From Kineothrix sp. MB12-C1 (GTDB lineage: Bacteria > Bacillota > Clostridia > Lachnospirales > Lachnospiraceae), in assembly GCF_030863805.1 (NCBI RefSeq), contig NZ_CP132957.1:806001-870000 (forward strand): DNA of 64,000 nt, read 5' to 3'. Under the pieces are notes generated by a model. It saw only the letters and a program-made list of their open reading frames with translations, was not told where the DNA came from and made no database searches. Each line of letters begins with the position of its first letter. Positions within the stretch are counted from its first letter, which is position 1. This document shows positions 1 through 64,000 of this stretch, piece by piece. A program made the translations under genes and the position numbers.

Positions 1-843
1 CTCCAAAGAGATACCCACACAGATAGCACCCTTATGTTCCCCATCTTGGTAATAAGGAATCTGTATCTCATAAACCGGTAATCCCGTTGCTAAGTTATGC
101 CAATAATCGGAATCGCTGACCCCATTTTGTGATGCATTCACAGTCACGCGGTCCGTGCGGGGAGAACCGGTTATAAGCTCCTCTGTTCCGGCATAGGCAA
201 CACCTTCTCTATCGATTAACAACGCATAACTTACGTCATCTCCCTCTTCTAACTCTCGAATTAGTGCCTCCGGGCGGAAGTCCGCTTTCAGCTTCTCGAT
301 GGTAGAAGCTTTCATCCCGATTTGCACATAATAACCATAGGAACTGAGCACCATTCCTCCATATTTCGTCATGTCCCCCGAAATCATGTCTTCACGAAAG
401 TCTTCGATATAAGAAGTAACCGTCTTGTCAAATACTTGATCCATAGCATGAGGAGAGGGATACTCCCAGCCAATATAGCCGGGAATATCGGAATAGATGA
501 TCTTCCGATTGGAATCAATCACGAAGATTCCACCATCTACTCCCATTTTGGCTGACAGGTGCGACAACTGATAATTGGATAGCATATCCATATCCATCAG
601 ATCCACCGCTTGGCAAGCCTGTAAGATGCGCTGTTCCATCATCACATCCAATTCCTTTTCGAACCGCTCGGATGTGTCTAATTTTTTGGACATGGACTGT
701 GCCAATGCCAATCCATAACGCCTCACTTCATCTTGAAAGAGCGTTTGCATCGAGTTCACATGTTCAATCGTTAATATGGTACTAATGATAACTATCATTG
801 CTACAAATACTAATACTAATTTTGTCCGGAATTTTAGTTTCAT
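1..843 (-). CDS. Membrane sensor protein with extracytoplasmic ligand domain (C-terminus outside window)
   Basis: The frame is open from an ATG at 843 to the window edge (281 codons seen). The protein starts with a short basic stretch (MKLKFRTK), then one hydrophobic segment at about residues 9-24. A coiled, charged stretch and an alpha/beta region with GGIFVIDSNRKIIYSD and GYYVQIGMKAS follow, which look like a CACHE/PAS-type extracytoplasmic sensor. Receptors with this layout usually end in a HAMP plus a methyl-accepting, kinase or GGDEF output, but the output lies beyond the window and cannot be named. It starts 25 bases after the GH127 gene with an AGGAGG box, so it probably belongs to the same operon. 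Confidence 0.7.
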   Translation of the reverse strand, partial: MKLKFRTKLVLVFVAMIVIISTILTIEHVNSMQTLFQDEVRRYGLALAQSMSKKLDTSERFEKELDVMMEQRILQACQAVDLMDMDMLSNYQLSHLSAKMGVDGGIFVIDSNRKIIYSDIPGYIGWEYPSPHAMDQVFDKTVTSYIEDFREDMISGDMTKYGGMVLSSYGYYVQIGMKASTIEKLKADFRPEALIRELEEGDDVSYALLIDREGVAYAGTEELITGSPRTDRVTVNASQNGVSDSDYWHNLATGLPVYEIQIPYYQDGEHKGAICVGISLE

Positions 844-868
844 TCTATATTGCGCGCCTCCTGCATCT

Positions 869-2800
869 TTACAAAAGCTCTTTTATCCATACAGTCATTT
901 CACCGATTCCTCTGTTATTCCAATAAGCGTAAGGAATAGCCTTTAGCGATACATCCGATAAAGCCACGGAATGTTCCCCATAAAGCTCCTCTTCTCCCCA
1001 TTGTATTTCTTCCATTCGCTTTCCTTGCAGTGTAAGTTCCATAATGCCTCCGAACAATTGAGAATGCTTTTCTTCAATGGTCTGATTCGTATCAATGAAC
1101 AACTCCGATAAATTCTTCCCGTTATCCACTTCCTCCAGACAATACACCAGAGGTCCTTTTACTATGGCTACTTTTCCACAATCCACTCTTACCTTCGGAT
1201 TGGCGCGAACAAATTTGGGCGGTGCCTCGAAGCCTATCTCTATTTCCGAATCTTTTTCAAGAGAAATAACCATATACCCTTTTTCCTCAACACAGCCCAA
1301 AACCTCCCCGTCTATGGATACTTTGTAATTTTTCGCATATCCGGGAACCCTGACCGCCAGTTTTATTCCTTCCTTAGGAACACTATTTACTTTCACTGTC
1401 ACCTTATTTTCAAACGGGAACTGAGTTTCCATAGCAACCTGAATAGTTTCCCCTTTCAACTCCACCTCTGTCGTATTGGAAATGAAAAGGTTCACGTACA
1501 ACTCCTCTTCTCCTACGGAATAAATATACTGTCCCAGAGAGGCCAGGGTTCTGGCTATATTAGGAGGACAGCAGGCAACTCCAAACCATTTCTGCCGAAT
1601 AGGCTTCACGTGCTCCTTCGACGTACGCTCGATACAATTATCAGGCCACACCTCAAGGGGATTCACATAGAAAAAGCTCTTTCCATCCAAGGCAATTCCT
1701 GAAAGAAGTGTATTATAAAGTGCCCGCTCCACGGTATCCACGTAAGAAGCATCTCTTTTAACATTCGCCATTCTGATACCGAACATCGCTAAACCAATGG
1801 AGGCACAGGTCTCCGCATAATTACAGTCATTGGGCAAGTCATAATCCACTGTGAACCGCTCCAGCAAGCCCGACGCTCCGATACCGCCTGTGATATACAT
1901 CTGTCTTTGTACGATATTCTTCCACAACCGTTCACAAGCTTCCATGAGAGATTTATCCTTATACTCATAGGCTAAATCAGCCATGGCGCTGTACATATAT
2001 ACCGCACGTACCGCATGGCCTTCCGCTGCTGTCTGCTCCCTCACCGGAAGAGCAGACTGGGAATATTCCGGGCGATAATCATTCAGCTCCGGGAAGATAT
2101 TCTTATAAGACTCCCTCGTTTTCTCCTTTAAGAAATAATTCTCACCCACACCCCTGGCATCGATAAAGAATTTTGCTAGATCAAGATACTTTTGTTCTCC
2201 GGATATCTGATAGAGCTTGATCAATCCTATTTCCACTTCCTGATGTCCCGGATATCCGTTTATTTTCCCCTCTTCGCTGCCAAAAGTATCACAAAGCAAA
2301 TCCGCCAGCTTCAATGTTACATCCAACAGCTTTCTCTTGCCGGTACCATAATAATAAGCTACTGCCGCTTCCATCATATGACCTGCAGTGTATAACTCAT
2401 GGCCTTCGCACAAATTCGTCCAACGTTTATCCGGTTCCTTAATGATGAAATAGGTATCCAGATATCCGTCTTCCTGCTGTGCTTCGGCAATCATATCTAT
2501 CACTTCATCCGCAGTCTTTTCCAATTCTTCATCCTTATAGGATGCCAGCGTAAATCCAACGGCTTCCAGCCACTTGGCTATATCCGTATCCTGAAATACC
2601 GCTCCATAGAATTCTCCTTCTTTTCTTCCTGCCGCAATAGCGAAATTATCGATCGAGTGAGAAGGTTCTGCCCCCGGAATACGGTCATTCATAGCCTCCC
2701 ACTGATAAGGAATAATCGCATCCTTTACAAGATGCACATGTTTGGACCAAAAAGAATCATTTATTTTTATTTTCTGTAAATCGATTTGCTGTAATTTCAT
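869..2800 (-). CDS. GH127 beta-L-arabinofuranosidase (DUF1680/HypBA1-like)
   Basis: This 643-residue protein has no signal peptide and so acts in the cytoplasm. It carries the GH127 zinc/cysteine centre: the YAETCAS motif supplies Glu and Cys, and VACCPPN supplies the paired cysteines. In characterised HypBA1 enzymes the first of that pair is the nucleophile. The family releases L-arabinose from beta-1,2-arabino-oligosaccharides. Length is typical (about 640-660) and all family blocks look present. It is the last enzyme gene of an ABC-importer operon, 15 bases after a permease, with a good AAGGAG box. The imported sugar is therefore probably an arabino-oligosaccharide. Family assignment is strong; the exact linkage is inferred. 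Confidence 0.9.
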   Translation of the reverse strand: MKLQQIDLQKIKINDSFWSKHVHLVKDAIIPYQWEAMNDRIPGAEPSHSIDNFAIAAGRKEGEFYGAVFQDTDIAKWLEAVGFTLASYKDEELEKTADEVIDMIAEAQQEDGYLDTYFIIKEPDKRWTNLCEGHELYTAGHMMEAAVAYYYGTGKRKLLDVTLKLADLLCDTFGSEEGKINGYPGHQEVEIGLIKLYQISGEQKYLDLAKFFIDARGVGENYFLKEKTRESYKNIFPELNDYRPEYSQSALPVREQTAAEGHAVRAVYMYSAMADLAYEYKDKSLMEACERLWKNIVQRQMYITGGIGASGLLERFTVDYDLPNDCNYAETCASIGLAMFGIRMANVKRDASYVDTVERALYNTLLSGIALDGKSFFYVNPLEVWPDNCIERTSKEHVKPIRQKWFGVACCPPNIARTLASLGQYIYSVGEEELYVNLFISNTTEVELKGETIQVAMETQFPFENKVTVKVNSVPKEGIKLAVRVPGYAKNYKVSIDGEVLGCVEEKGYMVISLEKDSEIEIGFEAPPKFVRANPKVRVDCGKVAIVKGPLVYCLEEVDNGKNLSELFIDTNQTIEEKHSQLFGGIMELTLQGKRMEEIQWGEEELYGEHSVALSDVSLKAIPYAYWNNRGIGEMTVWIKELL

Positions 2801-2815
2801 TTTAACTCCTTTTCT

Positions 2816-3646
2816 TTAAGCCTTAACCGCACCGTTGGTCAGACCGCTGACAATGTATTTCTGCATAAAAATAAATATTAGAATTACCGGCATAATTGCT
2901 ATAATTCCGAATGCCATCGTAGAATTCCAAAGAGTCTGGTATTGCTGCACATAGTTGTAGATACTGGAAGTAATCGGCCGCATATTAGGATTCATAATAA
3001 AAGTAATTCCATAAATCAAGTCTCCCCACGCATATACGAAGGAAAATACTGCAGCGACAATAATACCGGGACTTGCTATGGGAAGCATCACCTTCGTAAA
3101 AGAAGTAATGCTATTACAGCCATCAATTTTAGCCGCTTCATCCAATTCCTTCGGTATCGCCAGGAAATAAGTTCTCAATATAATAATGCTAAAAGGAATT
3201 CCCAAGGTCGCATCCGCCAATATGGGCGCCAGATAGGAATTAAGTAACCCCATTTTAGAAAACATAATATAAAGAGAGGTCAAAATCAGGGTAGAGGGCA
3301 ACATCTGAGTCATCAAGAAATAAAGTATCAATATTTTCTTCCCCTTGAATCGAAACCTCGCCAACCCATAAGCTGCGGGAATAGAAAAGACGGTCGCAAT
3401 CACGGTAGCACCACAGGCAATAATTAAACTATTCTTAAAGCCGCGCAAAGTATCGCTGGAAGCTGAGAACTGACCGATATAAGCCTCAAACGTTAAATCA
3501 CGGGGCCAAAAAGGAGTAGGGATACTAAAAATCTCCACCTGCGTCTTCAACGATGTAACCAACATCCAATATAATGGGAAAATGAAGATTACGAATACTA
3601 TCGCTCCAATAATAAAGAGTTTTACACTTCCTTTGTTATCCTTCAT
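2816..3646 (-). CDS. Carbohydrate ABC transporter permease, MalG type
   Basis: This 276-residue integral membrane protein has about six hydrophobic segments and the binding-protein-dependent permease EAA loop (ELDEAAKIDGCN followed by LPIASPG at roughly residues 185-210) that docks on the ATPase. It ends in the short 'GLTNGAVKA' tail common in MalG/CUT1 permeases. Start ATG at 3646 follows the MalF-type gene by one base, so the two are translationally coupled. No ATPase gene is present in the operon. Such CUT1 systems commonly share a genome-wide MsmK/MalK-type ATPase, which is an inference here. Confidence 0.92.
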   Translation of the reverse strand: MKDNKGSVKLFIIGAIVFVIFIFPLYWMLVTSLKTQVEIFSIPTPFWPRDLTFEAYIGQFSASSDTLRGFKNSLIIACGATVIATVFSIPAAYGLARFRFKGKKILILYFLMTQMLPSTLILTSLYIMFSKMGLLNSYLAPILADATLGIPFSIIILRTYFLAIPKELDEAAKIDGCNSITSFTKVMLPIASPGIIVAAVFSFVYAWGDLIYGITFIMNPNMRPITSSIYNYVQQYQTLWNSTMAFGIIAIMPVILIFIFMQKYIVSGLTNGAVKA

Positions 3647-3647
3647 C

Positions 3648-4553
3648 TTACATCACCTCTTCCTCTTCATTGATTAATTTGATATAGAAAATTCCTACTG
3701 CAAATAATATTAAGAATAGTATGTTCGCCGCTGCTGAACCTTTGCTGAACTGAAACTGTTCGAAAGACAGCTTATAAGCATAAGTGGATACCAATTCGGT
3801 AGAGCTGATCGGTCCCCCCTTTGTCATGACCCACACCAGGTCGAACACTTTAAATGTATATACAAATCCTAAGGTAAGCACTGACATAATCGCCGGTTTA
3901 ATCATAGGAATGGTAATTCTCATTAATGTCTGGAACTTATTCGCACCGTCCAATTTTGAACTTTCAAATATTTCCTCCGGAATCGTAGTAAGTCCTGTAA
4001 TCAACAGCATCATATTAAAAGGAATACCGATCCAGATATTGGCCACCACAATGGCAATCATAGCGAGCTTCGGATCTAAGAGCCATTCCAGCGGTGCATC
4101 TATCAGATGCAAAGATATAAATATCTGATTAATAATACCTCCCTTACTGGCAAACATGAACTTAAATAAAAGCCCTGCCACCGTTACCGGGAGAAGCCAC
4201 GAAATCATAGTAACTCCTCGAAAAAAGGAACTACCTTTGAATTTCTTACTAAATAAAAGTGCCAATCCGAATCCTATAAAAAATTGAAAGAAGATGGATG
4301 ACACTGTAAAGACCAATGTATTTTTTATTGCTCTAAGCAATATAGCGTCTCTGTGTAAAAACAGCTCCATATAGTTAGCAAGACCGATAAATGCCTGTTT
4401 GGATGAATCTGCAAAAGTATACACATCCACATTTTTCAGACTGAGAATAAAATTCTGTATCGTAGGATAACCGACGAAAATCAGCATATATATAGCTGCA
4501 GGAAGCGCAAACAAGAAGCCTGCCTTCTGCCCGGATAATTTTATTTTTTTCAT
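3648..4553 (-). CDS. Carbohydrate ABC transporter permease, MalF type
   Basis: CUT1-family permease of about 301 residues with six predicted membrane segments and the EAA loop (EEIFESSKLDGANKFQ... IPMIKPA). The reading frame is open upstream to 4610, but the ATG at 4553 (MKKIKLSGQKAG) is preferred. It has an AGAGGAG box 9 bases upstream, and the longer version would begin inside the intergenic hairpin. It forms the transmembrane channel with the MalG-type partner encoded one base downstream. It is separated from the binding-protein gene by a 57-base gap with a stable stem-loop, which probably lowers its expression relative to the lipoprotein. Confidence 0.92.
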   Translation of the reverse strand: MKKIKLSGQKAGFLFALPAAIYMLIFVGYPTIQNFILSLKNVDVYTFADSSKQAFIGLANYMELFLHRDAILLRAIKNTLVFTVSSIFFQFFIGFGLALLFSKKFKGSSFFRGVTMISWLLPVTVAGLLFKFMFASKGGIINQIFISLHLIDAPLEWLLDPKLAMIAIVVANIWIGIPFNMMLLITGLTTIPEEIFESSKLDGANKFQTLMRITIPMIKPAIMSVLTLGFVYTFKVFDLVWVMTKGGPISSTELVSTYAYKLSFEQFQFSKGSAAANILFLILFAVGIFYIKLINEEEEVM

Positions 4554-4573
4554 CTTTTTTTCTCCTCTGATTG

Positions 4574-4600
4574 AAAAAGGGACAGGGAAAGCCCTGCCCC
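4574..4600 (-). terminator. Intercistronic stem-loop with T-run (attenuator/3' stabiliser)
   Basis: On the minus strand a 9-bp stem GGGGCAGGG / CCCTGTCCC (one G.T pair) with a CTTT loop is followed by five T residues, starting 11 bases after the stop of the binding-protein gene. It is an intrinsic-terminator shape inside an operon. As in malE-malF type arrangements it would give excess binding protein over permeases by partial termination and/or mRNA protection. Confidence 0.75.
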
Positions 4601-4610
4601 TTTTAATCAC

Positions 4611-5936
4611 TTATTTTTCTGATGCCTTCACTGCATCTACTGCTGCCTGTGTATCTCCTGCTGCGGCTTCAGGAGTCTTAGCTGATGTAATCACTTCCTG
4701 GAATCCTTGCTGAATTGCCTGGGAATATTCCGGCCATGAAGCATTAGGGCCTCTCGGAATCGATGTCTGAAGCTGCTGAATGAATTCTTTCTGAATCGGA
4801 TCGTCTGTCCAATAGGAGTTCTGTGCCGCTTCTGTCTTAGGAGGGAAAGAACCATATACCTTCATCGCATCTACCATAACATCTGTCTGGTCGTAATATT
4901 TCATAAAAGCAACTGCCCCGCTCATATCGTCCTGTTTCACAACACCGATATTTTCACCTCCAAGGATAGAAGTCGCTTGTCCGGAGCCTGCATCCTTTTT
5001 CGGGAGAACAGTAACACCATAGTTTAAGTCCGGTGTATCCTTTGCAATCCCGGGTATCTGCCAAGGGCCATTCTGCTGCATTGCAAGGTTACCCGCTTTA
5101 AAGTTGTTGTTCACGTCTGATTGTGTCCAGTTTACAGAATCTTTCGACCATGATCCTTCTGCAACCATTTCTTGCATCAAATGATAAGCATCCGTTCCGC
5201 CCATAATATTATCGTAGCTTCCGCCGGCCGTATATAACCACTGCAAGCACTGGAAAGTACCTTCGTCAGTTCCTATCGCTGCATTACCGAACCCAACTAC
5301 ACCGTCTTTGGTGAGAGAATTTGCCATCTCACGGAATTCTTCCCATGTAGTCTCTCCATTGGGATAATCGATTCCGGCTGCATCGAACATATCTTTATTA
5401 TAGAATAATGCGGTACAGTTCGTTGCAAAAGGAATTCCGTAATGCTTTCCGTCCGCCATCGTAGATGACATAGGACCAGCTATGTATTCGTCCCAATTAA
5501 TATCCGCATCGGATACATCTCCAAATAACCCCATCTGAATGAAAGAAGCCATATCACAGCCATCTAAAATAACCAAATCGGGAAGTTCTCCGGATGCCAT
5601 ACCTAAGGTAAGCTGTTTCTCATAATCGGTAAAAGGAACATATACATGAGATGCCACGAATTCATCCTGAGAGCTATTGAAACCATCGACCAAGCTCTGC
5701 ATCATCTCCTTTTGTGCATCTGTCTCAAAGTAATCCCAGATCACTACTTCATTCTTCGCTCCTGAAGGTGCCGGTGCGCTATCCGCTGAAGGCTCTGCCG
5801 CCTCCTCTTTTTCACTCATTGCCGGCTGACCGCCCTCCGTCGCAGTACTGCCGGACGCACTACTGTTGCCGCATCCCGCGAGCATTCCTACTACCATAGT
5901 TAGGCAGAGTAATGCGCTCAAAACTTTCTTTTTCAT
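4611..5936 (-). CDS. Extracellular sugar-binding lipoprotein (SBP family 1)
   Basis: This 441-residue protein has a lipoprotein signal peptide (hydrophobic stretch, lipobox MLAGC at about residues 18-22). A Ser/Ala/Glu/Pro-rich linker and a family-1 solute-binding fold follow (VVIWDYFETDAQK near the start; YGIPFATNCTALFYNKDMFDAAG mid-protein). It is the external receptor for the two permeases encoded immediately downstream and presumably binds an arabinose-containing oligosaccharide. It is clearly paralogous to the lipoprotein at 6122-7360. A promoter-like sequence lies just upstream (5972-6001), so it can be expressed independently of the sensory genes. Confidence 0.93.
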   Translation of the reverse strand: MKKKVLSALLCLTMVVGMLAGCGNSSASGSTATEGGQPAMSEKEEAAEPSADSAPAPSGAKNEVVIWDYFETDAQKEMMQSLVDGFNSSQDEFVASHVYVPFTDYEKQLTLGMASGELPDLVILDGCDMASFIQMGLFGDVSDADINWDEYIAGPMSSTMADGKHYGIPFATNCTALFYNKDMFDAAGIDYPNGETTWEEFREMANSLTKDGVVGFGNAAIGTDEGTFQCLQWLYTAGGSYDNIMGGTDAYHLMQEMVAEGSWSKDSVNWTQSDVNNNFKAGNLAMQQNGPWQIPGIAKDTPDLNYGVTVLPKKDAGSGQATSILGGENIGVVKQDDMSGAVAFMKYYDQTDVMVDAMKVYGSFPPKTEAAQNSYWTDDPIQKEFIQQLQTSIPRGPNASWPEYSQAIQQGFQEVITSAKTPEAAAGDTQAAVDAVKASEK

Positions 5937-5971
5937 ATTTTTCCTTCCTTTCTGCTGGATTTGATATGTTC

Positions 5972-6001
5972 ATTATATCTGCCTCTTTTTCCACTTGTTA
6001 G
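5972..6001 (-). promoter_or_regulatory. Putative promoter of the ABC importer/GH127 operon
   Basis: Minus strand: -10 TATAAT (5972-5977) and a weaker -35 CTAACA (5996-6001) with an 18-base spacer, 36 bases upstream of the lipoprotein start. The -35 is poor, consistent with a promoter needing the AraC-type response regulator encoded upstream. The activator link is inferred. Confidence 0.5.
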
Positions 6002-6010
6002 TCTAAATAC

Positions 6011-6075
6011 TTAAGCAGGGTGGAGAATCTTTTACTGATTAAAAAAGTCAGTTTAAGATTCTCCACCCTGCTTAA
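6011..6075. terminator. Long perfect hairpin between the two binding-protein genes
   Basis: Two perfectly complementary 21-base arms (6011-6031 and 6055-6075, core GCAGGGTGGAGAATCTT) enclose a second 5-bp stem ACTGA/TCAGT around an A-rich loop. It lies 46 bases after the stop of the 6122-7360 gene and directly upstream of the next promoter. It probably terminates or insulates the sensory operon from the transport operon. The T-run on the minus strand is weak, so a role as an mRNA-processing or mobile palindromic element is also possible. Confidence 0.6.
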
Positions 6076-6121
6076 ATTTTTCCCCGTACGTAACAGTTCA
6101 GTATTCCATACATAATAAAAG

Positions 6122-7360
6122 TTAAAGTATCGCTTCTTCGATTCTCGAAGCCGCATCCTGCGCACTCATACTTCCCGTTATTACCCCATAAATAGCATCC
6201 GATAACCTCCCTGTTATCTTAGACCAATAGGGATAATCACTTCTACTGATACAATGCTCCATCTGTTCTTCAAATACCTGATAAACCTCATTGCGCTCCT
6301 TTAACTGCTTCGCCATATCCCTCTGGGGCGGTAAATGGCACATCTTTTCCGCCAGGGAAAGCATACTATCACTGTTATAATAATAATCCATAAGCGCCAA
6401 TCCGCCTTCGATATTCTTTCCTTTTATGAGGCACATATTTTCGCCGCCTGTTATCAATACGCTCGTTACATCTACCGGCAGCTTAATGATGCCATAATCC
6501 ATTCCTGCCTCTTCCAGCATCGATAGAGACCACGGTCCGTTTTCCATCATAGCACACTCTTCAGCAATGAACTTTCTTGTCACATCCACCTGCGACCAGT
6601 TAATACAGTCTTTCGACATATATCCTTGCTCTACCATACTTTGAAGCATAGAAAGCGCCTTTACTGTCCCTTCTCCTCCCAAAGTCTCCATCGTTTCTCC
6701 TGTGGAAAGAATCCACGGAAGCACTTGAAAAGCAGACTGTTCATTGGCAATCGCAGACATGGCGAATCCATAAGTACCCGTCTTCGTAAGAGCCGCTGCG
6801 ACTTCCCGGAATTCCTCCCAATTGCCGGGCGGCTTCACTCCTGCTTCCTGCAATAATGATTTATTATAAATCAAGCCTACGTTATTACAAGAAAACGGAA
6901 TTCCATAATACCGTTCATCATACCTTACGGAATTGAGCACTGCCGGATAGAACTCATCCTTCCCATAATTAGAATTCACATAATCAGTAATATCTTCAAA
7001 CAACCCAAGATCCACATAGGTTCTCATATCCGGCGGGTCGATGAGTACCATATCCGGCAGTTCCTCTTCCGCCACTCCAATGGATAATTGCTTCGTGAAT
7101 TCCGTCAATGGTCCTTTGTATTCCCAACTCGCTTCATATTTATCCTGGCTGTTGTTAAAGTTCTCCAACAATAACTCCAGACCTGCTTTTTGCTCATCCA
7201 CTTCAAAATAGGTCCATAGCACCACTTTCTCTTTCGCATTCTTTTCTTCTTCCTGCAGCGATTTGTCTTCCTTAACCGCTTCGCGCCCACAGCCCATAAG
7301 TCCAGTCATTCCTATCAATAAACACACCCAAACTAAGTATTTCCGCATTGTTATGTACAT
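6122..7360 (-). CDS. Second sugar-binding lipoprotein, probably the sensory partner of the adjacent two-component system
   Basis: 412 residues with a lipoprotein signal (lipobox LMGC at about residues 21-24) and a family-1 solute-binding fold. Blocks WTYFEVDEQ, NNSQDKYEASW, YGIPFSCNNVGLIYNKS and ENGPWSL match the paralogue at 4611-5936. It is encoded directly after the response regulator (55-base gap) and before a strong hairpin, so it is transcribed with the kinase and regulator rather than with the permeases. That arrangement suggests a ligand-presenting sensor protein, though duplicate transport receptor function cannot be excluded. Start ATG at 7360 has AAAGGTGATG upstream. Confidence 0.88.
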   Translation of the reverse strand: MYITMRKYLVWVCLLIGMTGLMGCGREAVKEDKSLQEEEKNAKEKVVLWTYFEVDEQKAGLELLLENFNNSQDKYEASWEYKGPLTEFTKQLSIGVAEEELPDMVLIDPPDMRTYVDLGLFEDITDYVNSNYGKDEFYPAVLNSVRYDERYYGIPFSCNNVGLIYNKSLLQEAGVKPPGNWEEFREVAAALTKTGTYGFAMSAIANEQSAFQVLPWILSTGETMETLGGEGTVKALSMLQSMVEQGYMSKDCINWSQVDVTRKFIAEECAMMENGPWSLSMLEEAGMDYGIIKLPVDVTSVLITGGENMCLIKGKNIEGGLALMDYYYNSDSMLSLAEKMCHLPPQRDMAKQLKERNEVYQVFEEQMEHCISRSDYPYWSKITGRLSDAIYGVITGSMSAQDAASRIEEAIL

Positions 7361-7415
7361 GTATCATCACCTTTCCTATTGTTACTGTTCACAGCTTAGC
7401 TGCGTCCAGCAACTT

Positions 7416-8942
7416 CTATTCCATCTGACGGTAATCCACCGGAGAGATTCCCAGTTCCTCTTTAAATACCCTTGCAAAATATTTCGAATCGTTATATCCC
7501 ACCTGTTCCGCTATCTCATATATCTTCAAATCAGTTCCTTTTAATAACCTTTTCGCATGGCTGATTCGAAACCGGCGTAAAAATGCTGAAAAATTCACAT
7601 CCGTTTCCCTATTAAATAAAATGCTCAAGTATTCGGGGGTAATACCGAGCTTTCCCGCTACTTCTTCTAACGTGATTCCTTCCTGGTAATGTTCACGAAT
7701 ATAGTTGATAGCCCTTTTTATCGTATAATTACTAATATCCTCCTTCACCCGTTTAGGATTAATAAGAATCTTGATACCATCCCGATACGCCTCTTCCATC
7801 TCATGAAGCGTAACGGCATCGCTGCACATAGAAATCAGATCCGCATTCTGAATCTGCTCGTAGGTTGGCTTGTCTATCTCTTTTACCGTATCTATCAGTA
7901 AATAAATGGCTTTCAAATAAGACTGGCGAACATCCCTCTCCCGATACATGCCTTGTCTCATCGCTTCTACAAACGCTTCGCCTTCCGTCTGTATTTTCCC
8001 TGAATCCTCATTACAAATAGCCCACTTCATCTTCTGGCTTCCCTCCAGAGGATATTGAAATTCCTGCCAGGCAACCTGCTTCATCCAGCCTTCTGTCAGC
8101 AATTCCTTACCTTCGATGCTCAGACTTTCTTTGATCCATTCCGCTGTTTTCCTGGCCTTTCCATATAATTCTTCAAAAGAATCCACCTCTATCATAGCCC
8201 AGATCGCTCTCTGATCCTTTATCTTATATGGATTTACCATCTTCCGCTCGAAATAGCGTTTTATCTCTTCTCCGCTCATCTCCTCCTTAGGATAGGCGAT
8301 CAGACATCCCTGTTCTCTTGTGAACTCGTTGGAAAAGAAGTGTATTCTACATTCGTCGAACCTTTCTTGCATTTCCTGAATCTTTTTCTGCCATTCTTCC
8401 TCCCAGATCATGGAGCAATCCCCCACATAACCGCAGTACACTTGATAACCCATGGAAGGACTGAACTGACAGGAAGAAATAATTCGCTGCATTTCTTCCT
8501 TCCCTATTGCCTGTTCTCCGTAAAACACATCGCGGATGTATCGCCCCGGCTTACCTTCCAGCTTCCCGGCTTCCTGTTCTAACTTATCTTCTACTCTCCT
8601 CAGCACTTCCTGAATATCTTCCGCTGCCAAAGGTTTTAATAAATAATCCTCCACGCCATAATGTATCGCCTGCTTCGCATAGTCAAACTCCGAATAGCCG
8701 CTTAGAATCACGCTGCACACATGAATCTTCATCTCATGAACTTTACGCAGCATCTCCAAACCATCCATCTTGGGCATTCTGATATCCGTAATAACAAGGT
8801 CCGGATGGAATCTAAGAATCATATCCAGTCCCTCTTGTCCATTTCCGGCTTCTCCGATCACCTTATGACTCGTATGGGCACTAATTAGCTTCGTCATACC
8901 TTCCCTTATCTTCACTTCATCCTCTACAATCAGTATTCTCAC
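7416..8942 (-). CDS. AraC-family response regulator (YesN-like)
   Basis: This 508-residue protein has an N-terminal receiver domain (acidic residues in VEDE near residue 8, phospho-acceptor Asp in LVITDIRMPK near 55, conserved Lys in LLKPLAAE). A long variable linker follows, then a C-terminal AraC-type double helix-turn-helix (EGITLEEVAGKLGITPEYLS ... VGYNDSKYFARVFKEELG). It starts with GTG directly after the kinase stop codon, and its AAGGAGG box lies within the last codons of the kinase gene, so translation is coupled. It probably activates the sugar importer/GH127 operon downstream. Confidence 0.93.
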   Translation of the reverse strand: MRILIVEDEVKIREGMTKLISAHTSHKVIGEAGNGQEGLDMILRFHPDLVITDIRMPKMDGLEMLRKVHEMKIHVCSVILSGYSEFDYAKQAIHYGVEDYLLKPLAAEDIQEVLRRVEDKLEQEAGKLEGKPGRYIRDVFYGEQAIGKEEMQRIISSCQFSPSMGYQVYCGYVGDCSMIWEEEWQKKIQEMQERFDECRIHFFSNEFTREQGCLIAYPKEEMSGEEIKRYFERKMVNPYKIKDQRAIWAMIEVDSFEELYGKARKTAEWIKESLSIEGKELLTEGWMKQVAWQEFQYPLEGSQKMKWAICNEDSGKIQTEGEAFVEAMRQGMYRERDVRQSYLKAIYLLIDTVKEIDKPTYEQIQNADLISMCSDAVTLHEMEEAYRDGIKILINPKRVKEDISNYTIKRAINYIREHYQEGITLEEVAGKLGITPEYLSILFNRETDVNFSAFLRRFRISHAKRLLKGTDLKIYEIAEQVGYNDSKYFARVFKEELGISPVDYRQME

Positions 8943-10748
8943 TTAACTTCCCTCCTTAATCGGAATGTTCAGAGTAATTACGGTACCCATTCCTTGTATG
9001 CTGCTCACATTCCATGACGCACTTTCGCCATAGTACATATCCATTCTGGCAAATGCATTCTGAAGGCCGATACTGGTCCCTTCATCTTTAATCGCTTCCT
9101 TTCTGTCATTGAATCGATTCGTCATATCAAGCTCCATACCTTGCCCGTTATCTTCTATAATTACACACAGTTTATCTTTGTCTTTTGACAGCATTAAGTC
9201 AATTCGAAGCAGACCACCTGCTTCGATTCCTTTGAATCCATGAATAATTGCATTCTCTATAAAAGGCTGTAGAAGCAATTTGAATACCCTTACTCTTCTC
9301 GCATCCCCCGCTACATTGACTTCATATTGAAAAGACTGACTGAACCGCATTTGCTGAAGGGCAATATACTTATTCAGCCACTCTACCTCTTCCTCCACCG
9401 CAACCATCTTATTGCTCTTGCTAATACTATAACGCAAAATCACTCCCAGATTACGAATCATCCTACTAATATCGTATTCTTCCTTCTCGATAGCCATCCA
9501 GTTAATGGAATCCAGCGTATTATAGAGGAAATGAGGATTGATTTGCGCTTCTAATGCCCGAATCTCAGCATCCTTTTGCTTATCTGTCGCTTCCTTTACC
9601 TGTACAATCAGATTACTTACTTCCCTTGTCATATCGTTCAAATTGCTGGCAATTTGTCCGAGTTCGTCCTGACTCGTTAGGGGAACCTCTACGTTCAGAT
9701 TTCCTTTTTGCACTTCTTTAATTCCGCCAATAATACTATTGACCGACTGGTTCATCTGCCGAACGATATAGAAAATCAAAAGGCTGGAGAATAAAATAGC
9801 CGCCATGCTCAATATGAGAAACACTTGTTGAATCACCTGGATATCTTTTAACATATAATCTTTATCATATACGTTGTAATACACCCAACCCGTATCCTCA
9901 TCCACATACCGGTTCACCGCCGTACTTTGTCCCTTTAAGAGGCCGGTTACTTTTACAAATTCTTCTACACTCAGCTTAGGATTCATCTTAATTCCGGTAT
10001 AAAAAGAATTAGGATAGCTAATCACCTGGCGGTTCTTATCCGTAATGAAGTTAACATTGTACTCAGCCGCCGCCTCATCCATATCGACGAAACAAATATC
10101 CTTCAAAACGGACTCATTTACACTCATAACAATGGTAGCAATCGTTCCGTCTCTCATGTTATTATAATCATACATACATTTAGATATATGGAAATAAAAC
10201 TTATTCTCACCATCTTCTTCAAATCTCATCGTAGGGGTTACCAAAAGCCCCGCTTGCCCTTGTACCTCTTGATAAGGCGGAATCTCTCTTATATCTTCAT
10301 ATTCGCTCCATAGATTCTTTATGGTAGAAGCGCTGTCCGCATCATAAGTTACTTGCATCCCATTCCTGCATATAATACTGATGCTGCGTATTCCATCCAT
10401 AGAATTTTTCGTCTGTGACAACCTGTTATAAATCTCATTATATGCCACTTCTTTCTGGCTGCTGTCTTCCAGCAATAGCTCCCTAACATTTTCAACGATC
10501 TTATCATCCACATAAAGCTGATAAACAAGATTCTTATAAATATTGACGTTTAAGTTCGCTCTCTCCGATAACTGCATCAAGTTGTTAACCATCAGCGTAT
10601 CAATTTTCTTTTTCAACAGATTATAATTGATGCCATACCCCACAATCTGCACGGTTAAAATCGGAATGATGGATGCCAAAATGAAGGCAAACAATATTTT
10701 GTGTCCAATTTTCAAATTATTGAATTTACTTATCAGTTTCCCTCTCAT
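8943..10748 (-). CDS. Sensor histidine kinase (YesM/LytS-like, HisKA_7-type His_kinase domain)
   Basis: 601 residues. A hydrophobic segment at about residues 18-38 and another near 310-330 flank a roughly 270-residue extracytoplasmic sensor domain. A HAMP linker follows, then the His_kinase motif (EAQINPHFLYNTLDSINWMA, with the phospho-accepting His) and a C-terminal ATPase domain (LLQPFIENAIIHG N-box, VIIEDNGQGM G-box). This is the membrane partner of the AraC-type regulator. With the neighbouring binding lipoprotein it probably forms a three-part sugar sensor. Start ATG has AAAGGAAG upstream. Confidence 0.93.
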   Translation of the reverse strand: MRGKLISKFNNLKIGHKILFAFILASIIPILTVQIVGYGINYNLLKKKIDTLMVNNLMQLSERANLNVNIYKNLVYQLYVDDKIVENVRELLLEDSSQKEVAYNEIYNRLSQTKNSMDGIRSISIICRNGMQVTYDADSASTIKNLWSEYEDIREIPPYQEVQGQAGLLVTPTMRFEEDGENKFYFHISKCMYDYNNMRDGTIATIVMSVNESVLKDICFVDMDEAAAEYNVNFITDKNRQVISYPNSFYTGIKMNPKLSVEEFVKVTGLLKGQSTAVNRYVDEDTGWVYYNVYDKDYMLKDIQVIQQVFLILSMAAILFSSLLIFYIVRQMNQSVNSIIGGIKEVQKGNLNVEVPLTSQDELGQIASNLNDMTREVSNLIVQVKEATDKQKDAEIRALEAQINPHFLYNTLDSINWMAIEKEEYDISRMIRNLGVILRYSISKSNKMVAVEEEVEWLNKYIALQQMRFSQSFQYEVNVAGDARRVRVFKLLLQPFIENAIIHGFKGIEAGGLLRIDLMLSKDKDKLCVIIEDNGQGMELDMTNRFNDRKEAIKDEGTSIGLQNAFARMDMYYGESASWNVSSIQGMGTVITLNIPIKEGS

Positions 10749-10838
10749 TTATCCGCTTCCTTTTAAGCACCTCTGGCAGTTTTTCCAAGAGCCATGTTCT
10801 CTTTTCCCTTAGTATTTTATCTTCCATCCTACAGTAGT

Positions 10839-10867
10839 ATCATAAAAGATTAGTCACTCTTTGTGAA
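10839..10867 (-). promoter_or_regulatory. Promoter of the kinase-regulator-lipoprotein operon
   Basis: Minus strand: -35 TTCACA (10862-10867), 17-base spacer, -10 TATGAT (10839-10844), about 90 bases upstream of the kinase start. Only one mismatch to the vegetative consensus in each box. Confidence 0.65.
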
Positions 10868-10923
10868 GAGCACATTTCAAGTTTTATGATATAACCCTTA
10901 TATTTTTTAAAAAATTATAAATA

Positions 10924-10966
10924 AATGACTTAAATCACACTTTTCATCCTCTTTATCGGTTATACT
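10924..10966 (+). promoter_or_regulatory. Flavodiiron gene promoter with Crp/Fnr-like activator site
   Basis: A -10 box TATACT lies at 10961-10966 with no credible -35. Upstream, the sequence AATGA-CTTAAA-TCACA (10924-10939) resembles a Crp/Fnr-family site (TGTGA-N6-TCACA). Its centre, 10931.5, would sit at -41.5 if transcription starts 7 bases after the -10 box, the standard class II activator position. Confidence 0.5.
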
Positions 10967-11022
10967 AAGTTTACAAACAATACAGCGGTGGCCATTTAAA
11001 ATTATTAAGGAGGAAGTGCATC

Positions 11023-12210
11023 ATGAAAAAACTTGTAAAAAATAACGTTTATTGGGTGGGCTTTATGGATTGGGAGCTGGAATCCTTCCATGGAGCGGAC
11101 TACTCTATTAACCATGGTTCAAGCCAGAACGCTTACTTAATCAAAGAAGAGAAGACAGTTCTCATCGATACGGTATGGAAGCCCCATTCCACCGAATTTA
11201 TAGATAATCTGGAAAAAGAAATCGATTTAAAGGAAATTGACTTTATCGTTGCGAATCATGGAGAGGTGGATCATAGCGGTTCTCTTCCTGCACTTATGGA
11301 GAAAATCCCCAATACTCCTATTTACTGTACCGCCAGCGGAGTGAAATCCCTCACCGGTCAGTATCACCACCCGGAATGGAATTATCAGGTCGTGAAGACA
11401 GGGGATTCCGTCGATATCGGCAATGGCAAGAAATTAGTCTTTGTAGAAATGAAAATGCTTCACTGGCCCGACAGCATGGCTACTTACATGACAGGTGATA
11501 ATATTCTCTTTTCCAACGACGCCTTTGGGCAGCATTTTGCAGTGGAAGAATTGTTTAATGATAAAGCAGATCAATGTAAGCTTTGGGAAGAAGCACTTAA
11601 GTATTATGCAAATATTTTAGCTCCTTTTTCTCCCCTGGTGAAAAGAAAAGTCGAAGAAATACAAGGGCTTAACCTTCCCATCGATATCATTGCAACAAGC
11701 CACGGCTCCATTTGGAGGGAGAATCCGTTACAAATCGTAGAGAAATATTATGAATGGTCCCAGAACTATCAGGAAGACCAGATTACTGTTGTTTATGATA
11801 CTATGTGGGATGGAACGAAGCAACTGGCACATAAAATCAGCGCGGAAATCGCTCAGATTTCTCCGGATACGAGGGTGAAGATTTTTAATATTTCCAAGGT
11901 GAATAAGAATGACATTATTACAGAGGTTTTTAAATCGAAAGCAATTGCCCTGGGCTCGCCAACGGTAGGCGGCAATATCCTTTCTTCCGTGGGCGGATGG
12001 CTTGATTTCCTGAAAGAATTGAAATTTAAAGGAAAAAAAGCAGCCGTATTCGGATGCTATGGATGGAGCGGCGAAGGGACAAAGGTTCTTCGGGAACGGT
12101 TGACAGACGCTGGTTTCTCCGTTGTAGATGAAGAAGCGAAATGTCTCTGGAATCCACAGGAAGAAGACTTCCATCGTGCGGCAGAAATCGCCAAGGCTCT
12201 TTGCCAATAA
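11023..12210 (+). CDS. Flavodiiron protein (A-type flavoprotein, FprA family)
   Basis: 395 residues, the usual size for a two-domain flavodiiron enzyme. The N-terminal metallo-beta-lactamase domain has the di-iron motif NHGEVDHSG near residue 80, a later Asp (NDAFGQHF) and ATSHGSIWR as a further metal-ligand region. The C-terminal flavodoxin domain (VVYDTMWDGTKQLA; GSPTVGGN; GCYGWSGEG) binds FMN. Such proteins reduce O2 and/or NO in anaerobes. It is monocistronic, with a strong AGGAGG box and an intrinsic terminator 10 bases after the stop. No fused rubredoxin domain is present. Substrate preference cannot be decided from sequence. Confidence 0.93.
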   Translation: MKKLVKNNVYWVGFMDWELESFHGADYSINHGSSQNAYLIKEEKTVLIDTVWKPHSTEFIDNLEKEIDLKEIDFIVANHGEVDHSGSLPALMEKIPNTPIYCTASGVKSLTGQYHHPEWNYQVVKTGDSVDIGNGKKLVFVEMKMLHWPDSMATYMTGDNILFSNDAFGQHFAVEELFNDKADQCKLWEEALKYYANILAPFSPLVKRKVEEIQGLNLPIDIIATSHGSIWRENPLQIVEKYYEWSQNYQEDQITVVYDTMWDGTKQLAHKISAEIAQISPDTRVKIFNISKVNKNDIITEVFKSKAIALGSPTVGGNILSSVGGWLDFLKELKFKGKKAAVFGCYGWSGEGTKVLRERLTDAGFSVVDEEAKCLWNPQEEDFHRAAEIAKALCQ

Positions 12211-12220
12211 AATATTAAGA

Positions 12221-12258
12221 AAGGCGTTGATTTATTCCAAATGGGTCAACGCCTTTTC
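12221..12258 (+). terminator. Intrinsic terminator of the flavodiiron gene
   Basis: Perfect 10-bp stem AAGGCGTTGA (12221-12230) / TCAACGCCTT (12246-12255) followed by a short T stretch. Confidence 0.85.
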
Positions 12259-12332
12259 CATACCACGAAGAACTCTTTGGCAAACGACAGGCTGCTAAAT
12301 CATTAACTGCTTCTCTGCCTGTCTCCTGTAAA

Positions 12333-12390
12333 TTGACAACTCTAGTTTAGAAATCTATAATAAAATATAAATTTATAATTATAAGATTTC
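12333..12390 (+). promoter_or_regulatory. Consensus promoter and inverted-repeat operator of the MocR gene
   Basis: TTGACA (12333-12338), 17-base spacer, TATAAT (12356-12361): a full vegetative consensus. The -10 box is part of an inverted repeat, GAAATCTATAAT (12350-12361) and ATTATAAGATTTC (12378-12390), placed so that a bound repressor would block transcription. This suggests autoregulation by the MocR product, which is an inference. Confidence 0.75.
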
Positions 12391-12440
12391 CAAACTATGA
12401 TTATGAAAGTGTAGTCCGAGGTTATGAGAAAGGCATGGTT

Positions 12441-13793
12441 ATGAAAATGCTAAAATATGAAGAAATTATCGAATATATCAATCATGAGATTTCAGCAGGG
12501 AATCTCGCTTATACGAAAAAAATACCTTCTATAAGAACAATTGCCAATATGTTCCACTGTAGTGTCGGCACTGTTATAAAGGCTTACGACCAGCTTGAAA
12601 AAGACCATATTATTTATTCATCACCTAAAAGCGGCTATTATGTTTTAACGAATTCTCATAATGCATATTCTTCGAAAAAAATGATCCTCGATTTCTCTTC
12701 GGGTACACCTAATGCGGAAACATTTCCTTATAAAAACTTCCAATATTGTTTGAAGGAATCTACCGAACTTTATAAAGAGGCTCTTTTTAGCGATCCTGAC
12801 CCACGGGGTTTAAGTTCTTTAATTAATGCGTTAACTAAGCATTTGCAGCAATATCAAATATTTACAAAACCTGAAAATATTGTCATTACAGCAAGCTCAC
12901 AGCAAGCATTAAATATCTTGGCATCCATGCCTTTCCCTAATAAAAATAAAAGCGTACTCATCGAGCAGCCTACCTATCCCGGGATAATAAAATCTTTGGA
13001 ACTGAACAATATCCAGGCTTTTGGCATAGAGCGGGGAATGGATGGAATTAATCTCGATGTGCTGGAAAGTATATTCAAGCAAGGAAATATTAAGTTTTTT
13101 TATACGATTCCAAGATTTCATAACCCCACAGGAACATCCTATGATAAACACGAAAAGCAAGCAATTATTAAAATGGCGGAAAAATATAATGTATATATTA
13201 TAGAAGATGATGTAGCTGCAGATTTGGATCTGGATAGGAAAAATGATCCTATATTTTCCTATGACCTTTCCTCAAAAGTCATCTATTTAAAGAGTTATTC
13301 CAAAATTCTCATGCCAGGCTTAAGGGTAGCTGCTCTTGTACTTCCTCCATTACTAGTGGATACTTTTCTATACTACAAAAAATTGGCTGATATGAGCAGT
13401 CCTATCCTATCACAAGGCGCTCTGGAAATATATTTAAATAATGGAATGTTCGATGTCTACAAAAAGGAAATGGCCAAATCATATTCTGAAAGATTATCCA
13501 TTTTAAAAGATAGGTTTTCTGAATTGCCAAGCAATAAATTCAAATGGAAAGTACCGCAATCAGGTTATTTCGCCTGCATCTATACAGAAAACGGCCTTCC
13601 TTGTAATAAAGTGGCCAATACGTTAATGAGAAAGCATATAGAACTATTCGATACGAGTCAGTGCTTTTTAAAAAAATATAAAAATTATGACTTCTTCAAA
13701 ATAAGCATTAGCAAAACCAGTAAAGAAGAGATAGCAAGCGGGATTCCAACAATTTTGAGCACTCTTCAAAATATAGTAGGTAGTATTAACTAA
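12441..13793 (+). CDS. MocR-type (GntR/aminotransferase) transcriptional regulator
   Basis: About 450 residues. The N-terminal GntR winged helix (KKIPSIRTIANMFHCSVGTV, about residues 25-45) is joined to a class-I aminotransferase-like domain. The PLP lysine motif is YLKSYSKILMPGLR, and TIPRFHNPTG and IIEDDVAADL are the PLP ring and phosphate regions. MocR proteins sense PLP or an amino-acid derivative and control nearby metabolic or transport genes. The target here is not obvious because the gene stands alone. ATG at 12441 is chosen over 12435 because the AGAAAGG box is 7 bases from it but only 1 base from 12435. Confidence 0.9.
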   Translation: MKMLKYEEIIEYINHEISAGNLAYTKKIPSIRTIANMFHCSVGTVIKAYDQLEKDHIIYSSPKSGYYVLTNSHNAYSSKKMILDFSSGTPNAETFPYKNFQYCLKESTELYKEALFSDPDPRGLSSLINALTKHLQQYQIFTKPENIVITASSQQALNILASMPFPNKNKSVLIEQPTYPGIIKSLELNNIQAFGIERGMDGINLDVLESIFKQGNIKFFYTIPRFHNPTGTSYDKHEKQAIIKMAEKYNVYIIEDDVAADLDLDRKNDPIFSYDLSSKVIYLKSYSKILMPGLRVAALVLPPLLVDTFLYYKKLADMSSPILSQGALEIYLNNGMFDVYKKEMAKSYSERLSILKDRFSELPSNKFKWKVPQSGYFACIYTENGLPCNKVANTLMRKHIELFDTSQCFLKKYKNYDFFKISISKTSKEEIASGIPTILSTLQNIVGSIN

Positions 13794-13815
13794 CTCTTAT
13801 TCCCGTAATATCAAT

Positions 13816-13851
13816 AAAAACGTCTTTTGTACTAGTACAGATGATGTTTTT
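13816..13851 (+). terminator. Intrinsic terminator after the MocR gene
   Basis: Arms AAAAACGTC (13816-13824) and GATGTTTTT (13843-13851) enclose the palindrome TGTACTAGTACA (13828-13839). The stem ends in a T-run, 23 bases after the stop codon. Confidence 0.7.
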
Positions 13852-13905
13852 ATTTGTTGCTTTATAAATTATACTATATTAATATGTAACCGAAAGACAT
13901 ATGCG

Positions 13906-14043
13906 CTGTTCACAGCTTAGCCATGAACAACAACAGAATGCACACAAAATGAAAAAGAGCGTATTTTGGTGCTTACAGTACTCGCAAAATTGCATAGAAA
14001 TGCAATTTTGACCTCGCGTTGGCTAATGTATGAATAGTAACAG
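13906..14043. repeat. MITE-like non-coding element with imperfect terminal inverted repeats
   Basis: The left end CTGTTCACAGCTTAGCC (13906-13922) is an imperfect inverted copy of the right end (14021-14043, GGCTAATG..GTAACAG). An internal perfect hairpin, CAAAATTGCAT (13985-13995) / ATGCAATTTTG (14000-14010), lies between them. The first 16 bases recur exactly at 7385-7400 in another intergenic gap. No coding potential was seen. It resembles a small dispersed palindromic element, but only one full-length copy is visible in this window. Confidence 0.45.
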
Positions 14044-14107
14044 TCATATATCCACTATCGGTATATGATAATAACCAATATTAACAATAACATAAGGAGA
14101 GAATGCA

Positions 14108-14329
14108 ATGAAAACCCTGAAGGAAATACCGGCAGGTCAGTCTGTCACTGTAGTGAAGTTGCATGGAATTGGCCCGGTGAAACGTCGAATTATGGATATG
14201 GGAATCACAAAAGGCGTGGAAATTTATGTCCGAAAAATAGCACCATTAGGTGATCCTATGGAACTAAATGTTCGTGGTTATGAATTATCCATACGTAAAG
14301 CTGATGCAGAAATGATTGAGGTTGAATAG
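14108..14329 (+). CDS. feoA: FeoA, ferrous iron transport accessory protein
   Basis: 73 residues forming an SH3-like FeoA fold: MKTLKEIPAGQSVTV start, HGIGPVKRRIMDMGITKGVEI core (glycine and basic pattern typical of FeoA) and ELSIRKADAEMIEVE end. FeoA supports the FeoB transporter on the cytoplasmic side. The feoB start is 78 bases downstream on the same strand, and the gap holds an operator-like repeat. The ATG at 14108 follows AAGGAGAGA. Confidence 0.93.
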   Translation: MKTLKEIPAGQSVTVVKLHGIGPVKRRIMDMGITKGVEIYVRKIAPLGDPMELNVRGYELSIRKADAEMIEVE

Positions 14330-14371
14330 GCGTTGGAAATAGACAAAATATTGTTTATTTTTTTTCGCTAT

Positions 14372-14389
14372 GAGTTAGCCTAATCTAAC
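14372..14389 (+). promoter_or_regulatory. Operator-like inverted repeat upstream of feoB (DtxR/IdeR-like)
   Basis: GAGTTAG-CCTAAT-CTAAC: half-sites GTTAG (14374-14378) and CTAAC (14385-14389) six bases apart. The core TTAGCCTAATCTAA agrees at most positions with the DtxR/IdeR iron-box consensus TTAGGTTAGCCTAACCTAA. A near copy with the same spacing lies upstream of the ABC pair at 29721-29736. Iron-responsive control is inferred. Confidence 0.55.
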
Positions 14390-14407
14390 TAAGAAAGGAA
14401 GATATCA

Positions 14408-16588
14408 ATGGAAATTAAAATTGCACTAGCAGGCAATCCCAATTCTGGTAAAACTACATTGTTTAATAGTCTGACAGGTTCTAATCAATATGTGGGAAAC
14501 TGGCCCGGTGTTACCGTCGAGAAGAAAGAAGGTACCCTGAAAGGCCATAAAAATGTAATCATACAGGACTTACCGGGTATTTATTCATTATCTCCATACT
14601 CACAGGAAGAAGTGGTTGCCAGAAACTATCTGGTAAACGAAAAACCGGATGTAATCCTCAACATTGTGGACGGCACCAACATCGAACGTAACCTATACTT
14701 AACCACACAGTTAATTGAGCTTGGCCTTCCTGTAGTGATAGCCATCAATATGATCGATATCGTTCGTAAAAACGGCGACCAAATCGATTTAAAAAAGCTG
14801 TCCTCAGAACTCGGCTGTGAAGTCGTTGAGATAAGCGCTCTGAAAGGCGAAGGAAGCATTGCTGCCGCTGAAAAAGCTATTGTCTTAGCCGAAGCCTCTA
14901 AGGCGATTACCCTTCCTCCCGTATTCACTGGCAGCCTGGAACAAGCCATTCATAGCATCGAAGAGGCCATTGTCAATAAAGTAGACAAACAATACCTGCG
15001 TTGGTATGCCATTAAAATATTCGAACGCGATGAGAAGATTCTAAGCAAACTGAATCTGGATTCCGAATTACATAATAAATTGGAAGAATATATCGCTGCA
15101 TGCGAAGACGAATTGGATGACGACGCTGAAAGCATTATCACAAATCAGCGCTATGTTTACATTGGCGGTGTTATTGCGAAATCTGTGAATAAAAAAGCAC
15201 CCAAGCATAGCCTGACTACTTCGGATAAAATCGATGCGGTCGTTACAAACCGAATTCTGGCTCTCCCGATTTTCGTAGTTATTATGTTCTTAGTTTATGC
15301 CATCGCCGTAGGGTCCTCACCTGTCTCCCTCGGAACAATTGGAACCGATTGGGTGAACGATGTTCTCTTCGGCGAAATTGTACCCGGGTTTTTCGATAAC
15401 ATATTGACTTCTCTCGGCGTTCATGAAGTGTTGTACGCTTTAATATTGGACGGTATCGTAGCCGGCGTTGGCGCAGTTCTCGGCTTCGTTCCTCAGTTGC
15501 TCGTCCTGTTCTTCCTCTTATCCATTATGGAAGATATCGGATATATGTCTCGCGTTGCTTTCATTATGGACCGTATTTTCCGTCGTTTCGGATTATCCGG
15601 CAAAAGCTTCATCCCTATGCTGGTGGCTACCGGATGCGGCGTACCAGGTATTATGGCTTCCCGTACGATCGAGCAAGATCGAGACCGTAAAATGACCATT
15701 ATGACTACAGGATTTATTCCTTGTAGTGCGAAGATACCGATCATAGGCTTAATCGCCGGTGCTGTTTTCGGTGGTTCCGCTATGGTTGCAGCCTCTGCAT
15801 TCTTTATCGGTATCGCTGCTGTCGTTATTTCAGGTATCATTTTGAAGAAGTTTAAGATATTCGCAGGCGATCCCGCTCCTTTTGTTATGGAACTTCCTGC
15901 ATACCATGCTCCTTCTGCCGGTAACGTATTTCGCGCTACATGGGAACGCGGATGGTCCTTTATCAAAAGAGCCGGAACACTTATTTTAGTCAGCTCTATT
16001 ATCCTCTGGTTCTTACAAGCTTTCGGATTTGTAAACGGCGTGTTTGGTATGGTGGAAGATAATCAGAATTCTTTACTTGCCGCTTTCGGTAATACCTTTG
16101 CTTGGATCTTCTATCCTCTCGGCTGGGTTGGCGATATGGCATGGAAAGCTGCCGTTGCTACAATTACAGGACTTATGGCAAAAGAACAAGTGGTAAATAC
16201 CTTCGGTGTTCTGTATCATTACAGCGGTGAATTATCAGAAACAGGCGATGAAATCTGGACATTGGTTGCCAAAGACTTTACTGCCCTGTCCGCTTACAGC
16301 TTCATGCTGTTCAACCTGTTGTGCGCACCTTGCTTTGCCGCAATGGGTGCCATCAAACGTGAAATGAATAATACAAAATGGACCTTAGGCGCCATTGGAT
16401 TTATGTGTGCATTCGCATATATAATTGCATTAATCGTTTATCAGCTCGGCGGCCTGATTACCGGTGAAGCTGCATTTGGTCCGTTCACTGTAATCGCTGC
16501 TATTTTACTCGTTGGACTAATATACCTTCTCTTCCGTAAAGGATATGTACCTCAGGAAGGACATTCAAGAGTGAAAAGTAAAAGCTAA
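14408..16588 (+). CDS. feoB: FeoB, ferrous iron transporter with G domain
   Basis: 726 residues. The N-terminal GTPase has G1 GNPNSGKTTLFNSLTG near residue 8, the G3 motif DLPGIYSLSP and the G4-like NMID. The C-terminal membrane domain has paired gates (GFVPQLLVLFFLLSIMED and ATGCGVPGIMASR; PCSAKIPIIG; APCFAAMGAIKREM) and about 8-10 membrane segments. It imports Fe2+ across the cytoplasmic membrane. Start ATG has AAAGGAAG upstream. A perfect 15-bp terminator follows. No FeoC gene is present. Confidence 0.96.
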   Translation: MEIKIALAGNPNSGKTTLFNSLTGSNQYVGNWPGVTVEKKEGTLKGHKNVIIQDLPGIYSLSPYSQEEVVARNYLVNEKPDVILNIVDGTNIERNLYLTTQLIELGLPVVIAINMIDIVRKNGDQIDLKKLSSELGCEVVEISALKGEGSIAAAEKAIVLAEASKAITLPPVFTGSLEQAIHSIEEAIVNKVDKQYLRWYAIKIFERDEKILSKLNLDSELHNKLEEYIAACEDELDDDAESIITNQRYVYIGGVIAKSVNKKAPKHSLTTSDKIDAVVTNRILALPIFVVIMFLVYAIAVGSSPVSLGTIGTDWVNDVLFGEIVPGFFDNILTSLGVHEVLYALILDGIVAGVGAVLGFVPQLLVLFFLLSIMEDIGYMSRVAFIMDRIFRRFGLSGKSFIPMLVATGCGVPGIMASRTIEQDRDRKMTIMTTGFIPCSAKIPIIGLIAGAVFGGSAMVAASAFFIGIAAVVISGIILKKFKIFAGDPAPFVMELPAYHAPSAGNVFRATWERGWSFIKRAGTLILVSSIILWFLQAFGFVNGVFGMVEDNQNSLLAAFGNTFAWIFYPLGWVGDMAWKAAVATITGLMAKEQVVNTFGVLYHYSGELSETGDEIWTLVAKDFTALSAYSFMLFNLLCAPCFAAMGAIKREMNNTKWTLGAIGFMCAFAYIIALIVYQLGGLITGEAAFGPFTVIAAILLVGLIYLLFRKGYVPQEGHSRVKSKS

Positions 16589-16601
16589 TTTGTCTTTAGT
16601 A

Positions 16602-16656
16602 TAGGTTCAACCGAACGACTGGCCGGAAATATCCGGAAGAAGTTCGGTTGAACCTA
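16602..16656 (+). terminator. Terminator of feoAB
   Basis: Perfect 15-bp arms TAGGTTCAACCGAAC (16602-16616) and its complement (16642-16656) with an inner CCGGA/TCCGG stem, followed by AATTTATTTTC, 13 bases after feoB. The opposite gene also ends nearby, so it may work in both directions. Confidence 0.85.
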
Positions 16657-16708
16657 ATTTATTTTCTTTATTCACATATTAATATCCAAAATGCATTTAT
16701 GAATCTTC

Positions 16709-17284
16709 TTATAAATCTTCTTTATTCATTGCTGCATATATTCTTCTTGCTTTCTTTAACTTAGGGAGTATCGGCTTGTAACGCACCGGGGAATGAGCCA
16801 GTAAATCCGCTCTTTGTAAGCTGAGAAGACATGGTGCAAGCTCGTCTCCTACCAAATGAATCACTTCCTTCACTCCGGTTACGGTAGGCTTAATATGATA
16901 ATCATGATGTTTAATGAGTATACATACCTTTTTTATAAATTCTTCTTCATATCCCAGCCTTCTTAAAACGAGATTTGCTATTATTTCACTCGTTTCCTCA
17001 TGCCCTTTAAAACTATCAATGTTATTGACAACAGTCTTTTTGTAAGGTTTACCTATATCATGTAACAATGCTGCCAGTTTCAGCATCAAATCGAAATCCA
17101 CCTTATTCACGGTTTCCATTATGTGATCAAATACATTATAAATATGAGTAGGCATATTTTGTTCACAGTCGACACAAATGATAAGCTCCGGAATAATTCT
17201 AAGAATTTCATCTCTATTCTCTTCAATATTTCTACTTGAAACAAGTATATGATTCAACTTCTCTCTATCTGCTGAGTACGGCAT
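16709..17284 (-). CDS. HD-domain phosphohydrolase-like protein
   Basis: 191 residues with an HD domain: a His in HIYNVFDHIMETV (about residue 50), LAALLHDIGKP supplying the HD pair (about 75), KGHEETSE (His, about 97) and a later Asp in QRADLLAHS. It resembles the HD module found at the C-terminus of tRNA nucleotidyltransferases and in stand-alone hydrolases. No nucleotidyltransferase domain is attached, so the substrate is unknown. The AAAGGGGAG box fits the ATG at 17284. It converges on feoB and has no same-strand partner. Confidence 0.8.
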   Translation of the reverse strand: MPYSADREKLNHILVSSRNIEENRDEILRIIPELIICVDCEQNMPTHIYNVFDHIMETVNKVDFDLMLKLAALLHDIGKPYKKTVVNNIDSFKGHEETSEIIANLVLRRLGYEEEFIKKVCILIKHHDYHIKPTVTGVKEVIHLVGDELAPCLLSLQRADLLAHSPVRYKPILPKLKKARRIYAAMNKEDL

Positions 17285-17438
17285 GTTGTCTCCCCTTTAG
17301 TAAATTACTATAGCACACAGCGATTCTATAGCTACAAATATTATATCATCTTTTACTGCATCCTCAATCGGAACTTCTACTTTTTTCTATAGGATCAACA
17401 CCTTTACACTTTAAGGTAACAGGGCTCTTCTATAGAAT

Positions 17439-17487
17439 AAAAAAGGAATGCTGCTCACAGACCTCTCATCTATCCTGCAACATTCCT
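17439..17487 (-). terminator. Terminator of the alcohol dehydrogenase gene
   Basis: Minus-strand stem AGGAATGTTGC (17477-17487) pairs with GCAGCATTCCT (17444-17454) with one G.T pair, followed by six T residues. It lies about 93 bases beyond the stop codon. The rest of the 17285-17580 gap shows nothing else. Confidence 0.8.
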
Positions 17488-17580
17488 ATTTTTACCAAAA
17501 CTCCTTCACTACATTATAACTATAAGGGAATTATCAAAAGATCAAAACAATTTATTGTACTGCAAACTTAACGATTAATT

Positions 17581-18642
17581 TTACCAATTAATTGTAACGA
17601 CCGGTTTAATCAAATCTCTTGGCTTATCTTTCATAAGCATCAATGCTTCTTCTACCTTATCCAGACCTTCAAATCGATGCGTAATAAGCCTGCTGGGATC
17701 GATGCGCCCTGCCATTACCATAGCCGCTAACTTCTCCATACGTAATCTTCCACCGGGCATCAAACCTCCGGCAATGGTCTTGTGTCCCATACCGACACCC
17801 CATTCTGCACGGGGAATCTTAACGAATTCTCCTTCACCGAGATAATTGATATTACCGATCACTCCGCCTGGTTTCAACATCTTAATCGCTTCATCAAAGG
17901 TATCGCAATCGCCGCCGGCAATAATAACTCTATCCACACCTTTACCTTTGGTCTTATCCATGACCTGTTCAAGAATACTGCCATCCTTATAATTGATAAT
18001 ATCAGTAGCACCGTACTCTTTTGCAATCTCAATACAGTTAGGGCGAGAGCCAACCGCATATACATCAGCCGCACCTCTCAGTACCGCACCGCGTACTCCC
18101 ATCAGACCTACCGGTCCAATACCTATCACACAAACTTTATCGCCATACTGTACATTGGCCAACTCTGAACCATGAAGACCGGTCGGCACCATATCACTTA
18201 ACATCGCCGCTGTCTCCGGAGCCAATCCCTCGGGAAGCATTGCAAGGTTGCCATCCGCATCATTTACATGGATAAATTCAGCAAATACACCATCTTTCAC
18301 ATTGGAGAACTTCCAGCCGCCTAGCATACCGCCGGAATGCATGGAGAAACCTGCCTGCGCTTCCAGTGAATTCCAATCGGGCGTAATCGCCGGCATAATC
18401 ACTCTATCACCTGGTTTAAAATCCTTAACCAGTTCGCCGACCTCTACTACTTCACCAACACCTTCATGTCCTAAGATCAAATTGTGACGGTCACCGACAG
18501 CGCCTTCCCAAACAGTATGTACATCGGATGTACAAGGTGCCAGCGCTAGCGGACGCAAAATAGCATCCATAGGTCCACAACCGGGACGCTCCTTTTCTAT
18601 CCATCCGGTACGCCCAATCCCTAACATTGCAAATGCTTTCAT
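17581..18642 (-). CDS. Zinc-dependent secondary (isopropanol-type) alcohol dehydrogenase
   Basis: 353 residues, the size of the Clostridium beijerinckii / Thermoanaerobacter NADP-dependent secondary alcohol dehydrogenases. The close resemblance includes MKAFAMLGIGRTGWIEKE, LAPCTSDVHTV (zinc Cys), LGHEGVGEVVEVG (zinc His-Glu), DRVIMPAITPDW, HVNDADGNLA and GIGPVGLMGVRGAVLRGA (nucleotide fold). It reversibly reduces small ketones or aldehydes in the cytoplasm as a redox sink. A Rex-type operator (18678-18695) lies 36 bases upstream of the start, which fits control by NADH/NAD+. It is monocistronic. NADP versus NAD preference is not proven. Confidence 0.93.
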   Translation of the reverse strand: MKAFAMLGIGRTGWIEKERPGCGPMDAILRPLALAPCTSDVHTVWEGAVGDRHNLILGHEGVGEVVEVGELVKDFKPGDRVIMPAITPDWNSLEAQAGFSMHSGGMLGGWKFSNVKDGVFAEFIHVNDADGNLAMLPEGLAPETAAMLSDMVPTGLHGSELANVQYGDKVCVIGIGPVGLMGVRGAVLRGAADVYAVGSRPNCIEIAKEYGATDIINYKDGSILEQVMDKTKGKGVDRVIIAGGDCDTFDEAIKMLKPGGVIGNINYLGEGEFVKIPRAEWGVGMGHKTIAGGLMPGGRLRMEKLAAMVMAGRIDPSRLITHRFEGLDKVEEALMLMKDKPRDLIKPVVTINW

Positions 18643-18677
18643 AAATTACCTTCCTTTCCCTGAACAGCAGTGATTAA

Positions 18678-18695
18678 TTGTTATTTTTTTAACAA
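18678..18695 (-). promoter_or_regulatory. Putative Rex operator upstream of the alcohol dehydrogenase
   Basis: TTGTTATTTTTTTAACAA matches the clostridial Rex consensus TTGTTAANNNNTTAACAA at 13 of 14 defined positions. A further TTGTTAA half-site follows at 18703-18709. Rex represses fermentation genes when NADH is low; the assignment rests on motif and target. Confidence 0.65.
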
Positions 18696-18857
18696 TACTT
18701 ACTTGTTAAATATTACCATATGATTTCAATATAATCAAGTCCTAACAATATAAAATTATAGAATGAATTTATTTTATCACATCATATTTATGCAAGTCGT
18801 ATATCACTTGCCCCCTCTGCTATCACATATCACTAACCTTGCTCTTAGGAATATTTT

Positions 18858-18886
18858 TTGTATTTTCTTGGAAAATATATTATACT
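18858..18886 (+). promoter_or_regulatory. Promoter of the isoprenylcysteine methyltransferase-like gene
   Basis: TTGTAT (18858-18863), 17-base spacer, TATACT (18881-18886), 76 bases before the start codon. Confidence 0.6.
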
Positions 18887-18962
18887 TACAGAATAGTTAC
18901 TATTAGTTCATAAAGGCATTTGGGTATTAGGCACTGCTGAGTTTTCAAGATATGAGAAAGGT

Positions 18963-19538
18963 ATGGTTATCTATATGCAGGGTTACTTTGTTATTTTCAC
19001 ATTAGGTTTAATGATTTTATTTGTTTTACTGCGTTCCAGACAGCTAAAAAAACTGGGAATCACAGCAGTCCATTTCGGCAAAATGGATAAAAAAGACTTC
19101 TTAATTCCGCCCTTTGCCCTTTTATATCTTTATCTCATTATTGCAAACACGTTTCATCTGCCAAAGTTCGGACATATCATGGACGAAAGCTCCTTTATAG
19201 CATGGATTGGCGTTCTGTCCTGCCTTCTGGCACCTGTCCTATTCCTTTGGGGCCTTATTTCTTTTGGCAGAAGCTTTCGCGTTGGCATTGATATGAATAC
19301 CCCCGGAGGACTTGTCAGTTCAGGCGTTTTTTCCATAAGCCGAAATCCGCTTTATGTCGCTTTTTTCATGATTTTAATGGGGATTTTTCTAATTTTCCCT
19401 TCATGGATATTCTTTCTGTATTTCGTTGCGGGATTATGGCTGATCGACCGGCAGGTTTGCCTCGAGGAGAATGCACTTAGAAAAATCTATGGGAAGGAAT
19501 ATGATGAATATTGCGAAAAAGTAAGGCGCTATATTTAA
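18963..19538 (+). CDS. Isoprenylcysteine carboxyl methyltransferase-like membrane protein
   Basis: 191-residue membrane protein with about five hydrophobic segments and the ICMT/phospholipid-methyltransferase C-terminal signature. That signature comprises GLVSSGVFSISRNPLYV (SAM-binding region, about residues 118-134) and EENALRKIYGKEYDEYCEKVRRY at the end. Bacterial members methylate unknown lipid or small-molecule substrates with SAM at the membrane. Start choice between 18963 and 18975 is open, because the GAGAAAGG box is only one base from the first ATG and 13 from the second. It stands alone. A 20-base sequence over its start is almost identical to that over the MocR start. Confidence 0.85.
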   Translation: MVIYMQGYFVIFTLGLMILFVLLRSRQLKKLGITAVHFGKMDKKDFLIPPFALLYLYLIIANTFHLPKFGHIMDESSFIAWIGVLSCLLAPVLFLWGLISFGRSFRVGIDMNTPGGLVSSGVFSISRNPLYVAFFMILMGIFLIFPSWIFFLYFVAGLWLIDRQVCLEENALRKIYGKEYDEYCEKVRRYI

Positions 19539-19647
19539 GTGCCTTACCTTTGGGGATTCATTACATATCTATAATAATCATGTGACTTGCCTTTTTAATA
19601 GATATTAGCCGTATTTTTTCTATGCAAACAGGTCTATTTTCCCATCT

Positions 19648-20361
19648 TTACTCTAAAATCGGCAGATTATTCAAACACGCTGGTAAATGCATCATATGAT
19701 GATTGGTCATTGGAGTCAAAATCATGCCGCCCCTTGTCAACCTTCCCCAAAATACTAACAGCCATACGGAACGGAAATCAGTAGTTACACCACCTGATTC
19801 TAATATTCTCATCACCCATTCCTCAGGCACCATGGATTGTATCTGCTCTAATGTCAAGTTCTTTATAATACTACGTGTGTTTTTACCCACTATGAGCATA
19901 TAATCACGAAGTGCATCGACATGAATTTTCTTTCCGAACTCAACTACTTCATCAAATTCTAATGCATTACCGGTATCCGTGATAGAAGCACCTATTTTTT
20001 CCTGCCATCCTTTATTAAAAATCTGTTCCTGGTCTGCCATCAGAATATTGCTAACCAGATCCTCAATACGATATATATGCCAAAATTGCCAACACATAGG
20101 AACAGTCTTTGTTCCTGCATAATGTGGGTCCGTATCATAATTCTCTCTGGGTACTAATACATTTTGATTACCAGACAACATATAATCTAAAATATAATCA
20201 GCAATGGTCTTTTCTCTTCTTCCGGAAATCTCAGCAGGGTGTACCATAGCATGAACTTCTAATGTCAGTTCCTTTATTATTTCTAATTCATTACCTTTTA
20301 GCGCCTGCTTTAACTCTTCATATTTACCGTTAAATGACGAATATAGTTTATTCCTTGTCAT
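19648..20361 (-). CDS. DinB-superfamily-like protein
   Basis: 237 residues, mostly helical. Histidines are positioned as in DinB/DfsB four-helix metal-binding proteins: LEVHAMVHPA near residue 32, FWHIYRIEDLV near 94, and the C-terminal TNHHMMHLPACLNNL. Members include thiol-dependent transferases and many uncharacterised proteins, so no reaction can be named. The AGAGGTAATG box supports the ATG. The following two genes on this strand (DUF3788, AraC/GyrI) are upstream of it and may belong to the same transcript. Confidence 0.72.
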   Translation of the reverse strand: MTRNKLYSSFNGKYEELKQALKGNELEIIKELTLEVHAMVHPAEISGRREKTIADYILDYMLSGNQNVLVPRENYDTDPHYAGTKTVPMCWQFWHIYRIEDLVSNILMADQEQIFNKGWQEKIGASITDTGNALEFDEVVEFGKKIHVDALRDYMLIVGKNTRSIIKNLTLEQIQSMVPEEWVMRILESGGVTTDFRSVWLLVFWGRLTRGGMILTPMTNHHMMHLPACLNNLPILE

Positions 20362-20417
20362 AAATCACATTACCTCTGCAAATTCAAATTTATGGAGTTA
20401 TCATATACTCATTTGTT

Positions 20418-20831
20418 TCACTTGTTTATTTTTATATGTATTATCTTTATTAAATCCGGCAACTGCTCTTTGCTCATAATACGATAATTAAGCCATCCAC
20501 CGTTTCCGCATGGATATCTATTGTTCCAAACAGTTTTGCCATAGTCACCCAGTTCATTGTACATCGGTTTGATTGCATCATCCGAAATACGGATTAGCAC
20601 CATAAAAGCACCATTTTCAGCAAAGGTATCACATATATGCTTGTTTTTATAGCTATATTTCATACCCCAGCCATACTTGTTCCCATAAGGAAATCGAATA
20701 TTTCCTTTGATTCCAAACTTATCATTTAGATAGCTATCCATCTCAATCCATAATGCTCCCACATCACCGCAAAAAGAAATCATTTCGTCAAATGATGGCA
20801 TTGTCTGCTTGTCTAACATTCTTTCATACAT
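20418..20831 (-). CDS. DUF3788-like protein
   Basis: 137 residues, cytoplasmic, with aromatic-rich blocks YGNKYGWGMKYSYKNKHIC and GDYGKTVWNNRYPCGNGGWLNYRI that fit the DUF3788 family, whose function is unknown. It starts 6 bases after the AraC/GyrI regulator ends, with GGGAGGG upstream, so the two are co-transcribed. Both may belong to the same ligand-response module. Confidence 0.75.
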   Translation of the reverse strand: MYERMLDKQTMPSFDEMISFCGDVGALWIEMDSYLNDKFGIKGNIRFPYGNKYGWGMKYSYKNKHICDTFAENGAFMVLIRISDDAIKPMYNELGDYGKTVWNNRYPCGNGGWLNYRIMSKEQLPDLIKIIHIKINK

Positions 20832-20837
20832 AGTATT

Positions 20838-21716
20838 CTATCCCTCCCCCAAAACATCAATAGCTATCCACACTTCTTGATGTTTTTCTTGCATATAGCA
20901 TTCAAATACAGGCAAGTCTGAAAGCTTATACCCTGAACTCGGCAGCCATTCCGAATAAAATTTCTGATAAACATCCTGCACTGCTTTTGGAATCTCGCCG
21001 TCCGCGTTGATGATAACCCATGTTGCGGAAGGATATGAGAACTCTTCCATTCCTTCCGGGACCGGGACATGGTCGCACCCCGGCACATCTACATGGTTTG
21101 TAACTGCTAAAATATAGTCCATCTCATCCGCATTGCCCCACTCACCTCCGGAGGCAATCCCCAAAAAACCACCAGGACGATAATCAGGAAAAAACTGTAT
21201 GAATTTTTGCATCGTTCCATCCTTCCACGCCTTATCCCATATCTGCGGTACAATCTCAAAAGCTCTATCAGTTTTAATCCTGCTGGAAATCCCAGCTACT
21301 TTAAATGCAGGCCACTTCTCAATCTGATACTTCATTTTCTCTGCTCCTTTAATCGTAATTTGGAAGGAGAGCTTAGGACAGGATTTAAGAGTCGCCGGTT
21401 CATTTCTTACTGTTGACGGCAATACTCCATGGAAGCTTCTAAAAGCACGTGAAAAAGCATCTTGCGAATCATAACCATACTTCAAGGCAATATCGATGAT
21501 TCTTTCATCACCCTTCATTACATCGAAGGCTGCAAGTGTTAATCTGCGATTTCTAATATACGCTGATAATGAGGTTTGTGCCATGTATGAGAACATTCTC
21601 TGAAAATTGTATATAGAGCAGCACGCAATTTCAGATATTCTGTTATACGATATTTCGTTCTGTAAATTGATCTCAATATAATCCATTACCTCGTTAAGCT
21701 GTTTAACCCAATCCAT
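20838..21716 (-). CDS. AraC-family regulator with GyrI-like effector domain
   Basis: 292 residues. The N-terminal AraC double helix-turn-helix (ISYNRISEIACCSIYNFQRMF; ALKYGYDSQDAFSRAFRSFHG, about residues 20-105) is followed by a GyrI-like small-molecule-binding domain (FKVAGISSRIKT; CDHVPVPEGMEEFSYP; WLPSSGYKLSDLPVFECY). This Rob/SoxS-plus-GyrI architecture usually controls drug or lipophile response genes. It is translationally close to DUF3788. A GGAGGAGGGG box precedes the start. The 79-bp tandem array lies directly upstream of its promoter region. Confidence 0.9.
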   Translation of the reverse strand: MDWVKQLNEVMDYIEINLQNEISYNRISEIACCSIYNFQRMFSYMAQTSLSAYIRNRRLTLAAFDVMKGDERIIDIALKYGYDSQDAFSRAFRSFHGVLPSTVRNEPATLKSCPKLSFQITIKGAEKMKYQIEKWPAFKVAGISSRIKTDRAFEIVPQIWDKAWKDGTMQKFIQFFPDYRPGGFLGIASGGEWGNADEMDYILAVTNHVDVPGCDHVPVPEGMEEFSYPSATWVIINADGEIPKAVQDVYQKFYSEWLPSSGYKLSDLPVFECYMQEKHQEVWIAIDVLGEG

Positions 21717-21805
21717 ATTCCCCTCCTCCCGAATTACAATTATAAAACAAATAATTCATTTCTTCCCGACTTTTTATGCCGCAATTAGTAGACAGAAATT
21801 ATACC

Positions 21806-22351
21806 TTAGCCGCAAGCGGCCGCGGTATGTTTTTTGCACACTCGCTTTGCTCGGCGCAGTATAATATTGTTAAATATTTATATCTTAGCCGCAAGCGGCC
21901 GCGGTATGTTTTTTGCACACTCGCTTTGCTCGGCGCAGTATAATATTATTAAATATTTATATCTTAGCCGCAAGCGGCCGCGGTATGTTTTTTGCACACT
22001 CGCTTTGCTCGGCGCAGTATAATATTATTAAATATTTATATCTTAGCCGCAAGCGGCCGCGGTATGTTTTTTGCACACTCGCTTTGCTCGGCGCAGTATA
22101 ATATTATTAAATATTTATATCTTAGCCGCAAGCGGCCGCGGTATGTTTTTGCACACTCGCTTTGCTCGGCGCAGTATAATATTATTAAATATTTATATCT
22201 TAGCCGCAAGCGGCCGCGGTATGTTTTTTGCACACTCGCTTTGCTCGGCGCAGTATAATATTATTAAATATTTATATCTTAGCCGCAAGCGGCCGTGGTA
22301 TGTTTTTTGCACACTCGCTTTGCTCGGCGCAGTATAATATTGTTAAATATT
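21806..22351. repeat. Seven-copy 79-bp tandem repeat
   Basis: Units begin with TTAGCCGC at 21806, 21885, 21964, 22043, 22122, 22200 and 22279, so the period is 79 bp (78 for the fifth, one T shorter). Each unit holds a GC-rich stem GCCGC/GCGGC flanked by ATAYC/GGTAT, a T-run, the invariant GCACACTCGCTTTGCTCGGCGC and an AT-rich palindromic tail with TATAAT. Inner copies are essentially identical. The first and last share ATTGTT where inner units have ATTATT, and the last also has GGCCGTGG. It fills the gap between ribH and the AraC gene. Reading frames through it are by-products of the repeat. Confidence 0.95.
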
Positions 22352-22394
22352 ATACGTATTACGTATACTCATAGCATATTTTACCACCTTAGCG

Positions 22395-22877
22395 TTATAA
22401 ATCCAATAAGTTCATATCACGGATTAAGTTTACCATCTCAATTGCGCCAACGGCACAGTCGAAGCCCTTGTTACCCGCCTTGGTTCCGGCCCGTTCGATC
22501 GCCTGCTCGATATTTTCAGTTGTCAGTATACCGAACATCACCGGGATACCACTGTCCAGGGATACATGCGCAATACCTTTGGATACCTCACTGCACACAT
22601 AGTCGTAGTGGGTGGTACTGCCGCGAATCACAGCACCGAGGCAGATGATTGCATCGTATTTCCCGCTTTTCGCCATTTTGGAAGCAATGAGTGGAATTTC
22701 AAATGCTCCGGGAACCCATGCGATCTCAATGTTATCCTCACCGACCTCATGACGTTTCAGCCCATCAAGAGCGCCGCCCAACAGCTTGCTTGTAATAAAT
22801 TCATTAAACCGTGCAGCAACAATACCGATTCGAATATTCTTATCCTTAGATACAAGTTTTCCTTCAAAAGTTTTCAT
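22395..22877 (-). CDS. ribH: 6,7-dimethyl-8-ribityllumazine synthase
   Basis: 160 residues with the lumazine synthase pattern: [13 protein letters not shown] (substrate pocket near the N-terminus), [25 protein letters not shown] and [23 protein letters not shown] near the C-terminus. It condenses 3,4-dihydroxybutanone phosphate with the pyrimidine intermediate. The ATG at 22877 is preferred over 22898 because AAGGAGAT lies 8 bases upstream. It is last in the ribD-ribE-ribBA-ribH operon and supplies the substrate for RibE. Confidence 0.96.
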
Positions 22878-22898
22878 TATTATAATCTCCTTTTTCAT

Positions 22899-24098
22899 TT
22901 AATAATGTAAGATATGGCCCATTTTTTTCTGCTTTGTTTTCAGGTAAAATAAATCGTGATCGGTAGCATCCATTTGAATCGGAACACGCTCGGTGATTTC
23001 CATGCCAAATCCGGAAAGCTGATACACCTTATCCGGGTTGTTGGTGAGCAGGCGCAATGTCCTGGCTCCAAGATCATGCAATATCTGTGCTCCGATAAAA
23101 TATTCCCTCATATCGCCCGGAAAGCCCAAGGCAAGATTCGCTTCCAAAGTATCCATACCCTGATCCTGTAACGCATAAGCCCGCAGTTTATTAATCAGAC
23201 CGATTCCCCGGCCCTCCTGGCGCATATAAAGCAAGATACCCCGACCTTCCTTTTCAATTTGCGCCATAGCTGCCGCAAACTGCTGACCGCAGTCACAGCG
23301 CATGGACCCGAACGCATCGCCTGTCAGACACTCGGAATGGACACGACATAACAGCTTTTCTCCATCCCCGATTTCTCCTTTCACTAACGCAACATGATGC
23401 TCTCCGTTGAGACTGTTGATATATCCGTAAGCCTTGAAGTCACCATATTTTGTGGGAAGAAGGGTATATGTTGCCTGCTCTACAAGCTTTTCATTTCGTT
23501 TGCGGTATTCCTGTAAGGCTTTGATCGTAACCATTCTAAGGCTCCATTTCTGCGCCAGCTCCATCAGTTCCGGCGTACGCATCATAGTTCCGTCCTCCCG
23601 CATAATTTCGCAGCAAAGGCCACATTCCTTTAATCCTGCCAGCCTCATCAAATCCACAGTGGCTTCGGTATGTCCGTTTCGCTCCAATACGCCGTTTTTC
23701 TTTGCAAGCAGCGGAAACATATGGCCGGGACGGCGAAAGTCCTCCGGCTTGCTTTCATCCGCTGCACATTTCAAAGCAGTCATGCTTCGCTCTGCCGCCG
23801 AAATACCAGTGGTGGTGTCCACACAGTCAACGGATACCGTAAACGCTGTTTTGTGGTTATCCTCATTGTCTCTCACCATTTGAGGAAATTGCAGTTTTTG
23901 GCAAAGCTTCTCGCTCATAGGCATACAAATCAGACCTTTCCCATGAACCGCCATAAAGTTTACGTTTTCGGTGGTGGCAAACTCCGCAGCGCAAATAAAG
24001 TCTCCTTCATTTTCTCTATCTTCATCGTCCGTAACTAGAATAATTTTTCCGAGGCGAAGGTCTTCTAACGCCTCTTCAATCGTGCTAAATCGAAACAT
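22899..24098 (-). CDS. ribBA: Bifunctional 3,4-dihydroxy-2-butanone-4-phosphate synthase / GTP cyclohydrolase II
   Basis: 399 residues. The N-terminal half is RibB ([19 protein letters not shown] near residue 23, [28 protein letters not shown] near 125). The C-terminal half is RibA ([22 protein letters not shown] with the zinc cysteines near 265, and [12 protein letters not shown]). It feeds both branches of riboflavin synthesis from ribulose-5-phosphate and GTP. Start has TTAGGAGGAATC upstream. The gap to ribE is only 11 bases. Confidence 0.96.
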
Positions 24099-24109
24099 TT
24101 TGATTCCTC

Positions 24110-24748
24110 CTAAAAGCCGTGTTTTGCAAGAAACCCGGCTGTAATATTGTTATTTTGCGACTCTTTTCCCATTAAGCGTTCCACATATTTTCCAATGCAG
24201 TCATTTTCCAGATTGACCGAATCTCCTACACGACGGCCTGATAAAGTTGTTAATGAAGCCGTATGCGGTATGACGGAAACGCTGAAGCTGTCCTTATATA
24301 CCCTCGCCACCGTCAGACTGATACCGTCAATAGCAATCGAGCCCTTTTCAATGATGTAACGAAGAATCGGTAAAGGCGTTTTGATTGTGTACCAAAGGGC
24401 GTTATCATCTCTGCGAATCTCTGAAATCGTACCGATGCCATCGATATGTCCGGAAACAATATGTCCGCCGAATCTGCCGTTTGCGGGCATAGCCCGCTCC
24501 AAATTAACGCAATTTCCTATCCGCAGATTTCCAAGGGAAGAACGGTTCAGGGTTTCATGCATTACATCCGCGGTAAAACCGTTGGGAGAAATGGAAGTAA
24601 CCGTGAGACAGACGCCGTTCACTGCAATACTATCGCCAAGTTGTATATCCTGCATGATCTTCCATGCCTGAACCGATAAAATGGCTGAACTCGTCTTCTT
24701 TTTAATATCCTGTATTTTACCGATCTCTTCTATAACCCCTGTAAACAA
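24110..24748 (-). CDS. ribE: Riboflavin synthase alpha chain
   Basis: 212 residues with two lumazine-binding repeats, each with the [13 protein letters not shown] / [12 protein letters not shown] signature, the N-terminal [10 protein letters not shown] and the paired VNLE...G(R/K)(H/Y)V motifs. It dismutates dimethylribityllumazine to riboflavin. The start is TTG at 24748, with GAGGTGAT just upstream. No ATG fits, and the alignment demands the FTGVIEEIG start. The first 19 bases overlap the end of ribD, so translation is coupled. Confidence 0.95.
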
Positions 24749-25830
24749 TGAATCACCTCGCTTTCTAATAAAATGTCTTCACCTACCTGTGTAATAAGCG
24801 GCTCGCTTAGGAGAAAAGCTCCCTCAGGGTAATCAACACCGAACCCCTCTACCGGAGTCTTTCCGCTGCCGCCGAACAGCTTTGGCGCAATGTATGCCTG
24901 CACCTTATTTACTATGCCGCTTTCCATGGCAGACCAATTCAATGTGCCGCCGCCCTCCAGTAAAAGGCTGTCAATCTGCTTTTCACCCAACCTTTGCATC
25001 AAGATATTTAAGTCAATATGATTATTCTTTTGAGGAAGTACCATAATCTCACAACCTGCATCCAAATACGGACGATGTCTGTTAGTATCTGTTACCGCCG
25101 TAGCGATGATGGTAAGGGCCGTCTCGGTTGTGGTGACAAGTTTTGCTTGCAGGGGGGTTCTTAATCCGGTATCACAGATAATACGCAGAGGATTCCTGCT
25201 GTTCTCAAGCCGACAGGTCAGTGACGGATCGTCTGTTAGAACCGTACCTACGCCGACCATAATGGCAGAGTAACGGTGCCGGTCCTCATGAACGCGCCGA
25301 CGTGCCGCCGATCCGGTAATCCATTGGGATCTTCCGGTATGGGTTGCAATCTTTCCGTCCATGGTCATAGCATATTTCATAACTACATAAGGTGTTTTAT
25401 TTTGAATGTAATGGAAAAAGCTGCCGTTGAGTTTGTCGCATTCATCCTTTAAAACATTCTCTGCCACCTCAATACCGTGAGAACGCAAAATCGCAAGACC
25501 TTTCCCGGCAGCCAGCGGATTAGGGTCAGAAGAACCGAATACCACACGGCTAATGCCGCTTTTAATGATTGCATCGGTACAAGGAGGGGTTCTCCCATAA
25601 TGACAGCAGGGTTCCAGCGTTACATACAGGGTTGCACCGGCTACCGATGTCTGACAGTTTGCCAATGCGTCACGTTCTGCGTGGAGCCCTCCGTATTTTC
25701 TATGGCAGCCCTGTCCTATTATCTTGCCGTCCTTCACAATCACAGCGCCAACCATGGGGTTAGGATTCACCCATCCACATCCCTTTCTTGCAAGTTGAAT
25801 CGCAAGACGCATATATTCCATTTCCTCCAT
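24730..25830 (-). CDS. ribD: Bifunctional diaminohydroxyphosphoribosylaminopyrimidine deaminase / 5-amino-6-ribosylamino-uracil reductase
   Basis: 366 residues. The N-terminal deaminase carries the zinc motif GLHAERDAL and PCCHYGRTPPCTDAI (about residues 49-90). The C-terminal reductase has VVMKYAMTMDGKIAT and LLLEGGGTLNWSAMESG. It is the first gene of the riboflavin operon, with an AAGGAGGTG box. Its leader holds two hairpins, an IS200-type element, and further upstream the FMN riboswitch and promoter. Confidence 0.96.
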   Translation of the reverse strand: MEEMEYMRLAIQLARKGCGWVNPNPMVGAVIVKDGKIIGQGCHRKYGGLHAERDALANCQTSVAGATLYVTLEPCCHYGRTPPCTDAIIKSGISRVVFGSSDPNPLAAGKGLAILRSHGIEVAENVLKDECDKLNGSFFHYIQNKTPYVVMKYAMTMDGKIATHTGRSQWITGSAARRRVHEDRHRYSAIMVGVGTVLTDDPSLTCRLENSRNPLRIICDTGLRTPLQAKLVTTTETALTIIATAVTDTNRHRPYLDAGCEIMVLPQKNNHIDLNILMQRLGEKQIDSLLLEGGGTLNWSAMESGIVNKVQAYIAPKLFGGSGKTPVEGFGVDYPEGAFLLSEPLITQVGEDILLESEVIHCLQGL

Positions 25831-25890
25831 ATAACAACACCTCCTTAAAATAAAATTTATTAGCGAACAAAAGTGTGCTTCCTATAGAAT

Positions 25891-25922
25891 AAAAAAGCCC
25901 CGAACAAAATGCTCAGGGCAGG
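25891..25922 (-). terminator. Terminator in the ribD leader, complementary to the FMN riboswitch P1 strand
   Basis: On the minus strand GCCCTGAGC (25911-25919) pairs with GTTCGGGGC (25897-25905) and is followed by six T residues. The extended 5' arm CCTGCCCTGA (25913-25922) can pair over 10 positions (one G.U) with the 5' strand of the distant FMN aptamer (TCGGGGCAGG). It therefore looks like the riboswitch's own terminator/antiterminator platform. Confidence 0.75.
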
Positions 25923-25969
25923 AGAAATAAACGGCGGTTTTACCGTACACAAACCAGAAGTTATCTCGC

Positions 25970-26007
25970 AAAAATGCCTTGAACATATAATTGTTCAAGG
26001 CATTTTT
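25970..26007. terminator. Symmetrical 16-bp hairpin in the ribD leader
   Basis: AAAAATGCCTTGAACA (25970-25985) is perfectly complementary to 25992-26007 with a six-base loop. The A/T-tailed ends make it terminator-shaped on either strand. It lies between the IS200-type element and the ribD terminator. Confidence 0.7.
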
Positions 26008-26038
26008 ATAAAGCGAACCGCAATTACACTGCATAGAT

Positions 26039-26763
26039 ATTAAAATCAGAACCACCGGCTTAGCCGGTGGTTTGCTCAAGCCCTATAAGGGCGTATTACC
26101 GGCTCTGAGTCTAAAGACTCTTCGATAAGGCTCGCCAGCCGCAACATCATTTGTCTGCTGAGCCCTTATGGGCTCTTTTTACTTGCTTTGCTTTACTGGC
26201 TCACCCGTAAACGGGTCTATATACTCTTTTAATGTCATTTGATCATATTCCAAATCTTCTTTTAACTGGTTCTGGATATACTCTTTGATCTTCTTTGCAT
26301 TTTTTCCTACCGTATCTACATAATATCCTCTACACCAGAAGTGGCGGTTCCCAAATTTATATTTCAGATTTGCATGTCTTTCAAATATCATCAACGTGCT
26401 CTTTCCTTTCAGGTATCCGATAAAGCTTGCCACTGACATACTCGGTGGTATCTCCACCAGCATGTGCACATGATCCGGACAGATTTCTGCTTCTACTATT
26501 TTTACCCCTTTTCTCTTGCATAGCGTACTTAATATATTCGCTACGTCCTGTTTTAACTGCCCATATACTATTTTTCTCCGGAACTTCGGCGCAAATACTA
26601 TATGATACTTACAATTCCATTTCGTATGTGATAAACTATTTACATCCATTTTGGATACCTCCTTTGTTTTGGTGCGGTTGGCGAACCTGTACCTATTATA
26701 ACATTGGAGGTTTTTTACTGTAAGCTAAAGCAGTTCTTATCACACCTGCATAGCAGGTGGTTT
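26039..26763 (-). mobile_element. IS200/IS605-type element (tnpA only)
   Basis: About 725 bp, with a single HUH transposase and no terminal inverted repeats. Subterminal hairpins are seen instead: left end CACCTGC/GCAGGTG (26743-26759) and right end AACCACCGGCT/AGCCGGTGGTT (26050-26072). The heptamer TTTTAAT (minus strand) occurs at both junctions (26764-26770 outside the left end, 26039-26045 at the right end), which suggests the cleavage sites. Exact ends are uncertain by a few bases. It sits between the FMN riboswitch and ribD, in the same orientation. Confidence 0.85.
26179..26649 (-). CDS. tnpA: IS200/IS605-family transposase TnpA
   Basis: 156 residues of the Y1 HUH single-strand transposase family. 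It has the HUH motif in CPDHVHMLVEIPP (about residue 60), the catalytic Tyr in IKEYIQNQLKED (about 127) and the N-terminal KYHIVFAPKFRRK. It has normal length and looks intact. The element carries no TnpB accessory gene. A GGAGG box precedes the ATG. It moves the element by single-strand excision and insertion. Confidence 0.95.
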   Translation of the reverse strand: MDVNSLSHTKWNCKYHIVFAPKFRRKIVYGQLKQDVANILSTLCKRKGVKIVEAEICPDHVHMLVEIPPSMSVASFIGYLKGKSTLMIFERHANLKYKFGNRHFWCRGYYVDTVGKNAKKIKEYIQNQLKEDLEYDQMTLKEYIDPFTGEPVKQSK

Positions 26764-26784
26764 ATTAAAAGACTGCTATACAAT

Positions 26785-26816
26785 AAAAGCTCTGAAATGG
26801 CAATTCATTTCAGAGC
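26785..26816 (-). terminator. Terminator directly downstream of the FMN aptamer
   Basis: Minus-strand stem GCTCTGAAATG (26806-26816) / CATTTCAGAGC (26789-26799) followed by TTTT. Its 5' arm GCTCTGAA can also pair with TTCGGGGC of the aptamer 5' strand (two G.U pairs), so it may be the riboswitch's proximal expression platform. Confidence 0.8.
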
Positions 26817-26856
26817 ATAAATTCAAATACCCACGCAAAAACGCGAATCTTTCTTT

Positions 26857-26961
26857 ATCTTCTACTATCAGACTTTACTGTCGGCTTCGGAATTTAACCG
26901 AATCAACCTTGCGGTTCGTGGGCTATACCACCGGTCGGGAATTTCACCCTGCCCCGAAGAT
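26857..26961 (-). promoter_or_regulatory. FMN riboswitch (RFN element)
   Basis: The minus strand carries the RFN consensus in order. P1 is ATCTTC/GAAGAT (26956-26961 with 26857-26862), then GGGGCAGGGTGAAATTCCC, GACCGGTGGTATAGCCCACGA, GGTTGATTCGGTTAAATTCC and GAAGCCGACAGTAAAGTC. It binds FMN and terminates transcription of riboflavin genes. The 3' joining segment reads CTGATAGTAGAAG where the consensus has CTGGATGRRAGAAG: one base short, with a G changed. Ligand binding may therefore be altered. A consensus promoter precedes it and a terminator follows, but ribD lies about 1 kb away beyond an IS200-type insertion. Confidence 0.93.
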
Positions 26962-26978
26962 CTTATTCAATTGGTATT

Positions 26979-27007
26979 GTTATATCACAGATTATTAAAC
27001 CTGTCAA
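26979..27007 (-). promoter_or_regulatory. Promoter of the FMN riboswitch / rib operon
   Basis: Minus strand TTGACA (27002-27007), exactly 17 bases, TATAAC (26979-26984). Transcription would begin about 10 bases before the aptamer. Confidence 0.85.
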
Positions 27008-27225
27008 CAAAGCAATTAATTGAGGCACAGTTTCTTCTGAAACAGTTTATTGAACGGTATCTTACAGAAAGCAAACAAACTCATGGCTGTCCGCGGGAGG
27101 ACACAAGGAAAGTCGTGTTTCCTATTTTGAGGGTGATGATATTTTTTTCGCCTTAATGACAGCAATATTGATATTTTCATTTTTAATAACTTCCTACATA
27201 CGAAACTCCTTTCCGTATTATTGCA

Positions 27226-28092
27226 CTACAAAATTGGAACACAATATTCAATATTGCTATTTCCGTTTTTATCTGTATTTTCACCATATTTTGCAAAGTC
27301 ATATTTCGCATTTTCATTTAACTGACAGGTCGATTGAGGGAACCATTCCTTGTAGATATATTCAACAATCGTCTGTAAAGAATCTTGATTTTTTCCTCTA
27401 AATGTAAACACTATATATTTACTTGCAGGTAATTCTCTTGTTTCCATCCCCTTTGGGACTTCTGAAAAATCATTTACTTGTGCGGCGGCATAGTAAATAA
27501 AAGCAGGCTGCTCATTTTCATAAGAAAAATCAATATAATCATTAAGACCAATAAGATAATTTTTATCTGTTCGATTGCATATTTTTTTCTTGTTCAAGTG
27601 AAGTTTTCTCCAACACTTTCCAATAACAGAAAATCCTTTTTTCGTATTTTCTTTATATCCCACAAGTAATATTTTTTCACTATCCGCTATTTTAATATCC
27701 ATAGCCATATCCCCTCTTAACCGCTTATTTCCATCTACTGTAAATTTAAGCTGCAAAGGGTGAAAGTTCCTTTTCTTTCTCAATGCTTGCGGACTGCACT
27801 TAAATAATGCCTTAAAGGCAACAGTAAACGATCGCTGTGTTTCATAGCCCGCGAATAAAGCGATTTCCATGATGGATTGATTTGTAAAAATAAGTAGTCT
27901 TGCCGCTTCTGTTAAGCGCCGCCTTTGCACATAAGAATGAATAGTAAAGCCTACGATACTTGTAAACATTCTATGTAAATGATATTTTGAATAACCAGCT
28001 TCATTGGCAATACTTTCTAAATCCAGTTTTTCTTCTAAATGAGCCTCAATGTAATCTACTATACGAGTTATACTTTGCAAATTGTTATCCAT
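27226..28092 (-). CDS. AraC-family regulator with GyrI-like effector domain
   Basis: 288 residues. The AraC helix-turn-helix pair occupies about residues 1-108 (LESIANEAGYSKYHLHRMF; IALFAGYETQRSFTVAFKALF). A GyrI-like ligand domain follows (EKILLVGYKENT; FSEVPKGMETRELPASKYIVF; WFPQSTCQLNENAKYDFAKYGE). It is a different lineage from the 20838-21716 regulator. A truncated copy of its first ~130 codons lies at 33500-33734, part of a duplicated segment. It is transcribed away from the TetR/ABC genes. Confidence 0.9.
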   Translation of the reverse strand: MDNNLQSITRIVDYIEAHLEEKLDLESIANEAGYSKYHLHRMFTSIVGFTIHSYVQRRRLTEAARLLIFTNQSIMEIALFAGYETQRSFTVAFKALFKCSPQALRKKRNFHPLQLKFTVDGNKRLRGDMAMDIKIADSEKILLVGYKENTKKGFSVIGKCWRKLHLNKKKICNRTDKNYLIGLNDYIDFSYENEQPAFIYYAAAQVNDFSEVPKGMETRELPASKYIVFTFRGKNQDSLQTIVEYIYKEWFPQSTCQLNENAKYDFAKYGENTDKNGNSNIEYCVPIL

Positions 28093-28279
28093 GTTTTCAT
28101 CTCCTTGAAAATATTATAATAAATAATAATTAAGAAGTTTTCACATTTATTGCTATTTTTGTTTTGTCATAAATTCTCATGATACTTTGGCGCATTTATG
28201 ATAATATCGTTTTTTGTGTTCAGTACTTGCTTACTTATGCACTCTGACCATTGAGGCACGATTTACCATCGATCGATTA

Positions 28280-28843
28280 TTAAGGCTTTTGTTTCTTACG
28301 TAACTTTAATTCAATATTGCGATTATCTGCAATAGACTGAAAATGCTGTACTGCAATAGCAGCTTTTTGCTTTTTCGTGTCATCCTGCTTTATTTCATCT
28401 TCTATTTGCTCCAAGACAAACATTATATCCTTCAAGTCTAACAAATTAACAGCAATACAATAAAAATTCTTTCTGCGCCCATCATCATAACTTGCTAATA
28501 GATTTTGTAGTATTTCCACTTTTCTATCCAATTCAGCCTTATAGTCGTCAATACTTATTTTCGCTTTTTCCATATCGATGAATTGATTTTTATGAGTAAT
28601 AAAAGAATCCCATAAATCAGCATCGTTATACTTTTTACAAGGATATTCTTCACATGCAAAGCAATATTCAATTCCACGGCGTTGGCTGCAGGATAAAACC
28701 CCGCAAACAGGATGTACCGTCAGGAAATCTTTCCCTGCACAACCGGGGCATTTTGATTTTCCATCCATCTGATAACGAGGGCATAAACCGCAATTAAGTC
28801 CGCACGCCGAAAATAAAGGATATGACCGTTGTTTATAATTCAT
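28280..28843 (-). CDS. DUF3795 cysteine-rich protein
   Basis: 187 residues. The N-terminal half carries a cysteine cluster, CGLNCGLCPRY, KCPGCAGK, HPVCGVLSC and EYCFACEEYPCKKY (about residues 13-70). The C-terminal half is helical and charged. DUF3795 proteins are presumed metal-binding and their function is unknown. It lies upstream of the AraC/GyrI gene on the same strand. A truncated copy at 34021-34460 has lost the first cysteine motifs. Confidence 0.82.
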   Translation of the reverse strand: MNYKQRSYPLFSACGLNCGLCPRYQMDGKSKCPGCAGKDFLTVHPVCGVLSCSQRRGIEYCFACEEYPCKKYNDADLWDSFITHKNQFIDMEKAKISIDDYKAELDRKVEILQNLLASYDDGRRKNFYCIAVNLLDLKDIMFVLEQIEDEIKQDDTKKQKAAIAVQHFQSIADNRNIELKLRKKQKP

Positions 28844-28999
28844 CTTTATCCCCCTTTGTATGTATTATCGTTAAATTATACACCTATTTATCACCTAAAA
28901 CAAGAAAGAAGCATATATCCGGCGCTCCTATTAAAATCATATTTGATAAGCGGAATACCGTCCGCTATCTCTTATTATATTTTCTATCATAACAGTATC

Positions 29000-29049
29000 T
29001 TGACAAAAAATTCCCGCCATGATATAACATCGTTATATAACACTGTTAT
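29000..29049 (+). promoter_or_regulatory. Promoter and tandem palindromic operators of the TetR/ABC operon
   Basis: TTGACA (29000-29005), 17-base spacer, TATAAC (29023-29028). Two adjoining 13-bp palindromes cover the -10 and start point: ATAAC-ATC-GTTAT (29024-29036) and ATAAC-ACT-GTTAT (29037-29049). This is the expected layout for an autoregulating TetR repressor. Confidence 0.8.
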
Positions 29050-29084
29050 ATATATTCTGTATCTATTGCAAAGGAGGTGGCAAT

Positions 29085-29705
29085 ATGGCGGATGAATCCA
29101 CACAAAAGCGTATTTTGGAAGCCGGGAAAACTGAGTTTATGAAAAAGGGATATGAAAACGCCTCTTTGCGTACCATTGCCAGAGAAGCCAGCGTTACAAC
29201 CGGAGCAATCTATGGCTATTATCCCGATAAGGCCGCCTTATTCAGTGCGCTTGTCTCGGAACCGGCAAACTATCTGCGGGATTGGTATTTCTCAGTGCAA
29301 AGCGAGTTCGATGCATTTCCTGCCGAGCATAAGGAAAAGCAGATGCACGGCTATACCAGCAATGCTTTGGAGAAATTTATCGACTATGTATACCTTCATT
29401 TCGATGCATTCAAGCTAGTGGTATGCCACTCGGCAGGCACCGAATATGAGCACTATATTGACAGCCTGCTCGCAATCGAAACAGAGCACACACGCAGATT
29501 CATAGATACTCTGCGTGGCTTGGGGCATGACATCCCCTTCATCGATGATGATATGAGCCACATCCTTTCCAGCGCTTTTTATTACGGCATCTTTGAAACC
29601 GTAGCACATGATATGCCCAAGGAACGGGCGTTGGAATACATCCGTACTTTAAACAAATTTTACAGTGCCGGATGGGATACTATTTTAGGACTGAAAAAGT
29701 CCTAA
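29085..29705 (+). CDS. TetR-family transcriptional regulator
   Basis: 206 residues. The N-terminal helix-turn-helix (RTIAREASVTTGAIYGYYPDKAALFSALV, about residues 28-56) is followed by a helical ligand domain. It is the first gene of a unit with the two ABC genes, and two abutting palindromes at its promoter suggest autorepression. The ABC pair has a separate operator-like site immediately in front of it, so it may answer to a second signal. The AAGGAGGTG box fixes the ATG. Confidence 0.93.
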   Translation: MADESTQKRILEAGKTEFMKKGYENASLRTIAREASVTTGAIYGYYPDKAALFSALVSEPANYLRDWYFSVQSEFDAFPAEHKEKQMHGYTSNALEKFIDYVYLHFDAFKLVVCHSAGTEYEHYIDSLLAIETEHTRRFIDTLRGLGHDIPFIDDDMSHILSSAFYYGIFETVAHDMPKERALEYIRTLNKFYSAGWDTILGLKKS

Positions 29706-29720
29706 AATTTTTAACAGCGA

Positions 29721-29736
29721 GTTAGTCTCTTCTAAC
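29721..29736 (+). promoter_or_regulatory. Operator-like inverted repeat upstream of the ABC pair
   Basis: GTTAG-TCTCTT-CTAAC, with the same half-sites and spacing as the repeat in front of feoB. Over GAGTTAG...CTAACNAA the two sites agree at 17 of 21 positions. It lies 30 bases before the start codon. Regulation by an iron-sensing protein is inferred. Confidence 0.5.
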
Positions 29737-29765
29737 CAATTATATTCTTGTAAGGAGGAATTATA

Positions 29766-31547
29766 ATGAATCAAAGTTCAAAAGGAACTGCATCATGGCT
29801 ATGGGAGTTTGCTTCTCCCCACAAAAGAGGGTATGTTGCCTCTCTGATCTTCGCCACCTTAGGAGTAGGCTGTGGGATGGCTCCCTATTTTTGTGTGGCC
29901 CAAATTGTACTCGGTCTGCTTCGCGGGGAAACCTCCATCAGTTTTTATGGCCTTTACTGCCTGGTTGCCGCCATATTTTGGATACTGCGCTACGTGTTCC
30001 ATGGTATTTCAACTACTCTATCTCATAAATCAACCTTTGCTGTCATTTCGGAGATACGCACACAGCTTACCCAAAAGCTTACCCGCCTGCCCATGGGGTA
30101 TTTGCTGGACACTCCCTCGGGAAGGCTGAAGAATATTTTAGTGGAAAGGGTAGATAGTATAGAACCCACTCTGGCACATGTTGTCCCGGAAATGGGAGGT
30201 AATATTCTGATTTCCATCGCCACTATCGCCTATCTTTTCGTTCTTGATTGGCGTATGGCATTAGCAGCTCTTATTCCGCTGCCGTTGGGCCTTTTCTGCT
30301 ACATGGGTATGATAAACGGCTATGAGAAACGCTTTACTAATTATGTAGCAAAAAACAAACACCTTAACGATACCGCGGTGGAATATATCGGAGGTATCGA
30401 AGTTATTAAGGCTTTCAATCAATCTGCTGCCTCTTACGAGAAGTTCACCACTGCCGCAAAGGAAGCCGCAGATTCCGCTATCGATTGGATGAGATCTACT
30501 CTGCCGTTTTTCTCCCTGGCTCTTTCTGTATTCCCCGCTGTCCTCGTAAGCGTTCTTCCTATCGGTACCTTATTGTATATGAGCGGCAACCTGTCTCTCG
30601 ATACTTTCCTTGTGGCTATTATCTTGTCCCTGGGCATTATGGGGCCGCTCATCACTACCATGACCTATACCGATGATATCGGCAAAGTACATACCATTGT
30701 GAGCGAAATAACCGACGTCCTTACCCAGCCCGATTTAGTACGTCCTACTGAGCCGGTAACTTTAAGCGATTACGATATCCATCTGGAAGATATCAGCTTC
30801 GCCTATCGTGAGAAACCTGTATTGCATGACCTTAGCCTCCATATTCCCGCAGGCAGTGTTACCGCACTGGTAGGGCCCTCCGGCGGCGGAAAATCCACCA
30901 TTGCTAAACTTATCGCCTCTTTATGGGATGTCGGCAGCGGACGCATTACTATCGGCGGAACCGATATACAGAGCATTCCCCTGGCACAACTTAACGGCAT
31001 GATTGCATATGTAGCACAGGATAATTATCTGTTCGATGAAAGTATACGGGAAAATATCCGTATGGGTAATCCCTCTGCCAGCGATGATGAAGTGGAAAAA
31101 GCAGCCCGGCTCAGCGGCTGCCATGACTTTATCATGCAATTGGAACAAGGATATGAAACGCGTGCCGGCGGTGCGGGCGGACATCTTTCCGGCGGCGAAC
31201 GGCAGCGAATTACCATTGCCCGTGCCATGCTTAAGAATGCTCCCATTATTATTCTCGATGAAGCTACCGCTTACACCGACCCCGAAAACGAAGCAGTGAT
31301 CCAGACGGCGGTATCTAAACTGGTAGAGGGCAAAACCCTTATCGTCATCGCCCACCGTCTCTCTACCATTACCGATTCTGATAACATTGTGGTTATCGAA
31401 CACGGCCGGTTGGCCGCACAGGGAACACACCATCAATTACTGGAATCTTCCCCTCTGTATCAGGGCATGTGGGCGGCTCACAGCTCTGTCAAGGACAGTA
31501 TAGAACCTGTAAAAGCAGAAACAAAAGTTCAGGAGGTACTTGCATGA
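29766..31547 (+). CDS. ABC transporter, fused membrane/ATPase subunit 1 (IrtA/YbtP-like half)
   Basis: 593 residues. Six membrane segments in the first ~310 residues are followed by an ATPase with Walker A GPSGGGKSTIAKL (about 365), signature HLSGGERQRI (about 470), Walker B IIILDEATAYTDPENE and H-loop VIAHRLST. It works with the next gene as a heterodimer; the genes overlap by four bases. This tandem layout is seen in multidrug exporters and in siderophore importers such as IrtAB and YbtPQ. The feoB-like operator favours an iron-related cargo. Direction and substrate are not proven. Confidence 0.88.
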   Translation: MNQSSKGTASWLWEFASPHKRGYVASLIFATLGVGCGMAPYFCVAQIVLGLLRGETSISFYGLYCLVAAIFWILRYVFHGISTTLSHKSTFAVISEIRTQLTQKLTRLPMGYLLDTPSGRLKNILVERVDSIEPTLAHVVPEMGGNILISIATIAYLFVLDWRMALAALIPLPLGLFCYMGMINGYEKRFTNYVAKNKHLNDTAVEYIGGIEVIKAFNQSAASYEKFTTAAKEAADSAIDWMRSTLPFFSLALSVFPAVLVSVLPIGTLLYMSGNLSLDTFLVAIILSLGIMGPLITTMTYTDDIGKVHTIVSEITDVLTQPDLVRPTEPVTLSDYDIHLEDISFAYREKPVLHDLSLHIPAGSVTALVGPSGGGKSTIAKLIASLWDVGSGRITIGGTDIQSIPLAQLNGMIAYVAQDNYLFDESIRENIRMGNPSASDDEVEKAARLSGCHDFIMQLEQGYETRAGGAGGHLSGGERQRITIARAMLKNAPIIILDEATAYTDPENEAVIQTAVSKLVEGKTLIVIAHRLSTITDSDNIVVIEHGRLAAQGTHHQLLESSPLYQGMWAAHSSVKDSIEPVKAETKVQEVLA

Positions 31548-33289
31548 TTACCATATTTAAGAAATTCTTTCGATTCAGCGGTGAACAAAGCCGCCTATTT
31601 TATCAATCCCTGGGGCTTTCTCTGTTACATGCCATATTTGAAGCACTGCGCATTCCGGCCATAGCCATCGTGCTTACTGCAATTGTCAACAGGAATATCG
31701 GTATGCAAACGGTATGGACTTCTCTCGGCATTATGATTCTGAGCATTGCAGGCTGTACGCTTACCCGCCGAAGCCTCACTCTGAAGCAGACCATCGGAGG
31801 CTATACGGTCGCCACCAATAAGCGTGTAGAAATCGGCGAACGGCTCAAATATATGCCAATGGGATACTTTAACGATAACAGTATCGGTGATATTACCTCC
31901 ATAACTACTAACACCGCAGAAAACTTACAGGATGTAGCAACGCGAGTGATTATGCTCACCACCCAGGGCATTTTAACGACCGCCATGTTCACCCTCGCCA
32001 TTTTGTTCTACGACTGGCGTATCGGGCTGTTGCTTATCTTAGGAATTGTTATCTTCTTCGGCATCAATTCTCTTATGCAGAGAAAATCCTACGAAGTTTC
32101 TCCCTTGAAAACAAAATCGGATACCCGCTTAGTCGCATCCGTATTAGAATATGTACAGGGAATCGGGGTGGTGCGTTCCTACAATCTCGACCGGGAAGCC
32201 AACAAAACAGTAGACTATGCCATTAAAGAAAATGAAGAAATCAACGTCCGGCTGGAAAAAACATTTGTGCCATACACCAGCCTTCAAAGTCTGGTTCTTA
32301 AGCTATTTGGCATCGCTATGATTTTCCTTTCTGTCGTACTGTATCTCAACGGCTCTATGGAACTTATAAACTGCCTTCTGCTCGTTATTTCTTCCTTCAT
32401 GGTATATGCACAATTGGAATCAGCCGGCAATTATAGCGCACTTTTGAGAGTATTGGATCTTTCCATGGATAAAATCAATAAAGTATTCGAAACCCCGGTG
32501 ATGGATACGAGGGGTAAAAATTTAATACCGAAAAACGGTACCATCAAAGGAAAAACGGTAACCTTCCGTTATGAGAATAAAAAAGTAATCGACGATATTT
32601 CCTTTGAAATTCCCGAAGGCACTACTACCGCTATCGTAGGGCCATCCGGCGGCGGTAAAACAACTCTCACAAGCCTTATGGCGCGCTTTTGGGATGTGGA
32701 CAGCGGCAATATCACTCTCGGCGGAATCGACGTAAGAAATTACACCCTGGATAGCCTACTCGCTAACTTTAGTATGGTCTTTCAAAATGTTTATCTCTTC
32801 AATGATACGATTGCGAATAACATCAGGTTCGGCAAGCCGGATGCCACCATGGAAGAAATTGAAACAGCCGCTCAAAAAGCATGTTGCCATGAATTCATAA
32901 GTGCCCTGCCCCTTGGATATAACACGGTCATAGGCGAAGGGGGTGCCACTATTTCCGGCGGAGAAAAACAGCGTATCTCCATTGCCCGTGCTTTGCTTAA
33001 AGATGCTCCGATTATCATTTTGGACGAAGCCACTGCCAACGTAGACCCTGAAAACGAAGCCTTATTGCAAGATGCCATCGCCGAACTGACTCACGGCAAA
33101 ACAATTATTATGATTGCTCACCGACTCAAAACAGTGCAAAACGCCGACCAAATCCTCGTATTGGATCAAGGAAAAATCATCCAACGCGGCACTCATCGAG
33201 AGTTGATGGAAGCAGGCGGTCTTTATTCTGATTTTATTCATATGCGTGAGAAATCCATCGGCTGGAAATTAGGCGGACGAATCGCCTGA
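31544..33289 (+). CDS. ABC transporter, fused membrane/ATPase subunit 2 (IrtB/YbtQ-like half)
   Basis: 581 residues from the ATG at 31544, which overlaps the previous stop as ATGA and has AGGAGGT upstream; longer frames are not supported. It has six membrane segments, then Walker A GPSGGGKTTL, signature TISGGEKQRI, Walker B IIILDEATANVDPENE and H-loop MIAHRLKT. Both ATP sites of the pair keep the catalytic Glu. The motifs and length match the partner half-transporter. No clear terminator was found immediately after it. Confidence 0.88.
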   Translation: MITIFKKFFRFSGEQSRLFYQSLGLSLLHAIFEALRIPAIAIVLTAIVNRNIGMQTVWTSLGIMILSIAGCTLTRRSLTLKQTIGGYTVATNKRVEIGERLKYMPMGYFNDNSIGDITSITTNTAENLQDVATRVIMLTTQGILTTAMFTLAILFYDWRIGLLLILGIVIFFGINSLMQRKSYEVSPLKTKSDTRLVASVLEYVQGIGVVRSYNLDREANKTVDYAIKENEEINVRLEKTFVPYTSLQSLVLKLFGIAMIFLSVVLYLNGSMELINCLLLVISSFMVYAQLESAGNYSALLRVLDLSMDKINKVFETPVMDTRGKNLIPKNGTIKGKTVTFRYENKKVIDDISFEIPEGTTTAIVGPSGGGKTTLTSLMARFWDVDSGNITLGGIDVRNYTLDSLLANFSMVFQNVYLFNDTIANNIRFGKPDATMEEIETAAQKACCHEFISALPLGYNTVIGEGGATISGGEKQRISIARALLKDAPIIILDEATANVDPENEALLQDAIAELTHGKTIIMIAHRLKTVQNADQILVLDQGKIIQRGTHRELMEAGGLYSDFIHMREKSIGWKLGGRIA

Positions 33290-33499
33290 TACTATCGGGC
33301 TTGCGTTTTTTTCTCTTTCCGCTTTTGCCGATAAACGTATGAAATTGGGCGCACACTTAGTAAAATTTCCATATAAATGACTTGCAATTACTAGGAGGTT
33401 ATTACAATAACTTCCTTTCATATATTGATACAGATGGATGGAATCTATAGGAAATTTGTAACTGCCAGAGAGAATAGCAGGGGTTGTGGTTAGAAAGAA

Positions 33500-33734
33500 A
33501 TAGCCATATCCCCTCTTAACCGCTTATTTCCATCTACTGCAAATTTAAGCTGCAAAGGGTGAAAGTTCCTTTTCTTTCTCAATGCTTGCGGACTGCACTT
33601 AAATAATGCCTTAAAGGCAACAGTAAACGATTGCTGTGTTTCATAGCCCGCGAATAAAGCGATTTCCATGATAGATTGAAATGAGCCTCAATGTAATCTA
33701 CTATACGAGTTATACTTTGCAAATTGTTATCCAT
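33500..33734 (-). pseudogene. Fragment of the AraC/GyrI regulator gene
   Basis: It matches the first ~130 codons of the 27226-28092 gene, including the start codon and ribosome-binding site (33734 downward). An internal deletion of about 157 bp removes most of the first helix-turn-helix and shifts frame, and the whole ligand domain is missing. It cannot make a working regulator. Confidence 0.88.
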
Positions 33735-33886
33735 GTTTTCATCTCCTTGAGAATATTATGATAAAAAATAATTAAGCAGCTTTCACATTTATTGCTATTT
33801 TTATTTTATCAAAATATATTACAACGTAGAAGTTAAGCATACGAAGATAAGATGTTTTTCAATGCTCCGATAAGCAGCAAACAACA

Positions 33887-33918
33887 AGCAGGGTAAGTGT
33901 CAATACACTTGCCCTGCT
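33887..33918. terminator. Stem-loop in the spacer of the duplicated segment
   Basis: AGCAGGGTAAGTGT (33887-33900) pairs with ACACTTGCCCTGCT (33905-33918) with one mismatch and a CAAT loop. It lacks a long T-run, so its role as terminator for either the ABC operon or the DUF3795 remnant is uncertain. Confidence 0.5.
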
Positions 33919-34020
33919 CATGATACTTTGGCTCATTTATGATAATCTCGTTTTTTGTGTTCAGTACGTGCTTACTTATGCACTCTGACCATTGAGGCAT
34001 GATTTACCATCGATCGATTA

Positions 34021-34460
34021 CTAAGACTTTTGTTTCTTACGTAACTTTAATTCAATATTGCGATTATCTGCAATAGACTGAAAATGCTGTACGGCGATAG
34101 CAGCTTTTTTCTTTTTCGTGTCATCCGATTTTATTTCACCTTTTATTTGCTCCATGACGAATATTATATCCGTCAAGTCTAACAAATTAACAGCAATACA
34201 ATAAAAATTCTTTCTGCGCCCATCATCATAACTTGCCAATAGATTTTGTAGTATTTCCACTTTTCTATCCAATTCAGCCTTATAGTCGTCAATACTTATT
34301 TTCACTTTTTCCATATCGATGAATTGATTTTTATGAGTAATAAAAGAATCCCATAAATCAGCATCGTTATACTTTTTACAAGGATATTCTTCACATGCAA
34401 AGCAATATTCAAGTCCACGGCGTTGACTACAAGACAAACCCCCGCAAACAGGATGTACTA
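34021..34460 (-). pseudogene. Truncated DUF3795 gene copy
   Basis: It is a near-identical copy of the C-terminal three quarters of the 28280-28843 gene (QRRGLEYCFACEEYPCKKYND onward). A deletion that joins the sequence directly to its former upstream region has removed the start codon, the ribosome-binding site and the first cysteine motifs (CGLNCGLC, KCPGCAG). A frame beginning at an internal Met (34437) is open, but has no evident ribosome-binding site. Confidence 0.85.
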
Positions 34461-34543
34461 TTGTTAAATTATACGCCTATTTGTCACCCAGCACAAGAAT
34501 AAGGGGATCAAAGTCAAACTAAAATTTCATAATCTCTGCTTTT

Positions 34544-35815
34544 CTATAAAAATAATTCCTTTAAATCATCTAACCTAGCGAAAATAACAGATATTATTAA
34601 AAAAAGTAACCCACAAATAAAAACTAATGCGAAGCCGGATATATAATCTAAAAATAATCCTCCCAATACCATTCCCATCGGTTGTATCGATAAAGATGCC
34701 GTTCCTAGCAGACCATTAACTCTACCCCGATATTCATCGGATGTTTCTCTTTGCATTAAAATGAATGTTGGAAGGTTTAGAAATACCAATGCACCACCAA
34801 CTGAAAAATTTATAATAATAAAATATATTAATAGGCTGGCTTTAAAAGCTGATTCAAATATTTGCAATGTCGGTATTCCTGTCAGCATCATTAAAGCAGA
34901 AATTATCATTAAAGAATATATAACATATTTATAACCATTCTTTCTTTCCGGTAACAAAGAGTATATTAAAGAAAATATCAAACTTCCGATTGCAAATGCT
35001 GATTGAATTAAACCATATTGTTCAGAACTAAGTCCTAGCTGAATATTAATTATGTGGGGTAAAGAAACTATATAACTACTAAATACAAAATTAACAAATA
35101 CAGCAAATATTAAAATCAATAAAATAACCTTTTTTGTTTTCACATAGTTAAGAGCTGATTTTATCTCTATTAGCACCTTTTCCCTTGTTCTATCAATAGC
35201 CGGAGCATCATTGAAGTTAAAATTAATAAAGATTTCCGATACAGCGGAAGCTATAAAACTGATACCTGCAATTAGCAAGAACCTTTCAATAGGGAAAAAT
35301 CCATATATAAATCCTCCCAGTACCGGCCCAACTATTGAAGCTAATGAAGTAATAGATGAACTATAGGAATTAATCTTAGTTAGTCTTTTTTCATCTACTA
35401 TATTGGGTATAGATGTTTCCATAGTAATATTAAAAAAAGTATTCAGTATAGATAAGAAGAAAACTGTAATAAGGACTAAATTGAAGGATAGACCAATTCT
35501 CATTGAAAGCGGATATACTATAATCAATAAGACTCCGCATAATACATCTGTGACTACAACCACCATTTTTCTGCTTACCCTATCAGCCAACACACCGGCA
35601 AAAGGCGATAATATGATAGCCGGAATAGTGGATACAATCATTGTTAATGCAAAACTCATCCCGGAACCTGTAGTCCTTAAGACATATAGCCCAATGGCAA
35701 AATTCATTATCCTTGCTCCAAAAAGTGACACTAGTTTACCAACCAAGAAGATTGTCATATTTATATAAACTGAATTTCTTAATTTATCTTTTTCTAAATT
35801 GATGGTATTCTCCAT
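34544..35815 (-). CDS. MFS efflux transporter (macrolide/EntS-like MFS_3 type)
   Basis: 423 residues with about 12 membrane segments. The motif-A-like loop GVLADRVSRKMVVVVTDV follows segment 2, and a central basic stretch (DRTREKVLIEIKSALNYVKTKK) separates the two halves, as in Mef-type and EntS-like exporters. It is preceded by an ArsR-type regulator ending 25 bases upstream on the same strand, a common drug-responsive pairing. The substrate is unknown. It is strikingly A+T-rich relative to the sugar and riboflavin genes, which hints at a different origin. Confidence 0.88.
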   Translation of the reverse strand: MENTINLEKDKLRNSVYINMTIFLVGKLVSLFGARIMNFAIGLYVLRTTGSGMSFALTMIVSTIPAIILSPFAGVLADRVSRKMVVVVTDVLCGVLLIIVYPLSMRIGLSFNLVLITVFFLSILNTFFNITMETSIPNIVDEKRLTKINSYSSSITSLASIVGPVLGGFIYGFFPIERFLLIAGISFIASAVSEIFINFNFNDAPAIDRTREKVLIEIKSALNYVKTKKVILLILIFAVFVNFVFSSYIVSLPHIINIQLGLSSEQYGLIQSAFAIGSLIFSLIYSLLPERKNGYKYVIYSLMIISALMMLTGIPTLQIFESAFKASLLIYFIIINFSVGGALVFLNLPTFILMQRETSDEYRGRVNGLLGTASLSIQPMGMVLGGLFLDYISGFALVFICGLLFLIISVIFARLDDLKELFL

Positions 35816-35840
35816 TAAAAGATCTCCTATGTCCTAAGGA

Positions 35841-36866
35841 TTAAAGCATTAATTCCTTTTCTAAAAAACTAATACCTTTTCTAATTTGTTCTTTATTTAT
35901 TGAGTAATAAAGTCTTCTACTTTTCCTCTGTATAGTCACTAGGGATGCACCAAATAGGAAATCCATATGATAAGAAACAGTAGCCGTGGTTATTCCGAGT
36001 TGTTCAGCAATTTCCTGTCCATAGCTTTCATTTTTTATTAGAATTTTAATAATATCAAATCGTGTTTTATCTGAAAGTACCTTATATATATTTAGATGTT
36101 TATCTATATCATTTTTATTCTTCTCTTCTTCTACATATCTTTCAAATATTAATCCAATAAATATATGAATACTTCTATCTCCAAAATTGTAGGATGATAT
36201 CAGATCAAAGATCGAATAATTTAAGTGAACTTCATCATTTTGTTTTAAATTAATAAAGCTTAGATATTCGTCAATAAAATCTATTCCCTGTTCTGATAGT
36301 TTTTCATCTATCCACTGAACAAACTCTTTGTAGACTTTCCAATATTTCTTTTTTAGCCCTTCATATAGGGGTGAATATTCTTTTATTAAATTACTGAACT
36401 TTTTTATATAATATTTCGGGTCTTTAATAAGCGAAAGTAAATACCACTTTTCATCTCCATTGAAATACATTTTCTCTATTTTTTCCAATGCAATATTTAA
36501 ATACGATTCTTCCTTATAATTTATTAATTCTTCAAACTCCAACTGTTCAAAAATTGAGATCCGTAAATAATCTTCGCTTTGCTGATCCAAATATTTGAAA
36601 TATTCATCCAAATCCTTACTTTTGAATATGCAGGTGGGATTTATAAAGATATCCTTAGTTTTCATATTCATATCTACAAAATATTTACCTTTACGAAAAA
36701 TAGGATTCTCCAATAACTTTCTTATATCTCTTTCCATCTCATCGTCTAAAGTAAGATTCCATTTTTCTTCCATCTGATTTTTAAAATAATTATAATTTGA
36801 GATGATCATAAAACTAGAAAGTATACCGTATAGATCATTAAATTCCTTATTAATAATTAAATTCAT
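35841..36866 (-). CDS. ArsR-type winged-helix regulator with long N-terminal domain
   Basis: 341 residues. About 250 N-terminal residues are helical and of unknown family. The C-terminus is an ArsR-like winged helix (LSDKTRFDIIKILIKNESYGQEIAEQLGITTATVSYHMDFL) with a basic wing (QRKSRRLYYSINKEQ). It is transcribed ahead of the MFS exporter from a consensus promoter and probably controls it. No metal-binding cysteine pair is visible, so the signal is more likely an organic compound. Strongly A+T-rich, like its partner. Confidence 0.82.
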   Translation of the reverse strand: MNLIINKEFNDLYGILSSFMIISNYNYFKNQMEEKWNLTLDDEMERDIRKLLENPIFRKGKYFVDMNMKTKDIFINPTCIFKSKDLDEYFKYLDQQSEDYLRISIFEQLEFEELINYKEESYLNIALEKIEKMYFNGDEKWYLLSLIKDPKYYIKKFSNLIKEYSPLYEGLKKKYWKVYKEFVQWIDEKLSEQGIDFIDEYLSFINLKQNDEVHLNYSIFDLISSYNFGDRSIHIFIGLIFERYVEEEKNKNDIDKHLNIYKVLSDKTRFDIIKILIKNESYGQEIAEQLGITTATVSYHMDFLFGASLVTIQRKSRRLYYSINKEQIRKGISFLEKELML

Positions 36867-36903
36867 ACTATCAACTCCTTATATTAGACACTTATCTTAT
36901 ATA

Positions 36904-36932
36904 ATCATAATATAGATATATAATATTGTCAA
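36904..36932 (-). promoter_or_regulatory. Promoter of the ArsR-MFS operon
   Basis: Minus strand TTGACA (36927-36932), 17-base spacer, TATGAT (36904-36909), about 40 bases before the regulator start. Confidence 0.75.
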
Positions 36933-36997
36933 TAATAAATCAATTATTTATCTAATCAATATTCCAAGTAAATTAGATGAATATATAATATACTTAA

Positions 36998-37040
36998 ATT
37001 AAAAAGTATAGTTATTGGAGAAATATCCAACAACTATACT
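36998..37040 (-). terminator. Terminator after the double acyltransferase gene
   Basis: Minus-strand arms AGTATAGTT (37032-37040) and AACTATACT (37005-37013) with an inner TTGGA/TCCAA stem, followed by five T residues; about 97 bases after the stop codon. Confidence 0.75.
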
Positions 37041-37136
37041 CAAATATTAGTAAATATAATTATTCTAAATTACCTTAATATCATATAGATATATGGCATT
37101 ATGATGTATAAACCTTGTCATCATCCCAGGGGAATC

Positions 37137-39287
37137 TTATGCTAATTTCATGAAATCATGCTGCTTTATTTTTTCTATAAAGACCGAAAACAACAGCGGA
37201 AGCACAAATGCAGTTATTGTAACTACCGGAGGATGAGCTTTTGTAAAGCTTGTATATACAAACCAGAGAAACCATAATACACCCATATGTAAAATATATA
37301 TATATAACGTACACCTAGAACCCAGCCACCAAACAATTCCCTTACTTCCTACGTTAGGATAATATAGACAAACAAGAACAACAAGGTATATGAGCACCTC
37401 AATACTTAAGTATGGCACTCCGGTATTTTTCCGCATGAAATACTCAGCCACAACAAACACACTAAAGGCCGCCGCCGCACTAATTAATATGCCCGGCTTA
37501 ATTTTTTCCCAGATTTTTTGTTTATATCTGCGAATCAAACACCCCATCATAAAATAAGGCAATGTTACAAGGAACACATTCCTGTATTTTATGAAATCCC
37601 CTCCTCCATAGTAAGAAAGATAAAGATAAATACTCAAAAATACCGGCGCAAAAAATAAGATATTTTTATAGAACTTAAGCTTTGTCAGTACCAGCATCAG
37701 CACAAGAGCGTAAAACAAAGAACCCAAAAACCAAAGATGATCTGCTACGGGCGACTGATTATAAAGCAATAGGTTTACAAGACTTGTGTCATCGACCTTC
37801 CTGTAAATCCCCACAGAGATGATTCCCAGCTTATTTCCGATTAAATATAAATATACATATAAAAAATTAGCGCCCACACAGAGCATGAAAATACGCTCTG
37901 CTTGTTTCTTGATTCTTTTCTTAAAAATCTCTGTTTGATCGGAAAAACAAAAATAACCGCTTATTACAATAAAAAAGGGAACTGCCATCTTCCCAAAGCA
38001 AAAGAAAACTTCCCCTGCCTTTCCTCCAAACGGAGAATGAATAAACACTACAAAGAAGGTCATTAAGAGCCTCATACAATCAATAAAATATTCTCTTTGG
38101 CTTCCTAATTTAGTTTTTTTTTGTTCTTCTATACCCTCTCCGCTTCCTCCGTCCGGTTTTTTGCCCAAAATAAGGGCAATAACCTTTTGGTCAAATGCAT
38201 GAAGCAGGACTGCCAATGAAATGGATAATACGTATACAGATATTATGTAAATAAAATCATCTTTGATTTTTATTTGATCTCTTAGGTTTATGATAAATAA
38301 GTTATGAATAATATAAAGCTCAAATGCAATTTTTCCCAAAAAAGAAAGTAAATTATTTTTAAATTGAAGTTTCATCGTAACTAAGAAAAATGTTACGACC
38401 ATAAAAATAATCATCGGAAGCTGACATGACAACGTCTGTATTTTTTCTAAATACCCCGGATGGCCGTCCCATTCTGCCCAATAACCTTTTGTTTTTAACA
38501 TATGTTGTGTTAATGCATAGAAAACACCGCTTCCTATCAGACCGATCGACAGCCATACCCAATAAATCTTTTTAATATTTACAATCAGAGCATCATAGTA
38601 TCTGGCGAATGTCATCCCAATAAAAAATAAAAAGATACAATTATACCACCACTCACCTTTCAACCATGCACCACCGCTTTTGGTCTGGAAATCGTGTCCA
38701 AGAAACAAACTTACTATCATAAGAGCAATAATAAATACTCCCATCAAAAGATAAGCGGCCTTTTCATTTTTTAAACCTTTAAAAAGAATGTAAAAGATAA
38801 TATATAAAATAAAAATTTCCACAATAAACCAAAGCTGTGTGTTTAATAAAATCCATCCCGTAAGAGCACTGATTAATTCTGTTGTTGTAAATGTTTCCCC
38901 AAACAATATGGCAGTCAAAACAAATATAGTATTTCCTGTATAAAACGGCACTAAAATCGTTGACAACCTTTTAGGGAGAAAGCCTTTTAAATAATCCTGT
39001 TTTGTTTTTAGACTTGTATACACTCCATAACCCGAGCAAAAGAAGAACACGCCCACAAAAAAGACACCTATATCGCACATGAGATTCAGTACTCCCCTAT
39101 CGATCTTGCCATTTTGGGTAATAGCTTGCGCTAAATGATGTAGTATGATGCCAGCCGCACAAAATCCCTGCAGCCCCTTCATAACAGACAGCGAAAAGGC
39201 ATCTTCAAAAAATTCCTTTTTCGTTTTCCCTCTTGCTCCAATAAGCAATAATACCAAAAGTAAGATCATAAATATTCCAAGTGACAT
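37137..39287 (-). CDS. Membrane protein with two acyltransferase-3-like domains
   Basis: 716 residues, almost entirely membrane segments. Residues ~1-375 match the neighbouring protein (KGLQGFCAAGIILHH, GVFFFCSGYGVYTSLKTKQDYLKGFLPKR, WFIVEIF). Residues ~400-716 form a second, different acyltransferase domain (YFIDCMRLLMTFFVVFIH, FFIVISGYF, DHLWFLGSLFYALVL). A charged linker (KKPDGGSGEGIEEQKK) separates them. Such enzymes transfer acyl groups to cell-surface sugars. The first domain has Gln where the family usually has Arg before the His; the second keeps Arg. It follows the single-domain paralogue by 12 bases. Confidence 0.82.
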   Translation of the reverse strand: MSLGIFMILLLVLLLIGARGKTKKEFFEDAFSLSVMKGLQGFCAAGIILHHLAQAITQNGKIDRGVLNLMCDIGVFFVGVFFFCSGYGVYTSLKTKQDYLKGFLPKRLSTILVPFYTGNTIFVLTAILFGETFTTTELISALTGWILLNTQLWFIVEIFILYIIFYILFKGLKNEKAAYLLMGVFIIALMIVSLFLGHDFQTKSGGAWLKGEWWYNCIFLFFIGMTFARYYDALIVNIKKIYWVWLSIGLIGSGVFYALTQHMLKTKGYWAEWDGHPGYLEKIQTLSCQLPMIIFMVVTFFLVTMKLQFKNNLLSFLGKIAFELYIIHNLFIINLRDQIKIKDDFIYIISVYVLSISLAVLLHAFDQKVIALILGKKPDGGSGEGIEEQKKTKLGSQREYFIDCMRLLMTFFVVFIHSPFGGKAGEVFFCFGKMAVPFFIVISGYFCFSDQTEIFKKRIKKQAERIFMLCVGANFLYVYLYLIGNKLGIISVGIYRKVDDTSLVNLLLYNQSPVADHLWFLGSLFYALVLMLVLTKLKFYKNILFFAPVFLSIYLYLSYYGGGDFIKYRNVFLVTLPYFMMGCLIRRYKQKIWEKIKPGILISAAAAFSVFVVAEYFMRKNTGVPYLSIEVLIYLVVLVCLYYPNVGSKGIVWWLGSRCTLYIYILHMGVLWFLWFVYTSFTKAHPPVVTITAFVLPLLFSVFIEKIKQHDFMKLA

Positions 39288-39299
39288 CCCTATCCCCTC

Positions 39300-40550
39300 C
39301 TATTTATTATAATATTTTCTACCCCAATAATCCTTTTTGTCCAATACCCATAATTTTATTTTATAGATAGCCATGGCGGCTAATATTGTTGTAACAAACA
39401 CCGCTATAATATATAAGGCTTCATTTACAACGGCAAGTTTCAAAAGAACTATGATGAATACATTGTTAATTAGTATGACTTCAAGCGAAAGCCTGCCTAA
39501 AAAATCCAATACTTTGTTATAGAACGTAATTTTCATCATAAGCAATAAAATTACCGCAACAGAACACACGACCATGGGGAGCTGAAAAGCCAATGTTTCA
39601 ATTTTTTCCGCATATCCTTTATAAAACATATTTTCAATCCAATAGCCTTTTTCTTCAAGCAATCTTTTTGACATAAATCCAAAAAACGAACTGAGAACAA
39701 GAAGCATACTCAAGCATAAATAATACCTTTTTTTAATCCATGGCAGCAATTTTTCTTTAAAACGAGCAGCTAGCAAGCCCATAAAAAATACGAATGTCGT
39801 ATTATACCACCATTCTCCCCTGAACCAGTTGGCGATTTCATCGGTCGTCAAATCATGTCCCAGCAACAAGCTGCCGGCCATCATGGCCACGATGCAAACT
39901 CCCATAATCGTATAAGCCATTTTTTCCCGCTTGATAAAACGAAAGATAAAATAAAACAGAAAATACAAAAACATAATTTCCACGGCAAACCACATTTGAG
40001 AATTTAAAAGCTTCACTCCGATAAAGGCGTACAGCAAATCACTCATTGCATATTTTCTTCCCATCAGAAGCATCGTCACCATATAGGCGTAATTACAAAT
40101 AAAAAAAGGAACCAATACGGTGAATACTCGCTTTTTTATAAAGCCTTTTAAATAATCTTCCTTTTGATATAAGCTTGTAATAAGACCATAACCTGACGCA
40201 AAGAAAAAAAATCCTACAATAATAACCCCTGAATTTTCAAATATGCTCAACACACCTTTATAACCTAGTTTAGACGATAATACGATATACATATGGTGCA
40301 GGATAACACAAACTGCTAAAAATCCCTGAAATGCCTTGCTTTTTTTCAAACAAAACATCTCTTTCGTATAATCTCCTGCCGGAGCTTTTTTTGCTCCATA
40401 AAACAACAGCAGCATAAGCAATGCGAGAAGCACCCAGCCTACTATTTCATTTTCCGATATTTTCTGCACTTCAATAAAGCCAGATACCCTTAAGAAAATG
40501 CACCACACTATAAACATAAAAAACGCAGTAATCACTTCTGTCTTTTTCAT
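39300..40550 (-). CDS. Membrane acyltransferase-3-like protein
   Basis: About 416 residues with some ten membrane segments. Motifs are KAFQGFLAVCVILHHMY, FFFFASGYGLITSLYQKEDYLKGFIKKRV, WFAVEIMFLY and GEWWYNTTFVFFMG. It is paralogous to the N-terminal half of the next protein. ATG at 40550 is preferred over 40586, which lies inside the preceding regulator gene; an AAAGGGAG box lies 10 bases upstream. It probably acylates an envelope glycan. It is co-transcribed with an Xre/TM regulator and the double-domain enzyme. Confidence 0.85.
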   Translation of the reverse strand: MKKTEVITAFFMFIVWCIFLRVSGFIEVQKISENEIVGWVLLALLMLLLFYGAKKAPAGDYTKEMFCLKKSKAFQGFLAVCVILHHMYIVLSSKLGYKGVLSIFENSGVIIVGFFFFASGYGLITSLYQKEDYLKGFIKKRVFTVLVPFFICNYAYMVTMLLMGRKYAMSDLLYAFIGVKLLNSQMWFAVEIMFLYFLFYFIFRFIKREKMAYTIMGVCIVAMMAGSLLLGHDLTTDEIANWFRGEWWYNTTFVFFMGLLAARFKEKLLPWIKKRYYLCLSMLLVLSSFFGFMSKRLLEEKGYWIENMFYKGYAEKIETLAFQLPMVVCSVAVILLLMMKITFYNKVLDFLGRLSLEVILINNVFIIVLLKLAVVNEALYIIAVFVTTILAAMAIYKIKLWVLDKKDYWGRKYYNK

Positions 40551-40557
40551 ACTCCAT

Positions 40558-41034
40558 TCACTCCCTTTCTTCGAATTCCGGCTCATTTATGTAAAAGTAA
40601 TCTTGTTGCTCATCGAACTTCCGGTTATCCTGTACCGTTTCCGGTACCGTTGTAAAGGAAATAATATTTAGTATAATAGAGATAAGAAGCATAAGGCATA
40701 CAATACAAAAAATCATAATATACTTGCTTTTTGTATGCTTTCTGGATATTTCCGCATCTGAAATTGCAATGGAATCATGAATGAGCTGCCTGGCATCTTC
40801 CGTCGATATACAACGATCTTCCTCAATACATTCTCCCTTTAACAATTCCATTACCGTTATATCCAAAGCATCGGCTAACGGCTCTAAAATTGAAATATCA
40901 GGAAAGCTAAGTCCTCTTTCCCATTTTGAAACTGCCTTATCGGTCACATACAATATCTCTGCCAGTTCTTTCTGGGTCATATTTTTTTCTTTTCTTCGGT
41001 TGGTGACAAATTTCCCAAATTTGTCTTTATCCAT
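40558..41034 (-). CDS. Xre-family regulator with C-terminal membrane anchor
   Basis: 158 residues. An Xre/Cro helix-turn-helix (MTQKELAEILYVTDKAVSKWERG, about residues 19-41) is followed by a charged linker, one membrane segment (MIFCIVCLMLLISIILNII, about 108-128) and a short exposed tail. A membrane-tethered regulator heading an acyltransferase operon suggests envelope-state sensing. It ends 7 bases before the next start codon. An AAAGGAG box precedes the ATG. Confidence 0.88.
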   Translation of the reverse strand: MDKDKFGKFVTNRRKEKNMTQKELAEILYVTDKAVSKWERGLSFPDISILEPLADALDITVMELLKGECIEEDRCISTEDARQLIHDSIAISDAEISRKHTKSKYIMIFCIVCLMLLISIILNIISFTTVPETVQDNRKFDEQQDYFYINEPEFEERE

Positions 41035-41162
41035 GGATTTCTCCTTTCTATCTATGTTTATTCTATCTAACCCTACTTAAAAAGCTATCGACCATCAGTA
41101 GAATTAGAATTTTTACGGTAATTTTTATTTCTGCAAGCTACGTGCCTCCTATTACATGAAAA

Positions 41163-41205
41163 ACAGCTCACATATTTTGATTGTTCATCAAATCATGTGA
41201 GCTGT
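41163..41205 (-). terminator. Terminator of the small 41224-41397 gene
   Basis: Minus-strand arms ACAGCTCACAT (41195-41205) and ATGTGAGCTGT (41163-41173), an inner TTTGAT/ATCAAA stem, then TTTTT. 18 bases after the stop codon. Confidence 0.8.
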
Positions 41206-41223
41206 CAATAATTCCTTTATTTT

Positions 41224-41397
41224 TTATTTGTCTTGCTTATTATCCTGCATATTATTTGCCTTATTATGCCCTGCTTTTGCCTTGCCCTGAATCTCCGGAA
41301 CAGGTCCCGCTTCATTCTTTTTTATTTTCATCTTTTTGTTACTTTCTGTTCCATGCGGCTCCTTTGGATCCGGTCTTTTCATACCTGCTTTAGCCAT
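41224..41397 (-). CDS. Small basic hydrophilic protein (unknown function)
   Basis: 57 residues, starting MAKAGMKRPDPKEPHGTESN and rich in Lys, Asn and Pro, with PVPEIQGKAKAGHNKAN near the end and no hydrophobic segment. Similar tiny proteins are familiar from Clostridia, but no function is known to me. The ATG at 41397 has AAGGATGG 7 bases upstream, better than the upstream ATG at 41421. It has its own terminator, which supports a real gene. Confidence 0.72.
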   Translation of the reverse strand: MAKAGMKRPDPKEPHGTESNKKMKIKKNEAGPVPEIQGKAKAGHNKANNMQDNKQDK

Positions 41398-41690
41398 AAA
41401 TTCACCATCCTTACCTAACAACTTTTACTCAATTATCATCTGCAGAAAATATAAATTTACTCATTATTTAGCCGAATAATATAAACAAAATGATTACATG
41501 CATCTAACACCATTATTTATTCTCATAAATTCTGATCCTCATACTTAAGTTCGCTCTTAAAATAACTGGCATATATCCTGATAGATGTATTTCACCCTGA
41601 AAACCTTGGCGTGGCAGTGAAAAAAATATGCAGCTGATAGACATAGTAGCATGAATACCACAATAAATTGGGATTTGTCACATCCACAAC

Positions 41691-42320
41691 CTACCAAACA
41701 TTCTTGTGTATTCTTTCAGTTATAAAGTATTCTTTTTGCTCCACATATGAAGCATTTGCACTTGCTTTTCCCACAGCTATAAAGCACGGCATAAGGTAGT
41801 CCTCTGGGAAATTTAAAACTTTTCTTGCCCAATCTCCCTCATCTCCTAAAGGAATACGCAAAACAGATGCATATCCCTCAGCAGTTATTGCTAGAAACAT
41901 ATTCTCAATACAACACCAAATGGACGCATAGCCATTCAAGTGAGAAAGATTTTCTGGATGCAATATATTCGTCTTTTGTTTAAACAATGGAACAATCACA
42001 CAAGCTGCCTCTGCTAACATTTGATACTGTTTTGGAATTGCATCTTTGTAGGCATTTTGCTGACAATTATCATTTAAGTTCCAGTCTCGTAATATGGCAT
42101 TAATATCATCATCAGATATTTGCTCTGGTATTTTATTGATTAATTTAGCAACAGTATACTTATCCTTAATAACAATGAAATGCCAATCTCTCATGTGGTC
42201 ATTTGTAGGTGCTTTCATTCCTGCTGAAATAATTCTTTCAATAACCGCATCATCTATAGGCTCGTTTTCAAAATCTCTAATTGTTCGTCTTGAATTAACT
42301 ACATCATAAAAATCCCTCAT
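41691..42320 (-). CDS. Nitroreductase-family flavoprotein
   Basis: 209 residues with the nitroreductase pattern: RRTIRDFENEPIDD (FMN phosphate region, residues 11-24), AGMKAPTNDHMRDWHFIVI, SIWCCIENMFLAITAEGYAS and a final region with RIPLGDEGD. These FMN enzymes reduce nitro compounds or quinones with NAD(P)H. It is monocistronic. The downstream gap shows nothing distinctive. The cellular substrate is unknown. Confidence 0.87.
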   Translation of the reverse strand: MRDFYDVVNSRRTIRDFENEPIDDAVIERIISAGMKAPTNDHMRDWHFIVIKDKYTVAKLINKIPEQISDDDINAILRDWNLNDNCQQNAYKDAIPKQYQMLAEAACVIVPLFKQKTNILHPENLSHLNGYASIWCCIENMFLAITAEGYASVLRIPLGDEGDWARKVLNFPEDYLMPCFIAVGKASANASYVEQKEYFITERIHKNVW

Positions 42321-42544
42321 AATGCTACCTCATTATATTCTTATTAATCTGAGTAATATAAATCCATCATGTATTTTTAGTAAGTCAAATAGGCTAAAAA
42401 GTATCCCAAGGATTTAAGCCTCTGGTTCAGCTCTGATAATGTCAACATCAACACCTGTTACATACTGATTAGATGGCTGCTATCATGTAGAAATCACGGA
42501 TCTTTGACTAACTTTGCCCCGGAGTATTTCTACAGTGTATATAA

Positions 42545-43468
42545 TTAGTCATACAAGTGTTTTTCAATAAATGCCAAGCTCTTTTCTTGAAGGGTTTTTA
42601 AGCCTTGCTCTTCGATAGGAAAATGTCCTGCATCTTTAAGCATGTGTATTTCTTTCTCACATTCAATTTTATCGTAAAACAGGCGGCTTAAGGATACAGA
42701 AGTCCATAAATCATTCTCTGGATGAAGAAGGCAAAAAGGGATATTAAAATCTCTCGGCTCTATTATCACATTAGGATGAAGCATGGTATATAAAAAGTCC
42801 AGAGAAATTTTTGCACCGGATGATTTCTTATCACTCATAAGTAGCTTTGCTAACTCTTTATTGTTTACTATCGCTTTCATGTTTGCAACCCATTTTATAG
42901 GGATGCGAATATTAGAAAACCACTTTTTGATACTTGCTGCAATAGGAAGTCCGAAACGTACAAGATACGGATTTGACGCAGTTTTTTCTCTTACAGTTTC
43001 CAATCTTTGATCCAAAATACATGTTGCTAACACACCCCGTATTGAGGGCGCTTGACAGGCGACCTGATAAGCTAACATTCCGCCTGCACTAAGGCCAAAT
43101 AGAAACATAGGGAGCTTTTCTTTAGCATAATACTCTGTTATTTCAAGTCCATCCTTCACCCACATATCATAGTTAACTGTGCCTGTGTATTCACTATACC
43201 CATATAAAGGCATATCTGGGCAAATCACTTTATATCCACTTTTAAAAAGTGGAACAGCCAAAAAGGAAAGTAGCCGCCCATTTCCCCCAACTCCATGAAA
43301 AAGAATGATGATACCTTTAGGGTTCAGTAAGGAATAAATATCTAAATGTATCCGATTTCCATCTTTTAAATGCAAGAATATTTCTTCTGGTTCTGTATCT
43401 GAACATAGTCTATTGTCTAACGGAAGATAATCCTGTACTTTCCGCCATACATCGTCTTTTTTATACAT
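42545..43468 (-). CDS. Alpha/beta-hydrolase (serine aminopeptidase/lysophospholipase-like)
   Basis: 307 residues with the alpha/beta hydrolase fold: oxyanion loop IILFHGVGGNGR, nucleophile elbow FGLSAGGMLAY (about residue 125), acid region LHPENDLW and catalytic His in KDAGHFPIEEQG (about 285). No signal peptide. It resembles lysophospholipase/monoacylglycerol lipase-type enzymes; the substrate is unknown. The 43469-43692 stretch before it holds only short broken frames. Confidence 0.83.
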   Translation of the reverse strand: MYKKDDVWRKVQDYLPLDNRLCSDTEPEEIFLHLKDGNRIHLDIYSLLNPKGIIILFHGVGGNGRLLSFLAVPLFKSGYKVICPDMPLYGYSEYTGTVNYDMWVKDGLEITEYYAKEKLPMFLFGLSAGGMLAYQVACQAPSIRGVLATCILDQRLETVREKTASNPYLVRFGLPIAASIKKWFSNIRIPIKWVANMKAIVNNKELAKLLMSDKKSSGAKISLDFLYTMLHPNVIIEPRDFNIPFCLLHPENDLWTSVSLSRLFYDKIECEKEIHMLKDAGHFPIEEQGLKTLQEKSLAFIEKHLYD

Positions 43469-43692
43469 TTATTTGTCCTCCATGTTTAATGCGGATGGGT
43501 AAAATCAAGAATCTCAATAAAGGGCCTTCTATTCTCATATACCCATTTTTATATAAAAACGGGGTTCACAGCAAATACTCTTTCATTACTGATGTGTGAG
43601 TAAGCGTCATAAGATTCTTTAAAACATTCACCGTATTCATTAATCACCTCCCTGTCTAAATTTCATCGGGCAAACCGTTCTATACCGGATAT

Positions 43693-43820
43693 TCAGCACA
43701 CATCTGCTTTTTCGTCCTCAAAGCAGCAGAATTTTTTCCATACAAGCAGTACCGCATTATCCTTTTCAACATATTTCACATTGCAGTATTCTGAATTAAA
43801 TTCGTTCTCATTTTGGCCAT
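43693..43820 (-). pseudogene. Frameshifted remnant of a small gene
   Basis: A strong GGAGGT box precedes ATGGCC at 43820. The expected protein (MAK-NENEFNSEYCNVKYVEKDN, then AVLLVWKKFCCFEDEKADVC) only reads through if one A is added to the AAAA run after codon 3. As it stands the ATG frame stops after 14 codons. The coding-like frame also ends soon after EDEKADV, where I would expect a longer protein. It looks like a decayed gene; the parent family is recalled only vaguely. Confidence 0.5.
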
Positions 43821-43880
43821 ATGACTACCTCCATTTCTGTATTCTCTTTGTCATAATACAGCTAATTCATATGAACCAAT

Positions 43881-44822
43881 TCACTTCATAAAATCAGCTA
43901 CCGCTTTTTTAATTTCTTCGTCATGTCCTGCCATCAAATGCCCACCGCTTTCAAAGGAAATAAAAGTACAGTTTGGAAAGCGTGGCACAGCCTTTTCTGT
44001 GTCTAAATAATTTGCCATTTTATCATCCTTTGCATGGAGAATAAGCGTTGGAACCTGTAAAGATTCAATCGGATAGCTGTCAAAATTTCTTGCCATATCG
44101 GGGTTGGTAACGGAAGCATCCAACACCACACCGTTTTTTCTGTCACCGCAGGGGAGCATACTGTAAATTGTAGACGGCTCCATGCCCATGATGGGGTCAA
44201 ACAGTGGACTGATTAGAAACATGGTGTAGTCATTGCACAAAAAGGCGGGTGGCCCGGCGTACTCCATATATTTTTCCGGCTTTTCTACATATGGCATGGC
44301 AGAGCAATATAAGATTAGTCCTTCCGTCCGTTCGGGATAATCCAATGTAAATCGAATTGCCGCTGTTCCTCCGGCGGAGGTCGCAAGAGGATATACCTTG
44401 TCAATCCCCAAGCTATCTAGCAACTCTACATAAGCTGCAGCTTGTTCTGATGGTGTTCCACCACCCATTACATCACTGCCCAAATATCCAAAGCGTGATG
44501 GGGCAAGAATTCTATAATCATTGCTAAAATCCTTACAGGTGTCATAGCCTTGGTCATAACCACCAAATATACCATGCATGGATAGAATGACTTTAGCATC
44601 ATCTGTGACGTCATCGGGGATAGTATCAATATAGGTCATATCCCCATAGCTTAAGTCAGCAGTCACTGCGTTATATGTAGCAAGGCGTTTCTCGCCATCT
44701 TTGACCGCTATGCCGCACCGTATTCCTTGGACAATCAAATATATTGCAAGGGCAAGCAAGATGCCGCCCCCGATGTATACCCACATACGTTTATACCACA
44801 CCTTTCTAATGGATTTTTGCAT
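43881..44822 (-). CDS. Membrane-anchored alpha/beta-hydrolase
   Basis: 313 residues. One N-terminal membrane anchor (about residues 12-30) is followed by an alpha/beta hydrolase domain with LSMHGIFGGYDQGYD oxyanion loop, nucleophile elbow ATSAGGTAAIRF (about 145), acid LHAKDDKMANYL and catalytic His in FESGGHLMAGHDEE. It is 33 bases downstream of a TetR regulator on the same strand, so it is probably under its control. The active site faces outward if the anchor is uncleaved. Confidence 0.83.
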   Translation of the reverse strand: MQKSIRKVWYKRMWVYIGGGILLALAIYLIVQGIRCGIAVKDGEKRLATYNAVTADLSYGDMTYIDTIPDDVTDDAKVILSMHGIFGGYDQGYDTCKDFSNDYRILAPSRFGYLGSDVMGGGTPSEQAAAYVELLDSLGIDKVYPLATSAGGTAAIRFTLDYPERTEGLILYCSAMPYVEKPEKYMEYAGPPAFLCNDYTMFLISPLFDPIMGMEPSTIYSMLPCGDRKNGVVLDASVTNPDMARNFDSYPIESLQVPTLILHAKDDKMANYLDTEKAVPRFPNCTFISFESGGHLMAGHDEEIKKAVADFMK

Positions 44823-44854
44823 TTTTTAACCCCCGTTGTTCAATTACTATTTTC

Positions 44855-45475
44855 TTATTCATAGGTTTTCGATACCTCCGCAGGCGATTCTGTATTAACG
44901 CCATTAAGTAGCATATTAACCAGCTTTACAATAAACGTCTTGCGAGATTCGGCGGTATCCATCAGATACCCAATCATCGCACCGCCGTGTTGATTCGCTA
45001 AAAATGCGGCTTGTATAGCAGTAACAAGTACAAAGGAAAAAAGATTTTTATCGGCTTGGCTCATACTATCTCCCAAAACATCACAGATGCTTTTTTGACT
45101 TTTTACCGTGTTGCTTTCATCTGATTGGTCTGATAAATCCCCAAGTATCGAAATGCGAGAAATAGCAGGGTTAGCAAATAAAAACTCGAATACTTGTGAT
45201 GCTGTATAGGTCATGCGTTCTTGTGGGTTTTGCATATGGCCAACGTTTGGCTTGAAGCCATCAACCACTTGCCCAATAATCCGCTGCACACAGATGGCAA
45301 TGAGATTTTCTTTCGTTTGAAAATGATAGTTGATAAGTCCGTTGCCGACCCCCGCTTTTTCTGCAATATCACGGGTTGTAATTTCAGCGGCATTGCCATT
45401 GCTTGTTTGTATTAAAGCAATCGTCACATCAATAATGCGCTCTTTGACTTCTGTAGCCTTTGTGGATTTTTTCAT
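44855..45475 (-). CDS. TetR-family transcriptional regulator
   Basis: 206 residues. The N-terminal DNA-binding domain (EITTRDIAEKAGVGNGLINYHFQTKENLIAICV, about residues 31-63) is followed by a helical ligand domain. Two palindromes with GAGC/GCTC half-sites overlap its promoter, suggesting autoregulation. The hydrolase gene follows within the same transcript. Start ATG has AAGGGAGGTTGAC upstream. Confidence 0.92.
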   Translation of the reverse strand: MKKSTKATEVKERIIDVTIALIQTSNGNAAEITTRDIAEKAGVGNGLINYHFQTKENLIAICVQRIIGQVVDGFKPNVGHMQNPQERMTYTASQVFEFLFANPAISRISILGDLSDQSDESNTVKSQKSICDVLGDSMSQADKNLFSFVLVTAIQAAFLANQHGGAMIGYLMDTAESRKTFIVKLVNMLLNGVNTESPAEVSKTYE

Positions 45476-45498
45476 GTCAACCTCCCTTGTACGTAGAT

Positions 45499-45546
45499 TT
45501 GAGCAGCGCTCAATTATATTATGCTGAGCATCGCTCTAATTGTCAA
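45499..45546 (-). promoter_or_regulatory. Promoter with two GAGC-N3-GCTC operators for the TetR gene
   Basis: Minus strand TTGACA (45541-45546), 17-base spacer, CATAAT (45518-45523). Palindrome GAGC-ATC-GCTC (45526-45536) fills the spacer and TTGAGCAGCGCTCAA (45499-45513) covers the start point. The centres are 25 bp apart. Confidence 0.78.
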
Positions 45547-45612
45547 GAGGACTACCGCAAAGTTTATCACGATATTCCTGTCAATTCATACCATATAGCA
45601 GAGGTGATTTTT

Positions 45613-45783
45613 ATGAATTCCTGTGAATTAGTTACTTTTATTTCCTCCGTCGCCTGTGCAATCTCCAAATCATACAGCAAAGAGGACGTTGCCATGCTCT
45701 CAGTTATTTTTTCACAACTCGGGGATACGCTATCCACAATTCTTACTCATGATGAGATTTGCAGTCCGAGCGATTCGGAATAA
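45613..45783 (+). CDS. Small DUF6774-like protein
   Basis: 56 residues, MNSCELVTFISSVACAISKSYSKEDVAMLSVIF and onward. A helical hydrophobic N-terminal part with one conserved-looking Cys pair is followed by QLGDTLSTILTHDEIC. It resembles the short DUF6774 proteins of Clostridia (unknown function). The ATG at 45613 has GAGGTGAT upstream. It opens a run of three tiny plus-strand genes. Confidence 0.65.
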   Translation: MNSCELVTFISSVACAISKSYSKEDVAMLSVIFSQLGDTLSTILTHDEICSPSDSE

Positions 45784-45934
45784 TATATTGCTTTAAATGG
45801 TACAGCATCTACATACTACATTTGTAACTTCTATAGCAGCCCTCGGACAACCTATTTCAACCTGCCAAATGCAACTTTGAATAATATCCTTCTACATGCA
45901 GATAATAACGGTATTAATTTTAAGGAGAATAGTT

Positions 45935-46087
45935 ATGGCAAAAGATTCACAAATTGACCCCAAAGCAATTCGTAAGAAAAAATCACATGGCGGGCCTACT
46001 ATGGCTGAAAGTGCGTTAGACGGAGAAAGCAGAAATGCCAAAAAGCAGTCCGGCAGCCGCCATAAACCAGGTAACGATAAAAAATAA
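45935..46087 (+). CDS. Small basic protein of unknown function
   Basis: 50 residues, highly charged (MAKDSQIDPKAIRKKKSHGG, then GESRNAKKQSGSRHKPGNDKK), with no hydrophobic segment. AAGGAGAATAG precedes the ATG at 45935. It is followed after 25 bases by another small gene, so they are probably co-transcribed. I do not recognise a family. Confidence 0.6.
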   Translation: MAKDSQIDPKAIRKKKSHGGPTMAESALDGESRNAKKQSGSRHKPGNDKK

Positions 46088-46112
46088 ACTTTTATACAAA
46101 GGAGTATATTAT

Positions 46113-46358
46113 ATGAATCGTGATAAACTCATCGCCCAAGTAAAAAATGAATATGCACGAATAGCCTCTTCTGAGTCCCAGCAGCATTTTCACCAAACCA
46201 CGACCGAATTGACACCTGAAGCTTATTATGAAAATCTGCTAAGTAAGGCTATCAGCGAAATTAACAATGGAACCTTCGATGATTTCAAATCAGGAGAGGA
46301 CGTAGTAACTGCTATTGCAAACGATAAAACTTGGCTATCAGGTTGGAAAGAACTTTAG
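46113..46358 (+). CDS. Small helical protein of unknown function
   Basis: 81 residues, acidic and helical (MNRDKLIAQVKNEYARIASS; later AYYENLLSKAISEINNGTFDDFKSGEDVV). An AAAGGAG box lies 8 bases before the ATG at 46113. It ends just before a strong terminator, closing the small-gene cluster. No domain recognised. Confidence 0.65.
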   Translation: MNRDKLIAQVKNEYARIASSESQQHFHQTTTELTPEAYYENLLSKAISEINNGTFDDFKSGEDVVTAIANDKTWLSGWKEL

Positions 46359-46402
46359 AAACAAATTTTATAACTTTTATGTTAAAATTAAAACCGCAAT
46401 TG

Positions 46403-46439
46403 AAAACCGCAGTCCCTTTTTACAGAGGATTGCGGTTTT
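46403..46439. terminator. Bidirectional terminator
   Basis: AAAACCGCAGTCC (46403-46415) pairs with GGATTGCGGTTTT (46427-46439) with one mismatch. The A/T-flanked stem lies between the plus-strand small genes and the end of the minus-strand ABC permease at 46445. Confidence 0.8.
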
Positions 46440-46444
46440 CTTAA

Positions 46445-47161
46445 CTATCCCGTCACTTTCTTTATGAACTTTTCAGACAATAATACCATCCAAACCACCG
46501 CCAATAAAATCGAGATGATCAACGAAAAATAATTGTTAGACTGCATTGTTTTTGCCATCCAAAATGACGGCAATATCGCTACAAAATATTGCGCTTTTCC
46601 GGCCACAAAATATGGTACCAGTGCGCCTAAACTAAAAAGGGTAGCCATTTTCCCAACCGCCATTCCCTCGACCTTATTTGTCGATAGGGCCACAATAAGC
46701 AAGGCTACGACAATACCTTGAATAGTTCCGGCTAATGCAATTCCCGTAAGTGTCAACATATCCGTATTTGAAAGATGGAAAAGCACAGATACAAAAATAC
46801 TGACAGGGAATGAAATAAGCCCTGTAACTCCTAATCTTGAAAGCAAATATCCTGTTTTTCTCAAAGGGGTTACGGCCAGGTAGGCAATCATATGGTCGTC
46901 CGCTTCTTCCAATATTACCATAGCAACAACGTAATTAAGCATAGAGGGCGTCAAGATAATAAGGAAAAGGTCGAATAATTCATAATAAGGGGTTAATATT
47001 TCATTCACGCCTAAATGACTTGTTAGTAAATCCTCTATGATAGGAGTAATAAACCGAAAAACTGTTCCGGCAAGAAATGGAACAAAGGCAATTATCATAA
47101 GCATGGCATCCTGTTTCATCTGCCGAAGCATTTGTAAGAAGCTAATACGAATTGCATTCAT
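46445..47161 (-). CDS. ABC-2 type exporter permease (fluoroquinolone-export-like)
   Basis: 238 residues with about six membrane segments. It is the last gene of an ATPase-permease-permease set. ATG at 47161 overlaps the previous stop as ATGA and has GGGGG upstream; the longer frame to 47188 is not needed. Similar three-gene sets are annotated as drug (fluoroquinolone) exporters, but the substrate here is unknown. Confidence 0.82.
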   Translation of the reverse strand: MNAIRISFLQMLRQMKQDAMLMIIAFVPFLAGTVFRFITPIIEDLLTSHLGVNEILTPYYELFDLFLIILTPSMLNYVVAMVILEEADDHMIAYLAVTPLRKTGYLLSRLGVTGLISFPVSIFVSVLFHLSNTDMLTLTGIALAGTIQGIVVALLIVALSTNKVEGMAVGKMATLFSLGALVPYFVAGKAQYFVAILPSFWMAKTMQSNNYFSLIISILLAVVWMVLLSEKFIKKVTG

Positions 47162-47838
47162 AACTTGATACCCCCAAGGCTTCTCCACATTTTAGCTGTT
47201 GCACGTTGAGCAACAATGAATAAGCATACAATTACAATTAAGAGTACGGCAATGTCATACAGAGGGTCTTGACTGCTGTTTGATATTAAGGCAATGCTTC
47301 CGTTCAATGGATACCACTGCATAATGGCTGTTGGCACGAATAAATAAATGATAGGCGGCACGAAACAAATAATCTCCAATGGGACAGTCGCAATTATGTA
47401 TTGGTTCAAGCTGCTTATTTTTGTTGCTACAATCAAGCCTAATAAGGTGAAGATGATCGAGGTCAGCGCCGTTGTGATTAAAACTACCGGGATATTTTTA
47501 AGTCCTCCCATAAGTGCAAGCACCAAGGATACAAGCACGGATATAAATACAAGCGATACTGCTTTCGCCTTTATATATTCAGAGACTTTCACTGGCGATA
47601 CTGCCAGGGCATTCAATACCCTTTGACTTTTTTCCAATAGTACAATGGCCCCCATGAATAAAAGCCCCATCGCCGCCGGATCGGAATAAATCATAATACT
47701 TGCTGCTTTTTCCCGCCATGTCTCCGGGAAGATGAGAAGCAGGAAAACATATAAAGTACTAAACACTGCGTAAATAAAGTAAAATCCATATTTAAATTGA
47801 AAGCGAACATCCCCTAGTATCATTTTTACCAACCTCAT
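47158..47838 (-). CDS. ABC-2 type exporter permease
   Basis: 226 residues with about six membrane segments (YGFYFIYAVFSTLYVFLLLIF near the N-terminus). It overlaps the ATPase gene by four bases upstream and the second permease by four bases downstream, so the three proteins are translationally coupled. Together with the other permease it would form the export channel. Confidence 0.83.
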   Translation of the reverse strand: MRLVKMILGDVRFQFKYGFYFIYAVFSTLYVFLLLIFPETWREKAASIMIYSDPAAMGLLFMGAIVLLEKSQRVLNALAVSPVKVSEYIKAKAVSLVFISVLVSLVLALMGGLKNIPVVLITTALTSIIFTLLGLIVATKISSLNQYIIATVPLEIICFVPPIIYLFVPTAIMQWYPLNGSIALISNSSQDPLYDIAVLLIVIVCLFIVAQRATAKMWRSLGGIKL

Positions 47839-48680
47839 TGCAACGCCCTCCCCGTAACCTCAATAAAAATATCGTTCAAAGTCGGTTCGCTGCTATGAAT
47901 GGATAATATGCGGTTTTCTTCTATCAGATTTATTAATGCCTTATCCTTTGATATTTGGGAGAGCAAACATTCGCCTGTCTTCTCCTGGCCCTCATAATAA
48001 GTATACCTAACTTTCGCCGCCCCTTTTTGCATAATAAGGTTGTGCGGGCGATCCAACGCCTTAATGCTGCCGTTCACAATAAAGGCTACCCTATCGCATA
48101 GTTCCGTTGCGTCCGTCATATTGTGTGTTGTTAAAAATATCGTTTTCCCCTTTTCTTTCTGCTGTAAAATCATATCTTTCATCAGTTTGCTGTTAGCGGG
48201 GTCAAGGCCGCTTGTCGGCTCGTCGAGGAATAATATAGTAGGGTCGTGGAGCAATGCCTTTAGAAAATTCAATCTTGACTTCATACCCTTTGAATAATCG
48301 GCCACCTTTTTGTCCGCGTCATTCTGTAATCCGATTTCTGCAAGCATTTCATCAATCGCCCTTGTTTTCTTAGCGTATAGTGAATTGAAAAATTGGAGAT
48401 TTTGCCGGGCGGTCAACTTTTCGTATAAAGTGGAATATTCAAAATCCACACCTATATTTTCATAAAAGTGGTTATCATGTTCTTTGCACTCAATACCGCC
48501 TAACTTGACGCTCCCTTTATATCCTGTAATTAAACCGGTAAGTATTTTTTGCAGGGTCGTTTTCCCCGCTCCGGATGGGCCTAAAAATCCGAATATTTCT
48601 CCCTTGTCAACATGAAAATTCATATTTTCAATAAAGGGCCTTTTTGAATAGCTAAATGATAAGTTTTCGACTGTGAGCAT
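47835..48680 (-). CDS. ABC exporter ATP-binding protein
   Basis: 281 residues with Walker A LGPSGAGKTTLQK (about residue 34), signature DYSKGMKSRLNFLKALLHDP, Walker B ILFLDEPTSGLDP and H-loop FLTTHNM. A C-terminal ~60-residue extension follows, as in drug-export ATPases. It heads the exporter operon, 58 bases downstream of a TetR regulator with a shared operator-like repeat in between. Confidence 0.93.
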   Translation of the reverse strand: MLTVENLSFSYSKRPFIENMNFHVDKGEIFGFLGPSGAGKTTLQKILTGLITGYKGSVKLGGIECKEHDNHFYENIGVDFEYSTLYEKLTARQNLQFFNSLYAKKTRAIDEMLAEIGLQNDADKKVADYSKGMKSRLNFLKALLHDPTILFLDEPTSGLDPANSKLMKDMILQQKEKGKTIFLTTHNMTDATELCDRVAFIVNGSIKALDRPHNLIMQKGAAKVRYTYYEGQEKTGECLLSQISKDKALINLIEENRILSIHSSEPTLNDIFIEVTGRALQ

Positions 48681-48697
48681 AATTCCATCTCCTTATT

Positions 48698-48721
48698 TGA
48701 CTCGTTTGTTCTTAGTAGTCA
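48698..48721 (-). promoter_or_regulatory. Candidate TetR operator in front of the ABC exporter operon
   Basis: Minus strand TGAC-N16-GTCA. It lines up with the 24-bp site before the tetR gene (49346-49369), sharing TGACTAYTA, AACA and GTCAAA. The shared sequence ahead of both units suggests one repressor. Confidence 0.55.
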
Positions 48722-48738
48722 GAAAAAGCCTAAAATTT

Positions 48739-49329
48739 TTATGTGATCATTTGCAACACTAAACCTCTAATGGTAAGTTTTAAGGCATCGTTAAAAAAGT
48801 CTTCTCCCATTTCACGTTTATAGACCATCGTAATAAAGAGATTTCTAAAAGCGGTCGCAAAATGGTCGGTATTGATATCAGATGAAAGAGGTAAGAGTTC
48901 TCCTATACTTTTTATCATTGAACTATCCTGAATAAAATGGTTTTGCATAACTTCTTGTGGTAACTTTCGATACAGCAATTCTATTTCGCCTGTGGTAATA
49001 AGGCGCAATAAGCCTATTTTATCAGTAATCAGAAAAGAGTTATATATTATCTCCGTCAATTCATCAGTTGTAGCATGCCCGTGTAATGCCTTAATCTCAT
49101 CAAGCATTTGCTGCTCAATAATTTCATGCTGCTCTATTAAAACCTCAAACAATAAAAGCTCTTTTGAGTCATAAAATAAGTAAAATGTGCCTTTGGGAAT
49201 TTTAACGCGCTCCACCAATTCATCTACAGTTGTGCGTCTTATTCCAAAGGTTGAAAGTAAATATGCAGCCTCTTCTTTTAGCCTTTTTTTGATATATGCT
49301 CTTTCATCATCAGAATATGTTTTTGGCAA
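48739..49329 (-). CDS. TetR-family transcriptional regulator
   Basis: 196 residues. The N-terminal DNA-binding domain (RRTTVDELVERVKIPKGTFYLFYDSKELLLFEVL, about residues 27-60) and a helical ligand domain are seen. It lies just upstream of the ABC exporter operon, with which it shares a 24-bp inverted-repeat sequence, so it probably represses both itself and the exporter. Confidence 0.92.
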   Translation of the reverse strand: MPKTYSDDERAYIKKRLKEEAAYLLSTFGIRRTTVDELVERVKIPKGTFYLFYDSKELLLFEVLIEQHEIIEQQMLDEIKALHGHATTDELTEIIYNSFLITDKIGLLRLITTGEIELLYRKLPQEVMQNHFIQDSSMIKSIGELLPLSSDINTDHFATAFRNLFITMVYKREMGEDFFNDALKLTIRGLVLQMIT

Positions 49330-49345
49330 AGCTAATTCTCCTTTT

Positions 49346-49397
49346 TGACCAATATGTTTCTAATAGTCACAATAGCATCCATATGCTAATTTGTCAA
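49346..49397 (-). promoter_or_regulatory. Promoter and operator of the tetR gene
   Basis: Minus strand TTGACA (49392-49397), 17 bases, TATTGT (49369-49374). TGAC-N16-GTCA (49346-49369) starts at the -10 box and covers the transcription start. Confidence 0.7.
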
Positions 49398-49433
49398 CGC
49401 TAATATTATAAAAAGCCATGAACCAGTAATTCG

Positions 49434-49850
49434 TTACCAGGAGCATATCTCACCTTCTATACTGATTATATCATCAATCGGAATTATGGTACCATCGATC
49501 ATAACAATACTCCGCTCATATTCACTTATCTTTTTAATCTTATTAATGACCGTAACATAGGTACCGCCATCCTTCTTTCCATCGGGTTGAAAATAGGTGA
49601 TTGCTATTTGAGGATGTTCTTTCATCCGATTCGCTATAATTTGCAGCCTATTTCTCAAAGCATCCTTTAAATATTCATCTAATTCCACTCTCTTATCGGT
49701 TTGCCTTGCCGTTTCTTTGATGGCAGCATCATGTCCGGTCAAGGCGGCGAAGGGAGAAAACTGAGCCGCCCGGTCAATGGCTGCCATATGAGGCCGTGTC
49801 TTAGAAATATAGTGCGGTAGTTGGATGATGTCATCATATTCCCTCATCAT
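49434..49850 (-). CDS. YolD-like protein
   Basis: 138 residues of the YolD-like family: MAAIDRAAQFSPFAALTGHDAAIKE near the N-terminus (about 22-46) and a beta-rich C-terminus with IVMIDGTIIPIDDIISIEGE. YolD-like proteins are habitually coupled to UvrX/UvrX-like Y-family polymerases. Here the gene overlaps the polymerase stop by four bases (ATGA). Its role in SOS mutagenesis is inferred from partnership. Confidence 0.85.
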   Translation of the reverse strand: MMREYDDIIQLPHYISKTRPHMAAIDRAAQFSPFAALTGHDAAIKETARQTDKRVELDEYLKDALRNRLQIIANRMKEHPQIAITYFQPDGKKDGGTYVTVINKIKKISEYERSIVMIDGTIIPIDDIISIEGEICSW

Positions 49851-51370
49851 GCTCTGTGTCCTCCAATCTGCTTGTTCCGAAGCATTCCCGTAGCACCTTC
49901 TTCCAAATTCATCCCCTTCAGCACGGCATTCTTTCCGTATTTTCTTTTTATTTCCAGCATCGCTTTCTGCACCTTTTTTTCTCTTGCAAGCTCGGCTTCT
50001 TCCTCCTCCTTTTTCGCTTGTACCGCGGCATAATCTGTGAAGAGATTAAGCTGTTCAAAACTGTCCATCTTTTGGATACTTGTCTCATCCACAACATGAT
50101 TGGCTGCGATATTAACCCTCCGTACCAGAAGATTTTTGTCAACGATGCGCTCAAACAACTCTGTAACAGCTTCCATAATCAATTTAGTAGAAGAAGTCTG
50201 TCTGCCAAGGTTTACCGTACCATGGGCAGACTTTGGAACGGAACGTCCATAACGATCTATGGTAACCTGCCCACAATATAATTTCTTTCTATTTAAATCT
50301 GATAAATTCTCGATGTCATATCCAACTGTCAAAACAAGCTGATCCGTTACAAGCCTTTTATCCACAAGATCAAGTACAAGCAAATCCGTCATTTCCCGTA
50401 TTACCAGCTTCGCTTTGCCAAAAGGATAAGCATATTGCAGAACCTGACCTGAACCAATACTGTTTGTGCTCGGCTTATAAGCTTTAATATCTGCAATGGT
50501 ACACGGTTCCCATCCCCAAGCATGGTCAATCAACAATTCTGCATTAATACCGAATAACCGGTACAATAAGTCTTCGTTATAATAATCGTTAGGCCTACCG
50601 AGAGAGCATTTCGCAATATCTCCCATGGTAAAAAGTCCTTGTTCCTCCAGTTTCTTGGCATATCCTTTTCCAACACGCCAAAAATCAGTGAGCGGCCGAT
50701 GTGACCACATCGAATGTCGGTAACTCATTTCGTCCAATTCAGCGATTAGTACACCATTGTGATCCACCGGAATACACTTCGCCTGAATATCCATAGCGAT
50801 TTTACAAAGGTACAAGTTCGTTCCGATTCCGGCGGTCGCTGTAATACCTATGTTTTTCCGAACATCCTGAATCATTTTCGTGGCAAGCTCACGGGCGGAT
50901 AACTTATAGGTGTCCAGATAATCGGTCACATCCATGAACACCTCGTCGATGGAATAAACATGCATGTCTTCCGGGGCGATGTACTTCAAGTAAGTATTAT
51001 AAATCCGCGTGCTGTATTCTATATAATGAGCCATTCTCGGAGGAGCTGCAATATAGTCCAGGGAGAGACCCGGTGAGGCTTTCAGTTCAGTGTCGTCGAT
51101 GGAGGCGCCTGTAAAAACTCGCCCCGGTGCTTTTTGCAGCCGTTCCGCATTTACTTCCTTGACCTTTTGCACGACCTCAAACAGCCTAGCCCTACCGGAA
51201 ATACCGTATGCTTTGAGGGCCGGAGAAACAGCGAGGCAAATCGTCTTTTCCGTGCGGCTTGCATCGGCCACAACAAGGTTAGTCGTTAGAGGATCAAGTC
51301 CTCGTTCCTTACACTCAACCGAAGCATAGAAAGATTTTAAGTCGATTGCAATATAGGTCCTGTTCTTCAT
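49847..51370 (-). CDS. Y-family (UmuC/UvrX-type) DNA polymerase
   Basis: 507 residues. YIAIDLKSFYASVEC (first catalytic Asp, about residue 9) and YSIDEVFMDVT (catalytic Asp-Glu, about 140) form the active site. TAGIGTNLYLCKIAMD, a thumb helix-hairpin-helix (FWRVGKGYAKKLEEQGLFTMGDIA) and a little-finger domain follow. It performs translesion synthesis after DNA damage. Two LexA-like boxes at its promoter and the coupled YolD gene support SOS control. Confidence 0.93.
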   Translation of the reverse strand: MKNRTYIAIDLKSFYASVECKERGLDPLTTNLVVADASRTEKTICLAVSPALKAYGISGRARLFEVVQKVKEVNAERLQKAPGRVFTGASIDDTELKASPGLSLDYIAAPPRMAHYIEYSTRIYNTYLKYIAPEDMHVYSIDEVFMDVTDYLDTYKLSARELATKMIQDVRKNIGITATAGIGTNLYLCKIAMDIQAKCIPVDHNGVLIAELDEMSYRHSMWSHRPLTDFWRVGKGYAKKLEEQGLFTMGDIAKCSLGRPNDYYNEDLLYRLFGINAELLIDHAWGWEPCTIADIKAYKPSTNSIGSGQVLQYAYPFGKAKLVIREMTDLLVLDLVDKRLVTDQLVLTVGYDIENLSDLNRKKLYCGQVTIDRYGRSVPKSAHGTVNLGRQTSSTKLIMEAVTELFERIVDKNLLVRRVNIAANHVVDETSIQKMDSFEQLNLFTDYAAVQAKKEEEEAELAREKKVQKAMLEIKRKYGKNAVLKGMNLEEGATGMLRNKQIGGHRA

Positions 51371-51418
51371 ATCTATTCTACGATTGCCTCCTTAGAAAAT
51401 TATTTATTTCAGAAACCA

Positions 51419-51473
51419 AAACATTTGTTCTCTATATGTGATATATTATAGCAAGAACATTCGTTCGTGTAAA
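51419..51473 (-). promoter_or_regulatory. SOS promoter with two LexA boxes
   Basis: Minus strand TTTACA (51468-51473), 17 bases, TATAAT (51445-51450). GAACATTCGTTC (51455-51466) fills the spacer and fits the Gram-positive LexA pattern GAAC-N4-GTTC. A second, AAACATTTGTTC (51419-51430), lies just downstream. Confidence 0.85.
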
Positions 51474-51568
51474 TAGGAGTCTAACTATTTCCTGCAACTT
51501 CCAGTTCTAACATGGCAACTCATATTTTTTCATACCTAATTTAGCCTTAGGTTTTTAATAGAAATTAA

Positions 51569-51590
51569 GGAGCAGCCTTTCAGCTGCTCC
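51569..51590 (-). terminator. Terminator of the SDR gene
   Basis: GGAGCAGC / GCTGCTCC arms (51569-51576 and 51583-51590) with a six-base loop, followed on the minus strand by TTAATTTC; 19 bases after the stop codon. Confidence 0.6.
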
Positions 51591-51608
51591 CCTTCTGGAA
51601 ATTTGTGA

Positions 51609-52289
51609 CTATGAATAACGAATTAAACCGCCATTTACGTGGAGTATCTGTCCGGTAACATATGCCGAATCATTCGAAGCTAAATAAACATATGTCGGTG
51701 CAACTTCATAAGCAACTCTGGACGTTGTACTGATTATAGAACTGCCATATTTCAAATGAGGTAATGCAGCCTTTGTCATATAAAAAAGCGGATAGACATT
51801 CGTGCGGAATGTGTTATCCAGTTGCTCGTCCGATACATCCATTATATCGCTGGTATATGGTTGTACCGCTGCATTATTCACTACTATATCCAATTGTTGA
51901 TACGTTTTAATAGTATGCGCTACTGCTGACTCAGAGGTGGACGAATCTCGTAAATCTCCGGGCAGAAGCTGGCAGCTTGCACCAAGTTTCTCCACATATT
52001 CTTTAGTTTCTTCTGCATCCTCATGCTCATTCAGGTATAAAATCGTAAGATTTGCACCTTCTTTTGCAAAGGCTACCGCAATCGCCCTGCCGAATCCACT
52101 ATCGCCGCCTGTAATTATAGCTACCTTTCCTTTCAATTTGCCACTTCCAACATAATCCGGAGAGTCAAAAATCGGCCGGGGATTCATAAGATGTTCAAAT
52201 CCTGGGGGATTCTGGTGTTGTGACGGGAAAGCAATTGGCTGGTTTACTTCCTGCTTTTTCATACCGATATATTCATAATGTTGATCCAT
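51609..52289 (-). CDS. SDR-family protein with an in-frame deletion of the active site
   Basis: 226 residues, about 60 shorter than YhdF/YhxC-type SDR oxidoreductases (around 285-290). Present are the leader region (PIAFPSQHQNPPGFE), the NAD-binding GGDSGFGRAIA, the NNAA motif and SIISTTS. After TTS the sequence jumps to YEVAPTYVYLASNDSAYVTGQ, so the block with the catalytic YxxxK and the following helix is missing, without a frame shift. Cofactor binding may remain but normal catalysis is unlikely. It is monocistronic with its own terminator, so the deleted form may still be expressed. Confidence 0.85.
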   Translation of the reverse strand: MDQHYEYIGMKKQEVNQPIAFPSQHQNPPGFEHLMNPRPIFDSPDYVGSGKLKGKVAIITGGDSGFGRAIAVAFAKEGANLTILYLNEHEDAEETKEYVEKLGASCQLLPGDLRDSSTSESAVAHTIKTYQQLDIVVNNAAVQPYTSDIMDVSDEQLDNTFRTNVYPLFYMTKAALPHLKYGSSIISTTSRVAYEVAPTYVYLASNDSAYVTGQILHVNGGLIRYS

Positions 52290-52409
52290 TCATTTTCCTC
52301 CTGCCTAAAATATATTCATATTTTCAGGATATAGTATTTTTCTTTTTTATCCTTCTCAAGAGTATATTTAAGTATTCAGCCAAAAATCACATTAATAAAA
52401 AACCCATAT

Positions 52410-53519
52410 TTACCGTTTGTTTCCCAATTCCACTAGCTTTAAATAATGAGGGATTTCTTCCTTGATAGGGGATATCCTAAACGGTGCACGATAACAGCCG
52501 CAATGCCATTTTTCTTCATCTTCAAATATATATTTCACGCCGTACTTACAAGTACCATTTATTCTGTTTTGACAGCCTTTATCGGTTTGCCTAAAAATTT
52601 CCACTATCCTGTCAGAGCAGCCTTTCAGATATTCCATGCATTTTTCCGCATTCCGTATACGCAATTCTAACATCAAATCTCCCTCAAATGAGGTAATGGC
52701 AAACTGATAGGTTGCATTTGACCTTTTGTCATAATATCTTATACTTGGCCCTTCATGATTATCAGCCTTGTCTGTACTAAAACCTTTATCCATCAGAATT
52801 TTGTCCATCATTTCAACAAAGTCTTGTTCTTCTTTTTTGTGCAGCTTATCAGACACATAATAAATTCCTTCGGCTAAATTGCAATGCGTTAAATCATCCT
52901 TGAAAATCTTATAATTCCAACTTATAAAACCGTTTCTAAATACCACGGCGGGAGAAAAATGATTTTTTACACCTTTCAGCTGGGTAGTCATAACTTTTTT
53001 TGCCGCTAGAGAAAGAATTAGCAATACGTTGCGGTTATCTGGATAATCCACCTCGAAATACTTTAAAGATGGTGTGATCTTATTATCTTTAAGACCTATA
53101 AATATAAATCCATAATCAGTTAAAGCTTCTATTAAAAAAGTGATTTTTTTCACCTTGTTGATTGCCCTAAGTTTTTCCGCATCGATAATACATATGTTAT
53201 TTTTAAACTCAGCGCACTCAAACATATACAGCATGAAATGAAATATATCCCATGGCTTGGACCTTGTTTCCCGTGCCTCTTTGGAAAAATAATTATATTC
53301 ATTATGTTTGTATAATGGGAACCCAAAGCGTTCCGGATGATATGATATATCGGTATATATTTGATAAAATATATCATGCACCTGTTGGAAGGCCGCTTCA
53401 AATTCTTCAATATCCATAATATGTAAAAAATCTTCATGTACTTCAAACACTTCCGGTACATCAACCAATTCATTGCGGCGTACCATCGCCCATTTACTGA
53501 TGATATACTCACTGTTCAT
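52410..53519 (-). CDS. Protein of unknown function with C-terminal cysteine cluster
   Basis: About 369 residues from the ATG at 53519 (GGAAGG box 9 bases upstream; a longer frame to 53579 is less likely). No membrane segment. The body is mixed alpha/beta with no recognised domain. The C-terminus has a cysteine/histidine cluster (CSDRIVEIFRQTDKGCQNRI, TCKYGV, WHCGCYRAPF), possibly metal-binding. It has no obvious functional neighbours. Confidence 0.65.
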   Translation of the reverse strand: MNSEYIISKWAMVRRNELVDVPEVFEVHEDFLHIMDIEEFEAAFQQVHDIFYQIYTDISYHPERFGFPLYKHNEYNYFSKEARETRSKPWDIFHFMLYMFECAEFKNNICIIDAEKLRAINKVKKITFLIEALTDYGFIFIGLKDNKITPSLKYFEVDYPDNRNVLLILSLAAKKVMTTQLKGVKNHFSPAVVFRNGFISWNYKIFKDDLTHCNLAEGIYYVSDKLHKKEEQDFVEMMDKILMDKGFSTDKADNHEGPSIRYYDKRSNATYQFAITSFEGDLMLELRIRNAEKCMEYLKGCSDRIVEIFRQTDKGCQNRINGTCKYGVKYIFEDEEKWHCGCYRAPFRISPIKEEIPHYLKLVELGNKR

Positions 53520-53618
53520 AACAAGTTTCCTTCCTTTCGCTGCACTAAAGGCACTAGTAATAAAAAAAGATAACGCCATAGTCCTATTATAACAATGAAG
53601 GTAATAGTTCCTAGTATA

Positions 53619-55490
53619 CTAATTACATTTCCATATATTCGCCTCATATGGGCGCAGGAATGAGGATGAATCCTCCGGATAATTGGACAGCAAGCGAATT
53701 CCCTCAGGATATTTTGTTCGTTTCTTATCGGATGAGCTTAAATTTATTTCAATATACAGCGTTTCCCTTCCATCCTTACGATAATAGGTAAATAAATCTT
53801 TTTCCTTTTGATCACTAAATAGCACATCTCCATAATAAATAACACTATGCTCTTTACGCAAAGCGATTAATTCCCGGAAAAAACGAAGGATGGAGTTCTT
53901 ATCTTGAAGCTGTATCTCTACATTGCAATTCTTATAATCCTCATCCATCATAATCCACGGCTCCACGTTAGAAAAACCTGCATATTGCTGATCGTTCCAC
54001 TGCATGGGTGTTCTGGCATGGTCTCTGGAACCGGCCAATATCTTTGCAAATGCCTCTTCTTTTTTCATTGTGCCGCATAACTCGTCATAAAGATTCAACG
54101 ACTCCACATCACGAAGCGCTTCGATGGATTTGAAGTTTTGATTGATCATTCCAAGTTCCTGCCCCTGGTAAATAAATGGCGTGCCTCGCAGTGTAAGCTG
54201 TATTACGGCCAAAAGCTTACCCAGAACATTCCGATACCGTGGGTCCGGATTTATTTTAGAAATCATGCGCGGATTATCGTGGTTTTCATAAAACATCGAT
54301 GGCTGACAATGATTCCCGTAATTCTCCATCCAGTCAATCATATAGCTCTTTAGATAATTAAGGTCATATCGATAATCATCAAAACGTGTATGTCCCGGCG
54401 TTTCCAGATGGTCGAAGGAGAATACCATGTCCAGCTCTTTTCGATAATCGGCAGTCAACAGCTTGCTCATTTCCATTCCTGTCCCGGGAGTTTCTCCGAC
54501 CGAAAAAGCATGATATGGGATAAATACCTTCTCTTTCATATCATGCAGATATTCGTGAAGACGAGGTCCATAGAAATAATGTTCTACCCCATGATATCCC
54601 ATAAGCTTGCCGATGCTTTCATTTCCATCCGGCAGGCCGCTGCGCTTAGAAATATAATTAATGACATCCAGGCGGAATCCATCCACACCCTTTTCCAGCC
54701 ACCATCTTACCATATCATGGATCTCATGACGCAGGGTTTCATTTTCCCAATTTAAATCCATCTGTTTCTTCGAGAATAAATGCAATGCATATTGTCCGCG
54801 TTCTTCAACATAGTTCCACGCACTGCCGCTGAAAAATGATGTCCAGTTATTAGGCTGATCTTTAAAAATATAATAATCTCCATATTTGGAATCCGGTTCA
54901 TGAATGGCCTTCTGATACCACTCATGTTCATCTGAGGTATGGTTCACCACAAGATCCATAATAAGCCTCATGCCACGGTTATGAACCTCAGCTAACAACC
55001 TGTCAAAATCCTCCATTGTTCCGAACTCGGCCATGATTTTATGATAATCTCTTATGTCATATCCATTATCATCGTTAGGGGAATCATAGATCGGTGAAAT
55101 CCAGATAGCATCGATCCCCAACTCTTTTATGTAATCCAATTTACTTATGATACCCTGGAGATCGCCAATGCCGTCTCCGTTGCTGTCTTTGAAGCTTCTG
55201 GGATAAATCTGGTAAAATACGGCTTCCTTCCACCAAGCTTTCAGAATGGACTCATCATCGCCTTTTACTGTTTCCTGTTCCGTATTTAAAAGGGTAAGTA
55301 ACGTATCCACAAAACCTTCATCCAAATGGCCTTTAGACAGCTTCGGCAAATTCTTTAGCTTTAGATTCCCTACGATTGGATTAGTAACTGCCTTTTTGCT
55401 TATATTCATTTGTAAAAGCACCCGATCGATAATGTCCCGTCCAATCGGATTGGTATATACATCTTTGATACGACTTTTCTTTGTCAGCAT
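53619..55490 (-). CDS. GH13 alpha-glucosidase (oligo-1,6-glucosidase type) with N-terminal extension
   Basis: 623 residues. The GH13 domain starts at about residue 86 (WWKEAVFYQIYPRSFKDSN) and has all catalytic regions: DLVVNHTSDEH, nucleophile Asp in DGFRLDVIN, acid Glu in AFSVGETPG and ENHDNPR. QIYPRSFKDSNGDGIGD is typical of oligo-1,6-glucosidases and related alpha-glucosidases. The first ~85 residues (INPIVGNLKLKNLPKLSKG-like stretch, helical) are an extension I cannot assign. It is co-transcribed with the MFS sugar symporter, suggesting intracellular hydrolysis of imported alpha-glucosides. Confidence 0.9.
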   Translation of the reverse strand: MLTKKSRIKDVYTNPIGRDIIDRVLLQMNISKKAVTNPIVGNLKLKNLPKLSKGHLDEGFVDTLLTLLNTEQETVKGDDESILKAWWKEAVFYQIYPRSFKDSNGDGIGDLQGIISKLDYIKELGIDAIWISPIYDSPNDDNGYDIRDYHKIMAEFGTMEDFDRLLAEVHNRGMRLIMDLVVNHTSDEHEWYQKAIHEPDSKYGDYYIFKDQPNNWTSFFSGSAWNYVEERGQYALHLFSKKQMDLNWENETLRHEIHDMVRWWLEKGVDGFRLDVINYISKRSGLPDGNESIGKLMGYHGVEHYFYGPRLHEYLHDMKEKVFIPYHAFSVGETPGTGMEMSKLLTADYRKELDMVFSFDHLETPGHTRFDDYRYDLNYLKSYMIDWMENYGNHCQPSMFYENHDNPRMISKINPDPRYRNVLGKLLAVIQLTLRGTPFIYQGQELGMINQNFKSIEALRDVESLNLYDELCGTMKKEEAFAKILAGSRDHARTPMQWNDQQYAGFSNVEPWIMMDEDYKNCNVEIQLQDKNSILRFFRELIALRKEHSVIYYGDVLFSDQKEKDLFTYYRKDGRETLYIEINLSSSDKKRTKYPEGIRLLSNYPEDSSSFLRPYEANIWKCN

Positions 55491-55502
55491 AAAACCTCAC
55501 TC

Positions 55503-56870
55503 CTATTCTCTATTTATTTCACCGCGAGCAGCCAATTCCGATATTATCGTATCATACATCTGCTTATCGATCTTGAACTTCTTATCATAAATCAGGTAAC
55601 CGGCCACAATAAAGATAAGCGGTAAAATCAGCATTGCCAGCTTCATAATTAACAGCCCGGAATCCGTAACATCCTCCGGTGCCGGTGCCGCATTAATACC
55701 GGAAACGATCAAAGTCACACCAACAATCCCATTGGCAATTGCTCCCCCGATTTTATTGATGAACGGCTGTACAGAGAAAGTGATGCTTTCATTACGACGA
55801 CCCAGCTTCCACTGTCCGTACTCTACCGTATCTGTCAGGAACATCAGCATCAGCAACTGTATGAAAGCCTGACCGGTAAAAAGAAGGATGCCGGCCACGC
55901 CGATAAACAACATGTTCATCGGTGAAAGGAAGAATATTACATACCCGACTACTACAAGTATAGTCGCGAAGGCATATAAGGTCTTTCTGCTGTATTTTTT
56001 TGAGAACAGAGGAAATACAGATAAGGCTGCCAGTTGTGAGACTCCCAGAATCGCAGCGAACACTGAGTACATTCCTTCATTTTTAAAAGCATATTTAAAG
56101 AAGTAAACTCCAAAAGCGGTGGTAGTGCAATAACCGATCATAAACAATGCCATGGATATCGCCGTAAATAATAGCTGGTCGTTCTGGAATAGAATTCTGA
56201 ACATTTCCTTTAATGAAGTGGACTCTTGTTTCACATTAATATTTTTATCCTCCTTCACTCCGAATACCGTAAACATAAGAAATGCCCATGTAATCAATAC
56301 GATTGCGATTACTGTAATCTGCCAGGCTCTTTTATCTCCGCCTAAGGCGCCTGTAACAGGCAATATGCCAACTACGGTCGTAAATAAGCCGATATTTGCA
56401 CATATTCTGGCAAAAGAACCGGTTTTCTCACGTTCCTTTTGGTCGAGTGTCAGGGACGGAAGCATTGACCAATAAGCGATATCATTGGCTCCATAGGTTA
56501 AGTCCCAGAGAAGATAGATCACTACAAACATTATTATATATCCTGCTCCATTTAGTCCAAAATCATGGAACAATAAAATTGTAAGAATACCGCCAAGAAT
56601 AGCTCCTATCACGATCCACGGTTTAAATTTGCCGAATCGTGAGCGGGTATTATCTACTAAAAATCCCATGACTGGATCATTTACGGCGTCAAATATGCGA
56701 AGTATGGTCATCGCTCCTGTCATCCACCACATAGTGGAATCCGGCAAATCTAAAATATCCGTCAAGAAGAACAGAAGGTACATGCTTACCATTGTATAAA
56801 GCATATCTCTGCCGATAGTTCCAAGGCCAAACATATAACGATTATGATTTCTTTCTGTTTTTGCTCCCAT
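55503..56870 (-). CDS. GPH-family sugar:cation symporter (MelB-like)
   Basis: About 455 residues with 12 membrane segments and the MelB-type signatures MWWMTGAMTILRIFDAVNDPVMGFLVDNTRSRFGKFKPW (early loop) and LWDLTYGANDIAYWSM. ATG at 56870 is preferred over 56891, with AAAAGGGG 5 bases upstream. It likely imports alpha-galactosides or alpha-glucosides for the flanking GH36 and GH13 enzymes. It ends 12 bases before the GH13 gene. Confidence 0.9.
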   Translation of the reverse strand: MGAKTERNHNRYMFGLGTIGRDMLYTMVSMYLLFFLTDILDLPDSTMWWMTGAMTILRIFDAVNDPVMGFLVDNTRSRFGKFKPWIVIGAILGGILTILLFHDFGLNGAGYIIMFVVIYLLWDLTYGANDIAYWSMLPSLTLDQKEREKTGSFARICANIGLFTTVVGILPVTGALGGDKRAWQITVIAIVLITWAFLMFTVFGVKEDKNINVKQESTSLKEMFRILFQNDQLLFTAISMALFMIGYCTTTAFGVYFFKYAFKNEGMYSVFAAILGVSQLAALSVFPLFSKKYSRKTLYAFATILVVVGYVIFFLSPMNMLFIGVAGILLFTGQAFIQLLMLMFLTDTVEYGQWKLGRRNESITFSVQPFINKIGGAIANGIVGVTLIVSGINAAPAPEDVTDSGLLIMKLAMLILPLIFIVAGYLIYDKKFKIDKQMYDTIISELAARGEINRE

Positions 56871-57008
56871 ATTTACCCCTTTTCTATGCATACATATTGA
56901 ATATAAAGGCTACTTTTGCTGTTCATTTTCCGTCTCTGTAATGTAGCTTATCGGAAGTTGCTCTCCAAACTTCTGATAAAAGGGGCGTAGTTTGCCCCGT
57001 AAATCTGA

Positions 57009-59342
57009 TTATAGAAACGTGTCTTTGGTTTCTATAATATACATATTCGACCCGAAATCACCGAGCATTCGTACGCTTTCATGATAACCCGTCCCGATAA
57101 ACTGCTCGCATAACGGTATTCCTGCTGCAAGTGCCTCCGAAGAGCAGGTATAGGTTTCCACACAATCTTTCAGACTATAATGACGATTGACTACCCGCAT
57201 AATTACACCATCAGGATTTAACTCCACAGGTGCAACGTGTTTTATCAGTCCACCAAAACGCTGGATATAAAGCTTTTGTGGTCTCGTACGAACGGTATAC
57301 CTTCCCTCTTTCAGGCCGACCACCTTTAGCTTGTCGCTGCTTTCCGCTGCGGTAGCTAGAGTTTGAAAGAAGCCGGTGAGGGCGGTTTCCTTGTCCTCGC
57401 TTACCGTTTCCCATATCACTTTATTAAATTTATAGGATTTGACCCTATAAAATCTTCCATATTGAAAAATTTTCCGATACTGCTTATAGAATGCAATTTG
57501 CTCTGCAATGTCTTTTCTTTGCTCCGGCGACAAATACTTTAAGTCCAACTCATAACCCAGGCATCCGAAGCAGGCTGCATGGAAACGGGTTGCAAGGGGT
57601 GTTTCGCGTAGGGTTTGCTGATGGGGCGCCTGCGAAACATGCGCTCCCATGGTGGACTGCGGATAAAAATAGGATAAACCTGTCTGAATTTTTAACCTCT
57701 CAATAGGATCCGTATCATCAGAAGCCCAAATCTGCGGACTATAACAAAGCATGCCCAAGTCGAACCTATTGCCGCCGCTGGAACAACTCTCCAGCAAAAT
57801 ATGGGGTCTGGGTGCGAATACCCTGGTCAGCACCTCATAGAGGCCCAGAATGTAGCGATGGTAGAACTCACCTTGATTCTTCAAAGCTTCAGAAAATGCT
57901 TCCGCAATATGGCGGTTCATATCCCATTTCACGTAAGAAATCTTTGCCTCATCCAGAATACTGCTGACCTGTTCTACAATATAATCCCGAACTTCTTTTT
58001 TGCAAAGATTCAGCACCAACTGATTTCTCCCTAAAACCGAATGACGGTTGGGCAGCTTAACAGCATATTCCGGATGATTCCTATACAGCTCGCTATCCTC
58101 ATTCACCATCTCCGGTTCCAACCAAAGGCCGAAATCCATCCCAAGGTTCCTTATCTTATCCGCAAAAGCCTTCATTCCGCCCGGTAACTTCTTGGGATTT
58201 ACCCTATAATCTCCAAGTCCCGCTTTATCATGATTGCGGTCACCGAACCAGCCGTCATCCAGTACAAATAGTTCTACCCCCAGTTTTTTCGCATCCCTGG
58301 CAAGCCTCAATAGTTTTCCTTCATTAAAAGCAAAAAAGTGTGCCTCCCAATTATTAAGCAGGACCGGTCTTTCCTTCTTCTTATAGTCACCTCTCACGAT
58401 ATGCTCATTAATGAAATCATGCATATTATGGCTTGTTCCATTGAATCCCTGGCTGCTATAGCTCATTACACATTCCGGTGTTTCGAACTTCTCCTCCGGA
58501 GATAATATCCATTCAAACAAATGAGGATTAATTCCCATACATACACGAACATAATCCCGTTCATTCTTTTCCACCATACTATAATGATTACCGCTATAGA
58601 TCATATTGAAGGCATATACGCTTCCATAGTCTTCATTGGCATCAGCTTCTGCTAATAAAAACGCAGGATTATGCCGATTACTGCTCGCTCCTGTTGTGGA
58701 AGAATTCACCGTAATTCCATAGGAAACCGGTCGCTTATGTAAGTTGGCTTCTTTAATCCAGCCTCCATCTAAGGTGTACATCTGAAAGCACTCATCCGGC
58801 ATATCCATAGAAATACTCATAATACGGCGGATAGTAATCGGATCATTTCCTTCATTCCTTACAACCGCTCTTCTGCTGATCACATTCATTCGCTCAAATA
58901 CCGTATAATATAAGTCAATAAAAATCGGATATGCCTTATCCCTTAATGTTATTTTTAGAGTCTGATCGCCCCCATAAGCCGTAGGCAATGCTTCCATCGA
59001 GACAGTGCCCTCTTGCACTTCATGACTTTCATAGATAAAATCGGTCACAAAGCTGCCGTCAGGCATTTTAAATTCCGTTGGACTATGGCGATAATCACCT
59101 CTTCCATTGTCCGACCATTCCAAACACATACTATCCAGACTATAGACGTCATCTTCCCTATTATAAAGAACACTGCTGCCAACTACGATTGACCGCTTTT
59201 GAGCCAGAACATCCGCTCCATCCGCTTTCCCCAATAGGTTTCCATAATAAATATGCTCCAAATGCCCATACTTTGTTCTGCCAATAAGATAGGTGGTACA
59301 ATCCGTATCTAATCGAAAGCTCATTCCATCAATTGTAATCAA
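57009..59342 (-). CDS. GH36 alpha-galactosidase
   Basis: About 777 residues, usual for clostridial GH36. Motifs are ELFVLDDGWFGDRNHD, GLWLEPEMVNEDS, KWDMNRHIAEA (nucleophile Asp) and ESCSSGGNRFDLGML with WASDDTDPIERL (acid Asp). It hydrolyses melibiose, raffinose and similar sugars in the cytoplasm. The frame is open to an ATG at 59375 without a ribosome-binding site. A TTG at 59342 with AAAGGAAAG upstream gives MITIDGMSFRL, which fits the family start better; the choice is not certain. Confidence 0.93.
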   Translation of the reverse strand: MITIDGMSFRLDTDCTTYLIGRTKYGHLEHIYYGNLLGKADGADVLAQKRSIVVGSSVLYNREDDVYSLDSMCLEWSDNGRGDYRHSPTEFKMPDGSFVTDFIYESHEVQEGTVSMEALPTAYGGDQTLKITLRDKAYPIFIDLYYTVFERMNVISRRAVVRNEGNDPITIRRIMSISMDMPDECFQMYTLDGGWIKEANLHKRPVSYGITVNSSTTGASSNRHNPAFLLAEADANEDYGSVYAFNMIYSGNHYSMVEKNERDYVRVCMGINPHLFEWILSPEEKFETPECVMSYSSQGFNGTSHNMHDFINEHIVRGDYKKKERPVLLNNWEAHFFAFNEGKLLRLARDAKKLGVELFVLDDGWFGDRNHDKAGLGDYRVNPKKLPGGMKAFADKIRNLGMDFGLWLEPEMVNEDSELYRNHPEYAVKLPNRHSVLGRNQLVLNLCKKEVRDYIVEQVSSILDEAKISYVKWDMNRHIAEAFSEALKNQGEFYHRYILGLYEVLTRVFAPRPHILLESCSSGGNRFDLGMLCYSPQIWASDDTDPIERLKIQTGLSYFYPQSTMGAHVSQAPHQQTLRETPLATRFHAACFGCLGYELDLKYLSPEQRKDIAEQIAFYKQYRKIFQYGRFYRVKSYKFNKVIWETVSEDKETALTGFFQTLATAAESSDKLKVVGLKEGRYTVRTRPQKLYIQRFGGLIKHVAPVELNPDGVIMRVVNRHYSLKDCVETYTCSSEALAAGIPLCEQFIGTGYHESVRMLGDFGSNMYIIETKDTFL

Positions 59343-59439
59343 AGCACACTTTCCTTTCGTCTTTCTATATTTCATTAGGTAATTGCGAAACAGATAAGTT
59401 GTGAAAATTTCATACGGTGTTTATTTGTTTATACATATA

Positions 59440-60723
59440 TTAATAGTGATATTTCAGCGGTTCTACGTATTCTCTATAAAGGTCTTCCGTTATCCCGCCT
59501 TCTTCAATCATTTTGGTATAGAACCTGCCTGAAGCTTTGATCGTTCTTTTCTGGGTCTCATAATCCACATGCACCAGTCCAAAGCGTGCACTTTCTCCTT
59601 CCACCCATTCGAAATTATCACAGTAACACCAGTGATAGTACCTGCTTATCGGAAGGTTGGACTGGCTTATTACTTTTAAATGTTCGCAGATATATTTCGG
59701 TCGAAATGTATCCTGATTATCGCAGGTGCCATTCTCCGTAATATAAATCGGCCGTTTTAAAAGCTGATAAATATGTTCCGTACAACGAATAAGCCCTTTC
59801 GGATAGATTTCCCATCCCAGATCATTCTTCGGCGCATCTTGCCTGACCCCATCGCCAAATCCGGATACGGTACTCCGTGTATAGTAATTAATCGCAATAA
59901 AGTCCAGATATTCGCCATGTGAGATATCTTTTGATCCTTTTAACGGCCATTTAAAATTACCTGTGGATATGGCCTCGGTGATAGCTCCTTGAAAAAACCA
60001 ATCTAATAGCTTAGCACAAATACAGTGCCAGGGATTTCCCGGATTCTGCGTATCGAAGACACGGACGTGATTGGCAAAGCTCACCTTTGTATCATGATAT
60101 CCCATGGACTCACGCATACTATGTATCATCCGGTAGGCATTAATATGGCAGACTGCCATATTGGACATTACCGAAACCGCCCGGGAAAATGATTTTTCTC
60201 CCGGAGGCCACTCCCCGAAGTAATAGGAGTTGGTTGCATATACATTGGGTTCGTTAATGGTTATGTACTCAGCAACAAGACTTCCGAATTCGTTTACAAT
60301 GAGTTTTACAAAATCGAGGAAATATCTTATATTCTCTTTCTTTGTGAATGCCCCTTTCCGCTCAAACCACATGGGATTGGTGAAATGATGTATCGTAAGC
60401 AGAACGGTAATTCCCTGTTCCTTTAAATATCGTAGTTCTTCTTTATAATGTGCAATTGCCGTCTCGTCCACTTCTCCTTCATTGGGACATATCCGCGCCC
60501 ACTCAATTCCCATCCGGTAATGCTCAATCTTCATCGACGCCATAAGATCCGCATCTTCTTTCCATAGACGATAATGATCCGTTGCACGGGCCGGATTGGA
60601 ATGATCCTTGATATTTCCTCTCGTGTACCAGTCATTCCAGTTATGACCACACTCACCGCCTTCAATCTGAGTTGCTGCCGATGCAACCCCTAATGACAAT
60701 TGATCTTTGAATTTAACTTCCAT
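59440..60723 (-). CDS. GH1 beta-glucosidase/6-phospho-beta-glucosidase-type enzyme
   Basis: 427 residues from ATG at 60723 (GGAGGGGG 5 bases upstream; the ATG at 60735 would overlap it). GH1 motifs are SAATQIEGG, HWNDW-like GHNWNDWYTRG, acid/base Glu in YITINEPNVYA (about residue 165) and nucleophile Glu in IYITENGTCD (about 340). It is first in the operon and cytoplasmic. No PTS gene accompanies it, so free beta-glucosides or galactosides are more likely than phosphorylated ones. Confidence 0.92.
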   Translation of the reverse strand: MEVKFKDQLSLGVASAATQIEGGECGHNWNDWYTRGNIKDHSNPARATDHYRLWKEDADLMASMKIEHYRMGIEWARICPNEGEVDETAIAHYKEELRYLKEQGITVLLTIHHFTNPMWFERKGAFTKKENIRYFLDFVKLIVNEFGSLVAEYITINEPNVYATNSYYFGEWPPGEKSFSRAVSVMSNMAVCHINAYRMIHSMRESMGYHDTKVSFANHVRVFDTQNPGNPWHCICAKLLDWFFQGAITEAISTGNFKWPLKGSKDISHGEYLDFIAINYYTRSTVSGFGDGVRQDAPKNDLGWEIYPKGLIRCTEHIYQLLKRPIYITENGTCDNQDTFRPKYICEHLKVISQSNLPISRYYHWCYCDNFEWVEGESARFGLVHVDYETQKRTIKASGRFYTKMIEEGGITEDLYREYVEPLKYHY

Positions 60724-60794
60724 GTCCCCCTCCATTTGTCTATTTTAAATATATTTTTAGTTAATATATCTATTCCTTCTGCTAATTTTACTAA

Positions 60795-60823
60795 ATTATA
60801 TCATACAATTATCCAAATGAAAA
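60795..60823 (-). promoter_or_regulatory. Promoter of the GH1-GH36-symporter-GH13 operon
   Basis: Minus strand TTTTCA (60818-60823), 17 bases, TATAAT (60795-60800), about 65 bases before the GH1 start. Confidence 0.65.
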
Positions 60824-60883
60824 TTTTATAATTTATTCTTTTCTTCAATTCTATCTAATGGTAAATTCCATACAAAAATATAC

Positions 60884-60914
60884 CCTCAATATGCTCCATA
60901 AACGCATATCGAGG
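60884..60914 (-). terminator. Terminator downstream of the 20-codon ORF
   Basis: Minus-strand arms CCTCGATATGC (60904-60914) and GCATATTGAGG (60884-60894) with one G.T pair, followed by GTATATTTTT. 46 bases after the short ORF's stop and upstream of the GH1 promoter. Confidence 0.7.
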
Positions 60915-60960
60915 ATAGAATTGAGTTGAGATATTTACTTTTATTTTATACAAGCCTTGT

Positions 60961-61023
60961 CTAAAGTTTTTTGCCGCCAATGATCCTTAGCAAAATTACT
61001 ATTAAAGCACTTCTGTTTTCCAT
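60961..61023 (-). CDS. Putative 20-residue hydrophobic peptide
   Basis: ATG at 61023 preceded by CAGGAGGGTACAT (strong ribosome-binding site) and closed by TAG. The peptide is MENRSALIVILL followed by RIIGGKKL: a short hydrophobic core with a basic tail. It has its own downstream terminator. This looks like a small membrane peptide (type I toxin-like or regulatory), but size alone cannot prove expression or function. Confidence 0.5.
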   Translation of the reverse strand: MENRSALIVILLRIIGGKKL

Positions 61024-61092
61024 ATGTACCCTCCTGCCACGCGTGAAAGTGCAAGTAGAATAATTTATCTGCCGATAGTTATTACTTATATA

Positions 61093-61620
61093 TTATTTAT
61101 TTCTATATTTAATCGCCAAACCCTTCAAGAAATTCCTGGCGTACCGGTCCCCGCATTCCTTATAATTACGTTGTCCTTCTCTTCGAAGCACCGCGCTTAA
61201 TTCACTATTTGATAAATTAGTCCCGGCATCTTTAAAAATATCGAGCATATCCTCACCTGTAAGGGATAGTGCAATTTTTACTTTCTTTAACAAGATATTA
61301 TTTACAGATTTATTATCTTTGATCATAAAAGCTTGTTTCTCAGGTTCACCCGGTTTTAATTCCTGTTTTCCCCTTTTTAAAATGATGAAACCGTTTAAAA
61401 AAGACTCCAATATGTAATTACTGCATTTATTCATATCATCAGTAGCGTCAAACTCCTCCTTAGAGGAGTCAACATTACTGTCGTTTTTAGGCTTTGATAA
61501 CATTTTTTGCAGTTCTTCTTTCGTTACGGTCACCCCGCCCAGTTTGAATATCTCTATCATATCTGTATCTTTAATATCCAAGGCATATCTTAATCTTATT
61601 AATATATCGTTGTTATTCAT
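61093..61620 (-). CDS. DUF1456 family protein (YehS-like)
   Basis: 175 residues built of two similar helical repeats: ILIRLRYALDIKDTDMIEIFKLGGV and LLKKVKIALSLTGEDMLDIFKDAGT, each followed by a short conserved helix (KEELQKMLSK; SELSAVLRREG). This is the DUF1456 pattern. Function is unknown; cytoplasmic. It stands alone upstream of the small peptide ORF. Confidence 0.85.
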   Translation of the reverse strand: MNNNDILIRLRYALDIKDTDMIEIFKLGGVTVTKEELQKMLSKPKNDSNVDSSKEEFDATDDMNKCSNYILESFLNGFIILKRGKQELKPGEPEKQAFMIKDNKSVNNILLKKVKIALSLTGEDMLDIFKDAGTNLSNSELSAVLRREGQRNYKECGDRYARNFLKGLAIKYRNK

Positions 61621-61775
61621 GTAATCCCTTTCTGCAAATTATATTTTCATATATTCGATAATTATTATACCACTTTATAGAAGTTTATCCACTGCGTTCG
61701 TTACCTTTAATAGCTTACCATTAATCGTTGTATTTTTCATTGCTTCCGGAACCAGCGGATCTGAAAATACAGTTT

Positions 61776-63149
61776 TTAATACCCGATAAATTTAGGTTTA
61801 ACTCTTCTGCCCACAGTTTGTTCTATTGCATAAGCTGTGTTTAATAATTCTTCATCCGTTTGGGCGATGATATTTATCCCAAAGGGCATTCCATCATTAT
61901 ATAGGCCACAAGGTACGGTAATTGCGGGTAAACCTGTATATTGAACAATTGGGTGATCTTTAAATACAATACATACATTTACATCCTTTAACTGATCCTT
62001 CATATATCGTTTAGTGGTCTCTACATCTTTTAACGTATCCAGATAAATAGATTCTGTCATTTCACCGGAAGTATTATCCTGGGCCCCTTGTAATAAGATT
62101 TGACCATATTTTAAAGTTTCTTCTCTATGAAGATCATTAAATTCGATGATATCCTTTAGATTTCTTATTTTATAATCTAATGGTAATTCAGCTAAATATT
62201 GGTTCATAGCATACTTAAACTCATATTTCTTAATGTCATCCATCTTTTTATTAGAAATTGTTTTAAGATGTATCCGTTTTAAGGTTGCACCAGTTTCCTT
62301 TAACTTATCTAAAACACTATTCGCCTTTTTTTCTTCTTCCTGCGACATATTATCAATGGCAGATTGGTCAATCCCTATTACAGTACCTCTAAGGCTTTTA
62401 TTTTCTGTAAAGTGTACTTTATTTGCTGACACTTCATTAAAAATAATAATTGCATCTTCAACGGTTCTTGTCATGGGGCCGACCATATCAAGAGTAAAGC
62501 TTATCGGCGCAATCCCTTTTATGCTCAAGGCACCCTGACTCGGACGATACCCTACAATACCGTTCTTTAAACCGGGAGAGATAATGGAACCGGAAGTATC
62601 CGTGCCCAAAGCCGCCATACATAAATTAGCTGTTACTGCAACTCCTGAACCGGTGCTGGAACCTGCCGGGCTCTCACCTAAAACGTATGGTGATTTTACA
62701 ATTCCCCCTTTGGAACTATATCCGTCCGGCATTCCTTTCGTCATATAATTGGCAAATTCAGTCATATTTGTTTTGCCAAGAATAACGGCACCTTTCTTTC
62801 TTAAAATTTTTACGATCTCAGCATCCGTTGCCGGACTCGAATCTGCCAATGCCAGCGATCCGGCGGATGTGTGTAAGTTATCTGCAGTATTTATATTATC
62901 TTTTAAAAGAATAGGTACTCCATAAAGCAAACCACAATCCTTCTTATTTCTTCCATCAAGTTCTTCTGCTATTGTAAGAGCATCGGGATTTATCTCAAGA
63001 ATAGCATTTAATCCCTTAGAACCTTTGTCGAAAGAGTCAATTTGCTCTAAATATTGCGAAACAATCTCTTTTATGGAGAGAGTTTTATTCCTTATCATTT
63101 CATTTAATTCAGTTATTGTTATCTCGCATAAATTTATTTTGGTTACCAT
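61776..63149 (-). CDS. Amidase-signature family enzyme
   Basis: About 457 residues from ATG at 63149 (AGGAG box 6 bases upstream). The amidase-signature triad is visible: Lys in GVPILLKDNINT (about residue 85), cis-Ser in GSSTGSGVAVTANL and nucleophile Ser in GTDTSGSIISPG (about 185). It hydrolyses amides in the cytoplasm; the natural substrate is unknown. There is no gatCB nearby, so it is not the tRNA amidotransferase subunit. Monocistronic. Confidence 0.88.
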   Translation of the reverse strand: MVTKINLCEITITELNEMIRNKTLSIKEIVSQYLEQIDSFDKGSKGLNAILEINPDALTIAEELDGRNKKDCGLLYGVPILLKDNINTADNLHTSAGSLALADSSPATDAEIVKILRKKGAVILGKTNMTEFANYMTKGMPDGYSSKGGIVKSPYVLGESPAGSSTGSGVAVTANLCMAALGTDTSGSIISPGLKNGIVGYRPSQGALSIKGIAPISFTLDMVGPMTRTVEDAIIIFNEVSANKVHFTENKSLRGTVIGIDQSAIDNMSQEEEKKANSVLDKLKETGATLKRIHLKTISNKKMDDIKKYEFKYAMNQYLAELPLDYKIRNLKDIIEFNDLHREETLKYGQILLQGAQDNTSGEMTESIYLDTLKDVETTKRYMKDQLKDVNVCIVFKDHPIVQYTGLPAITVPCGLYNDGMPFGINIIAQTDEELLNTAYAIEQTVGRRVKPKFIGY

Positions 63150-63317
63150 GTTAATCTCCTGCATCTGTTTGACATTCTCTTATTAATCAGCAATAGTTTT
63201 GTTTTTACTATTGTTTTCCTATATATTTCTATTTATTCATAGTAATGTCAGCAGGTAAGTACATCTCAGCTATCGAGTTTCTTCTGTAAAAGACAGACGC
63301 TTTCGAATCCTACACAA

Positions 63318-64000
63318 TTATAATGCAGTTCGGAAAAAATAATCTATCTGTTTTTCACCCTCTGTGTGTAAATAAGAACCATACATCGGTATTGTACAAC
63401 ACATTACCCGTCTGCCTGCCGGAAGCAGTATTTGGTATCCGTTGTTGGACATAATGCAGGCAGGTCTATCAGATTCTGTACCGAAAGAAATATATCTCGC
63501 CGTGGCTTTGAGGTCAAGCCAGTCATTATCGGGCACGCCCCTTGCCTTCAATATCTCTTTGGGGGTCCAGTTAAAATAAGTCCATGATTGATTCTTGGGT
63601 AATTTCTCTATCTGTCTTGGAAATCGGGTACTCTCAGCAAGAAGAAGTTCTTTTTTCGCCGTATAAAAAGAGAGCGCGCTTGTTTTCTTATCTATATACA
63701 AGAGCAGCTTCCCCGTCATCAGCTCTACCCTGTCTCTTGTTTCTCTGAAATTCCAAACAGGTCTCGAAGCTGCCGCAATCTCCGCCGGAATATCCGCAAA
63801 ATTATCGAATGACTCCCTTGTAAAGCTGACTCGAACCGTATCTTCAGATATAGGTGTAATTCGAAGTATTCCGTAGGCATTGGTCAATTCCATATAGTTT
63901 TTATTGCCGGTCACCCATCGGACGGTCAAATTGAAATTAGAATGCCCTAATGGCCTTAAGCCGGTCGTGTCAGGCATCCCGCCAAATTCAGAGCTTCCTA
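63318..64000 (-). pseudogene. GH31 N-terminal fragment lacking the catalytic domain
   Basis: The frame is open to the window edge and stops at 63318. The translated part (ELTNAYGILRITPISEDTVRVSF, LYIDKKTSALSFYTAKKELL, ARYISFGTESDRPACIMSNN, IDYFFRTAL) matches the N-terminal galactose-mutarotase-like domain of GH31 alpha-glycosidases. The stop comes exactly where the catalytic barrel should begin, so the gene appears truncated. The true start may lie outside the window; a Met at 63977 has no good ribosome-binding site. The gap to the amidase shows nothing else. Confidence 0.75.

Follow-up and report, generated by a model that had tools for sequence, protein, structure and literature searches.

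An IS200-type element behind the first terminator of an FMN riboswitch, and the placement of its relatives behind terminator-like hairpins

Introduction

In a stretch of 64,000 nucleotides from Kineothrix sp. MB12-C1 (contig NZ_CP132957.1, positions 806,001 to 870,000; hereafter the window), an insertion element of the IS200 type separates the aptamer of an FMN riboswitch from the riboflavin biosynthesis operon that follows it. This arrangement raises two questions, namely why the element lies at this position and what its presence means for control of the operon by FMN. Elements of the IS608/ISDra2 type move as single strands, have hairpin ends and cut 3' of a short, guide-paired target, as described in excerpts of PMC5934647 and PMC2806898; in IS608, TnpA binds the hairpins, and a guide next to the left hairpin pairs with the target (excerpt of PMC5934647). 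Here we define the element and its leader, compare the insertion sites of its relatives with matched control sites, and weigh explanations for its position.

Results

Layout of the locus and of the inserted element

Read along the minus strand, the locus comprises a promoter-like site, the FMN aptamer, a proximal terminator (T1), the IS200-type element, two further terminators (T2 and T3) and the genes ribD-ribE-ribBA-ribH (Table 1). The promoter proposed in an earlier, sequence-only reading of this locus is present as described, with the hexamers TTGACA and TATAAC spaced by 17 nt, a combination skipped by our promoter scan, which demands a final T in the second hexamer. The full RFN aptamer reported in that reading is likewise supported by an Rfam covariance search (107.1 bits versus a cut-off of 66.2, E = 6.4e-24), FMN being the only family above its cut-off in the window. 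A second FMN aptamer is encoded elsewhere in the same genome (G000:C1:1169865-1170009, L034; 110.3 bits). A terminator scan recovered both terminators of the sequence-only reading, T1 and T3, and a hairpin scan added T2, which had been overlooked. Terminator-like sites between 20000 and 28500 number 17 versus a shuffle mean of 6.6, with several of the 17 belonging to one repeated unit. Just 3' of ribH, a 79-bp unit is present seven times with 98% matches (window 21799-22351), each unit containing a GC-rich hairpin followed by T's. The leader resembles the usual FMN riboswitch upstream of ribDEBAH (RF00050) in its full aptamer, its rib operon and the potential pairing of a terminator 5' arm with P1, but differs in that its terminators are three in tandem, the first being separated from the second by an element.

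Table 1. Features of the riboflavin leader, operon and inserted element in the window.
Feature	Coordinates	Strand	Basis
Promoter-like site of rib leader, TTGACA-17-TATAAC	26979..27007	-	read directly from sequence
FMN riboswitch aptamer	26853..26965	-	Rfam RF00050, 107.1 bits
T1, proximal terminator, landing site of element	26789..26816	-	terminator scan; homologues in L030, L016, L041, L039
IS200-type element, 738 bp, tnpA only, in T-rich tract of T1	26044..26781	-	second copy L002 and junctions
Left-end hairpin of element, CCACCTGCTATGCAGGTG	26743..26760	-	sequence and hairpin scan
Promoter-like site upstream of tnpA, CTTACA-18-TATAAT	26695..26724	-	promoter scan
tnpA, Y1 transposase, 156 aa	26179..26649	-	PF01797, E 8.3e-41
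Right-end hairpin of element	26050..26072	-	hairpin scan
T2, terminator hairpin	25975..26002	-	hairpin scan; similar in L041 and L039
T3, distal terminator	25897..25919	-	terminator scan; similar in L030 and L016
ribD	24730..25830	-	PF01872, PF00383
Riboflavin synthase (ribE)	24110..24748	-	PF00677, two stretches
ribBA	22899..24098	-	PF00926, PF00925
ribH, lumazine synthase	22395..22898	-	PF00885

An IS200-type element between the aptamer and ribD had been proposed from the sequence and is confirmed by its PF01797 transposase, whereas the bounds assigned to it (26039-26763) need correction: identity with a second copy (L002) and the junctions place the ends as in Table 1, to within one or two T, and add 18 bases missed at the left end. 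In the genome (G000; a single 3.94-Mb contig) there are four copies of the transposase gene, namely the window copy, the identical L002 and two at 77% (L003 and L004). The window copy and L002 have 742 identical bases in common (26785-26044). The element belongs to the IS200 group in encoding a Y1 (HUH) transposase, in carrying tnpA as its one long tnpA-strand frame with no tnpB, and in having subterminal hairpins but no terminal inverted repeats. The promoter-like site upstream of tnpA matches at 10 of 12 positions and has TG ahead of its second hexamer. AATAAA stands before the left hairpin and AAAA before that of the E. coli IS200; both stretches are A-rich and therefore predicted to be capable of pairing with a T tract. 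At the other end, the last G of the right-end hairpin lies ~8 nt from the right end of the element, which is its own cleavage point. TnpA is 59-60% identical to the transposases of IS200C of E. coli and IS200F of Salmonella (IS200/IS605 family), which share with the window element a tnpA-only content, subterminal hairpins, similar junctions and a position behind a hairpin and T tract, but differ in left-end sequence; the window element also differs in its Clostridia host. IS608 and ISDra2, of the IS605 group, would share with it the single-strand and hairpin-end mechanism of the family and differ in their targets, TTAC and TTGAT, for which the excerpts of PMC5934647 and PMC2806898 describe no need of a terminator.

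Relatives of the element mostly lie behind hairpins and T tracts

Insertion sites were compared at 95 tnpA places, comprising the window, 14 from a genus search (15 in 6 genomes with the window included) and the best 80 of 558 from a contig search. The left end was located in 83 of these (all but L090, L092, L104, L130, L136, L140, L142, L055, L061, L059, L062 and L064), and two more were dropped for short flanks, leaving 81 scored. Each site was scored for a single hairpin whose end falls 3-14 nt ahead of the junction that follows TTG, at thresholds of -8 and -12 kcal/mol. Hairpins of -12 kcal/mol or better precede the junction in 73/81 sites and of -8 in 75/81 (median -19.5). Flanks shuffled without disturbing the T tract (n = 405) reached these thresholds far less often (23.5% at -8, 6.7% at -12), as did TTG sites preceded by 8 bases of which 4 or more are T, drawn from element-free parts of these loci (n = 2246; 14.2% at -8, 4.5% at -12), and the noncoding sites of this T-rich kind (n = 233; 16.7% at -8, 9.0% at -12). 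The difference between 73/81 insertions and 21/233 noncoding control sites is significant (Fisher test, p about 2e-42). We note that TT at positions -1 and -2 of the junction is imposed by the search pattern; the tract before the junction is also T-rich at positions -4 to -7. Ten of the 81 insertions have fewer than 4 T in the preceding 8 bases, and six of these ten reach -8. The possibility that the hairpins are part of the element was rejected, as no pair among the 81 flanks reaches 80% similarity.

Between the final non-T base of the stem and the junction after TTG there were 6-11 nt in 67/75 cases, with a mode of 8 (26/75). An empty site in E. coli, described below, assigns the G to the element, and the spacing within the target is therefore one nt less. 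The longest open reading frame within 400 nt upstream (median 70 nt) is co-directed with the element in 61/81 loci and opposed in 6; 14 have none. A hairpin of -8 is absent from 6/81 sites (L088, L099, L114, L131, L145 and L002), including the other copy of the window element, L002, where the best hairpin is only -5.9. Among loci outside the scored set that were judged by eye, hairpins are present at L055 and L061 and likewise at L178, L181 and L183 (Enterococcus, an L. reuteri phage and Vescimonas); L184 (Azotobacter, 44%) lacks one, L179 is ambiguous, and L059, L062 and L064, which belong to a sister group, are without hairpins. An Rfam scan of 80 loci placed no riboswitch directly upstream of an element other than that of the window copy; the one other riboswitch found, in L108, was a SAM riboswitch some 1.3 kb away from the left end. 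In five loci a stable RNA gene lies 38-112 nt ahead of the element (rnpB in L080, drum in L094 and tRNA in L074, L077 and L141).

The sister IS200 group occurs in the same host family and has left hairpins of the CCCCCAGC type. By a loose hairpin test, 42/48 members of the window-type group were positive versus 2/11 of the sister group (12 tried, 11 located; L148 had no located hairpin). One of the two positives, L156, had a misplaced reference point and is negative by eye, giving 1/11, the count used for this group in a Fisher test. The sister group forms one clade (98/99) in a tree of 32 hand-picked proteins, from which L149 and L062 were left out; the terminator-associated sequences were not resolved as a single clade in this tree.

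Classical IS200 elements show the same placement

The E. coli and Salmonella sample comprised 18 scored loci representing 16 distinct sites, with the 12 E. coli copies taken from the 60 listed among 3399 matching records; H101 and H102 are one E. coli site, for which L185 alone was scored. Hairpins of -8 were found at 14/16 distinct sites and of -11.9 at 13/16, compared with 68/258 and 30/258 T-rich control positions from the same loci, which overlap within T runs. The weak hairpins are those of L176 (-7.0) and L177 (-7.9), and the left flank of L177 may be a later exchange because its right flank equals that of the kdsA site L185. These IS200 copies lie behind kdsA, pqqU, fdnI, mdh, pheP, tkt, carB, htpX and prophage or plasmid genes. 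At kdsA, the empty site of another E. coli strain (L189 versus L185) lacks the element yet carries both hairpin and T tract. For the E. coli relative, and for it only, this comparison indicates that the G belongs to the element and that there is no target duplication beyond ambiguous T. Six distinct sites are occupied by copies that are 99.7% identical to the query (L190-L195), so that these insertions are recent, and the pattern is present in them, with hairpins of -12.1 or better at 6/6. One of these, L190 (E. coli NZ_CP023820.1), is an IS200C copy in the gap between lacZ and lacY, antisense to the operon and behind a hairpin followed by TTATT, a position that recognition of structure fits better than harmlessness.

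Probable target choice by the transposase

Compared with matched sites, copies of the window group and of the E. coli and Salmonella IS200 are thus strongly enriched behind a hairpin and T tract. For the rib leader, we consider it probable that the landing is explained by TnpA selecting an intrinsic terminator, recognised in single-stranded DNA as a hairpin with a T-rich tract behind it, and joining the element just 3' of the tract. The terminator position would then reflect target choice by TnpA beyond mere survival. How such a choice might be made is more tentative, and we give somewhat less than an even chance to the following scheme, in which the IS200 group picks targets by DNA shape. The host terminator hairpin would be mistaken for the right-end hairpin of the element, standing in for it ahead of a cleavage site, as the spacing suggests, and the T tract would be cut at the same distance. 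The A-rich stretch beside the left-end hairpin would pair with the T's, much as the IS608 guide does.

The strongest competing explanation invokes process rather than shape: transcription or replication would expose single strands at terminators, through paused polymerase, an R-loop or the lagging strand, with TnpA not reading the hairpin at all. Use of single-stranded targets and a preference for the lagging-strand template are known for the family (excerpt of PMC5371812), and both the co-direction with the upstream gene in 61/81 loci and the presence of the T tracts on the RNA-like strand would be expected. However, the narrow distance between stem and junction in 67/75 cases and the antisense orientation of the lacZ-lacY copy argue against it, and we regard this explanation as rather unlikely. 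A second possibility is survivorship, whereby the element would insert at random among T-rich tetra- or pentanucleotides and copies would last only behind terminators, where they do no harm. The generality of T-rich junctions, the position of most copies just 3' of a gene and the short target sequence that suffices for IS605-family elements (excerpt of PMC5934647) are all compatible with such filtering. It is made improbable by the scarcity of strong hairpins at T-matched noncoding sites (9.0%), by the sister group, which comes from the same host family, not being behind terminators, by the near-identical E. coli copies behind hairpins at all six distinct sites and by the one copy inside the lac operon. 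As read from surviving genomic copies, the spacing, co-direction and recent E. coli insertions appear to favour targeting over survivorship.

The first terminator is native to the riboswitch leader

Uninterrupted leaders were sought and found in related genomes. We compared 13 ribD leaders of relatives and scored terminators by hairpin scan in 10 (L009 left out). A T1 homologue followed by a second terminator is present in 4/10 (L030, L016, L041 and L039), with the homologue ending 179, 190, 181 and 182 nt, respectively, from the leader start, compared with 180 nt for T1 in the window when the flanks of the element are joined. The second terminator is T3-like in L030 and L016 and T2-like in L041 and L039. 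The other scored leaders have a single terminator, except L033, in which a weak hairpin lies ahead of a strong one. In the four T1-bearing leaders the element is absent and the distal terminator is close by, and none of the relatives combines the spacing of the window with absence of an element. The presence of T1 at the same place in four uninterrupted leaders indicates that it is native, and it continues to follow the aptamer directly. The aptamer was therefore not severed from its expression platform, the element sitting between T1 and T2, and the terminator chosen by TnpA would here have happened to be the native platform of an FMN riboswitch. T1 was also considered as a part of the element and rejected, being outside the 742 bases common to L002 and present in relatives without the element.

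The 5' arms of all three terminators are predicted to pair with the 5' strand of P1, at -12.6 kcal/mol for T1, -12.5 for T2 and -24.6 for T3. In the four relatives, the corresponding predictions are -13.3, -13.5, -13.0 and -12.1 kcal/mol for the first terminator and -17.8, -16.3, -19.4 and -16.4 for the second, consistent with an expression platform that competes with P1 in the window and relatives alike. The pairing between the distal arm and P1 noted in the sequence-only reading is thus real but not specific. That reading took the distal terminator as the aptamer's own platform, now ~1 kb away, with the proximal one a possible substitute. A distal platform with a secondary or element-borne proximal terminator is, despite the stronger pairing of T3 with P1, very improbable given the T1 homologues in four uninterrupted leaders, the position of T1 outside the sequence shared with the second copy and the differing sequences of the hairpins before other copies.

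These tandem-terminator FMN leaders (window 26816-25897, L030, L016, L041 and L039) have two or three terminators, all of whose arms could pair with the P1 5' strand. From folding predictions, one conceivable scheme is that this strand is passed from arm to arm as polymerase advances, the order of arms not being strict in the window because the T2 pairing is not stronger than that of T1. One relative (G009) has 26-nt inverted repeats 239 nt apart between T2 and ribD (L041:1265-1555), which may mark a further mobile sequence within this leader.

Predicted consequences for rib expression

With T1 and the aptamer untouched, FMN-dependent termination at T1 has probably been kept. In the absence of FMN, the P1 5' strand would release RNA polymerase from T1 as before, and in its presence T1 would stop the polymerase. 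Transcripts that read through T1 or start within the element have the right-end hairpin, T2 and T3 between them and ribD. The element has moved T2 and T3 738 bp further from the aptamer, where they would be less easily relieved, and lowered rib expression is therefore probably the likelier outcome, as judged from folding energies. T2 and T3 would also damp transcripts starting inside the element.

Discussion

Group IIC introns are mobile elements that go to intrinsic terminators. The window element resembles them in lying at a terminator but differs in machinery, theirs being a reverse transcriptase with a ribozyme. Insertion sequences in REP palindromes are similar in occupying palindromes outside genes but have unrelated transposases, and IS200 of Salmonella LT2 lies in REP in 1/25 cases (excerpt of PMC1525189). 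Terminators 5' of transposases have been described and were read as parts of the elements (excerpt of PMC2965389). In the literature searched, in which subscription papers are thinly represented, we found no statement that IS200 targets terminators; a prior report is possible, and we do not claim the habit as new.

IS200 elements seldom show up as mutations. They are nevertheless widespread, and in Enterobacteriaceae their transposition frequency is very low (excerpt of PMC4963395). A built-in preference for terminators would help to explain how IS200 can be widespread yet rarely mutagenic and, if true, choice guided by shape would land each new copy somewhere mostly harmless and shielded from incoming transcription. 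Such a preference would amount to structure-guided target choice by a transposase that is among the smallest. It would also mean that the terminators of riboswitches and attenuators can be struck, with the FMN leader of Kineothrix a rare collateral target if the shape reading is true. For the host, the rib locus amounts to an experiment of nature in which a riboswitch has tandem terminators.
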